A stretch of 45,923 bases of DNA. Source: Desulfamplus sp. (GTDB lineage: Bacteria; Desulfobacterota; Desulfobacteria; Desulfobacterales; Desulfobacteraceae). The translations under genes were made by a program, and so were the position numbers. The notes below the pieces were generated by a model, which searched no databases, had not been told where the DNA came from, and worked only from the letters and a program-made list of their open reading frames with translations. This document shows, piece by piece, positions 1 through 45,923 of the stretch; the first letter of the stretch is position 1; the number at the start of each line of letters is the position of its first letter. The DNA lies in the NCBI GenBank assembly GCA_015231705.1, contig JADGBC010000007.1:1-45923 (forward strand). The letters are read 5' to 3'.

Positions 1-126
1 AATAAACTTCACCCCTTCGCAACTATCAGCTCTTTTATCTCTCTGACAGCTCCTGTGAATTGAACCACAGGTCATTTCCGTTTTATCCTCCGCTCCGTTA
101 CCGGGTTTCATTGGCGGAAACTTCAT
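1..126 (-). CDS. N-terminal start of the intron-encoded protein (partial, runs off window)
   Basis: Minus-strand frame from 126 is open to base 1: MKFPPMKPGNGAEDKTEMTCGSIHRSCQRDKRADSCEGVKFI. Confidence 0.45.
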   Translation of the reverse strand, partial: MKFPPMKPGNGAEDKTEMTCGSIHRSCQRDKRADSCEGVKFI

Positions 127-495
127 TGCTACTACGGGCTCATCTGCCACCCTGCAAAGCATCTTGCCCTTCTTGAATATCTTCTTGTCAGGCAATATCC
201 TTATTACTTTAGAACTCTACAGGGCTTCCCCGGTTAATGACTGTTCCCTGTGAATAATTCCATCCTCAAGCACTTCAGCAGTCTGTCTGAGTATCGGGCT
301 TTGCCCTATTTTGCAGGCTTACCCACTGCTTCAGCCGAATCAGGTTCGCTTTCGCTATGTACTATTCACTTCTTATCGCTTCCTTCAGACCCTTCCGTTA
401 CCAGAAACGCCCTTGCGATTCAGATTGATTTCCCCTCAGACGGGGTATCTCCACTCTCTTTCAAGTGGACGGGGTTACAGCTTTGCCGGGCAAAC
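1..495 (-). mobile_element. 5' part of a group II intron (probably class C), truncated by the window edge
   Basis: Minus strand begins GTTTGCCCGGCAAAGC and runs through a structured non-coding region to ...GAGCCCGTAGTAGCAATGAAGTTTCCGCCAATGAAACCC..., which resembles the segment before a group II intron-encoded protein. It starts just after a U-tract terminator hairpin. Confidence 0.65.
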
Positions 496-529
496 AAAAA
501 AGGGTTCAACCAAAACTGGCTAAACCCTT
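496..529 (-). terminator. Rho-independent terminator downstream of tRNA-Leu
   Basis: Minus strand AAGGGTTTAGCCAGTTTTGGTTGAACCCTTTTTT: near-complete stem followed by a T-run. Confidence 0.8.
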
Positions 530-539
530 GAATTTACTA

Positions 540-626
540 TGGTGCCGGAGGCGAGACTTGAACTCGCACACCCTTGCGGGCGGAGGATTTTGAGTCCTCT
601 GCGTCTACCAGTTCCACCACTCCGGC
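540..626 (-). tRNA. tRNA-Leu(CAA)
   Basis: Minus strand GCCGGAGTGGTGGAACTGGTAGACGCAGAGGACTCAAAATCCTCCGCCCGCAAGGGTGTGCGAGTTCAAGTCTCGCCTCCGGCACCA. Class II tRNA with 7-bp acceptor stem, long variable arm, anticodon CAA and encoded CCA. Confidence 0.95.
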
Positions 627-698
627 GTTATTTATACAGTGCCTTTTTAAGATAAACACTCCTTCTTGTCAACAGATTCCTGACACTATCCATAAAAA

Positions 699-1586
699 TT
701 AATCATTGCAGGCTTTCAGGCTGCCTGCTGACTTACTGCAATATCTGATTGCCTTGATGACTTCATCACGGCTGATCTCACCCTCCCGCACAATCTTGAC
801 CGGATCGCATGTGACATCAACAACAGTGGAGCCGATACCCCCTTTGAGGATTCCGCTGTCAAGTACCATATCAACATGGCTTAAAATATCAGGATCAAGC
901 ATAGCGATCTCCTTGCATCCAGCCTTACCAGAAATATTGGCACTGGTGCCGGTGATGGGGCTGCCTACCTGCCTGACTAATGATCTGGCAACCGGATGGC
1001 CTGGCATCCTGATACCAATCTTCCCTGTCCCTGCAGTAAGAGCCTTTGGCAAATCGTCAATAGCATTAAATACAAGGGTAATGTTTCCTGGCCAGAATTT
1101 TTCTATCAATGAGAGGGCAGAGGCTGTCAAATATCTCTTTACCATGAAAATACCCCCCTGATTTTCATAATTCGGGGGGGCATAATAATGGCCATGAAGG
1201 TTTGTTTTTTGTTTCAGAGGTGATCCATTCAACCCTGACTGAATCTCCTCTGACTGAATCTCCCCTGATTGAAACGATGATCTGTTTTCTGAAACAGGCT
1301 TTACAAGCAGATCAAGCTGGCTGATATCGTCGATAAGAACAAGAAGCGGATTGGTCAACGGTCTCTGCTTGATCTCAAACACCCGTTGTACTGCCGCCGG
1401 GTTCAAGGCATCAGCCGCAAGCCCGTAAAGACATTTTGCAGGAAAGACAACAACTCCGCCGACATGGATAATATTTGCAGCTTTTCTGATTATGTCAAAA
1501 CAGCGATCAGATTCAGATAAATCAAAACAGTGATCAGATGCAAACAAAGAGGCAATGTCAGCAACTTTATCCATCTTGCCACCCAT
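699..1586 (-). CDS. tsaC: L-threonylcarbamoyladenylate synthase (Sua5/YciO/YrdC family) with an internal insertion
   Basis: GGVVVFPAKCLYGLAADALNPAAVQRVFEIKQRP, KFWPGNITLVF, GIRMPGHPVARSLV and PITGTSANISG motifs. Confidence 0.9.
   Translation of the reverse strand: MGGKMDKVADIASLFASDHCFDLSESDRCFDIIRKAANIIHVGGVVVFPAKCLYGLAADALNPAAVQRVFEIKQRPLTNPLLVLIDDISQLDLLVKPVSENRSSFQSGEIQSEEIQSGLNGSPLKQKTNLHGHYYAPPNYENQGGIFMVKRYLTASALSLIEKFWPGNITLVFNAIDDLPKALTAGTGKIGIRMPGHPVARSLVRQVGSPITGTSANISGKAGCKEIAMLDPDILSHVDMVLDSGILKGGIGSTVVDVTCDPVKIVREGEISRDEVIKAIRYCSKSAGSLKACND
1138..1203 (+). repeat. Palindromic interspersed repeat (family C) inside tsaC
   Basis: TTTACCATGAAAATACCCCCCTGATTTTCATAATTCGGGG...GGCCATGAAGGTTT; similar to 16121-16190 (inverted), 32527-32590 and 36531-36594. 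Confidence 0.7.
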
Positions 1587-1591
1587 TCATC

Positions 1592-3358
1592 TTACCACCC
1601 AAGGGTTTCAGCCTTTTTATTGACCGTGTCTGCCATATCTTTTTTGTATTTATCAAGTTTTGCAGCAAGCTCGCAATCAGAGACAGAAAGTATCTGTGCT
1701 GCAAGCACTCCGGCATTTATGGCACCAGGTTTGCCAATAGCCAGCGTTGCCACAGGCACTCCAGGCGGCATCTGCACAGTTGAAAGCAGAGAATCTAAGC
1801 CCTGAAGAGCAGATGAGTCAATCGGAACACCAAGAACCGGCAACGTGGTATGGGCGGCAAGTACCCCTGCAAGGTGGGCAGCATGTCCTGCTCCGGCAAT
1901 AATAACTCCCATTCCTTTTTTACGAGCATTTTTTGCAAAGGCTTCCGCTCTTGCGGGAGTTCTGTGGGCAGATGCAACAGTCACTTCATATGGGATATCA
2001 AATTTTTTAAGTATCTTAAGTGCCTCTTCCATGACAGGCAGATCTGAATCACTTCCCATTATAACCCCAACTCTTGGTGGAACAGAGATTCTTGCAATGG
2101 CTTTGGCTCCAATGTCCTTGCGGTAAAAACAGCCTTTCCATGAAATCTTGTCGCATGCATCATATGCTTTATCCATAGCATCCTTAATGCCATCTCCAAG
2201 AGCTGTAACACCAAGGACTCTGCCTCCATTGGTTTTGATCTGCCCATTTTCAAGTGTTGTACCAGCATGAAATACAATCGTGTCTGAAATTGTGTCTGCC
2301 TGATCAAGACCCTTAATCACATCACCCTTTTCATAAGATCCTGGATATCCTCCTGCTGCCATTACAACGCACATGGTGCTTCTGGGGTCAATTTCGGTTT
2401 TGAATCTGTGGAGCGTGCCATCTACACAGGCCTCCATCAAAGGCACAAGATCACTTTTAAGCCGCATCAAAATAGGCTGTGTTTCTGGATCACCAAGTCT
2501 TACGTTGAATTCAAGAACCTTTATCTGCTCTTTATGGATCATAAGACCTGCATAGAGAACCCCTTTAAATGGAATTCCCTCGGCAGCCATAGCTTTTACT
2601 GCTGGAACCATGATCTCGTTCATTGCTCTTCTTCTGAGCATGAAATCAAGAACTGGTGCAGGAGAGTAAGCCCCCATTCCACCAGTGTTTGGACCCTGAT
2701 CATTATCAAATATCCTTTTGTGATCCTGGGAAGTTGGAAGTGGAAGAACAGTTTTGCCATCGGTCAGGGCGATAAATGAAGCCTCTTCACCCACCAGACA
2801 CTCCTCCACCACAACAAGAGATCCGGCATCTCCAAAAATACCGCCCTTCATCATGTCATCCAGTGCTTTAAAAGCCTCATCTTCAGACGCACAGACAAAA
2901 ACCCCTTTTCCAGATGCAAGGCCATCTGCCTTTACAACCAAAGGTGCACCAATCTGTTTTACATAGAGTTTTGCTCTCTCAATGTCAGTAAAAGATTTTC
3001 CTCTGGCTGTTGGGATGTTGTATTTTTCCATGATATTTTTGGCAAAAATTTTACTTGCCTCAAGTTGAGCCGCTTTTTTTGAAGGGCCAAATGCCTTTAA
3101 ACCCCTTGATTCAAAAAGATCGACAATTCCTGCTGCCAGTGGTGCTTCAGGCCCAACAACAGTAAGATCAATGTTCTTCTCCTTTGCAAATGCAGCAAGA
3201 GCCTCAATATCATCAGAACCTATCGCAATATTCTGTGCAAGAGTTGATGTGCCAGCGTTTCCAGGTGCACAATAAATCTTTTTTACAGCATCGCTTTTAG
3301 ATATTTTCCAGACAAGAGCGTGCTCTCTGCCGCCGCTTCCCACAACTAAAATGTTCAT
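1592..3358 (-). CDS. Fusion of phosphoribosylamine--glycine ligase (PurD) and N5-CAIR mutase (PurE)
   Basis: N-terminal MNILVVGSGGREHALVWK...GPNTGGMGAYSPAP...FNVRLGDPETQ (PurD), then VGVIMGSDSDLPVMEEA...ASAHRTP...GAGHAAHLAGVLAAHT (PurE), in one uninterrupted frame. Confidence 0.93.
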   Translation of the reverse strand: MNILVVGSGGREHALVWKISKSDAVKKIYCAPGNAGTSTLAQNIAIGSDDIEALAAFAKEKNIDLTVVGPEAPLAAGIVDLFESRGLKAFGPSKKAAQLEASKIFAKNIMEKYNIPTARGKSFTDIERAKLYVKQIGAPLVVKADGLASGKGVFVCASEDEAFKALDDMMKGGIFGDAGSLVVVEECLVGEEASFIALTDGKTVLPLPTSQDHKRIFDNDQGPNTGGMGAYSPAPVLDFMLRRRAMNEIMVPAVKAMAAEGIPFKGVLYAGLMIHKEQIKVLEFNVRLGDPETQPILMRLKSDLVPLMEACVDGTLHRFKTEIDPRSTMCVVMAAGGYPGSYEKGDVIKGLDQADTISDTIVFHAGTTLENGQIKTNGGRVLGVTALGDGIKDAMDKAYDACDKISWKGCFYRKDIGAKAIARISVPPRVGVIMGSDSDLPVMEEALKILKKFDIPYEVTVASAHRTPARAEAFAKNARKKGMGVIIAGAGHAAHLAGVLAAHTTLPVLGVPIDSSALQGLDSLLSTVQMPPGVPVATLAIGKPGAINAGVLAAQILSVSDCELAAKLDKYKKDMADTVNKKAETLGW

Positions 3359-3507
3359 TTTTTTATTTCTCCATGGTTTGATAAATTTTATTTTGTAGCA
3401 TGTTGATATGCCAAATACTTTTTTATAAAAAAGTCTCTGTAAGTATCTGTTTTATAAAGACTTAGATTTTTTAGATTGTGGCGGTAATCCGCCATGTAGG
3501 TTATATT

Positions 3508-4437
3508 TCACTGCTCCATTGCCAATGCTATAAGCCTGTCAAGTATCTGTGTGAATGAGTATCCGGCAACCTTTGCAGATTGAGGATAGAGGCTTGTAGC
3601 AGTCATTCCTGGGATGGTGTTGGTCTCAAGCAGGTAAATGTCTCCATTGGACAAGATCATATCGCTTCTGCTGTACCCTTTTAGAAACAGGGCACGATGG
3701 GCTGCAAGTGCATATTCTTGAACCTTGTCTCTTATCTCGTCATCAATTCGGGCAGGGCATATCTCTTCTGTTGCCCCTTTAAGATACTTTGCGTTGTAGT
3801 CAAAAAACTCGTATCCCTCTCCCGGGATGATCTCAATTACAGGAAGAGCTTCAAGCTCACGGTTGCCAAGAACGCCACAAGTCAGCTCCACCCCCTTTAT
3901 ATAGGATTCAAGAAGCAAATTGTTGTCGAACAGAAGAGCCTTTTCAACTGATGGAGCAATATCACTCTCTTTTTTTACAATCGACATACCCACGCTTGAG
4001 CCTGCACATACAGGTTTAATAACCATCGGCAGTCCAATCTTGTTCACCCATGCATCAGTTTCCACGATCTCTCCCTTTGAGAATGGGATATAGGGCGGGA
4101 CAGGAATATTTGCGTGTTCATACATCTTCTTTGCGGCAAGTTTGTTCATGGCCAGAGCACTTCCCAATACTCCGGCACCTTGATACGGAATTTTAAGAAG
4201 ATCAAGAAGACCCTGAACCGTACCATCTTCTCCATTAGGGCCGTGGAGAATCAAGAGAGCAACATCAATGGCAGGTGCATCTTCCACGATTTTTTGCAGA
4301 TCTGTTTTTGGGTCGTATCTTACAATATCGTATTTAGACTTATCTAAGGCTTCATAAACCTGTTTGCCACTGCTTAAAGATACTTCCCTTTCAGATGAAT
4401 CACCACCGGATAAAAGAGCCAGTCTTATCTTTCCCAT
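3508..4437 (-). CDS. ddl: D-alanine--D-alanine ligase
   Basis: ALLSGGDSSEREVSLSSG, LHGPNGEDGTVQGLL, PVCAGSSVGMSIV and LLETNTIPGMTATSLYP motifs. Confidence 0.93.
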   Translation of the reverse strand: MGKIRLALLSGGDSSEREVSLSSGKQVYEALDKSKYDIVRYDPKTDLQKIVEDAPAIDVALLILHGPNGEDGTVQGLLDLLKIPYQGAGVLGSALAMNKLAAKKMYEHANIPVPPYIPFSKGEIVETDAWVNKIGLPMVIKPVCAGSSVGMSIVKKESDIAPSVEKALLFDNNLLLESYIKGVELTCGVLGNRELEALPVIEIIPGEGYEFFDYNAKYLKGATEEICPARIDDEIRDKVQEYALAAHRALFLKGYSRSDMILSNGDIYLLETNTIPGMTATSLYPQSAKVAGYSFTQILDRLIALAMEQ

Positions 4438-4463
4438 GATACTACTCCTTATTAATTGAATAT

Positions 4464-4711
4464 TTTACCGTGAAAATGGATCACATTTTTATATTACTCA
4501 AAGTCAACACCTATCGATTCCTAAGCCTTGTCAACACTGTCAGAATCAGGATATTGAGGATGAAAGGATTTACAGGATCTAATCCTTTTTCATCCTGTAA
4601 ATCCTGAGCATCCTGATTCAGACAGATGCTAATATGCCCAGCAAACAATAGCAAGGTGTCGTTTTTGATATATTATCATGAAAATCATGAGGGGTATTTT
4701 TACGGTAAATT
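4464..4711 (-). repeat. Composite MITE-like palindromic element A, copy 1
   Basis: Ends ATTTTACCGTGAAAAT and ATTTTTACGGTAAATT are near-inverted. The core ...TGTCTGAATCAGGAT..ATTTACAGGATG...TCCTGTAAATCCTTTCATCC...ATCCTGATTC.. is shared with 15862-16062 in the opposite orientation. Confidence 0.75.
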
Positions 4712-5323
4712 GTCTGTAATACTCTTTGTTTCAAACAGAATCCGTTTTTTTGCCATGTGATACTCTTCATCGTCAATGAGATTCTTTTTATATAAACCTG
4801 CAAGTTCTGACAGACGCCTCTCAATGTTGGTATCGCCCGATTCAAGCCTTGGGGTATGATATCCACCATGATTGTGATATCCATCACCATGTTCATGATA
4901 CTCACCATGACCAGATGCTTGGTTCCTGCCAGACGTTGTATCATGATCCAGCAAATTGCCCCCCTCTCCTGCTGGCAGGAGATTGCCTGCCTGCAGCATA
5001 TTCCCTCCTGGAGCACTCAGTTTGAAGGATGCCAATCCACCCAGAAGTTTGATTTCAACATTGCGGTTTTGAAATGCAGGATGCGAAAGAACATCTTTGA
5101 TATCAGTTGATGAGCGTTTGATTCTAAGATAAAAAATCCAGAACAGGGCGATCACTGCTGCTGCGATACCACCCATTATCCAGGGCAGATACTGATATAC
5201 CCCTTTGAACAGAACCACAGTTACTCCGGCACCTGCTACAAGAGCTATGTGGAGCAAAAGTACAAAATATGCGGCAAAAAGGCTTTTAAAAATACCTTCC
5301 TTGTCCGTTGGTTTAAATTTCAT
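4700..5323 (-). CDS. Membrane protein with His-rich linker and SHOCT-like C-terminus
   Basis: Two hydrophobic N-terminal segments, GHGEYHEHGDGYHNHGGYH, and a C-terminal ERRLSELAGLYKKNLIDDEEYHMAKKRIL SHOCT-like segment. Confidence 0.65.
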   Translation of the reverse strand: MKFKPTDKEGIFKSLFAAYFVLLLHIALVAGAGVTVVLFKGVYQYLPWIMGGIAAAVIALFWIFYLRIKRSSTDIKDVLSHPAFQNRNVEIKLLGGLASFKLSAPGGNMLQAGNLLPAGEGGNLLDHDTTSGRNQASGHGEYHEHGDGYHNHGGYHTPRLESGDTNIERRLSELAGLYKKNLIDDEEYHMAKKRILFETKSITDNLP

Positions 5324-5748
5324 GACATCCTTTTTAAAAGTTTTTGTCTGTATTGTGATGGAAAAGCAGCAGAATAAGTGCTGTTTCCACGGCTGTTGTT
5401 TAGTTTGAGCATAAGAAAATCAAGTTTTTTCCTGACTTCCGACCTTCTCTTGATCTCAGCCTCTGACAGAGTTCTGCCGTGTGGCTGCTTTTCTCCATCT
5501 TCCTGATGCTTATTGTCATCCATGGATTGGAGCAGTTCTTCAAGTTTTTTGATCTCGTTTCTGATCTCAACCTCAGGAGGAACAAAACCTGAGTTCTTTA
5601 AGACACGGTAGGCCATTCTGAAATCTTCAGGTATGGCCATATCATCAAGATTCAGTGGTTTGCCCTGACCCGGCAGATTGTCCAGATCCCCGTTTTTCTG
5701 TGCTTTTAATATTCTCTCTTCAACCAGAGCATCAAATCCTGGAAGCAT
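5320..5748 (-). CDS. DUF1992 (DnaJC28-like conserved domain) protein
   Basis: ALVEERILKAQKNGDLDNLPGQGKPLNLDDMAIPEDFRMAYRVLKNSGFVPPEVEIRNEI is the DUF1992 signature. Confidence 0.88.
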   Translation of the reverse strand: MLPGFDALVEERILKAQKNGDLDNLPGQGKPLNLDDMAIPEDFRMAYRVLKNSGFVPPEVEIRNEIKKLEELLQSMDDNKHQEDGEKQPHGRTLSEAEIKRRSEVRKKLDFLMLKLNNSRGNSTYSAAFPSQYRQKLLKRMS

Positions 5749-6116
5749 ATTGATATCTTTCCTTCATTGTCCTTTTTTGACCAAATTTTTAAGCCAGAGC
5801 ATTCAAGATTTCTTGCCGGACAGCATTGAAAGGCAGCAAGGTGAATCATGAAAATGCAAGGTAATCATGAAAACGATTGATATTATAAATATGAAAATAG
5901 TTGATATTATAAAAAAGACCTTCTGTTTGCAAGATAAAAGCATGTGGATCAATGTATGCGGTTTAGTTGTTGACAATAAGAGTCATTTTACAATAAGAGT
6001 TTTAAAAAAAGAGTTGGTTAAAATAAAAATGCTTCTCTCTTCATTATGTAAGGACAAAATAAGAAGATATGCATTTTCAGACTAAATAGACAAAAAGCAT
6101 TATTAAAGGGGAAATT

Positions 6117-7778
6117 ATGAATCTTAGAAACTGGAAGATTGGAACAAAGATTGGAGCCGGATTCTTTTTGATGATTTGCATGGCTGCTGTTATCAGTTAT
6201 GTCGGCACACTTAAAACAAAACAGGTAGGTGATACTCTGAATAAGCTCTACAAACATCCACATACAGTTATAACGACTATGCTGAAAATCGAGGGAACAG
6301 TTACAAAGATGCGACTCTCAATGAGATATTTTAGGTTTGCAAAGAGCGATGAGGATTTCAGAAAAATGGAAAAACAGCTTTCTGAATATGAAGACGAGGT
6401 GATGAAAGACTATGATATCCTGAAAGAACGTTTTCTGGGTGACCAGAAGATGATCAACGATTTTTTGGAGATCTTCAACGGTTGGAAAGAACACAGGGAT
6501 AAGGAGATAGCCCTGGTCAAAACAGGCAAGATCGAGGAGGCGGATGATGTTGCAGAGAAAGAAGTGATACCTCATGCCGAAAAAATTAGTTCAGCCATCA
6601 AAGATATTATTGATTTTGCTGAAAAGAAACTTGTAGATTTCATGGCTTCATCAAAAAATCATATCTCAAATGCCGTTATCCAAAGCTATCTGATCTTGGT
6701 AGTTGCCGTGGTTGCAGGTTTGCTGCTTGCCTTTTTTATAACCAGAGGAATTACAAAACCGCTCTCCAAAGCTCTTGATATGGCAAACTCAATGGCAAAG
6801 GGTGATTTTACTATAAGGATTGAAAACAACAGAAAAGATGAAGTTGGACAACTGGTTGATGCACTAAACACGATGGAAGATAGCCTTAAAGGAGTTATTC
6901 AAAATATAATAAATAGCGTAAAAACCCTTTCTGAATCTTCCACTCTTTTGACAGATATCTCTAATGTCATGGCATCAGGTGCGGAAGAGACAGCTTCTCA
7001 GGCTAACTCTGTTGCAAGTGCAGTGGAGCAGATGAGTTCCAACATGACCTCTGTCGCCTCTGCCATGGAGGAGTCAACCACCACAATCAGCATGATATCG
7101 ACCGCGGCTGAAGAGATGTCATCAACTATCAATGAGATCGCAAAGAGTTCTGGTCAGGGCAGAACCATTGCCAATGACGCTGTTACAAAGGCAAAAAATA
7201 CCACACAGAGAGTAGAGGAGCTTGGAGAGGCTGCCAAATTAGTCGGCAAAGTTACCGAGACAATAACCGATATTTCTGAGCAGACAAATCTTCTTGCTCT
7301 TAATGCCACCATAGAGGCTGCAAGGGCAGGTGAGGCAGGCAAGGGATTTGCGGTTGTGGCAAATGAGATCAAGGATCTTGCAAGACAGACCGCACAGGCA
7401 ACCCAGGAGATCAAAAAGAATATTGAGGGGATGCAAAATTCTACTTTGACATCAATTCAGGAGATCAAGGCTATATCTGCTATCATTAATGATATCAATG
7501 ATATTTCAGCAGGAATTGCCGCTGCTGTGGAAGAGCAGTCTGCGGCTACAAGCGAGATTACACGAAATGTGCGTGAGGCATCAGAAGGTATGGCAGAGGT
7601 CAATGAAAATGTGGCTCAGGTTTCTGACGTTACAAGAGATGTGGCGGAAAATGTGGCTGGTGTCAGTCAGGTCGCAGGAGAGATGGCTGAAAACAGCAGC
7701 CAGATCAACACAAATTCCGTTGAGCTTTCAAGGCTTGCACAACAACTGAACAATATTGTTTCCGGATTTAAAATTTGA
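6117..7778 (+). CDS. Methyl-accepting chemotaxis protein
   Basis: N-terminal TM, 4-helix sensor, second TM, HAMP, and the hairpin-tip motif [38 protein letters not shown] (as DISEQTNLL...). Confidence 0.95.
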
Positions 7779-7917
7779 TCACATTACAGTCGGTAACTCT
7801 GTACAGTCGGCGTAAATCTTATTACGCTTATTAGAGTCGATTCTTCCATATTCATATGGATATTCGGCACAAAAAAGCAACAATAACTTATGCCAAGCTG
7901 TAGTAGTAGTAGTAGTA

Positions 7918-8009
7918 GTTCTTCAAGTTTAAATTGTCGGGTGGAATTTGCAAACTCTCCATTTTTTTAGTAGGTTTCTACCCACCCGACAGTCAAACCT
8001 TGAAAGAAC
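7918..8009. repeat. Long imperfect inverted repeat / hairpin downstream of the MCP gene
   Basis: Perfect inner GTCGGGTGG (7936-7944) / CCACCCGAC (7982-7990); imperfect outer GTTCTTCAAGTTT / AAACCTTGAAAGAAC. Confidence 0.7.
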
Positions 8010-8048
8010 ACTCACACATATCGTATGTAAAATGAGAAGTTATAAGTC

Positions 8049-8136
8049 ATGTTACGCACCACCCTTGACAAATAAGGGCTTTCCATGGTTGTTAAAATCT
8101 CAAGACCATTGATTTTGCGTATGCACTGCGTAACAT
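8049..8136. repeat. Small MITE-like element with 10-bp terminal inverted repeats
   Basis: ATGTTACGCA at 8049-8058 and TGCGTAACAT at 8127-8136. Confidence 0.55.
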
Positions 8137-8158
8137 CACGTTATAATTAATGAGCAGA

Positions 8159-9709
8159 TCATAATGACTGTGTTAGAACTGATTCAATTTTTTTTCTGAG
8201 CAGATCCGGAGAAAAGGGCTTGACCACAAAAGAGGTAACTCCAACCTTTGCTGCTTCAACAACCTTAGCCTGCTTGGGTTCTCCTGTCATCATGATAAAC
8301 GGGATATGTTTGAGCCTCTTGTTTGACCTTATATATTTTAAAATATCTATTCCGGTTTTAAAAGGCATGTTCCAGTCCGAAATAATCAGGTCAATCTGTT
8401 GTGATTCAATTTGTTTCAAAGCCTCCAAACCGTCACCTGCCTCAACATAGTTTGTAAAGCCCATCTGACTAAGAAGACTGATAATCAGATGCCGCATTGT
8501 ACTGTAATCGTCGGCCACAAGTACTATCCTCTCTTTGTCAAAAGTTGCCGGTTTCCCTGATTGCGGAGAGGAAGGTTTTTTTACGGCAGTTACTGCAGGG
8601 ATTGATGAAACCGGAGGAAGGTATATAATCAACGTCGTTCCGAGTCTCTCTGAGGATTCAAATGTAATATCTCCTTTCAGGGTTCGGGAGATCAATCTGG
8701 CTGAATAGGTTCCAAGTCCTGTACCCTCTTTTTTTCCGAACGTGGCGTATTTATCAAAAAATGTTTCCCTGATCTGTATTGGAATTGCTCCTTTATTATG
8801 AATCTTGACAATCTGGCACTCGCCATCATTCAGCATAATTTTTATCTGATCATTTTCAGGTGAAGCTTCAATCGCATTTTTGATGAGATTGGCAAGCATC
8901 GAATAACATAGCATCTTTTCCCCTGATACCATGAAAGTTTGTGTTTCATCAGATGATTCTCCATTTATGGAAATATCGAAAGCTAACCCTTTTTTGTTGA
9001 ACAGATTACGGGTTTCCCCCTTGATTTGCTGGATCAAAGTTAAAATATCCACAGGTACAGGGTTAACTTGGTAACTTCCTCGCTCCATTTTCATAAGATC
9101 AAGAGAGTTGTTGATGATTTCCAGCATGCAGTAGCCTGATTCCTCCAGCATCAAAAGCATATCTTTTTGATTTGGTGATAGATTGTCCGATTTCATCAGC
9201 ATACCAGGAATACTCATAACTGCATTTAAAGGTGTTTTAAGGTCATGCCGTGCAATTTGTTCCATCTCTTCTCGCATACGGATGTTATCTTTGAGTATAT
9301 GGTTCTGTTTTTTTAGCTCCTCTCTTGCAAGCTGGAGTTCCAGGTGATTTTTAATCCGTGCACTTACGATGGACGGATTGATTGGTTTGGTGATGTAATC
9401 AATTGCACCAAGCTCGAGCCCTTTGGCTTCGTCAGTAGTTTCGCTCATGGCCGTCACAAATATAATCGGAATCTCCCGGGTAGAGGGGTCAGATTTCAAT
9501 ATTTTGCAGACTTCATATCCATCCATACCAGGCATCATGATATCCAGAAGGATCAGATCAGGTTTATTGGATGCCACTGTTTCAATGGCACTATTCCCAT
9601 TTATTGCTACGCTTACTTCATATTCGTTGCTCAACAGATCTGATAGAACATCTATATTTGCCTCTGTATCATCCACGATCAATATATTGCAAGTATGCAA
9701 ATCTCTCAT
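8159..9709 (-). CDS. Hybrid signalling protein REC-HisKA-HATPase-REC
   Basis: ILIVDDTEANIDVLSDLL...PDLILLDIMMPGMDGYEVC (REC), ARHDLKTPLNAVMSIP (HisKA), GTGLGTYSARLI (HATPase), and C-terminal RIVLVADDYSTMRHLI...LIISDWNMP (REC). Confidence 0.92.
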   Translation of the reverse strand: MRDLHTCNILIVDDTEANIDVLSDLLSNEYEVSVAINGNSAIETVASNKPDLILLDIMMPGMDGYEVCKILKSDPSTREIPIIFVTAMSETTDEAKGLELGAIDYITKPINPSIVSARIKNHLELQLAREELKKQNHILKDNIRMREEMEQIARHDLKTPLNAVMSIPGMLMKSDNLSPNQKDMLLMLEESGYCMLEIINNSLDLMKMERGSYQVNPVPVDILTLIQQIKGETRNLFNKKGLAFDISINGESSDETQTFMVSGEKMLCYSMLANLIKNAIEASPENDQIKIMLNDGECQIVKIHNKGAIPIQIRETFFDKYATFGKKEGTGLGTYSARLISRTLKGDITFESSERLGTTLIIYLPPVSSIPAVTAVKKPSSPQSGKPATFDKERIVLVADDYSTMRHLIISLLSQMGFTNYVEAGDGLEALKQIESQQIDLIISDWNMPFKTGIDILKYIRSNKRLKHIPFIMMTGEPKQAKVVEAAKVGVTSFVVKPFSPDLLRKKIESVLTQSL

Positions 9710-9757
9710 TGATTCCTCGTATAATATAAGCTATCTTCGTATAGTCCTACTTGTTTA

Positions 9758-12694
9758 CTACTCAACGATCTTATATTTTTGCCCTTTTCCAAGCTGTTCC
9801 ATCAAACTGTTGATCTCCTCCTTTAACTCAATCATTCTCTCTTCACGATTGATCGTCAGGCGGCTGAACTGTGCCAAATCTTCCATCTGTGACTTCAGTT
9901 GTTTTTCAGCCTGTTTGCGCTCGGTGACATCTTCCAGAGTCACTATCACTTCAGTTGGATTGTGACCGGAGTTTACAGGGCTAAATTTCATGTTCAGAGG
10001 AACGGTCTTGCCTCCTGTTGCAGAGGTGTAATCTGCCTCATATTCCGCAGGCTCTCCTGAAATGGCCTTCTGCAGAGCAGTCTTCATTTCGACATCACGT
10101 CCCTGTCTCAATGAATTAAACCCGATCAGCTTCTCCCGACTTGAGCCCATCAACTCCACAAACTTTTCATTACAGTTAAGAATGGTACCCTCAACGCTCA
10201 TATGAATCATACCCAGAGGTGAGTTTTCAAAAATTGTACGGTGCTGTTTTTCACTATCCTGCACCGCATTTTGTGCTTTTTTCCGCTCGGTGATGTCCAT
10301 AAACCATCCCAGAACACCCTCATCTTCGCCGTATTTCATAGGAAGATCCGTAATAAGAATCTCTATGATTTCACGGGATTTATTATACATTTGAAGCTCG
10401 TAATTTTCTACTTTACCCTCTGATTTGATCTTTTCCATCAGCCGACTACGCTCATTAGGATCTACATAAAGATCAGAAGATGAGTCTCCGACATCAAGTC
10501 CGAACATCTCCTTGAACCGCGGGTTGGCAAAACGAATTCTATCTCTGCTGGAAAAGGCTACACCCACCGGACTTGTATCTAAAATATATTGAAGTCTGGC
10601 CTGAGTCTCTTCTCTCTCTTTTTCAACCTGTTTACGATCAGTTATATCACGCACCGACCCTACGGCAAACCATTCACCTTCCACCTGGAATGGAGAGAGC
10701 GATACCTCGACCGGAAAAGTCTCACCGCTTCTTTTAATGGCAACAGTAGAGATCGTGGAGCCAAAAACAGCTCCCTCACCGGATAGTGCAAATTGCCTGA
10801 TTCCGGCATGGGCATTATCTCTTACTTCAGCAGGGACAGCCATATCGTGAAAGTCTCTGCCCATGGCCTCTTCAACGCTGTAGCCGAAGAGCTTCTCGGC
10901 CGCCTGATTCCAGAACATAACCCTTCCCTGGCTGTTGACCATGACAAGAGCATCCGCCATGGCCTGCCCCATGGCCTTTATCTTGCGTTCTGCATGCTCA
11001 CGATCCCTCATAGCTCTTCCAAGACGGCGATTCCAGATCAGGACAAATATTGTTATTCCAAGAAGTACCACACTGATCGGCCCGACAACCCACCAGTCAA
11101 CTCCTTTTTGATATTTGATGGCAAGCCACCGACTCTTTATTTCAGCCTTCTCCTGATCAGTCATGGCGGCCAGTGACTTATCCAGTGCTGAAGCTAACAG
11201 AGGCCAGTCTTTTCTGACACCGAATGCCAGGTCATGGTTGTAGGGTGTGGATGCGGCAATCCTCAGATTCACAAGTCCAAGCGTGTCAATAGTGTAGGCT
11301 ACAGCTCCAAGGTTATCAATAAATACATCAAATTTTCCGTTTGACAGCTCTGTTAACGCTGTTTTGATGTCAGGAGAAGTTAGAAGCTGCAGCTCAGCTC
11401 TATCCCGTTTAAGGTTCGCCTCTATTATCTGTCCTTTGATAACACCCACCTTGAGCCCCCGCAGATCTTCCAATCCTCCAGCAAGCTGATCCTTGCGAGA
11501 TACGATAACAGATGGAAAAGTTGTGTATGGTCTGGTGAAATTCATAAATTTTTTCCGTGCTGCTGACGGCGTTACCTTTGGAATGACATCTATCTCACCA
11601 ACTTTCACCTTCTCCATGGCTTCTGTCCATTTAACATCTTTTTGTGGAATAACAGAAATGCCAATACGTGCAGCGGCTACAGTTATAAAATCGGCACTGA
11701 TTCCGGCATAAACGCCTTTTTCATCGATATATTCAAAGGGTGGGCGGGCACTGTCAACCCCAAGTCTTATCTCTCTATCAGCAATATTATCTTGAATAAA
11801 TTGTCGCTCCTCTCTTGTAAGAATAATATTGGCATTTTCATCAGAGGTAGAGTCCTCTTCCCTATTGTAGCTCCAATCAGAGCCTGTCAACCATTTTACA
11901 TGAAGCTCATGAAGCTCCTCTTCAGTGATTGTGGCCATTCCTTTTTCAAGGATATCCGCAAGTATTTTCATCTCTTTTCTGACGGCAATATGCAGAGGAA
12001 TGGGCTTGCTCTCTTCTAGTTCAAGGTCTCCACCAACTTTCAGGTTTGTTATCTGAAGCTTGCTTGTGATGTAATCAACAACAGGCATCAGGTCAAACAG
12101 AGCGTCAGCTTTGCCTACTGAAACCGCACGAATCGCGGCAGAAGTGTCAGGTACTTCGAATAGTTCTATCTGTGGGTGGGCACTTAGTACATCCTGAAGG
12201 AAAAAACCTTTTGGCACGGCAAATCTTTTGCCATAAAGATCCTTTACAGAGGAGACAGTGGGAAAGTCTGTCCTGGTGTACAGCATCTGGACCATTGAAA
12301 CGTAGGATGGGGTAAACTCAAGGAACTTTTGACGTTCCGGGGACTTTGCTATATTGAGCATTATATCAATCTCCCCTTTTTTCATCATGTCGAGGAATTG
12401 ATCCCATGAGGGGCCGTTGACAAAGCTGATTTCAAGTCCTGTCTTCTGTGCCAGCAACTTCATGTAGTCAACTGAGAATCCTTTTGGAGTGCCGTTTTCA
12501 TTGAAATTGAATGGTGCCCAGTCGGTCTCATTATGCACCTTGACCACACCTGTTTTGGCTAAAAATTCCTTCTCATGTTCAGTAAGATGAGAGCCAAGGC
12601 TCTCCGGAACAGTGGATCTGGCAACTGAAGGCAGATAGAGCATGATGATCAAGATAATAATGATTATACGTTTTGCGTTTATGATACTGGCCAT
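9758..12694 (-). CDS. Sensor A: signal peptide, two SBP_bac_3 domains, TM, three PAS domains; no HisKA/HATPase
   Basis: Two tandem periplasmic SBP domains, TM VVGPISVVLLGITIFVLIW, three PAS/PAC blocks (..VRDITDRKQ, ..FMDITERKKAQ, ..LEDVTERKQAEKQ), ending SRLTINREERMIELKEEINSLMEQLGKGQKYKIVE. Confidence 0.9.
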   Translation of the reverse strand: MASIINAKRIIIIILIIMLYLPSVARSTVPESLGSHLTEHEKEFLAKTGVVKVHNETDWAPFNFNENGTPKGFSVDYMKLLAQKTGLEISFVNGPSWDQFLDMMKKGEIDIMLNIAKSPERQKFLEFTPSYVSMVQMLYTRTDFPTVSSVKDLYGKRFAVPKGFFLQDVLSAHPQIELFEVPDTSAAIRAVSVGKADALFDLMPVVDYITSKLQITNLKVGGDLELEESKPIPLHIAVRKEMKILADILEKGMATITEEELHELHVKWLTGSDWSYNREEDSTSDENANIILTREERQFIQDNIADREIRLGVDSARPPFEYIDEKGVYAGISADFITVAAARIGISVIPQKDVKWTEAMEKVKVGEIDVIPKVTPSAARKKFMNFTRPYTTFPSVIVSRKDQLAGGLEDLRGLKVGVIKGQIIEANLKRDRAELQLLTSPDIKTALTELSNGKFDVFIDNLGAVAYTIDTLGLVNLRIAASTPYNHDLAFGVRKDWPLLASALDKSLAAMTDQEKAEIKSRWLAIKYQKGVDWWVVGPISVVLLGITIFVLIWNRRLGRAMRDREHAERKIKAMGQAMADALVMVNSQGRVMFWNQAAEKLFGYSVEEAMGRDFHDMAVPAEVRDNAHAGIRQFALSGEGAVFGSTISTVAIKRSGETFPVEVSLSPFQVEGEWFAVGSVRDITDRKQVEKEREETQARLQYILDTSPVGVAFSSRDRIRFANPRFKEMFGLDVGDSSSDLYVDPNERSRLMEKIKSEGKVENYELQMYNKSREIIEILITDLPMKYGEDEGVLGWFMDITERKKAQNAVQDSEKQHRTIFENSPLGMIHMSVEGTILNCNEKFVELMGSSREKLIGFNSLRQGRDVEMKTALQKAISGEPAEYEADYTSATGGKTVPLNMKFSPVNSGHNPTEVIVTLEDVTERKQAEKQLKSQMEDLAQFSRLTINREERMIELKEEINSLMEQLGKGQKYKIVE

Positions 12695-12699
12695 GGATT

Positions 12700-12876
12700 T
12701 TATTTGTCCTTTTGAATCAAAGTGCTGAGAGTCAGAGGGGCAATGATATTCAAGTGATTAACCCCATTAATGGCCAACATGATATCGTAAAATCCTTCAA
12801 GTGCCTCCACAAGAAGATCAATATATGTCTCTGTGTCATCAACGATAAAAATCTTACTTTCCGATAATGATTTCAT
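12700..12876 (-). pseudogene. Truncated receiver (REC) remnant
   Basis: Frame 12876-12700: MKSLSESKIFIVDDTETYIDLLVEALEGFYDIMLAINGVNHLNIIAPLTLSTLIQKDK*. Resembles the start of 8159..9709 (CNILIVDDTEANIDVLSDLLSNEYEVSVAINGNSAIE) and stops before the phospho-Asp region. Confidence 0.75.
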
Positions 12877-12879
12877 TCT

Positions 12880-15825
12880 TTACTCCACAATTTTATATTT
12901 TTTCCCTTTTCCCAACTGGCCCATCAAGCTGTTGATCTCCTCCTTGAGTTCAATCATCCGCTCTTCCCGATTTATGGTAAGACGGCTGAACTGTTTTAAA
13001 TCTTCCACCTGTTCTTCCATCTGTTTTTCATTCTTTTTACGCTCGGTTATGTCCAGCAGCCAACCAAGAATACCATCCTCACCTTCATATTTTATCGGAA
13101 GATAGGTTATAAGTATATCTCTAACCTCACGGGAGCTGTTATACATCTGAATCTCGTAATTTTCCACTTTACCTTCTGACTGGATTTTGGCTACAATCTG
13201 GTTTCGCTCTTCTGGATTGACATAAAGGTCTGGAGATGGATCGCCTACTTTTACACCAAACATATCCCTGAACCTTGGGTTGACAAAGTGGATTATTCCT
13301 TTAGTGGAAAAGGCAACGCCCACAGGACACATATCAAGGATAGATTTAAGCTGGGCATTGGAGCTTTTGATCTCTTGTTCAGCCTGCTTGCGGTCAGTAA
13401 TATCAAGAAATGAGGCCAGCACAAGACTTACGGCTCTATTTTCATCCCGTAAGCAAGAGATAGATATGTTGGTATATAGGATCTCTCCATCTTTGCGAAT
13501 GAAGCGTTTGTCCATACTATAGACATCAATCTCATCAGCGAGCATCTGTTCAAAAAAATTTACATCTGCTTGAAGGTCTTCCGGATGGGTAAGGTCAGCC
13601 CATGTGGTATGGCGAAGTTCTTCAATAGTATATCCAAGCATATCCTGAAGTCGACCATTAGCCTCGATCCACCCTTTCTGCGGGTGGGTTACAGCCATTC
13701 CGATCTGACTGTGCTCAAAATATCCGCGGAACCTCTTTTCGCTCTCCCTGATTGCCTCCTCTGCTCGCTTCCGATCAGAGATATCACGTACTGATCCTAC
13801 AGCGAACCACTCATTTTCTACCTGAAACGGAGAGAGGGAGACCTCAACCGGAAAAGTGAGACCACTACGGTTTAGTGCGGTAGTTTGAATGGTGCTACCA
13901 AAAACAACACCCTGGCCGGTTGCTGCAAAATGTCTGAGTCCTGCCCATGCCTTCTCTCTCTCTTCATTGGGGACCGCTATCTGATGGAAATCCATACCCA
14001 TGGCCTCCTGTGAAGTATAGCCGAACAGGTGCTCTGCCGCCTGATTCCAGAAAAACACCTTGCCCAGGCCATCTATCATCACCAGTGCATCAGCCATCGC
14101 CTGACCCATGGCGTTAATTTTGCGTTCGTTTGCAAGGGTTTTCAACTGGGCACGTTTACGCTCCAAAACCTCTTTGTGCAGTCTTCGATTATAAAAGATG
14201 CTGAGGATAATAATGAGTATCAGTAAACTTACGAAAGGCAGGATCCATTTCAAAACCGTCCGGAAATCCAAACCGGTACGGATGACCTGCTCCTTTACAT
14301 AGTGGTTCATTATCTCCTGATGATCCTGTTTGGAAATTGAATCTATAACCTTGTTTAAAATCTGTTCCAGCACCTCCCAGTCAGGCCGGACAGCAAAGGA
14401 GAGAGTCATGTCAATGTCTGTTTTGCCGACAATCTGTAGATCGTAATACCCAAGCTCGGAAATCTTGTAGGTACCAAGGGCAAGGGGGCATAACAGGGCG
14501 TTAAATTCTCCGGAAGAGACCCCTTTGAGCCCTGCCAGTATGTTGTCCACGACAATAAAGGATAAATTGGGAAAAGCCTTTCTGATCTCTCTGGAATAAG
14601 AAAAATTCTGTATTACAGCGACTTTATTATCCTGCAATTGATTCAAATCAGTTATGAATCTCTCGGTTTTTTTCATTACAACCACAACTGGATTGGAAAG
14701 ATATGGCTTTGTGACTTTAAACTTTTTCCCTGCTTTGGTCTCTTTTATATCTTTAGTGTCTGATAAAATGATATCAACTTCTTCTGCCGGATATTTTTCA
14801 GTGGAGTCATTATGTTGCATAGGGCTTATTGTCTTGAATGATATGCCAAGCCGCTTTTCTATAAGCTTAATATGGTCGGCCACGATGCCTGTATATTGAC
14901 CGTTTTTTTCAAATGACTCGAATGGGAGCCACTCAGTTTTACCCATATAACGGATTGATGACTGGCTGGCTATCCATTCGCTCTCATCTTGAGTTAGCTC
15001 TATTCTTTCATCCGTTTCCTGACCTACCCACTTGCCAATGATCTGAAATTTTTCTGTTTCAGTAATCGAAACAAGTGCCTTGTCAAGTATTGATGCCATT
15101 TCTGGCCAGTCTTTTCTTACACCAATGGCAAGTATTGACCCCTTTTTGCTTAATTCACCCTGTACCTGCAGGTTGGTTAAAAGCTCCATTGCCATTATAT
15201 ATGTGATTACTGCACGGTTGCCGGCATAAGTTTGAGCTTCACCTGATGATACTGCCTTAAGACATGCAGTCGTGTCAGGATATTCAACAACTTTTACATC
15301 AGGGTATTTCTCAGCAAAATATTTGACGTTACCAAATCCGAGCTCAAGAGCCAGAGTTTTACCCCGCAGATCTTCTTCGCTATAATGGAACGGCCCGTCT
15401 GAACGGCCTACAATGACGTGCGGCACCTCTATATATGGTTGAGTAAAATTCAAGAACACTTCTCTTTCAGGTTTTGGGGTGACATCCATTAGTGCATCAA
15501 TCCGCTTCTCCTGTACCGCTTTTAGGTTATCTGCAAAAGGCCCCGGGATAATTTTGAAGTCAATGCCAAGACGACGGCCCAGCAGATTCATGTAATCAAC
15601 GCCAATTCCCTTCGCACCTTCCTTATCATCCGAGCTGTTCAAGGGAGGCCAGGCACTCATGATAGCCACGGTAATGTTTGGGTGAGCCTCAATCCAGGAT
15701 TTCTCCTTGAGTGTAAGCTCCAGGGCTTGAAGACCATCTACGGAATTCTGCATATAAGCCGGCAATACTTCTGCTTGGCATACTGTCACCAAAAAAAGCC
15801 ATGAAAAAAAGATACGTAAAGGCAT
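12880..15825 (-). CDS. Sensor B: paralogue of sensor A (two SBP_bac_3, TM, three PAS; no kinase domain)
   Basis: Same architecture and near-identical tail SRLTINREERMIELKEEINSLMGQLGKGKKYKIVE. Confidence 0.9.
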   Translation of the reverse strand: MPLRIFFSWLFLVTVCQAEVLPAYMQNSVDGLQALELTLKEKSWIEAHPNITVAIMSAWPPLNSSDDKEGAKGIGVDYMNLLGRRLGIDFKIIPGPFADNLKAVQEKRIDALMDVTPKPEREVFLNFTQPYIEVPHVIVGRSDGPFHYSEEDLRGKTLALELGFGNVKYFAEKYPDVKVVEYPDTTACLKAVSSGEAQTYAGNRAVITYIMAMELLTNLQVQGELSKKGSILAIGVRKDWPEMASILDKALVSITETEKFQIIGKWVGQETDERIELTQDESEWIASQSSIRYMGKTEWLPFESFEKNGQYTGIVADHIKLIEKRLGISFKTISPMQHNDSTEKYPAEEVDIILSDTKDIKETKAGKKFKVTKPYLSNPVVVVMKKTERFITDLNQLQDNKVAVIQNFSYSREIRKAFPNLSFIVVDNILAGLKGVSSGEFNALLCPLALGTYKISELGYYDLQIVGKTDIDMTLSFAVRPDWEVLEQILNKVIDSISKQDHQEIMNHYVKEQVIRTGLDFRTVLKWILPFVSLLILIIILSIFYNRRLHKEVLERKRAQLKTLANERKINAMGQAMADALVMIDGLGKVFFWNQAAEHLFGYTSQEAMGMDFHQIAVPNEEREKAWAGLRHFAATGQGVVFGSTIQTTALNRSGLTFPVEVSLSPFQVENEWFAVGSVRDISDRKRAEEAIRESEKRFRGYFEHSQIGMAVTHPQKGWIEANGRLQDMLGYTIEELRHTTWADLTHPEDLQADVNFFEQMLADEIDVYSMDKRFIRKDGEILYTNISISCLRDENRAVSLVLASFLDITDRKQAEQEIKSSNAQLKSILDMCPVGVAFSTKGIIHFVNPRFRDMFGVKVGDPSPDLYVNPEERNQIVAKIQSEGKVENYEIQMYNSSREVRDILITYLPIKYEGEDGILGWLLDITERKKNEKQMEEQVEDLKQFSRLTINREERMIELKEEINSLMGQLGKGKKYKIVE

Positions 15826-15861
15826 TTTAACTCCTTAACCTCTATTTGGCAGTGTTATAAA

Positions 15862-16062
15862 CTCAAAAACGACACCTTGCTATCATGTACAGGCAAATCT
15901 CCATCTGTCTGAATCAGGATGGCCAGGATTTACAGGATGGACAAGATGTTTATCCTGTAAATCCTTTCATCCTGAATATCCTGATTCAGACTGTGTTGAC
16001 AAGGCCTTAGGAATCGATAGGTGTCGACTTTGAGTATAAATGTTTTGATCTCTTACGGTGCT
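15862..16062 (+). repeat. Composite palindromic element A, copy 2
   Basis: AAACGACACCTTGCTAT...CTGTCTGAATCAGGATGGCCAGGATTTACAGGATG...TCCTGTAAATCCTTTCATCC..GATTCAGAC.GTGTTGACAAGGCCTTAGGAATCGATAGGTGTCGACTTTGAGTATAAATG; reverse complement of much of 4464-4711. Confidence 0.8.
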
Positions 16063-16120
16063 TCATATTAACTCAAAATTGATGGTCTCATAAAAAAACG
16101 ATTTGTTCAAACAGGTCATA

Positions 16121-16190
16121 AATAAACCTTCATGGCCTTTGTGTGATCACCCCGAATCATGAAAATAAGAATGTATTTTTATCGTAAAAT
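16121..16190 (-). repeat. Palindromic repeat family C, second copy
   Basis: Reverse complement TTTTACGATAAAAATACATTCTTATTTTCATGATTCGGGGTGATCACACAAAGGCCATGAAGGTTTATTT aligns along its length with 1138-1203. Confidence 0.7.
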
Positions 16191-16250
16191 CAAATAGTTA
16201 TGACTGTAAAAATACCATTTCAGGTCTTTTTACGAGGGACTAAAAATTAG

Positions 16251-16312
16251 TTGACGCTTTTCTTGAGGGAATCCTTGAAAAATGGGGATGTGGCTAAAAG
16301 AAAGCGTCAAGT
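16251..16312. repeat. Inverted repeat flanking a short spacer
   Basis: TTGACGCTTTTCTT ... AAAGAAAGCGTCAA. Confidence 0.6.
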
Positions 16313-16350
16313 GACAGATGAAGAATGCCGTCCTGGAATGAGAATCTCTT

Positions 16351-18018
16351 TCACATACCCCAAACCATTACAGTTTTATTTTTATACAGCTCCTGCCTAC
16401 AAAAAATTTTATCTTCCCAACTCCTGGATACGCTTCTGTCAAAAATAATCAGATGCCCCTCATTGCACCCGCATCTGTCCATGTATCTATAGGTCTGTTC
16501 AAGACCCTCTTCTATGGTTTTTTCAAGGGATTTACGTAATATTTTCAACTCAATTATCTCTCGTTGAACCACTTTTGTCTCTTTTTTAACCGCTCCTGTT
16601 TCTCGTTGAACAGCTTTTGTCGCCTCTCTTTTAGCCCCTGTTGTTATCGTTTTCTGGAGATCTTTAGGGTATTGCCAGATGACCATTAAATCAGTCCTGC
16701 CTCTGCCAAGACCATATTCACGCTCAATTCTTCCACCTGAATTTACGACTCTCTGCAAAAAAGCCTGCATCAAAAGCTGGGGCCCCGCCTCTTTATACTG
16801 AAATCTCTCTACCCAATGTTCGGAATGCTCTCTGAAAAACTCCTGAAAAGCCTTTAAGAGCTTTAGCATATCCAATCTGCCATCATCTTTTACATACCAT
16901 TCCGATTTCTCGTGAATTGTCTGTTGTGTGCCGAACGTTAGCTGTCTTGGTATTATTTCAGCATAGATCGGATTTGATATGTGAATTCCGCCTTCCAGTT
17001 TGATCAACCCTAAATCCCTGACATACCAGATATCATCGTCTATTAAATCGCAGGAGACCTCCATGCTGTGTATGATTGGTTCAATTATACGTCTGACCCT
17101 CTCTTCACGTAATTTGTCGGCTAACTGGTCAAGATGGGTTTCACGTCTTAAAATCAGGCTCTCTTTTGCCTCAATTACCATATCTTCTGTAATCGGTTTT
17201 GTTCGCTCTCTTTTCTCTTTAGTCTTAAAACAGGTTTCATAAGCCAACGCATTTACAAGCCATGGTTGACCTTGCGTATATTCCCAAATTAACTCTTTGG
17301 CTTTAATATCAAATTTTTGACCTGTCTCCTTTGTATGCTCTTCAAGAAGAGTGTAAACTTCGGACTCTATAAAATCACCAAGTCTTAAAGATTCAGCCTT
17401 AATATTAAATGCACTTCCGCCGGTAATGATTGTTTTTTCTTTATCTGAATGGATTCGATAGTCTCTTACATCTCTGACACCGCACAACACTATTGATTGG
17501 GGAAAATTAGATGGGCGTTTATCATAACCTGAACGGATTTGACGAAGAACTGAAATCAATGTATCTCCAACTAATGCGTCAATTTCGTCTATCAATAATA
17601 CTATATGTTTATTACTATGGTTGGACCATTGAGATAACATTTCATTCAGAGAGCCATCTGCCCCCCATGAACTTATGATATGTTGCATCTCGTCAAGCGG
17701 AAAAGTATCATGCAGATAATCTCTGGCTCTGGATACCAATTCACCAATAATGGCTCGCATACCTCTTTCCACATCTTCTCTTGCACCTTGGGCAGCTTCA
17801 ATATTGATATAAAGACAGGAATATTGGTCTCTTTCATTTAAGTATTTCATCAATGCTAACAAGCATGAAGTCTTTCCTGTCTGTCTTGGGGCATGAAGCA
17901 CAAAATATTTTTTTTGTTCAATCAGAAGTAAAACATCTTCTAAATTAATTCGTTCAAGAGGGTTAAGGCAATAATGATCTGTAGGCTTAATAGGTCCCGC
18001 GGTGTTAAAATATCGCAT
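16351..18018 (-). CDS. AAA/STAND-like ATPase with C-terminal PD-(D/E)XK-like nuclease domain
   Basis: Walker A APRQTGKTSCLL, Walker B HIVLLIDEIDAL; C-terminal GRTDLMVIW ... EIIELKIL fits D...ExK. Start chosen at MRYFN (18018) after GGAGAAACC. Confidence 0.82.
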   Translation of the reverse strand: MRYFNTAGPIKPTDHYCLNPLERINLEDVLLLIEQKKYFVLHAPRQTGKTSCLLALMKYLNERDQYSCLYINIEAAQGAREDVERGMRAIIGELVSRARDYLHDTFPLDEMQHIISSWGADGSLNEMLSQWSNHSNKHIVLLIDEIDALVGDTLISVLRQIRSGYDKRPSNFPQSIVLCGVRDVRDYRIHSDKEKTIITGGSAFNIKAESLRLGDFIESEVYTLLEEHTKETGQKFDIKAKELIWEYTQGQPWLVNALAYETCFKTKEKRERTKPITEDMVIEAKESLILRRETHLDQLADKLREERVRRIIEPIIHSMEVSCDLIDDDIWYVRDLGLIKLEGGIHISNPIYAEIIPRQLTFGTQQTIHEKSEWYVKDDGRLDMLKLLKAFQEFFREHSEHWVERFQYKEAGPQLLMQAFLQRVVNSGGRIEREYGLGRGRTDLMVIWQYPKDLQKTITTGAKREATKAVQRETGAVKKETKVVQREIIELKILRKSLEKTIEEGLEQTYRYMDRCGCNEGHLIIFDRSVSRSWEDKIFCRQELYKNKTVMVWGM

Positions 18019-18123
18019 GGTTTCTCCTTTATGCGTTCTCATGAGTTAAGTTCTCATCTACCAAACCACATATACAAGATTAGATTTTTACTTAAATCCC
18101 CATGTAATGGCAAAGCAGAGAAC

Positions 18124-21100
18124 TTATGACTTTAGAGATGTTTTCAATAGCCCCAATATCTCTAAAGCCTCTTTGAACTTGTATTTACCAATCAATCTGT
18201 CAAGCTCCTGAAGTTGGGAGTTGACATCCTCTGACCAGCTAAATGTGCCTGTCTCCTCCATAATATCCTTGCATGGTTTAGGCTTTTTCTTCTTTAAAAC
18301 AGGTTCAAGTTTCTGGATAAATTCGGTAAGTTGAGCCTTATCTCCCTGTTTTAATGATCCTTGATTTACAGCCTTTGCATCATCTGCCTTTACAGAGACA
18401 ACAGGGGAGAGTTTTTTAAGAATCATACGTAATGTTGTGTCAAACTGTTCTACTAAAGCCTTCAGAGTTATTTTGCCATGAAAATACACATCTTCATTTT
18501 CATCATTCGGGTAGGCAGAATCTGTCCATGAATGTTTATCTGTAGCAATACCTGATTTAAAACCTGATTTAAGAGCTGCTTCCAACTCTGCTGCTATTTT
18601 TTGTAAAACAGTTGCCCCGATTGTGCCAGAGACCCCTTTTACTGTATGGGCAAGTCTGACAGCAAGTTCCTGATCCTGTTTTTCAATCGCCTCCTGAATC
18701 TGCTGTGTAGTATTCTGATTGTCATCGTGAAATTTTTTAAGCAGGTTAATATAAAGTTTCCTGTTGCCGCTTACTCTTGAAAGACCAACATCTGTGTTGA
18801 TTCCATCTAAATAGGGGATCTCAATTTCAGCGGATGAGATCTCAATTTTCTGATTTATCTTTTTAGAGTATTCATCAGGCAGAGTACGATTTCCGGGTTG
18901 TATCCATTTTACTAATGCATTGAACATCACTGAAGGCTCTATGGGCTTTGTCACGTAGTCGTTCATGCCGATCTGAAGAACCTCTTCTCGTACTCCGCTC
19001 ATTGCGTCCGCTGTCATCGCTATTACAGGAAGCTTACTGCTCATGGCTGACAGTTCCAGATTGCGTTGAGCCTCTTCCCATCTTCTGATCTCTCTGGTTG
19101 CTGTCCGTCCGTCCATCACAGGCATCTGTAAATCCATCAGCACAACATCGTAAGGGTTATCCGCTGATGCCTTCACCATATCCACGCCAATTTGACCGTT
19201 GTTTGCTACATCAATATAAAAACCCTCATGACTCAACAGCTCAACTGCCAACTGCTGATTGATTGCATTATCCTCCACAAGAAGAATACGGGCACCTCGA
19301 ATATTGTCAAAGCCATCGGGCAGTTCAGTTTTGTTTATGCTTCTGTCAGTTTTTCTGTTCGTGGCCTTTCCAAAAACATTCATCACAGCATCAAATAAAA
19401 GAGATTGAGTTACTGGTTTAATCAAAAATCCATCAAGGCTTATCTCTTTTGTCTTCTCAACCAGATCTTCGCTGCCATGTGCTGTAACCATGACAATCCT
19501 GGGGATTCTGGTAAGGTCTGAGTCTTGCTGTATATGTCTTGAAGCCTCAATCCCGTCCATACCCGGCATCTCCCAATCCATAAACACGAGTCCATAAGGT
19601 TGCTGCTGACTTTGCTTGCTTGCAACAGTCTGGTTATCTTGCTCACTTGAAACAATTTGGGCTTCATGCTTGCCTGCAGCAGCTTGAGCTTTGATCATCT
19701 CGATAGCTTGTCTGCCTGAAGAGGCTGTATCAGCATCAAAACCTAATTGTTCAAGGTAGCTTTTCATAACCTGACGTGAGGCCTGGCTGTCATCAACTAC
19801 CAGCATTCTCATATTTTTAATATTTTCAGGCAGAACAAGAAGGTGTTTTTCAACCCTATCATGTCGTCCAAACCTGGCAGTAAACCAGAATGTGCTTCCC
19901 TCTCCCGCAATGCTGTCAACCCCAATCTCTCCGCCCATCCTCTCGGAAAGTTTTTTACTGATAGTCAGTCCAAGCCCAGTTCCGCCATATTTACGAGTAG
20001 TTGATGTATCTGCCTGCTGGAAGGATTGAAAGAGTTTGCCACGCTGCTCCTCAGTAAGCCCAATTCCTGTATCCTTGACTGCAAAGCGAATGAAAGCCGT
20101 ATTGTTATCTAATTGAAGCGGCGTGATAGATAGCGTTATTTCGCCTCTGTCTGTAAATTTTACGGCATTGTTGGCAAGATTGAGAAGAATTTGACCAAGA
20201 CGTAATGGATCTCCTGTTAACGCAGTTGGCACATCAGGATCTATTTCAAATATCAGCTCAAGACCTTTTTCATGTGCTTTAATAATTACTAAACTGCCAA
20301 GATTGTTCAATACATCACCCAAATCAAAGTCAACAGACTCTATATTGAGCTTGCCCGCCTCAATTTTAGAAAAATCAAGAATATCATTGATGATTCCAAG
20401 AAGATTTTGAGCTGAGAGATATACTTTGTTTATATAGTCTCTCTGTTTAGGGGAGAGGTCTGTCTTTAGTGATAAATGGCTCAGCCCTATAATCGCGTTC
20501 ATAGGAGTCCGTATCTCATGACTCATGTTGGCAAGAAAATCACTCTTGGCACGAGTTGCAGCCTCGGCAGAATTTTTGGCTATAAGAAGACTTGCTTTAG
20601 CAGCTTCTAACTCCTCTGTTCGCTGTAATACTTTTTCCTCTAAAGATTCAGTATATTCCTGAATTTTTGCAAACATAATATCAAAATATTTTTCAAGTAC
20701 ATTGATTTCATCACGTTCTATATTTGACTCTAATTTATAGCCTTGATCGTTCTCTGATGTAGAATCTTGCTCTTTTTGTTCAAAGTCGTGAAATACCGAT
20801 TGGCTTACCTTCTCAGTTAGTTTAACAAGCGGCTTTGTGATCTGTTTTGAAAGAAAAAGAACACCTAAAATACCAGCGATACTTGTAATAACTCCTAACA
20901 CAATAGAAATTATTATCATTGCTAAAACAGAATCATGTATATCTTTAGTAGAGGCAGCTCCTACAACATATATAGGGGCATTGGAGAGCTTTTGATAATC
21001 TACCAACATTGAACTGCACTGCATTTGAAATTTGGACTCTTCTTCAAAAGAGATTATCGAAAAATTACAATCACCCAATTTAGAGGAAGCAATCTTTTTG

Positions 21101-21852
21101 CTGGCAAAAAGAATCTGTTGATCCAACGACAGTGCCGCAAGCGTTATAAATCCACGTTTTCCAATCATCAATTTATCAAAGAATTTTTCATTTATCATTT
21201 GTAAATTGAGGACTATGACAAAAAATTTACCTGCCTGAATTATCCCATCTTCTGAAAATTGTCTGCTGATGATAAAAGCGGGGAAGTTCAATTCTGGTTC
21301 GATCTGATTCATATCAACTACAGAGGAGAATGGGGGATTACAGATTTTAATAACTGTTTGATTATACAGTTCATAATTTTTTAACTCTAATGGATTATCT
21401 TTATATACCACCTTACCATTATCAACTAATAGAATGTCTTCAATCCACAACTCTTTTGAGCGAATAGCTGTAAAAAAAGAGGATAATCCTGAAGATGAAA
21501 GTGCAGCCATTGCTGGATTATTTAAAAACACCTTAACAATTGGCTGCGTACTCCACAATTCTATTTTAGTTTCAATATCTTCATAAAATCTTTCAATATT
21601 TTCAACGCCATAATAAACATTTGATTTAAGCTGGTGATTAAGCTCCTCTTTTAAAGAACCTGCCTGATAAAAAGAGATAACAATGGTGAAAATAGAGATA
21701 ACACTAACAATCAAAGATGCAGAAAAAAATGCAAACTTGACCCCAAGAGATCGATTTTTCATAAAATTGACAACAAACCGATCTTTAATGTTCAAGCTAC
21801 CTTTCACAACTTTATTCTCCAAGAAGGCTGGTGATGAAAAGATTAAACTCAC
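18124..21852 (-). CDS. Hybrid histidine kinase (TM sensor, HAMP, HisKA, HATPase, REC, REC, Hpt)
   Basis: [92 protein letters not shown] start proposed, overlapping the upstream SBP gene. Confidence 0.93.
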
Positions 21853-22654
21853 TAAGAGATATGCCGACCTTCTCTTTCCAGATTAGATCAAACTTGGAAT
21901 TTAGCTTGCGTTGAGAATCAAAAAATATTTTTGCAGCTTCAATCAACTCTTTATCATCTTTTCTAAATCCCCATCCTACCTGATTGACAGGACCAACAAA
22001 AAATCCAACCATTGAGTTTTTAACCTTGTTCCGTGTCCAGTTCAGTGCCCCGTCAGCTCCGATAATTGTAAAATCCACAGTTTTGCTATCCACTGCATTC
22101 ATGCTCTCATCAGTTGACATCAAGGTAATCAGAATAGGTTTGTCGCTAAAATCTTTTTTATTTTTCTCTTCCATCCATGTGTGGTAGCTTGTGCCTTTCA
22201 TCACAGCCGCCCGTTTCCCTTTAAGATCAACTTCGCTTTTGATATTATTCTGATTATCTTTGTTGATAACTACAGTCATACGGGTTTTAAAAAGTGCTGC
22301 AAAATCCATTTTTTTCATACGCCATTCATTTATGACAATATCATTAGGATAGCAATCGCACTCTCCTGTCTCCATAAGATAAGGTGTATAGACGGCTTCT
22401 TTGTCCACCACACCATCTTTGTTATAGAAAAGGTTATCCCATGCCTCTAATTTTTTCACATTTGCCTTAACTCCCAAACTTTCTGCAAATGCAGTTCCTG
22501 TTCTTGTGTAAAGCTCATAGCTTGATCCAGCTACACATAATCTTAACTCTCCTGATTTCTTTATCTCTTCTAAAGAACGTGCATAAGTTGATGCAATGCT
22601 CAAATGAAAAAAACACAAACAAATAATCGTAATCCACAGCTTTTTTGTAATCAT
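21812..22654 (-). CDS. Periplasmic substrate-binding protein (SBP_bac_3)
   Basis: Signal peptide, [46 protein letters not shown]; end overlaps the start of the hybrid kinase. Confidence 0.88.
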
Positions 22655-22781
22655 AATAGTTATCTCCTTTATTAGTTGTTAAGTTATGAACGTAATGAGA
22701 TATTAGGTCATATAAATTTAATTCAATATAGATTTGACAACTTTTTAAAAGTTGTCAAATCGTTCACCCCTATTTTTAATT

Positions 22782-23000
22782 TCACATACCCCAAACCGTT
22801 ATTGTCTTACCTTTATAACTTTCTGTTTTGCAAAAGAGTTTATCTTCCCACATTTTTAAGCCGGCTCTATCAAAAATAACAAGATGCCCTTCATTACACC
22901 CGCATTTGTCCATGTATTTATAGGTCTGTTCAAGACCGTCTGATATTGTCTTTTCAAGAGATTTATGCAAAATTTTCAGTTCTATTATCTCTTTTTGAAC
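22782..23000 (-). pseudogene. C-terminal fragment of a second AAA/PD-(D/E)XK protein
   Basis: VQKEIIELKILHKSLEKTISDGLEQTYKYMDKCGCNEGHLVIFDRAGLKMWEDKLFCKTESYKGKTITVWGM closely matches the C-terminus of 16351..18018; the ATPase part is absent. Confidence 0.88.
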
Positions 23001-23106
23001 TCTTTGGCAGGTCAGTTTTGGTGTTATCTCTTCATTGTTCACCTCTCCTTTGTGGACAATGCTTTTTCTTAAGTCAACAGCATTGGGCCATAAGGGGATA
23101 TACGGG

Positions 23107-24120
23107 ATGAAAAAAAAGATATTCTTTATATGCGGCTCCATGAATCAGACCACCCAGATGCATCAGATCTCAAGGCACCTTGGCGATTATGACCATGCGT
23201 TCTCGCCTTTCTACGTCAACGGATTTGACGAGTTTCTCAGAAAACTCGGAATGATCGAATTCACCATTGCCGGAAACAAACTGACCAACCGTTGCCGAGA
23301 CTATCTTCATGCCCAGGGTCTGCCCATAGACGAAAAAGGAAAACAAGGAGCAAAAGAGGAAAAAGGAGGAAAAGAAGAACAGGGAAAAAATCGACCTTAC
23401 GACCTGGTGGTGACCTGCTCAGATGTCTATTTGCAGAAGAACATCAAAGGCAACCGGATTGTGCTGGTTCAAGAAGGAATTACAGACCCGGAATCTTTCA
23501 TGTTTCATCTTGTGAACAAATTCCGATTTCTTCCGCTCTGGTTTGCGGGCAATGCATTGACCGGTCTCAGTGATGCATACGAGGTGTTCTGTGTTGCAAG
23601 TGAAGGGTATCGGGACTTTTTTATAAAAAAAGGGGTTCGTTCTGAAAAAATTGTTGTCACGGGGATACCCAATTTTGACAAATGCAGTCAATACAGCAGC
23701 AACACCTTTCCACACAGGAACTTTGTGCTGGCCTGTACATCTGCACTGAGAGAGACCCTTCAGTTCGAAAACCGCAGGGCATTTATCCGAAAAGCCGTTG
23801 AAATCGCAGGTTCACGGCAGCTTATTTTCAAGCTTCACCCGAGCGAAAAAGTCAGGCGTGCCACCCGGGAAATAAACAAGTATGCACCCGGTGCCATGGT
23901 GTTTTCTTGCGGCAACGCAGAAGAGATGATAGCAAACTGTGATGTTCTGATTACCAGGTTTTCTTCGACAGCTCTTGTCGGACTTGCCCTGGGAAAGGAG
24001 ACCCACTCAGACTTCAATATGGAAGAAATGCGTCGATTGACGCCTGTACAGAACGGTTCGGCTGCACTGAATATCGCCAGTGTCTGCCGCCGGCTTCTTG
24101 AAAGGAAGGCTTTATGTTAA
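23107..24120 (+). CDS. Glycosyl-/glycerophospho-transferase-like protein
   Basis: Likely start MKKKIFFICGSMNQTTQMHQISRHL; IVVTGIPNFDKC and RQLIFKLHPSEKVRRATREINKYAPGAMVFSCGNAEEMIANCDVLITRFSSTALVGLALGK resemble the C-terminal half of CDP-glycerol or GT-B type transferases. Confidence 0.5.
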   Translation: MKKKIFFICGSMNQTTQMHQISRHLGDYDHAFSPFYVNGFDEFLRKLGMIEFTIAGNKLTNRCRDYLHAQGLPIDEKGKQGAKEEKGGKEEQGKNRPYDLVVTCSDVYLQKNIKGNRIVLVQEGITDPESFMFHLVNKFRFLPLWFAGNALTGLSDAYEVFCVASEGYRDFFIKKGVRSEKIVVTGIPNFDKCSQYSSNTFPHRNFVLACTSALRETLQFENRRAFIRKAVEIAGSRQLIFKLHPSEKVRRATREINKYAPGAMVFSCGNAEEMIANCDVLITRFSSTALVGLALGKETHSDFNMEEMRRLTPVQNGSAALNIASVCRRLLERKALC

Positions 24121-24165
24121 ATCAATTCCAAATCAATTCATTGATAAAGGGATAAAGGAGGACAC

Positions 24166-25422
24166 ATGTTAAATCAATTCATTGATATTGCCACTCAAAA
24201 ATTACGTGCCAAACGTATGGAATATTTTGGAAAGCACCCGGACGTATATACAAAAGCATATGCATATACCCGGTCAAATCTGGTAAAGGCATTGGGATAT
24301 TATCCGTATTATCCAAAAATTGAAAAAGCCAATGCCACTGAAGTAACCATTGACGGACGACAGATAACCATGCTGGGGTCGAATAATTATCTTGGACTCA
24401 CCAATCACCCCAAAGTGATTGAAGCAGGTGTGAAAGCGTTACAAGAATATGGTTCTGGATTGACCGGCAGCCGTTTGCTGAACGGGAATATCCTTTTGCA
24501 CGATCAATTGGAAGAAGAGCTGGCTGACTTTGTTGGCATGAAAAACGCACTGGTGTTTTCCACCGGATTTGGTACCAATTTAGGAACTATCTCTACGATC
24601 TGCGGCCCTGATGATTTGGTTTTCAGTGATGAATATAACCATGCCTCCATTGTAGATGGTATCCGTTTTTCCGGTGCACGAAAATGTAAATACAGACACA
24701 ACGACATGCAGGATTTAGAAGAAAAGCTGGCATTTGCAGACCCCAAATACGCCAGGTTCATTGTGACAGATGGAATCTTCAGCATGGAGGGAGATATTGC
24801 AAAATTAGATGAACTGGTCACCTTGTCTAAAAAATATCCGTCACGACTGATGGTTGATGATGCACACTCTTTTGGGGTTTTAGGCCCCAATGGCGATGGA
24901 ACTGCCGCACATTTCGGTGTCACCGAAGATATGGATCTTATTATGGGGACATTCAGCAAATCACTGGGGTGTGTCGGCGGATTTATTGCCGGTGAAAAAA
25001 TGGTCATCGAATATTTAAAGCATCATTGCCGTACAATGATCTTTACGGCAGCCCTGCCGCCTTCCAATGTGGCCTCAGTTATGGCTGCATTAGGAATTAT
25101 CAAGGCAGAACCGGAACGCCGTGAACGTGTGATGGAAAATGCCCAGTTTATGCGGAACGGTCTAAAATCATTGGGGTTTGATGTTGGTGAAAGTACTACC
25201 CCGATCATTCCCATCGTTATCGGTAAAGATCTCAAGACCTTTCAGGTATGGAAAGAGCTTATGGATGCGGGTGTTTACACAAATCCCATTATTTCACCGG
25301 CTGTACCTCAAGGCAGAGCTCTGTTGCGTACCAGTTACATGGCAACCCACACGCACAAACAATTGGAATTTTGTCTTGATATGTTTGAAAAAGTCGGAAA
25401 AAAAGCCCGTATTATCAGTTGA
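24166..25422 (+). CDS. Alpha-oxoamine synthase family PLP enzyme, serine palmitoyltransferase-like
   Basis: YYPYYPKIEKANATEVTIDGRQITMLGSNNYLGLTNHPKVIEAG, DDAHSFGVLGPNG, GTFSKSLGCVGGF (PLP Lys); RBS AAAGGAGGACAC. Confidence 0.88.
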   Translation: MLNQFIDIATQKLRAKRMEYFGKHPDVYTKAYAYTRSNLVKALGYYPYYPKIEKANATEVTIDGRQITMLGSNNYLGLTNHPKVIEAGVKALQEYGSGLTGSRLLNGNILLHDQLEEELADFVGMKNALVFSTGFGTNLGTISTICGPDDLVFSDEYNHASIVDGIRFSGARKCKYRHNDMQDLEEKLAFADPKYARFIVTDGIFSMEGDIAKLDELVTLSKKYPSRLMVDDAHSFGVLGPNGDGTAAHFGVTEDMDLIMGTFSKSLGCVGGFIAGEKMVIEYLKHHCRTMIFTAALPPSNVASVMAALGIIKAEPERRERVMENAQFMRNGLKSLGFDVGESTTPIIPIVIGKDLKTFQVWKELMDAGVYTNPIISPAVPQGRALLRTSYMATHTHKQLEFCLDMFEKVGKKARIIS

Positions 25423-25473
25423 ACCCAAATGATTTTTTAAAAAATCCGCACAGCAGCGAATGCTATATTTTGG

Positions 25474-26316
25474 TTGAAAGGAGAGACTGTGAAAAATAAG
25501 ATGGCATCATCAAAGGTTGTATTGATTACCGGTGCATCTTCCGGTATCGGCAAATGCACGGCAGAGTATCTGGCCACAAAAGGATATACGGTGTATGGCA
25601 CATCCCGCCATCCGGAATCCTGTCCGGAAATAAAAAATGGTTTCATGATAAAAATGGATGTCCGTGATACTGCCTCTGTTAAAGAAGCAATTGCACATAT
25701 TATCGAAAAAGAGGGACATATTGATGCACTGGTAAATAATGCGGGGGTTGGCATTGGCGGTGCCATTGAAGACACCTCTACGGACATGGTTAAATCGCTG
25801 TTTGACACCAATTTTTTTGGTATCTGCCGTGTATTGCAGGAAGTGCTGCCGGTCATGAAGCGGCAGTCCGAAGGACTCATCATCAACATGAGTTCCATCG
25901 GGGGCATGATCGGACTTCCCTTTCAAGGGATATACTCTGCATCCAAATTTGCTGTGGAAGGATTCTCAGAAGCCTTATATAAGGAATTATTCTCAACAGG
26001 CATAAAAGTAGTACTGATCGAGCCCGGGGATTTTAAAACTGAATTTACCGCAAACCGCCAAAATATTAAGACAGAAAAGAATAAAGATGATTTCCAGCAC
26101 GCTTTGAATGTCATTGAGCACGATGAGCAAAACGGTCAGCCCCCGCTGAAAATTGCCTGTCTCATCGAAAAGATCATCAACACCCCCAAACCCCGATTGC
26201 GTTATGCGGTGGGTGCGTTTGACCAGAAATTATCCCTGTTTTTAAAGAGAATATTGCCGAACCGATTGTTTGATCAGATAGTTATGTCGTATTATAAAAT
26301 GAATACATTTAAATAA
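25474..26316 (+). CDS. Short-chain dehydrogenase/reductase
   Basis: VVLITGASSGIGKCTAEYLA (TGxxxGIG), LVNNAGVG, YSASKFAVEGFSEAL (YxxxK); starts a few bp into the listed frame at MKGETVKNKMASSK. Confidence 0.93.
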   Translation: MKGETVKNKMASSKVVLITGASSGIGKCTAEYLATKGYTVYGTSRHPESCPEIKNGFMIKMDVRDTASVKEAIAHIIEKEGHIDALVNNAGVGIGGAIEDTSTDMVKSLFDTNFFGICRVLQEVLPVMKRQSEGLIINMSSIGGMIGLPFQGIYSASKFAVEGFSEALYKELFSTGIKVVLIEPGDFKTEFTANRQNIKTEKNKDDFQHALNVIEHDEQNGQPPLKIACLIEKIINTPKPRLRYAVGAFDQKLSLFLKRILPNRLFDQIVMSYYKMNTFK

Positions 26317-26391
26317 CTGCCATGCCCTGATGGGCACAACTAAAAATGAAAGTCTTAGAATGACAGCTATCTCAAGAGACTTTCACATAAA
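26314..26391 (-). repeat. Two-hairpin REP-like repeat family B, copy a
   Basis: Reverse complement ATTTTATGTGAAAGTCTCTTGAGATAGCTGTCATTCTAAGACTTTCATTTTTAGTTGTGCCCATCAGGGCATGGCAGTTAT. Confidence 0.9.
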
Positions 26392-26420
26392 ATACAAACC
26401 AATTTTCAAAGGAGCCAACA

Positions 26421-26531
26421 ATGGATTGTAAAACAATGTTCATCATTATCAGCTTGCTTGTTACGACCCTTTTCTTTGTGCCTTCTCTCACTGTTTTGAG
26501 TTATGAATGTTTAATTTTATATGACGGATAA
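26421..26531 (+). CDS. 36-aa hydrophobic single-TM peptide (unlisted smORF)
   Basis: AAAGGAGCCAACAATG start; MDCKTMFIIISLLVTTLFFVPSLTVLSYECLILYDG*; followed at once by a rho-independent terminator. Confidence 0.6.
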   Translation: MDCKTMFIIISLLVTTLFFVPSLTVLSYECLILYDG

Positions 26532-26573
26532 GAGCATATATGGCCACTGGTTATATATGCTCTTTTTTATATG
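26529..26573 (+). terminator. Terminator of the 36-aa smORF
   Basis: AAGAGCATATATGGCCACTGGTTATATATGCTCTTTTTTAT. Confidence 0.8.
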
Positions 26574-26713
26574 ATTTTTAATGACAGTCCCAGAAATGAT
26601 TTTTCAATTGATTATCCTTAAAAATCAGGATTATATCTGAACCAACCGTGAATATTAAAAACCCGGCACAAAGAATGCATTTATAAAAATAGTTAACATC
26701 GGCTAACGCTGAT

Positions 26714-26794
26714 ATTTTATGTGAAAGTCTTTTAAAATAGCTGTGATCATGAGACTTTCATTCTTCGTTGTGCCCATCAGGGCATGGCCGTTAT
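26714..26794 (+). repeat. REP-like repeat family B, copy b (inverted relative to copy a)
   Basis: ATTTTATGTGAAAGTCTTTTAAAATAGCTGTGATCATGAGACTTTCATTCTTCGTTGTGCCCATCAGGGCATGGCCGTTAT. Confidence 0.92.
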
Positions 26795-26833
26795 TTAAAT
26801 GCAAAACAGCAATTGAGATGGAGGAAGCGTGTT

Positions 26834-27247
26834 ATGAAAAAGTCCGGCATGAAACAACTGGCATTTATTTTTTTGGGGCTATTGATGTTGTCTGGAGTCT
26901 TGGCAACTGGTGCATTGGCATCTACCGCATATTATGTATCTGATAGTAATGGAGGTACCTATTATTTTGGTCAGCGAGACTGGGTCTATACAAATAACAA
27001 TGATATTACATGGAGAGTTTATTATTTTGATAAAAGTGACTACTTGTCCTACGGTCTCATAACTTTCAATATAAATTCCGGTCTGCTATCAATAAAAATA
27101 TTTGAAGATGCACGATATACCGGCTACTCTCTTGAGGTAAATCCAGTCAATTTTTACGGATACAATGAAAGGGTTAGCGGATATTATATCGATCGTTCGG
27201 GAACAGCATATAAACAAACAATTTCTGTTGGTAATTTTCAGGAATAA
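26834..27247 (+). CDS. Small secreted protein of unknown function
   Basis: RBS GAGGAAG, ATG at 26834, signal peptide MKKSGMKQLAFIFLGLLMLSGVLATGALA, then a Tyr-rich mature region. Confidence 0.75.
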   Translation: MKKSGMKQLAFIFLGLLMLSGVLATGALASTAYYVSDSNGGTYYFGQRDWVYTNNNDITWRVYYFDKSDYLSYGLITFNINSGLLSIKIFEDARYTGYSLEVNPVNFYGYNERVSGYYIDRSGTAYKQTISVGNFQE

Positions 27248-27360
27248 CAGAAAATAATGTCCTGATTGCAACCAACAGATTGTGGATGTTTTGTTTTCAA
27301 TCAAAATAATAGGGGTTCAAAATTTGAACCCCTACCCGCTAATACAGATCATTTCGAGCG

Positions 27361-27430
27361 GCCTTTGAATGTCATTGAGTGCGATGAACAAAACGGTCAG
27401 CCCCCCCCTGAAAATTGCATGCCTCATTGC
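27361..27430 (+). pseudogene. Fragment duplicated from the SDR gene (25474..26316)
   Basis: CTTTGAATGTCATTGAGTGCGATGAACAAAACGGTCAGCCCCCCCCTGAAAATTGCATGCCTCAT versus CTTTGAATGTCATTGAGCACGATGAGCAAAACGGTCAGCCCCCGCTGAAAATTGCCTGTCTCAT (~26102-26165). Confidence 0.85.
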
Positions 27431-27474
27431 CTGACAAAACAGTTACGGAAGAAAGGTTATATGTGACCGTTATA

Positions 27475-28704
27475 TCACATGTATCCGGAATCTTTGCCCG
27501 GGGCATAACCCGTCATTCCTGTCATGAACCGGACCAGGCCATAGCATAGCCAACTAACCATTCGCAGCCAAATGGGTTGTTCTTTCCATCTATTGGGTTG
27601 GATCTGACGTGCCCCGGTAGCCATAGACTTCTCCAGGCTGCATTTCAAGGTTTCGGCAAAATTTTTATCATCAACAACAACGTTTGCCTCAAGTGCAAGC
27701 AGCAGGCTGAATGGGTCAAGATTCGAGGATCCCACTGTAGACCATTGTTCATCGATCACAGCAACTTTGGCGTGCATGAGGCTCTTGTGATATTCATGGA
27801 TTTCTATCCCGGCATCCAGAAAACTGCCGTACAGGGCTTTCGAGGCATAATACAATAGTCGATAGTCCACCTTTCCCTGCAAGAGTAAAACCACCCTGAC
27901 ACCACGCCCGGCTGCGTCCATAAGTGCATGACGAAACTTTAATCCAGGAAAAAAATAGGCATTTGCCATGATGATTTCCAATTGTGATTGTTCAATCGCC
28001 TGCAAATAGGCATCTTCGATATCACGTCGATGTAGGATATTATTGCGCACCAGAAAAGCTGCGTGCATGCTGCCCCTGGATTTGGGAAAAGGAGATTGCC
28101 GATCTCTATCGTGCTTGTCTCTGTCCCTGCCCCAGGTACTGAAACGGGACCAGGTATTAAAACGGGACCGGGTCACCTGCGACCACAACCTACGGGTGGA
28201 CGCAAGAATATCTCCGACCAGCGGCCCTTCCACATGTAGAGCGTAGTCATACCGAGACGAGGTTTGATCGGGAGTCTCAAAATCATCGATAATATTAATG
28301 CCTCCCACGAATGCAGAACTCTGATCTACAATGACAATTTTCCGGTGCAATCGACGCAGCCTCCGGCGCCGAAGAGTCAAGGGAGATATCTTGGGCCGGA
28401 ACTTCATCACCATCACACCTGCCGCATTAAGGTCAGCGACCATGGCTTCCGGCAGATTTTCCGAACCGAATCCATCAATCAGCACACGAGTACTCACACC
28501 GCGCAAGGCTGCCCTCCTGAGTGCTTCTGCAATACGTCGTCCGATGGCATCATTTTTAAAAATATAGCTTATTAGATAAATCTCATGCTCTGCCCTGTCC
28601 AGTGCCGCTTCCATGACCGGGAAATACGTTTCACCGTTCTGCAGCAGTGTGATCTGATTGTCAGGAACAAACCGAGTCCCGGCCATATTGTCCTTTCTAC
28701 CCAT
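27475..28704 (-). CDS. Phospholipase D-like cardiolipin synthase
   Basis: Two HKD motifs: LHRKIVIVDQSSAFVGGINI and LMHAKVAVIDEQWSTVGSSNLDPFS. Confidence 0.92.
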   Translation of the reverse strand: MGRKDNMAGTRFVPDNQITLLQNGETYFPVMEAALDRAEHEIYLISYIFKNDAIGRRIAEALRRAALRGVSTRVLIDGFGSENLPEAMVADLNAAGVMVMKFRPKISPLTLRRRRLRRLHRKIVIVDQSSAFVGGINIIDDFETPDQTSSRYDYALHVEGPLVGDILASTRRLWSQVTRSRFNTWSRFSTWGRDRDKHDRDRQSPFPKSRGSMHAAFLVRNNILHRRDIEDAYLQAIEQSQLEIIMANAYFFPGLKFRHALMDAAGRGVRVVLLLQGKVDYRLLYYASKALYGSFLDAGIEIHEYHKSLMHAKVAVIDEQWSTVGSSNLDPFSLLLALEANVVVDDKNFAETLKCSLEKSMATGARQIQPNRWKEQPIWLRMVSWLCYGLVRFMTGMTGYAPGKDSGYM

Positions 28705-28797
28705 TAAAGGTACTCATATATTTTTCTATTTTTTATATACTCTTAAATTTCCAAGTAGTTACATATACTCATTATTGTCAGACCTATTTTTTAAAAT

Positions 28798-30339
28798 CTA
28801 CATTTTGTGGTTAATAGATCTATTCTTTGAGCCACGCAAAACATGCCCCGGTACGGGTTCGAATTGAAGGTCTCCGGTTATAATTGACCCAGCTTTAATG
28901 ATTTCCTGATTTTTCCTCTTGTTGCAGATTACAACCCGACCTTTGAGGACGACGTTACGTTCAAAACGGACATCGCCTTCAACAGTCAAAGAGTTGCAGC
29001 GGGTTAGAGATGGCGTACCAAAAGGAAAACGTTTCTGGAACCCGTCTATTTTCCCGTAAAACTTCGGGTCAAGTTGAACGTGGATTGTTTCATCCTTATT
29101 TTCAGGATTTGGTATCAACTTGCTGTCATGAGTGAGAAGAATGCGATCTGATCTGAGAACAAGAAGGTCATTACAGGTTTTGACAGGGGAAAAACGGTCT
29201 CTTTCAACTGCAACTGCCCTGGCACCTTCAAACAATGAAATAGCACTCCCCATTGCAGTTTCGATTTGGTAAACTGGGGGAGAAGTTTCTTTTCTGGGGT
29301 CAAGGCTTTTGGGATTAAGGATCATTGGAAGCCGAATCAGGCCGTCATTTTTAATCCGTTTATTGAGTTCTTCAAGATCTATCCAGATATTATTGGTATT
29401 GAAAAAACAATGATGAAGGATATCCTGAAAATTCATCAGGTCATTTTGCGGGCATTGAGAAATTTCTCTTAAAACCAGACGCCCGTCTTTCCTTCTGGCG
29501 ATGTGTCCGCCCTTGATATCAGAAGGGTTTCTTTTTGAGACTTCCATCATGAAAGGGAGTTTTGATTCAACGAAATAACCGAGCAGTGATTCATCCAGGG
29601 TTCCGCTCAAATTATCCGCGTTGGAGATAAAAGCATATTTAATGCCTGCATCAAGCAGTCTGCCTAATGTCCCTGACGCATACATGGCGGTATAAATATC
29701 ACCGTGTCCCGGAGGATTCCATTCCAGACTTGGATTCTGTCGCCAGTTGGCTGGGGCAAGAGTATCTCTTAGAATCTTTGGAAATTTATTCTGCATAAAA
29801 TGCATGACGGGATGGGAAAAATTTCTGGCAGCAATGAAATTAAGGGTAGCTCTATGGGTTGTGAAACTGTTCATGAAGCAGAGTCTGACACCCTGTTGCG
29901 ATGCCTGGTTGATGGTGATTTCCATGAACGAACGTGAGCTTTTGACGGGGATCAGCGATTTGGCGTTATCAAGCCCCATGCTGGTACCCAGCCCGCCGTT
30001 GAGTACTATCATAACGGCTTTATTAAGTGCTTTTTTCCCTCGTTTGGAAAATTCGGCAAGCTGATTCGCCTGAACAAGGTCGACTGGATTGATGCGGGTT
30101 ATTTCATTGTCCCCAATCATACCATCGGCACCGTTGCAAACATTTGCATAATAATGCTGAAAGGTCTTGATGACTGCTGGATTCATATTTTCAGCTTTCA
30201 TTTTTTGAATGAAATGCGGAAGATGGCTGGTTTCCTTTCCATGCTTTGGCGTAATAATAAAATGCGGAATTAGGCCAAGTTTCAAACCCAGCCAGACCGG
30301 CTCGGGAATCGGTTGTACTTTTGTAGAACATTCTTTCAT
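28798..30339 (-). CDS. UTP--glucose-1-phosphate uridylyltransferase family (UDPGP)
   Basis: MIVLNGGLGTSMGLDNAKSLIPV, PPGHGDIYTAMYASG and FISNADNLSGTLD motifs. Confidence 0.85.
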   Translation of the reverse strand: MKECSTKVQPIPEPVWLGLKLGLIPHFIITPKHGKETSHLPHFIQKMKAENMNPAVIKTFQHYYANVCNGADGMIGDNEITRINPVDLVQANQLAEFSKRGKKALNKAVMIVLNGGLGTSMGLDNAKSLIPVKSSRSFMEITINQASQQGVRLCFMNSFTTHRATLNFIAARNFSHPVMHFMQNKFPKILRDTLAPANWRQNPSLEWNPPGHGDIYTAMYASGTLGRLLDAGIKYAFISNADNLSGTLDESLLGYFVESKLPFMMEVSKRNPSDIKGGHIARRKDGRLVLREISQCPQNDLMNFQDILHHCFFNTNNIWIDLEELNKRIKNDGLIRLPMILNPKSLDPRKETSPPVYQIETAMGSAISLFEGARAVAVERDRFSPVKTCNDLLVLRSDRILLTHDSKLIPNPENKDETIHVQLDPKFYGKIDGFQKRFPFGTPSLTRCNSLTVEGDVRFERNVVLKGRVVICNKRKNQEIIKAGSIITGDLQFEPVPGHVLRGSKNRSINHKM

Positions 30340-30480
30340 TTTACAATAACCTCCACATTATACTGTTAAAATGACTATCATTTTTATGTTTTTATTCAGG
30401 AATTTTCAATTTTGGAATAATTACGGCAAAACTGCTTATGTTCTGGGATGATCTGTCTCCCATAAGTGCATTTTTTATCA

Positions 30481-31230
30481 TCAGGAAGTTATGGTAAAAT
30501 CACAGACCAAAGGGAGGTGATCTGACAATCTGGAGTGCAACACCTCTATCCTGTCCACTGTTATTTCAGAACTATGGAAAATAAAATCCAGTTCCCACCT
30601 TGGTTTTCTGCTTGGGAAGGTGAAAAAATTCAAATGGTTTGCACTTTTAAGTTGTGTAGCTGCAAGGAAATAATTTAACTCCTTGATTCCGAAAAAAATA
30701 TTGAAATCACCCCCTACCACAATCGGTTTATTACAGGTTTTTACAAGGGCAGCCAGCTCCATCAACTGCTCTTTCCTGCGATGATATGAGATGGAAAGAT
30801 GCACCAGAAAAAAGACAATGCTCTCAAGTTCCACTTCAATGATCAACCGTTTGATTCCCCGTTCAAAATAGTGATACTGTTGGTTTAATATTCTGTCTCT
30901 GGCAAGAAAGGCATTCCCCTGGCTTCTGATAATGGGAATGTGACGAGTCAGTAATGGTTTTTTATATTTGGTTTTGAAAATAAAATAATGTCCCAATCCA
31001 TCAGCAATCTGTTTTGCCTGGCTAATGCCTTGTGCTCTGTAAGACCCGCCATCCACCTCTATCAGACCCACCAGGTCAGGGGCCTGTGATTTAATAAAGT
31101 CAATAATTTCAGGGACGTTTTTTTTGCTCTTCCGCAGGTAGCCGCTAAAAGGAAGAGGCGTATGAAACCGCCATCCTGATCCTGTTCCATAACGGATATT
31201 ATATAATAAAAATCGAAAAGTTTTTTTCAT
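30481..31230 (-). CDS. Endonuclease/exonuclease/phosphatase family protein
   Basis: FLLYNIRYGTG, LVGLIEVDGGS, VVGGDFNIF and LSDHLPLVCDF motifs. Confidence 0.88.
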   Translation of the reverse strand: MKKTFRFLLYNIRYGTGSGWRFHTPLPFSGYLRKSKKNVPEIIDFIKSQAPDLVGLIEVDGGSYRAQGISQAKQIADGLGHYFIFKTKYKKPLLTRHIPIIRSQGNAFLARDRILNQQYHYFERGIKRLIIEVELESIVFFLVHLSISYHRRKEQLMELAALVKTCNKPIVVGGDFNIFFGIKELNYFLAATQLKSANHLNFFTFPSRKPRWELDFIFHSSEITVDRIEVLHSRLSDHLPLVCDFTITS

Positions 31231-31336
31231 AGATGATGAAACCTGTTGGTTGTTTTATTTTCTATAACAAATTCAATTGTATTAAAAAATTTCAGGCTGA
31301 AATCCGTTAAAACCCTGATCCAGTTAAAACCTTGAT

Positions 31337-32272
31337 TTAAAGTATCCCCACATCCATAGCAATGGCCTTCAGGGATTCTGCCGCCTTTTGAAATCCTTCA
31401 ATCTCCTCTCTATTAAGATGAGGTGCAGGAGATTTTTCCACGCCTCTGCGTCCGACAATTACAGGAAGACTTAATGTCATACCATTAACATCTGCATAAC
31501 CCTGAACTTTCGTTGAAACAGTAAGGATGCTCTTTTCATCCCTTGAGATAGCTGTCAGTATTCTGAGCACAGCTTGTGCAATTCCATAAAAGGTGGCACC
31601 TTTTCTTTTAATGATCTCTTTTCCGGCAGAGAGTACAGCCTCAAATACCTGTTTTTTTTCATCAGGTCCGAACGTTATGTTTGATTGTTCAGCAAAATCA
31701 TCGAGATGCAACGTCCCAACCTGTGTATGACTCCATACAGGGATTGATCCTGTCCCATGCTCACCGATGATATAGGTATGGACATTTCTGGGATCAACAT
31801 TAATTCTCTTAGAAATTAGATGACGAAACCTGCTTGTATCCAGCAATGTGCCGGACCCTATTATCTGCCTTGACTCAAGACCTGAATGTTTATTTAAATA
31901 CAGGGTCAATAGATCAACTGGATTGGATACTATAATGAAAACTGCATTCGGATTTGATTTGGTCACTCCTTCTGACAGGTCTTTCATCACAGCAAGATTA
32001 CGCTTAATAAGATCAGTTCGCTGTTCATCAGGCTTCCGCTTTGCCCCTGCTGTAATAACAACAACATCCATACTGCTGCAAATATTGGCTTCACCGGCTA
32101 AAATTTCAACAGGCGGGATAAAGGAAGCACAATGCTGAAGGTCCATGGCCTCTCCAATCGCCTTCTCTGGAAATTTGTCAACGAGTACAAGCTGTTCTGC
32201 AGTTCCTGAAGCAGCAATTGAATATGCGATTGTGGCTCCAACTGATCCTAAGCCAACAATACCGATTTTCAT
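31337..32272 (-). CDS. Malate/L-lactate dehydrogenase family protein (Arg at the specificity position)
   Basis: MKIGIVGLGSVGATIAYSI, VVITAGAKRKPDEQRTDLIKRN, VSNPVDLLT, IIGEHGTGSIPVWS. Confidence 0.9.
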   Translation of the reverse strand: MKIGIVGLGSVGATIAYSIAASGTAEQLVLVDKFPEKAIGEAMDLQHCASFIPPVEILAGEANICSSMDVVVITAGAKRKPDEQRTDLIKRNLAVMKDLSEGVTKSNPNAVFIIVSNPVDLLTLYLNKHSGLESRQIIGSGTLLDTSRFRHLISKRINVDPRNVHTYIIGEHGTGSIPVWSHTQVGTLHLDDFAEQSNITFGPDEKKQVFEAVLSAGKEIIKRKGATFYGIAQAVLRILTAISRDEKSILTVSTKVQGYADVNGMTLSLPVIVGRRGVEKSPAPHLNREEIEGFQKAAESLKAIAMDVGIL

Positions 32273-32526
32273 GATATTCCTCCTGATAGTGGTTCCTTCT
32301 GAAAAGACCTTTCAGAAGGCCTGTTGTTTAAGTTTTTCTAGATCTAATGCTTGGAGATACGCAACATCCCTCTTCATCCGAAACAAAGATTCCCAGCGGG
32401 GGATGCATCAACCATCTTCTTGAAGCACACATCCTTGAACATCCTGTCATTGGTTGGATCATCTTTGACATGCAACGCTGTGGTCGGGAGAGGGTTGAAG
32501 ATTTTCTGATCCATTACATGCTCCGT

Positions 32527-32590
32527 TTTTTACAGTGGAAACAGTTTGTGATTTTAATTGTCGGGGGTGGCAGAAACTCTGCCAGGAGCG
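32527..32590 (+). repeat. Palindromic repeat family C, diverged copy
   Basis: TTTTTACAGTGGAAACAGTTTGTGATTTTAATTGTCGGGGGTGGCAGAAACTCTGCCA. Confidence 0.5.
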
Positions 32591-32608
32591 TTTATCAAGG
32601 ATTAATAT

Positions 32609-32875
32609 TTAATCGCAAGGTACTTCTACTTTTTTTGGATGCCTGAACCTTTGCCAGTATGTTCTTCCGTAACGATCTTGTCTCCATTCGCCGTTCACCT
32701 CTTCATAGCAGCGACTACGGTTATGTTCATGCCTGTTATTGTTAATTACCGTGTCGGCTACCACCGCTCCAACTACCGCACCTGCTACAAATGGTAATCC
32801 TGAATTACGGCAACTGGCAAAGCTTAACAGCATAAGAACAAGAAACATCGAAAGAACAATAAATTTTGTTTTCAT
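32609..32875 (-). CDS. Small putative lipoprotein with glycine-zipper-like segment
   Basis: MKTKFIVLSMFLVLMLLSFASC (lipobox-like), GLPFVAGAVVGAVVADTVI. Confidence 0.7.
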   Translation of the reverse strand: MKTKFIVLSMFLVLMLLSFASCRNSGLPFVAGAVVGAVVADTVINNNRHEHNRSRCYEEVNGEWRQDRYGRTYWQRFRHPKKVEVPCD

Positions 32876-32960
32876 AACATCTTATCCTTCTTATAGGTTT
32901 TAGTTTTACTGCTACTTGAGTTTTTTAAAGGTCTCATAGATAACAGGCTTTTTATGGCTA

Positions 32961-33041
32961 TTTTTATGTGAAAGTCTCTTGGATTGGCCGTAATTATAGG
33001 GCTTTCATTTTTCGTTGTGCCCATCAGGGCATGGCCGTTAT
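32961..33041 (+). repeat. REP-like repeat family B, copy c
   Basis: TTTTTATGTGAAAGTCTCTTGGATTGGCCGTAATTATAGGGCTTTCATTTTTCGTTGTGCCCATCAGGGCATGGCCGTTAT. Confidence 0.92.
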
Positions 33042-33062
33042 TCCATAATATAAAAATATAAG

Positions 33063-33284
33063 TCAGCCTTTTCGGCTTGCCGCAAACAGCAACACAATGC
33101 CGCCCACGAGTGTGATAGTTCCAACGATCGGCGGCAACGGAAGAGTTTTGGTTGTCTCCGCAGTCATTTTCAGCGGCCCGAGATTGATGACATCCTCTCT
33201 GGTCGTGTAGGTGATTCCCTGGTACCCGAAGGCTATGATCCCTATAGTAATAAGTATGATGGCAATAATTGTGGTTGTTTTCAT
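33063..33284 (-). CDS. Small two-TM membrane protein, DUF3185-like
   Basis: MKTTTIIAIILITIGIIAFGYQGITYTTREDVINLGPLKMTAETTKTLPLPPIVGTITLVGGIVLLFA. Confidence 0.75.
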   Translation of the reverse strand: MKTTTIIAIILITIGIIAFGYQGITYTTREDVINLGPLKMTAETTKTLPLPPIVGTITLVGGIVLLFAASRKG

Positions 33285-33407
33285 TTGTATCCGCCTTTAA
33301 CTACTTCCCATGTCGATTATTTTCATTAGACCTCCTGCAAAAATCAATTTACATCCAGTAAAATCAAGGGTGAAACTCCAATTTTAGAGGAAGTCTATTA
33401 TTCAATG

Positions 33408-34622
33408 TTATTTATTCTTTCCATGCGGTTTATTATTTCCGTTCTTTCCATGCTGCTTATTGTTCCCATTATTTCCGTGTTGTTTATTGTTCCCCTGTTG
33501 TTGCTGTAGCCTCTTTGTGTTGACAGTTTTGAATTGTTGTCTGGATTGCTGTTGCTGAATATTTATGGATTTTTGTTGTGACTTCTTCGGCTTGACTTTT
33601 TTTAATTTTCCGGATTGTTGTTGTGACTTCTTCGGTTTGATCTTTTTCAGTCTTTGTCCCATCTCTTGTTGCTGTACATCTATGGATTGTTGTTGAGATC
33701 GAATTTGTTGTTGAATCTCTACAGACTGTTCCTGAGATTGCCTTGCCGGTTTCAAATTCTGGACACCCCAGGTTTCTTCACTCTCCCAATGGTTGGTCTT
33801 TTCCCAGCGACTCCAGCTCTCCTGAACCTGTTCGTGAGGTATTAGTTGAGGATTCCATTGATGCCTTCTCCAACGCTCCTTCCTGTAGTCACTTCTCCAG
33901 TCTGTGGGGATCTCTCTATAAAAAGATGGAACGTTTGAATAGCCGACCCAGCCCGAATTGTAGCTCTTAGAGCGATACCAGTGTCCCTCTGACGGACGCC
34001 ACCACCAGCCGCTGTAAAAGAATATCTCGACTTCCACATCTGGAACGACGTAGATATTCGTCTCCGGCACCACTATCAATTGGGGTGGTGAGGAAAATAC
34101 GATAGGTGCGGGTGATGATGAAGAAATGACGATGCCTGCATCCGTTCTCCTCTTCATTCTTGTAGATTCCAGACCTTGAACTCTCCATGTTTGCTTCTCC
34201 CAGTAACTGTTCTTTTCCCATACACTCCAGTTTTGCTGAACATCTTCGTAAGATATTGGCTCGTGATTCCATTGAAGTCCTCTCCAGTTACGCTCCTTGT
34301 AGTCATCTCTCCAGTTCGAAGGGACATCACCACAGAAAGACGGAACATCTATATAGTTATCCCAACCTGAATTGTAGCACCGAGAACGATACCATCGTCC
34401 TTCCCACGGACGCCACCACCAGCCATCGTAGAAAAATATCTCCTCATCAATGTCAGGGACGACATAGACATACGTCTCAGGCAAAACTATCAACTTAGGT
34501 GATTCGTGAAATATGATAAATGGAGGCAGGGAAATGCTTATGCCTACCCGTACCTCTGCCATAGTTGGAAAAGGAACAACTACCAGCACAAAAAGCAATG
34601 CTCCCGAAAGTAATTTTTTCAT
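33408..34622 (-). CDS. Secreted protein with duplicated W/Y-rich module and Gln/Lys/Asn-rich tail
   Basis: Likely start MKKLLSGALL after GGAGG; modules LIVLPETYVYVVPDIDEEIFFYDGWWWRPWEGRWYRS and LIVVPETNIYVVPDVEVEIFFYSGWWWRPSEGHWYRS; tail QQQS...KPKKSQQ...GNNKQHGKNGNNKPHGKNK. Confidence 0.75.
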   Translation of the reverse strand: MKKLLSGALLFVLVVVPFPTMAEVRVGISISLPPFIIFHESPKLIVLPETYVYVVPDIDEEIFFYDGWWWRPWEGRWYRSRCYNSGWDNYIDVPSFCGDVPSNWRDDYKERNWRGLQWNHEPISYEDVQQNWSVWEKNSYWEKQTWRVQGLESTRMKRRTDAGIVISSSSPAPIVFSSPPQLIVVPETNIYVVPDVEVEIFFYSGWWWRPSEGHWYRSKSYNSGWVGYSNVPSFYREIPTDWRSDYRKERWRRHQWNPQLIPHEQVQESWSRWEKTNHWESEETWGVQNLKPARQSQEQSVEIQQQIRSQQQSIDVQQQEMGQRLKKIKPKKSQQQSGKLKKVKPKKSQQKSINIQQQQSRQQFKTVNTKRLQQQQGNNKQHGNNGNNKQHGKNGNNKPHGKNK

Positions 34623-34835
34623 TCTACCGCCTCCTCTCATCAATGTTACATCCAACGTCGTTTCCTTAACAGGTAGTCTCCCAATATTTTTCCAAAGAAC
34701 CCGAGATATTTTAAGGTTTTGACAGACTTAAGGAAACGGCATTGATGTTATAATGCTCCTGCATAACTCTATTTTTATCCAGCAAAAAGAAGAGATAGTT
34801 TCAAGTTATACAGGAGGTTTATGGTATTATCACTG

Positions 34836-34985
34836 TCAATTAATTCTCCGACCCTGAGTTAGATTAAACAGCACCACAATAACTGCAACCACCAGCAGTA
34901 TATGGATTAGCCCTCCTAACGTATAACTGCTTACAAGCCCCAGTAACCACATGATTAATAGTATTACAACAATCGTCCACAACAT
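34836..34985 (-). CDS. lmo0937-family small membrane protein (not in ORF track)
   Basis: MLWTIVVILLIMWLLGLVSSYTLGGLIHILLVVAVIVVLFNLTQGRRIN*, preceded by AAAGGAGAATGAA. Confidence 0.88.
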   Translation of the reverse strand: MLWTIVVILLIMWLLGLVSSYTLGGLIHILLVVAVIVVLFNLTQGRRIN

Positions 34986-35002
34986 TTCATTCTCCTTTCA
35001 AT

Positions 35003-35179
35003 TTATTTTAGAGGATTACTTCTGACGTCAGCAACAGTACCTGTGATAACACCGGCAATCAGTGCCCCGCCGGCAGCATGGCTTACTTGACTCTTTGCGT
35101 TGACGCCTGCAAGTGCCGAGGTGGCAAATAAAAGGGAAACAGATACCCATAAAAAAATATTCATTAACGATTTGTTCAT
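35003..35179 (-). CDS. Small secreted glycine-zipper-like protein (not in ORF track)
   Basis: MNKSLMNIFLWVSVSLLFATSALAGVNAKSQVSHAAGGALIAGVITGTVADVRSNPLK*. Confidence 0.6.
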   Translation of the reverse strand: MNKSLMNIFLWVSVSLLFATSALAGVNAKSQVSHAAGGALIAGVITGTVADVRSNPLK

Positions 35180-35185
35180 TATTCA

Positions 35186-35989
35186 TCACGATGCTTTTGG
35201 AGATATTACTTCCATGTTGTTGACCACATCCTTTACGCCGTTAACGTCAGCCGCAAGTTTTGTGATCAGATCCTTTTCAGCAGCATTATTGGCGTTGCCC
35301 ATAAGAGTGACTACTCCCTCTTTTGTTTCGACAGCGATTTTGAGACTGCTGGTCGATCGATGATACAGCAATGCAGTCTTGACAAGAGCGGTGATAGACG
35401 CATCATCAATGAATTCGTTCATGGCATCCACCTTCTGTCCGATCGTTTTTGTGGAAGGCTTTATTTCGGCACTTAACACTGTCATCTCGTTCTTAACGAC
35501 TTTGACCCCTTCAACATCCATGACATATTCCGTAGTAAGGCTCTTCTGTGCTTCGCTGTCGGCTTTTCCGCGCAAGGTGACGGTTCCATCTTCTGATAAA
35601 ATTTCAGTTGTAATTGCGTTCACGTTCCGATGGAAAAGGAGTGTAGTTTTAACTTTGGTAATTAGCCATGCATCAGAGTAAGCATCAGGGACTTTACCTT
35701 TTATTTCCAGTTTGTTGTCCACGCTTTTAACTCCGTTCAGGCTCGCAACTGTCTCCTCTGCAAGTGCTTTGCTGGACTCTTCCGAGACAGTCCCTGTCAG
35801 GGTGACTACGCCATCATAAGACTTGACTTGAATGTCATCATTCTTGAGGTAGGTTTTGAACACATAAGAATTTTTTGAAGCTAATACAATGGTGTCATCA
35901 ATGTCTGATGCAGACAGGTTTATGGTGAATAAGCTCAAAGAGGCGACTGTTGCTATAAGTGCCATTATGCAATATATTATTTTTTTCAT
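35186..35989 (-). CDS. Periplasmic BON-domain protein (OsmY-like)
   Basis: Signal peptide and three BON units (DDIQVKSYDGVVTLTGTV, NAITTEILSEDGTVTLRGKA, SSLKIAVETKEGVVTLMGNA). Confidence 0.9.
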   Translation of the reverse strand: MKKIIYCIMALIATVASLSLFTINLSASDIDDTIVLASKNSYVFKTYLKNDDIQVKSYDGVVTLTGTVSEESSKALAEETVASLNGVKSVDNKLEIKGKVPDAYSDAWLITKVKTTLLFHRNVNAITTEILSEDGTVTLRGKADSEAQKSLTTEYVMDVEGVKVVKNEMTVLSAEIKPSTKTIGQKVDAMNEFIDDASITALVKTALLYHRSTSSLKIAVETKEGVVTLMGNANNAAEKDLITKLAADVNGVKDVVNNMEVISPKAS

Positions 35990-36102
35990 ACTTATTTTTC
36001 CTTTCTATATTGTAATTTTGTTGTAGTTTTGATGAATATTTTTACCGTGAAAACAACCCTCATTTTTATATTTGGAGCTGATTAATACACAATCATTCCC
36101 GT

Positions 36103-36504
36103 TTAACGAAAAAACCCCATTGCAATATCAGAGATTGCATTTATTACAGGCTGGGCAAACCTGCTTCCATTACGGCGGCGTGAGCCCACTGCACCTGCAC
36201 CTATGATAAAACCCACTCCCGCCCCTACACCTAATGATATAAGAATTGTCTTACCCGGATTTTTTTTGCCATAATTTATGGCTATTTCATAAGTTTCACT
36301 TACAACCCTGGATGTTTTATCGTAAGTATCGCTTACAGCTTCGGATGTCTTGTCATAAGCGTTACTTATTGCTTCTGATGTTTTATCATAAGTATCACTT
36401 GCCGCAGCTCCCGCTTTTTCGAGAATCTCTGCACCTTTTTCCATGGTGCTCTGAGGATCAGCACTATGTTTGTGGGTCTTGTTTTTGTTTTTTTCGACGT
36501 CCAT
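36103..36504 (-). CDS. YtxH/DUF883-like membrane protein with tandem 11-residue repeats
   Basis: ASDTYDKTSEA-ISNAYDKTSEA-VSDTYDKTSRV-VSETYEIAINY, then GKKNPGKTILISLGVGAGVGFIIGAGAVG. Start at MDVEKNKNK after AAGGAGAATAAC. Confidence 0.75.
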   Translation of the reverse strand: MDVEKNKNKTHKHSADPQSTMEKGAEILEKAGAAASDTYDKTSEAISNAYDKTSEAVSDTYDKTSRVVSETYEIAINYGKKNPGKTILISLGVGAGVGFIIGAGAVGSRRRNGSRFAQPVINAISDIAMGFFR

Positions 36505-36530
36505 GTTATTCTCCTTAAGAAAGCTAAATT

Positions 36531-36594
36531 TTACCGTGAAAACATATATTCTGATTTTCATGGTCGGGGGTGGTCGAATCCCGGCCATGATAGC
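36531..36594 (+). repeat. Palindromic repeat family C
   Basis: TTACCGTGAAAACATATATTCTGATTTTCATGGTCGGGGGTGGTCGAATCCCGGCCATGATAGC. Confidence 0.6.
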
Positions 36595-37062
36595 TTAACT
36601 GTCAATGATATCTGAACTACATAATGTCTGCGGTTGAGACCCTTGATGATAGACTGACGTATCTGTTGAGATTATATTGTTTATCAAGGCTGTGGCAGCC
36701 CTGGTGGCAATACCCAGAAGGGTCATCCTGACAAGGCCAGGTCCACTGTTTCGGATAAGCATACCGTCAAGTGAATCACGAACCTCTTCGGCAATGGAAC
36801 CCATGATTCGCTCCATGGGAGTGGCACGTTTTATGAACAGCCCTGATGCAAGATAGCCAATCCCAGCAGCACCCCCTATTGCCAAGTATGGGTAATCTCT
36901 TACGTATCCACGCCAATCTAATTTTTCTATGATACGCTCACTTATCTGCTCGACTGTCTGGGAAATCTCATCCTCTCCCTTTGCTATATCCTGACGTATA
37001 TCCCTGGAACTTCGCTCAGAATCCGATCCCTTTGTCTTATTTGGATATTCTCTTCCCAACAT
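36595..37062 (-). CDS. DUF883/YqjD-like membrane-associated protein
   Basis: Charged helical N-terminus then DWRGYVRDYPYLAIGGAAGIGYLASGLFIKR. Confidence 0.6.
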   Translation of the reverse strand: MLGREYPNKTKGSDSERSSRDIRQDIAKGEDEISQTVEQISERIIEKLDWRGYVRDYPYLAIGGAAGIGYLASGLFIKRATPMERIMGSIAEEVRDSLDGMLIRNSGPGLVRMTLLGIATRAATALINNIISTDTSVYHQGSQPQTLCSSDIIDS

Positions 37063-37224
37063 TCTTTTTCTCCCTTAATTACCTTGAAAATGGATCACAT
37101 TTTTATATTAGGGGGTGATCGATACGCAATTGTGTCCGTTTAGGCTCCTAACTCTTTTACATGTTTGACAACGGTAATATTTCATGTCTCAAGAATCAGT
37201 ATGTCATGTTTCAAAGATCTTTTT

Positions 37225-37656
37225 TTATAATTGCCTGTAGCCGATGAAAACAATAACGATGCCGATGAAAGCAAGTCCCCCGCTGATAACAAGTGCCGCA
37301 ATAAAGGGAGTCATATAATAAGTGAGTTTGAAAAACAGTGCAGCACAAAAAAAGATGAATGCTGCAAAAATGGTGAGAGCTCCTGTCACGAATATTAAAC
37401 CTCCCAAGCGAACGGATCTTACTTTTTCGCGAATTCTCTGGATCACAAGCTCTATTTCGTCGTGAACCATTGTGGCTGAGTTACTGGCAAGTTGCCCCAG
37501 CAGTTCAGTGAAAGATTCACGTTGTGTTGCAGGTAATCTGTTTGTCTCCCTGTTGTTCATTGTTTTTACTCCGTGAACATCGCTCACAAGTTTGGAAGCC
37601 AGCTCAGGTTGTCTCCGCTTCATTGACCCAGTACCCGTTGCACTTGTAATATTCAT
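37225..37656 (-). CDS. Holin-X/YqjE-like (holin superfamily III) membrane protein
   Basis: SFTELLGQLASNSATMVHDEIELVIQRIREK, two TM segments. Confidence 0.7.
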   Translation of the reverse strand: MNITSATGTGSMKRRQPELASKLVSDVHGVKTMNNRETNRLPATQRESFTELLGQLASNSATMVHDEIELVIQRIREKVRSVRLGGLIFVTGALTIFAAFIFFCAALFFKLTYYMTPFIAALVISGGLAFIGIVIVFIGYRQL

Positions 37657-37871
37657 GCAGAAGACTGTTCAGTTTATAACCCTTCATTATTTTTGCTTTG
37701 TTCAGCATGATAGTAGTAGTCCTTTCATTCCTTTGATTTTTTTTTGGAATTGGTTCTAATTTCGGTTATATTCTGACCTTTTGAGACTGTCTGAATTAAG
37801 ATAATGAGACTGTCTGAATCAGGATAATCAGGATTAAAAGAGGCACAGGATGAGAAAATTCTGCTTTGTCC

Positions 37872-37952
37872 TTTTTATGTGAAAGTCTATTGAATCGGCA
37901 GTAATTATAGGACTTTCATTTTTCGTTGTGCCCATCAGGGCATGGCCGTTAT
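37872..37952 (+). repeat. REP-like repeat family B, copy d
   Basis: TTTTTATGTGAAAGTCTATTGAATCGGCAGTAATTATAGGACTTTCATTTTTCGTTGTGCCCATCAGGGCATGGCCGTTAT. Confidence 0.93.
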
Positions 37953-38027
37953 CTTGAAAATCTTGATTCAGACAATTGGTCGATATTAAAACAAATCCCT
38001 GTTTTTTTTCTGAACTAACATGACGGA

Positions 38028-38381
38028 CTAATTAGTTGTAGTTGTCGTGGTTTTACGAACTACCACTTTGTTAGCGGTCATCTTGTCGCCTTCGCTGGTG
38101 TAGTAAACAGTTACTGGCAGACCTGACTTGACAGTCTCGATAGATACTGGTTCGCCTGCATCATCAACATAAGTTGTACTTTTTGTGTAGCTGTAGTGCG
38201 TCGGAGTTGTGCTGGTCTCTGTTTTGATAACAATGGTATCTGGGCTGAACTCACTTATCGTCCCTACACTTTCTGTTGTCGTGACCTTGTCGACAGTGAT
38301 AATTTGGTCCTGGGCAAATACCCCTGATGGCATAATCAAAACAGCCAATGCAAATACTGCTAACGAAATTACTTTTTTCAT
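38028..38381 (-). CDS. Secreted hypothetical protein with Thr-tract C-terminus
   Basis: Signal peptide MKKVISLAVFALAVLIMPSGVFA; ends VVVRKTTTTTTN. Confidence 0.75.
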   Translation of the reverse strand: MKKVISLAVFALAVLIMPSGVFAQDQIITVDKVTTTESVGTISEFSPDTIVIKTETSTTPTHYSYTKSTTYVDDAGEPVSIETVKSGLPVTVYYTSEGDKMTANKVVVRKTTTTTTN

Positions 38382-38486
38382 GATGAATCTCTCCTTATCG
38401 GACTTATTGTTGTTCTTTCATTTGTTTCATGCCTGCAGAGCCATTCTCTGAAGGCTGTTGAAATTTGCACAAAACTTAAAAAATGA

Positions 38487-38675
38487 CTACTCACTTTGAA
38501 TCGTGGTAGTGGTGGTAGTCTGCTTCTCTTTGACTACCGGTGCTTGTTGGGTCGTAGTTGTTGTCTGAATCACCTCTTCGGAAGTTGCGTATTCGGGTTT
38601 TGATGAACAGCCCCAAACGGTGGTGATCAGCATAAGAAGAACCAAATAGGTGATAAAGATATGTTTCTTTTTCAT
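38487..38675 (-). CDS. Small Thr-rich lipoprotein
   Basis: MKKKHIFITYLVLLMLITTVWGC lipobox; ...QTTTTTQQAPVVKEKQTTTTTTIQSE. Confidence 0.75.
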   Translation of the reverse strand: MKKKHIFITYLVLLMLITTVWGCSSKPEYATSEEVIQTTTTTQQAPVVKEKQTTTTTTIQSE

Positions 38676-38967
38676 AGCGATGAATCCCCTCTAAAAATTT
38701 GTGGTTAAAACAATCTTGGAATGAAGAATGAAAAGATTAAATGAAGAATCAACTCAAATAGAACAAAACACTCATCATTCGTCCTGATAGATGCCTGTTG
38801 CTCAGCACTTTATATATCCAATTTATGTGCCATGACTCCAATATGCCTGATGTGTTTTATATCTTACTGATTTTAAAGCATAATAACTAAAAACGACTTT
38901 TGGATTGTTATGATTGGACTCCATATAAAAAGGGTCATATATAACCTATGGATATATATGACCCTTT
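38652..38967. repeat. Duplicated gene-start/upstream segment, copy 1 (with 43925-44178)
   Basis: Shares TTTCATAGCGATGAATCC.CTCTAAAAATTT, ATTCGTCCTGATAGATGCCTGTTGCTCAGCA.TTTATAT, GATTGGACTCCATA.AAAAAGGGTCATATATA with copy 2. Confidence 0.85.
38929..38967. repeat. 39-bp palindrome with 9-nt centre, orientation 1
   Basis: AAAGGGTCATATATAACCTATGGATATATATGACCCTTT. Confidence 0.95.
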
Positions 38968-39036
38968 GTCGGGCAGGTTTGATGTTTGATAGTAAGTTCA
39001 ACCAAATCCAGGCCCATCACCCTTTTTGATCTGGCC

Positions 39037-39852
39037 TCATTTTTTCTGGACTTCCCCGAATACAGTCATTTTGTTGGAAACACTCATTACACCATGAACT
39101 CCCTCTGTAAGTTTACCGGCCAGCTCTTTTTCAGCCGCATTTTTCACCTTGCCTTCCAGCTTGACCACTCCGTCATTTGTCGTAACTATGATATTCAGGG
39201 GGTTGGTTGAGCGATGATACAGCAAGGCTGTCTTGACCAGAACCGTAATCGATGCATCATCAAAAAATTCCATCTCGGTATTGACGTTTTCGGCCATTTT
39301 TGTCTGATCCTGATTTATTGCAGCAGAAGCGACTGTTATATCATTAATAACATTTTTAACACCTTCCACATCCATGGCGTATTCTGTTGCCAGGTCCTTT
39401 TGGGCAGTACTGGAAGCTTTTCCGCGTAAGGTGACGGTCCCGTTTTCTACCCAAACCTCAGTGCCGATACCATTCACGTTGCGATGAAAAGAAAGGGTGG
39501 ATTTTACTTTGTTCCTGATCCATGCATCCGAATAAACAGAAGGTGTCTCGCTTGTTAATCCAAGCTTGTTATCTACGCTTTTAACGCCCGGCAGATTTTC
39601 TGCCATATCATTGGCCAAAGATCTCTGGAAATCTCCAGAAACCATTCCGGTCAAAGTAACAAAGCCATTTTCCGACCGAATATGAATGTTTTCATCCTTG
39701 AGGTAATGCGTGAACACATACGACGCTTTTGCGGATGACTCAATAATGTCATCTGCATCAGATGCGTGCAGAACTTTGCCGGGTAGACACAAAGCGGCAA
39801 AAAGACATATTTGCAACCAATTATGCAGTATCTTTTTTATTTGCATTTTCAT
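39037..39852 (-). CDS. Periplasmic BON-domain protein, paralogue of 35186..35989
   Basis: Signal peptide, three BON units, including YLKDENIHIRSENGFVTLTGMV and FHRNVNGIGTEVWVENGTVTLRGKAS. Confidence 0.9.
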   Translation of the reverse strand: MKMQIKKILHNWLQICLFAALCLPGKVLHASDADDIIESSAKASYVFTHYLKDENIHIRSENGFVTLTGMVSGDFQRSLANDMAENLPGVKSVDNKLGLTSETPSVYSDAWIRNKVKSTLSFHRNVNGIGTEVWVENGTVTLRGKASSTAQKDLATEYAMDVEGVKNVINDITVASAAINQDQTKMAENVNTEMEFFDDASITVLVKTALLYHRSTNPLNIIVTTNDGVVKLEGKVKNAAEKELAGKLTEGVHGVMSVSNKMTVFGEVQKK

Positions 39853-40138
39853 TTTCCCCCTGCTTTTGTCGTATCCAAATACTCCTTTTTTAAGGAATAT
39901 GTCTTAAATAAAGTGTTCATTTCAGAATTCTCTTTTGTTAAAGGACGGCGTATTTTAATTTTTAAATGGGCAAGTTATTTCGGACTCATTCCTAAATATG
40001 ACGGCTATAAATCCACCGCCGTACAAAATATCCGACCACGGCTCCATAGTCCGGCTACTAAGCTGGGAGATTCACCGAGTAAAGTGATTAAATAATTTAA
40101 TGGGGTTGTGTCTGTCATGATATTCTCCTTTCATAAAA

Positions 40139-40219
40139 GTTTTATGTGAAAGTCTTTTAAAATAGCTGTAATCATGAGACTTTTGTTCTTCGTTGTGCCC
40201 ACCAGGGCATGAGCGTTAT
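40139..40219 (+). repeat. REP-like repeat family B, copy e
   Basis: TTTTATGTGAAAGTCTTTTAAAATAGCTGTAATCATGAGACTTTTGTTCTTCGTTGTGCCCACCAGGGCATGAGCGTTAT. Confidence 0.9.
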
Positions 40220-40266
40220 TCCACTTTAACCTCAATGGTTTTTGGTTTTATCTATACGCCAATCCT

Positions 40267-42273
40267 TCATGGCCTGGAGCAGTTATTCAATATTCCACGT
40301 ATGCTATTATCAAAATCTATCATCGAAACAGGTTTCATAAGAAAACCCTTAATACCCATAGAAATTGCCTTTTTTTCAGACATGAGTTCGCTAAACCCTG
40401 TGCATAGCAGTATTGGAATATCAGGACGTATTTTGAGCAATTCAATTGCTAATTTGTCTCCTGACATGTGGGGCATTGCCATATCAGTTATGACCATGTC
40501 AAATTTATCAGGGTTTGCTCTGAAAACTTCAAGAGCTTCGAGACTGCTGGTAGATGATGTGACATTATAACCTAAAAGCTCCAGCATCTCTTGTGTCACT
40601 GTAACGATTAACTCTTCATCATCAATAAAAATAATTCTTTCCCTGCCGCCCTTGACTGCCTTTTTGACGTCTATCTCCTGTGGTTGAAAGTAGCTCTCGG
40701 CAACAGGCAGATAAACATGAAATTCTGTTCCCCTGCCAGTCTCACTGAATACTTTAATGCCTCCTGCCAAACTTTTTACAATGCCATGAACAACCGCAAG
40801 TCCCATTCCTGTCCCTTTACCTTGTTTTTTGGTGGTAAAAAACGGGTCAAAGATTTTATTTTTAACATCTTCCGGTATCCCTGTGCCTGTATCTGCTACG
40901 GTCAAGCAGGCATACTTTCCGGGTTTCATCGCAGGCTCAATGATATCAGAGTCATGCAGTTCAATTTCCTTGAGACTGACGGTAATTATCCCGCCTGTAT
41001 CTTCCATTGCATGATACGCATTTGTTGCCAGATTCATTATTATCTGATGAATCTGGGTCGGATCCGCATTGATTACTCCACAGTCATGACATATATCCTG
41101 GCAGATCTCAATTGTTGCTGGTATTGAACTACGAATAAGGTTTAATACTTCCCTTACAATATGTTGCATATTCATCAATCTTAATTCACTGGGGTTTTGG
41201 CGTGAAAAGGTAAGAATCTGTTTTACCAGAGCTTTTGCACGCATGGACGCAAAATGTATTTGATCAAGATTGCTTTGAAATGGACTTTCTTTCGGAATGT
41301 CATATAGCAATAGTTCAGTATGACCTATAATAGCAGAAAGAATGTTGTTAAAATCATGGGCAATTCCACCGGCAAGTGTACCGATGGCTTCCATTTTCTG
41401 TGCTTGCTGGATTTGGGATTCAAGTAACTTCTTTTCCTCTTTTTTCCTCTTGTTTTCTGTTACATCGCGAATGTTGCATTGAACCATAGTGGATTTGTTC
41501 ACAAAATAAATATCAGCATCTATAATATTTCCTCTCTTCGTTTGTACCCGGGCTTCTTTGTAATGAAGAATGCCATCCTTGTTCAATGTCTGAAATGTTT
41601 TTTCAACAAGGCCAATATCATCAGGAAAGCCAATATCCTTCATAGTTTTTCCAAGGCACTCATCTTTGGAATAGCCCATTGTTGCCGTGATTGCAGGATT
41701 GACTCTGCAAATTTTCAATTCGGTTTTTTCCAGAAGCAATATTCCATCGTTTGCAGTCTCAAAAAGGCGTCTGTAGAGTTCCTCGGAATTCTTCAATAAT
41801 GTTTCAATTTTGATACGTTCGGTAATGTCCTCTATGGCAAGGAGAATTATCTGTTCTTTTCCTGATGTACCGGCGGGAACGGTTCGTTCCTTTTCCGGCA
41901 CTCTCTTGATCTGGCGGGCATTCAAAAGCATTGTGTGTCTGCCGATGGTCGCAAAATCGTGTTCAACTTCATAGTTATCAAAGTAGGTATGTTGAGGAAG
42001 GATGGTTTCTAAAAGTTCCCGCAGCTTTGGAATATCCCACTGTTTATTTCCCAGATCATAAATAAGCTCTCCTATTGTCTCCTCAGGTTTTACCTTGAAG
42101 ACTTCATAGAATGAACGGCTTGCGGCAACTACTCTCAGATCATGATTCAAAACGATCAGGGGTTCGTGTACTGTGTTTATTATACTCTCCGCATATTCAA
42201 GGGCTTCCTCTCCTTCCGGAACAAGATATGCCTCAGAAAGACCAATGTTTTTTGATTGCTCATCTACAGTCAT
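40267..42273 (-). CDS. PAS-PAS-HisKA-HATPase-REC hybrid histidine kinase
   Basis: [61 protein letters not shown]...[15 protein letters not shown]. Confidence 0.94.
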
Positions 42274-42309
42274 GATATTCTCCGTGAATAATAAGCTGTC
42301 ATATTTCCT

Positions 42310-42567
42310 TTATGAAAGTTTCATCTCTTTTATATTGTTCATAAGCTGAGATATCTGTAGTCCAAGTCCGATGCACTGTTTCCCTTCCATGCAGAGATTT
42401 GCATCTTCAGGTTCAAGATAGGTTTTCAATTCATAGCTATCTTTTTTCAGATGGACAACCCATGCATTGTTTGCTTGTTCATACTCTACATTGATGTCTA
42501 TCCCGCACTCTCCAATATCCGGGTACATGGATCTAATTTTTTCGCATATTTGCTCTTTATTATACAT
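42310..42567 (-). CDS. Conserved hypothetical protein
   Basis: Start at MYNKEQICEKIRSMYPDIGECGIDINVEYEQ after AAGGAGACGAAAAG. Confidence 0.7.
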   Translation of the reverse strand: MYNKEQICEKIRSMYPDIGECGIDINVEYEQANNAWVVHLKKDSYELKTYLEPEDANLCMEGKQCIGLGLQISQLMNNIKEMKLS

Positions 42568-42669
42568 CTTTTCGTCTCCTTGTAATTTTTTGATTCTCTT
42601 TATTGTCATACAGCCATCAATCTTCTATTTGATCAGGAGTTCTTCACTTGTTGGAAACTATCCTGATAC

Positions 42670-43761
42670 CTATTTAGTATTAGTCGCTTTTTTAGACACA
42701 GGTTCAATGCTCTCACAGGGTGACTCAGGCCCGAGCAATAGACTGATCCAGTATGTCTCCTTATTGTTTTCACATGCAAACTTAATGGTCATGGTAAGCG
42801 GTATACACAAAACCATGCCAACCGGTCCAAGCAGGCTTCCCCAGAAAATCAACGAGAGAAAGACAACCAGAGTGGAAAGTCCAAGCCTCCTCCCCATGAG
42901 CTTTGTTTCAATCAAATTTCCAAGTATGAAGTTAACAACAATAAATCCAGCAGTTGCCATTATGGCACGACCTGTACCTAATTGTATAAAAGCAAGAAAT
43001 ATAGGGGGAACGGCTGCGATTAATGAGCCTACATTTGGAATATAATTAAGAAGAAAAGTCACAAAACCCCAGAGAATTGCAAAATCAACTCCGAGAATTG
43101 ACAGCCATATCCCTATCAGAATACCAGTGCTCAAACTGATTAGAGTTTTGATGACCATATAGCGTTCAATATCCTCTACAAACCTTGTGCAATGTGGAAA
43201 TAACTGCATAGGATTGCCGAGAACAGCTCTGAGCTTGATAGGAAAACTGACTGTTTCTAAAAGGATGAAGGTTACGGTGAGGAAAATCAGAACAATGTTT
43301 GAAAGAGCCGAGCCGAATCCGGTCAGCAGGTTGGCTGTCAAACTCATCACCGCCCCCGGTTTAGTAAATCTGAGCAGAACATTAGCCATGCTCCCGCGGA
43401 TGCCTTTTGTTGCCAGAAAAGACTGAAATGCCGAAACCTGCTCTTGTATTCGAGTCTGATATACAGGCAGCTCAGTGTAGAAATTGTTTATGGACGCACC
43501 TACGATCGCACCGACAATCAGCAATATGATTATCATACCGGCTACCACGAGCAGCACCGCGACAACAAAGGGAATACGTTGCCGCTCAAGCCAGAGCAAC
43601 GGCGGTTTTCCGAGTATGGCAAGGAAGAGTGCGATAAGCAGGGAGACCAAGTCTGACCGTGCTTGATTAATACCCCCGATGATGATCACGAGTGCTGCAG
43701 CTATGACAAGCAAGCGGATTCCCTGCTGAGAAAAACTCTGTTCATTCATAGACACATACAT
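42670..43761 (-). CDS. AI-2E family transporter
   Basis: Multi-TM; FVTFLLNYIPNVGSLIAAVPPIFLAFIQLG and GRRLGLSTLVVFLSLIFWGSLLGPVGMVLCIPLTMTIK. Confidence 0.92.
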   Translation of the reverse strand: MYVSMNEQSFSQQGIRLLVIAAALVIIIGGINQARSDLVSLLIALFLAILGKPPLLWLERQRIPFVVAVLLVVAGMIIILLIVGAIVGASINNFYTELPVYQTRIQEQVSAFQSFLATKGIRGSMANVLLRFTKPGAVMSLTANLLTGFGSALSNIVLIFLTVTFILLETVSFPIKLRAVLGNPMQLFPHCTRFVEDIERYMVIKTLISLSTGILIGIWLSILGVDFAILWGFVTFLLNYIPNVGSLIAAVPPIFLAFIQLGTGRAIMATAGFIVVNFILGNLIETKLMGRRLGLSTLVVFLSLIFWGSLLGPVGMVLCIPLTMTIKFACENNKETYWISLLLGPESPCESIEPVSKKATNTK

Positions 43762-43924
43762 GTTCGATCATTGTGATTCTTATTTTTTTGCCACGCACTT
43801 TGTAGTATTTTGATAAGCTTGCACAACATCATGTTATCCTCCTTTTGGGTAAATTTTATGGCTTGATTATTGTATCAATGACAAGATAACGAATTCCCCA
43901 GTGTTTGCCATCAAAGAAGATAGA

Positions 43925-44178
43925 GGATAAAGATATTTTTTTTTCATAGCGATGAATCCTCTCTAAAAATTTAGTGGTGAAAATAATATTCGTCCTGATA
44001 GATGCCTGTTGCTCAGCAATTTATATACTCAATTTATATGCCATGAATCCAACATGCCTGATATATTTTATATCCCACTGATTTTATAGTATGATAACTT
44101 AAAATAACCTTTGGATTTTTGCGATTGGACTCCATACAAAAAGGGTCATATATATCCATAGGTTATATATGACCCTTT
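43925..44178. repeat. Duplicated gene-start/upstream segment, copy 2 (gene body lost)
   Basis: See copy 1. Minus-strand ATGAAAAAAAAATATCTTTATCC retains the gene start, but the lipoprotein body is missing. Confidence 0.85.
44140..44178. repeat. 39-bp palindrome, orientation 2
   Basis: AAAGGGTCATATATATCCATAGGTTATATATGACCCTTT is the exact reverse complement of 38929-38967. Confidence 0.95.
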
Positions 44179-44189
44179 TATGTGAAACA

Positions 44190-44550
44190 CTCGGGCGGCG
44201 AAAGCATATAGTTCACCATTAACTTTTGACATACAAAAGCGTATAAAATTGGAATAGCTATATTGGTTTTTAAATATACTCGTCGCCTATATTTCTTGTC
44301 GTTAATAATACATCTTAGTGCTTTTGGGGTTTCAAGAATCAGTAAGTGTCAGCCTTAATTTTAAAATATTTTTATGTGCGTAGTTCCTTCAGTGAAGGAC
44401 TAACAGTTTGTTGTGCCACAAGGCCGACCGGTCATGTTATTTTCGCGCTCAAGGGCTTCAGTTCTTATCCCGACCTGCTTTTTACCGACTCAAGGCTCTC
44501 CAGTGCAATAAAACAATGCAAAATCAAAATATTATTTTTTTTCTTTATGA
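44190..44550 (-). ncRNA. Candidate bridge-RNA region in the 3' non-coding end of the IS110-family element
   Basis: ~360 bp of non-coding DNA downstream of the transposase with hairpins (e.g. AGTCCTTCACTGAAGGAACT, minus strand), against only ~65 bp upstream. Confidence 0.35.
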
Positions 44551-45819
44551 TCAGGCAATACAGGGAACTAAATTATAACCAAGAGCTTCGGCTTTTTTCT
44601 TCAGATTATAAATTGCTTTCTTTTGATTTGAGCAGTTTAAAAAGTCTTCCCCAAGGTCTATATAATTGTCTCCACGCTTGATAATGTTGTAAATAGCTTT
44701 CCCGATCCGGTGGGCAATTGCTACTATAGCCTTTTTGGCTCCTCGTTTTGCTTTCAATCTGTAATACTTGGCTTTATAGTATGAACCCTTGGCCTTTATG
44801 GCTGCCCATGCGACCTGAATCAGAAGCGTTTTTAACGGATGATTTCTGACAGGGCTTCTACCGTTTTTACGCTTTCCCGCACTTTCATTATTACCAGGGC
44901 ATAAGCCAGCCCAACTCACAAAGGCAGCAACGCATGCAAATTCTTCCAATGTAATGCCAATTTCACCGATAATGGCTTGAGCTGATTTTTTATCAATTCC
45001 GGGGATTGCATCCAGACGATTGAGCAAATCTTCATGTTCCTGTGTAAGATTGTCTACCCTTTTGTTGATTTGTTCAATTTGCTCTTCAAACGTTGCTATT
45101 GTCTTCATCATTCCAATTAGTTGAAAACGGTGATGCTCTTTGAAAAAACCCTGAATACTGGCATGCAGTTCTTTTACTTTGGATTTGAGGCTTCCAAATG
45201 CATTGGCCTTGATGTCATCAATGGTAATATCTGTTTTTGTGCACAGAATATTAATCAGATTACGTCCTGTTTTACCAAACAAATCAGAGACTACTGAATC
45301 AATTTTGATATTGGCTGTAATAAAAAGTTTATGAATACGCCTTTTATAATCTGCTGTAGATTCAGTATAAATTTTTATCAAGCGGGTTAACTCTCTTATC
45401 TCCCGAATATTATCCGGCGGAATAAAGCTGCCTTTCAACAATCCATGGCGAAGAAGTCCAGCAAGCCATTTGCTGTCGCTTAAATCGGTTTTCCGACCAG
45501 GAACATTTTTTATATGCCTTGCATTAACAAGGTACACTGTCATGGTGGCCTCAAGCACATTATGCACCGGTCGCCAATAAACTCCTGTACTTTCCATCGC
45601 TACAACAGGGCAGTTATGTGCAATTAACCAGTTTCTCATCTCATACAATGAGCCAGTGAATGTCTCAAATTCTCTCAGTTCATGAATCTCCTCACCTTCT
45701 TGGCCAATGCTAATGAGGCAAGCGGAAATTTTGTCTTTATGAACATCCAGGCCACAACAAACAGGATGAATAATTTGAATAAATGTGCTATCTAATTCTT
45801 GGGTCATGGGTATCCTCAT
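44551..45819 (-). CDS. IS110-family transposase (DEDD, likely IS1111-type arrangement)
   Basis: CCGLDVHKDKISACLI, VAMESTGVYWRPVHNVLEA, RKTDLSDSKWLAGLLRHG, LDAIPGIDKKSAQAIIGEIG, SWAGLCPGNNESAGKRKNGR. Confidence 0.95.
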   Translation of the reverse strand: MRIPMTQELDSTFIQIIHPVCCGLDVHKDKISACLISIGQEGEEIHELREFETFTGSLYEMRNWLIAHNCPVVAMESTGVYWRPVHNVLEATMTVYLVNARHIKNVPGRKTDLSDSKWLAGLLRHGLLKGSFIPPDNIREIRELTRLIKIYTESTADYKRRIHKLFITANIKIDSVVSDLFGKTGRNLINILCTKTDITIDDIKANAFGSLKSKVKELHASIQGFFKEHHRFQLIGMMKTIATFEEQIEQINKRVDNLTQEHEDLLNRLDAIPGIDKKSAQAIIGEIGITLEEFACVAAFVSWAGLCPGNNESAGKRKNGRSPVRNHPLKTLLIQVAWAAIKAKGSYYKAKYYRLKAKRGAKKAIVAIAHRIGKAIYNIIKRGDNYIDLGEDFLNCSNQKKAIYNLKKKAEALGYNLVPCIA

Positions 45820-45883
45820 TTCAAAAAATGTTATGGTTTTAAAAAATTAAGATATCTATGACCTTTTTACTATCAAATCAAAT

Positions 45884-45923
45884 GTTTCGTTCTTAGTTGT
45901 GCCCATCAGGGCATGGCCGTTAT
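45884..45923 (+). repeat. REP-like repeat family B, copy f (3' half)
   Basis: GTTTCGTTCTTAGTTGTGCCCATCAGGGCATGGCCGTTAT; the window ends exactly at the repeat terminus. Confidence 0.88.

Follow-up and report, generated by a model that had tools for sequence, protein, structure and literature searches.

The tsaC gene of Desulfamplus sp. encodes more residues than its orthologues do, and the question raised by this locus is where the additional stretch came from and whether it does anything for the enzyme. The gene lies in a 45,923-nt stretch of DNA, which was analysed as a whole and is referred to here as the window. It had been predicted from the window alone that part of the TsaC reading frame consists of a palindromic repeat, comparable in principle to the Rickettsia palindromic elements (RPE), which has been domesticated there. 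The features on which the question turns are the following.

699 to 1586, minus strand: tsaC, L-threonylcarbamoyladenylate synthase (TsaC/YrdC type), 295 aa (PF01300, E 3e-50; TIGR00057)
About 1137 to 1283, minus strand: in-frame insertion of 147 nt, residues 102-150 (49 residues), without counterpart in 27 orthologues
1138 to 1205, minus strand: copy of a dispersed repeat, subtype gamma, 68 nt (ACAAACC to GGTAAA), read NLHGHYYAPPNYENQGGIFMV (83 bits, E 7e-18)
1153 to 1158, minus strand: run of six G in the orientation of the gene, one base more than in the other copies in an alignment of 30
1206 to 1283, minus strand: remainder of the insertion, unique DNA with no other significant copy in the genome
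1233 to 1273, minus strand: 15-nt tandem repeat, 2.7 copies (QSGEI/QSEEI/QSG), inside the N-terminal half of the insertion

The host ORF scored 174.3 bits against TIGR00057, passing the curated cut-off of 123.2; this model by itself does not separate TsaC from YciO. The KxR...SxN signature, which marks TsaC/YrdC and is missing from YciO (PMC3223725, PMC10321239), was intact as K73-Q-R75 and T214-S215-A-N217, and the PF01300 match was broken into two stretches by the insert. In the genome examined (3.6 Mb, approximately 75% complete), ORF 699-1586 was the only KxR/SxN TsaC found. The sole other TsaC/YciO-type gene found (L333) is YciO-like, with 158 bits to YciO and 62 to YrdC, and reads STSAS at the SxN position, without an SxN. 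Since the signature is intact and the sole paralogue is YciO-like, tsaC probably encodes the t6A enzyme of the cell, as far as sequence from an incomplete genome can indicate. The earlier description of the enzyme as essential is plausible on the same grounds, but has not been shown; the idea that a second Sua5-family gene makes tsaC redundant was weakened, since that gene is YciO-like. The best named relative of TsaC was a deltaproteobacterial metagenome-assembled genome, and the deltaproteobacterial placement used here depends on that match alone. Directly upstream of tsaC, a 588-aa ORF (window 1592-3358, minus strand) resembles, by eye, a PurD-PurE fusion.

A search with TsaC matched 38 of 39 relatives at E <= 0.001, and full-length alignment was possible for 27 of these orthologues, whose relatedness ranges from genus to order level. 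All 27 lacked the insert, which sits between 'KPVSE' and 'KRYLTASAL'. In three relatives (G005, G006, and G008), 'KPISE' joins 'KQLIS' directly with nothing at the insert site, and the difference in length between tsaC and its counterparts in G005 and G008 at the DNA level is 147 nt. The nearest genome, G003, is incomplete and tsaC was not found in it, which leaves no close DNA-level relative for this site and makes the junctions less sharp than those of the KR-domain gene described below. The predicted extent (1138-1295, approximately 45 residues) thus marked a real insert, but was a few codons too wide on the N-terminal side and slightly short in residues.

The insert occupies the loop that joins the helix following 'LIDDISQLD' to the one preceding 'FWPGNITLVF'. 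In a predicted structure of TsaC, residues 100-151 had pLDDT values below 50 and no secondary structure, between helices at 88-93 and 155-164, although the model was weak overall (mean pLDDT 58, five sequences). A TsaC orthologue from the same family (L037, genome G020) carries an unrelated, independent insertion of approximately 40 residues, located some ten residues further upstream. Because this different insertion is near the same place, the loop is, judging from the sequences compared, tolerant of insertion. Another orthologue (L049, genome G002) has an in-frame GGMSS repeat with a 15-nt unit upstream, possibly an N-terminal extension.

An insertion in such a loop could have arisen by chance, through local duplication and drift, with any likeness to a repeat being accidental. 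The short tandem repeat predicted for the first half, and found there with a 15-nt unit, would fit such an origin, as would the different insertion in the same TsaC region of G020. For positions 1138-1205, this explanation was refuted by matches to other copies at E 1e-16 to 1e-19, by the 83-bit score with the family model, and by boundaries that coincide with those of the family; as an account of the insert it is hardly credible. It is still the best explanation for the adjoining DNA, which by length amounts to 147-63 = 84 nt, also a multiple of three. No other genomic copy of the N-terminal half was significant (best other match E = 0.16), and on that basis it was ruled out that a single repeat makes up the entire insert.

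The second half had been predicted to be a genomic repeat, and this was borne out: region 1138-1205 matched 41 further places in the same genome by BLAST (77-89% identity, E 1e-19 to 2e-6), and at least 150 places were detected with a covariance model constructed from 30 copies. Both intergenic copies that the original prediction had named in the window were confirmed and head the list below.

16122 to 16188, plus strand: gamma copy, no long ORF across it (78 bits)
36530 to 36598, minus strand: copy between ORFs 36103-36588 and 36595-37062 (51 bits with model R2)
18472 to 18539, minus strand: coding-type copy in a hybrid histidine kinase, residues approximately 1105-1127, just past the Hpt domain (55.7 bits, E 2e-16)
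18124 to 21852, minus strand: host ORF of the preceding copy, a HisKA/HATPase_c/Response_reg/Hpt protein of 1242 aa
32529 to 32595, minus strand: weaker family copy (28.7 bits, E 5e-8)
37079 to 37142, minus strand: weaker family copy (23.9 bits, E 2e-6)
36041 to 36082, minus strand: partial copy, 3' end of the element (20.6 bits, E 2e-5)

Other repeats were also present in the window. A separate dispersed family of about 81 nt, TTTTTATGTGAAAGTC...GTTGTGCCCATCAGGGCATGGCCGTTAT, occurs at 26714-26794, 32961-33041, 37872-37952, 40139-40219, and 45885-45923, and adjoins some copies of the hairpin element in other contigs (e.g. L002, L008). Positions 4525-4638 and 15892-16005 form an inverted pair of 114 nt (86%) containing CTGTCTGAATCAGGAT...CTGTAAATCCT, yet another repeat family.

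Copies of the hairpin element fell into three subtypes, distinguished by net length with one TAAA counted. Gamma, the majority subtype (consensus ATAAACCTTCATGGCCATTATGCGGCCACCCCGAATTATGAAAATCAGGGGGCATTTTCATGGTAAA), had a net length of 62 nt in 41 of 63 parsed copies; alpha adds 63 nt and is read KRTWPDLATPNNENETVHFHGK / NKRTWPDLATPNNENETVHFHGK; beta adds 60 nt and is read KRSWPDSATPDHEKQICFHGK. Since 63 and 60 are multiples of three and 62 is not, alpha and beta keep a reading frame by this sequence-based measure, whereas gamma would shift it. The TsaC copy belongs to gamma, which is otherwise almost restricted to non-coding DNA. Its extra G brings the net insertion to 63 nt and changes the end of the reading from ...GAFSW and a stop to ...GGIFMVK.

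The element is 60-67 nt long, and its best inverted repeat is an internal stem of 8-9 bp. Its ends, TAAAC... and ...GGTAAA, are not inverted, so there are no terminal inverted repeats. TAAA flanks nearly all copies on both sides, and the single clean empty site has TCAA at that position; duplication of TAAA and an element tipped with TAAA both fit these flanks. Predicted RNA folding was moderately better than that of shuffled sequences for alpha, which forms two hairpins (z about -2), and for the TsaC copy (z about -2.6). No covariation supported the hairpins (0 of 12 pairs changed on both sides), and an Rfam scan of 1000-1700 returned nothing above chance. No intact Y1 transposase (PF01797) was found in the 75%-complete genome, only one degenerate, interrupted fragment of 69 aa, which leaves mobilisation by a RAYT unsupported. 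With no transposase identified, the inference that the element is mobile rests on its copy number and on the empty sites.

These properties could also describe a primarily regulatory or REP-type intergenic element, acting in mRNA stability or termination or mobilised by a RAYT, whose genic copies are chance debris in genes undergoing loss. When 142 copies were mapped against ORFs, the majority (79) overlapped no long ORF, in another relative (G007) short frames hold almost all of over 50 beta-like copies, and the folding advantage over shuffles points the same way. A further set of copies lies deep inside long ORFs. Against the debris reading, the host genes are intact for hundreds of codons on either side, with their domains kept and, in TsaC, the catalytic residues retained; decay would also have given frame-shifting and reversed copies; and the only trace of a RAYT-type enzyme is the degenerate fragment. 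We consider this reading as a whole very unlikely.

At least 17 genes besides tsaC carry alpha or beta copies in frame (18 copies), and a 23-residue peptide query matched 55 places in the genome. Most of these 17 host genes have a clear Pfam identity. They include enzymes (a glycogen debranching enzyme, UbiD, TruA, MnmA, HypF, an FMN oxidoreductase with a Usp domain, and a phosphorylase), an ETF-alpha protein, a radical SAM/B12 protein, a HemN/Elp3-like radical SAM protein, a YkgJ-like protein, MauE, an LPG-synthase-C protein, a PIG-L/glycosyltransferase protein, a HEAT-repeat protein, and the hybrid histidine kinase of the window; a KR-domain protein hosts two copies, one alpha and one beta. 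The copy in the HemN/Elp3-like gene (L232:2382-2466) belongs to alpha; an internal duplication has enlarged it to 90 nt, and it is still in frame.

For nine hosts compared with their orthologues in sister genomes (UbiD, the KR protein, HypF, the glycogen debranching enzyme, the radical SAM/B12 protein, TruA, the nucleoside phosphorylase, the YkgJ-like protein, and MnmA), the peptide was missing from the orthologues. It was likewise missing from E. coli TruA (1dj0) and from MnmA of known structure. The KR gene provided a clean empty site, CCATAAA[TAAACGG...CATGGTAAA]CAAACAAC versus CCATAAATCAACAAACAAC in G003, a net gain of 63 nt; the KR protein of G003 is about 82% identical.

All 18 alpha or beta copies that lie deep in an identifiable gene, with at least 40 open codons on both sides, run along the gene in frame +1. 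A further deep case (L303), in an ORF without a recognised domain, is read in another frame. Copies close to the start of an ORF (L027, L099, L111, L134, L227, L224, and L240) were left out of this set, because the start codon assigned upstream of them could be spurious. Four frames of the alpha consensus contain no stop, so that the choice of frame is not dictated by openness alone. With four frames equally likely, the binomial probability of single-frame use is about 1e-9, a value that should be taken as an order of magnitude only, as the copies are related and gene survival acts as a filter. TsaC does not share this frame: its copy is read in +2, the others in +1.

The shared frame of the alpha and beta hosts could indicate functional domestication, in which the peptide was recruited because it enhances or regulates its hosts, TsaC included, for example by contacting tRNA or binding a partner. 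Several hosts do act on tRNA (TsaC, TruA, and MnmA), and the change in length of the TsaC copy keeps its gene open. Yet UbiD, HypF, the KR protein, the glycogen debranching enzyme, and the hybrid kinase are unrelated in function, orthologues function without the peptide, and TsaC, reading another frame, carries a different peptide from the other hosts. The inserted peptide is also predicted to be disordered, and gene survival alone suffices to explain the frame rule. Domestication is therefore unlikely in our judgement. It is undemonstrated, and the reading of the insert with the best support is that a loop tolerates it neutrally.

In the original prediction, then, a dispersed repeat inside a protein was correctly recognised, whereas useful function remains unshown and neutral tolerance explains everything seen. 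The claim that a repeat is read in frame in TsaC, as in RPE, held: the relatives lack the insert, the alignments are highly significant, and in-frame copies occur in other genes. It would have failed had orthologues shared the insert or had the repeat alignments lacked significance; no aligned orthologue does share it, and E values reach 1e-19.

We propose that a non-autonomous hairpin element spread between and inside genes, that one of its copies forms the second half of the TsaC insert, and that it is kept, as a nearly neutral addition, where frame and loop allow; we regard this as very probable. The element, with two small hairpins, TAAA on either side, and a net length of 60-63 nt, would have multiplied through the genome by means of an unidentified enzyme, landing between and inside genes at or beside TAAA. 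Copies that break genes would be lost, and those of 60 or 63 nt in loops may persist, survival inside a gene needing both a kept frame and a loop that accepts a hydrophilic, probably disordered peptide of 20-23 residues. In TsaC, a gamma copy with one additional G (63 nt) would have restored the phase and removed the terminal stop, and the enzyme would be translated with a neutral or nearly neutral appendage. Directly observed are the identity of the repeat, its copy number, the empty sites in relatives, the lengths of the copies, and their bias in frame and orientation. Active spread, and the translation, solubility, activity, and neutrality of TsaC, are inferred without expression data, as is translation of the alpha and beta insert peptides and of NLHGHYYAPPNYENQGGIFMVK.

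A DNA search found the repeat family in 5 of 10 genomes of the genus. With the coding-type model, matches at E <= 1e-6 came from only 4 of the 292 genomes sampled in the order, two of them outside the genus with one match each; these counts are lower bounds, as 17 candidates were scored per genome. G001, G002, and G007 have in-frame copies of their own in recognised genes (Mur ligase, PPDK-type, chorismate-binding/aminotransferase, CAAX protease, and kinase genes), and frame +2 cases exist in G001 and G002. In-frame insertion is thus, by the sequences available, a habit of the repeat family that is strongest in this genome. Related elements were also seen in other arrangements. Four tandem copies in frame +2 form a protein repeat in a histidine kinase of G002 (L196:1312-1568), and single elements TAAACGCTCATGG...CCCCCGATYATGAAAAT...TTTTCACGGTAAA occur in two other families of the order (L313, genome G226; L314, genome G136), the L314 copy with an additional hairpin inside.

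The closest parallels are RPE-1 to RPE-8 and others (Ogata et al. 2000, as presented in PMC2229807, PMC3767692, and PMC10969869). RPE also form a dispersed hairpin repeat found between genes and in frame in many unrelated conserved genes, with a preferred reading, orthologues free of the insert (here for nine hosts and TsaC), and enzymes of tRNA metabolism among the hosts. Gmk of Rickettsia was shown to be translated with its insert and active (PMC2229807). For a further trait of the RPE type, inserts placed in solvent-exposed loops, the only evidence here is the weak TsaC model, in which the insert is predicted to be disordered between two helices. RPE differ in having one long stem-loop of 105-146 bp with terminal inverted repeats (PMC2229807), compared to 60-67 nt, two small hairpins, and TAAA bounds here, and in belonging to an obligate intracellular alphaproteobacterium rather than a probably deltaproteobacterial lineage of ordinary genome size. 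The Wolbachia elements (WPE; cited in PMC4224334 and PMC3767692) are likewise palindromic repeats inserted in frame without inactivating the gene, but are longer regions and belong to Rickettsiales. By analogy, the Desulfamplus element works like RPE and WPE without meeting the RPE membership criterion of length and terminal inverted repeats, although no RPE sequence was compared.

Other short repeats share some of these traits. ERIC/RU-1, RU-2, RU-3, and the 107-bp Correia element (PMC2229807, PMC2759123) are MITE-like repeats with open frames, some fused in frame to genes, and the Correia case offers a parallel in its intragenic open-frame and intergenic stop-rich subtypes (PMC2229807, PMC2759123). 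They are 100-170 bp long with terminal inverted repeats, TA target duplications, and comparatively few insertions in conserved genes; the lack of terminal inverted repeats also separates the Desulfamplus element from MITEs. REP/BIME sequences with RAYT (PMC3733652) are high-copy short hairpin repeats that are sometimes clustered, but REPs are extragenic (PMC3733652), and no intact RAYT was seen here. A partial literature search found no description of such elements in Desulfobacterota.

It is possible, though short of probable, that the genus harbours a coding-compatible mobile lineage in which alpha and beta have been shaped, by a length that is a multiple of three and an open hydrophilic frame, to spread both within and between genes. 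This would have happened independently of Rickettsiales and away from the setting of a reduced intracellular genome, and the peptide may in places be used. The in-frame hairpin repeats of Rickettsia and Wolbachia could be taken as a side effect of weak selection in reduced intracellular genomes. A comparable and apparently independent case, in a probably deltaproteobacterial genus with multi-megabase genomes, allows that explanation to be told apart from others: each insert is missing from close relatives, and some relatives have no member of the family at all. TsaC, TruA, MnmA, UbiD, and HypF provide natural pairs of enzymes with and without an insert, and inserted peptides of this kind may pass for domains in annotation. 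The pattern follows a simple length rule, in which genes tolerate 60 and 63 nt, not 62 nt.
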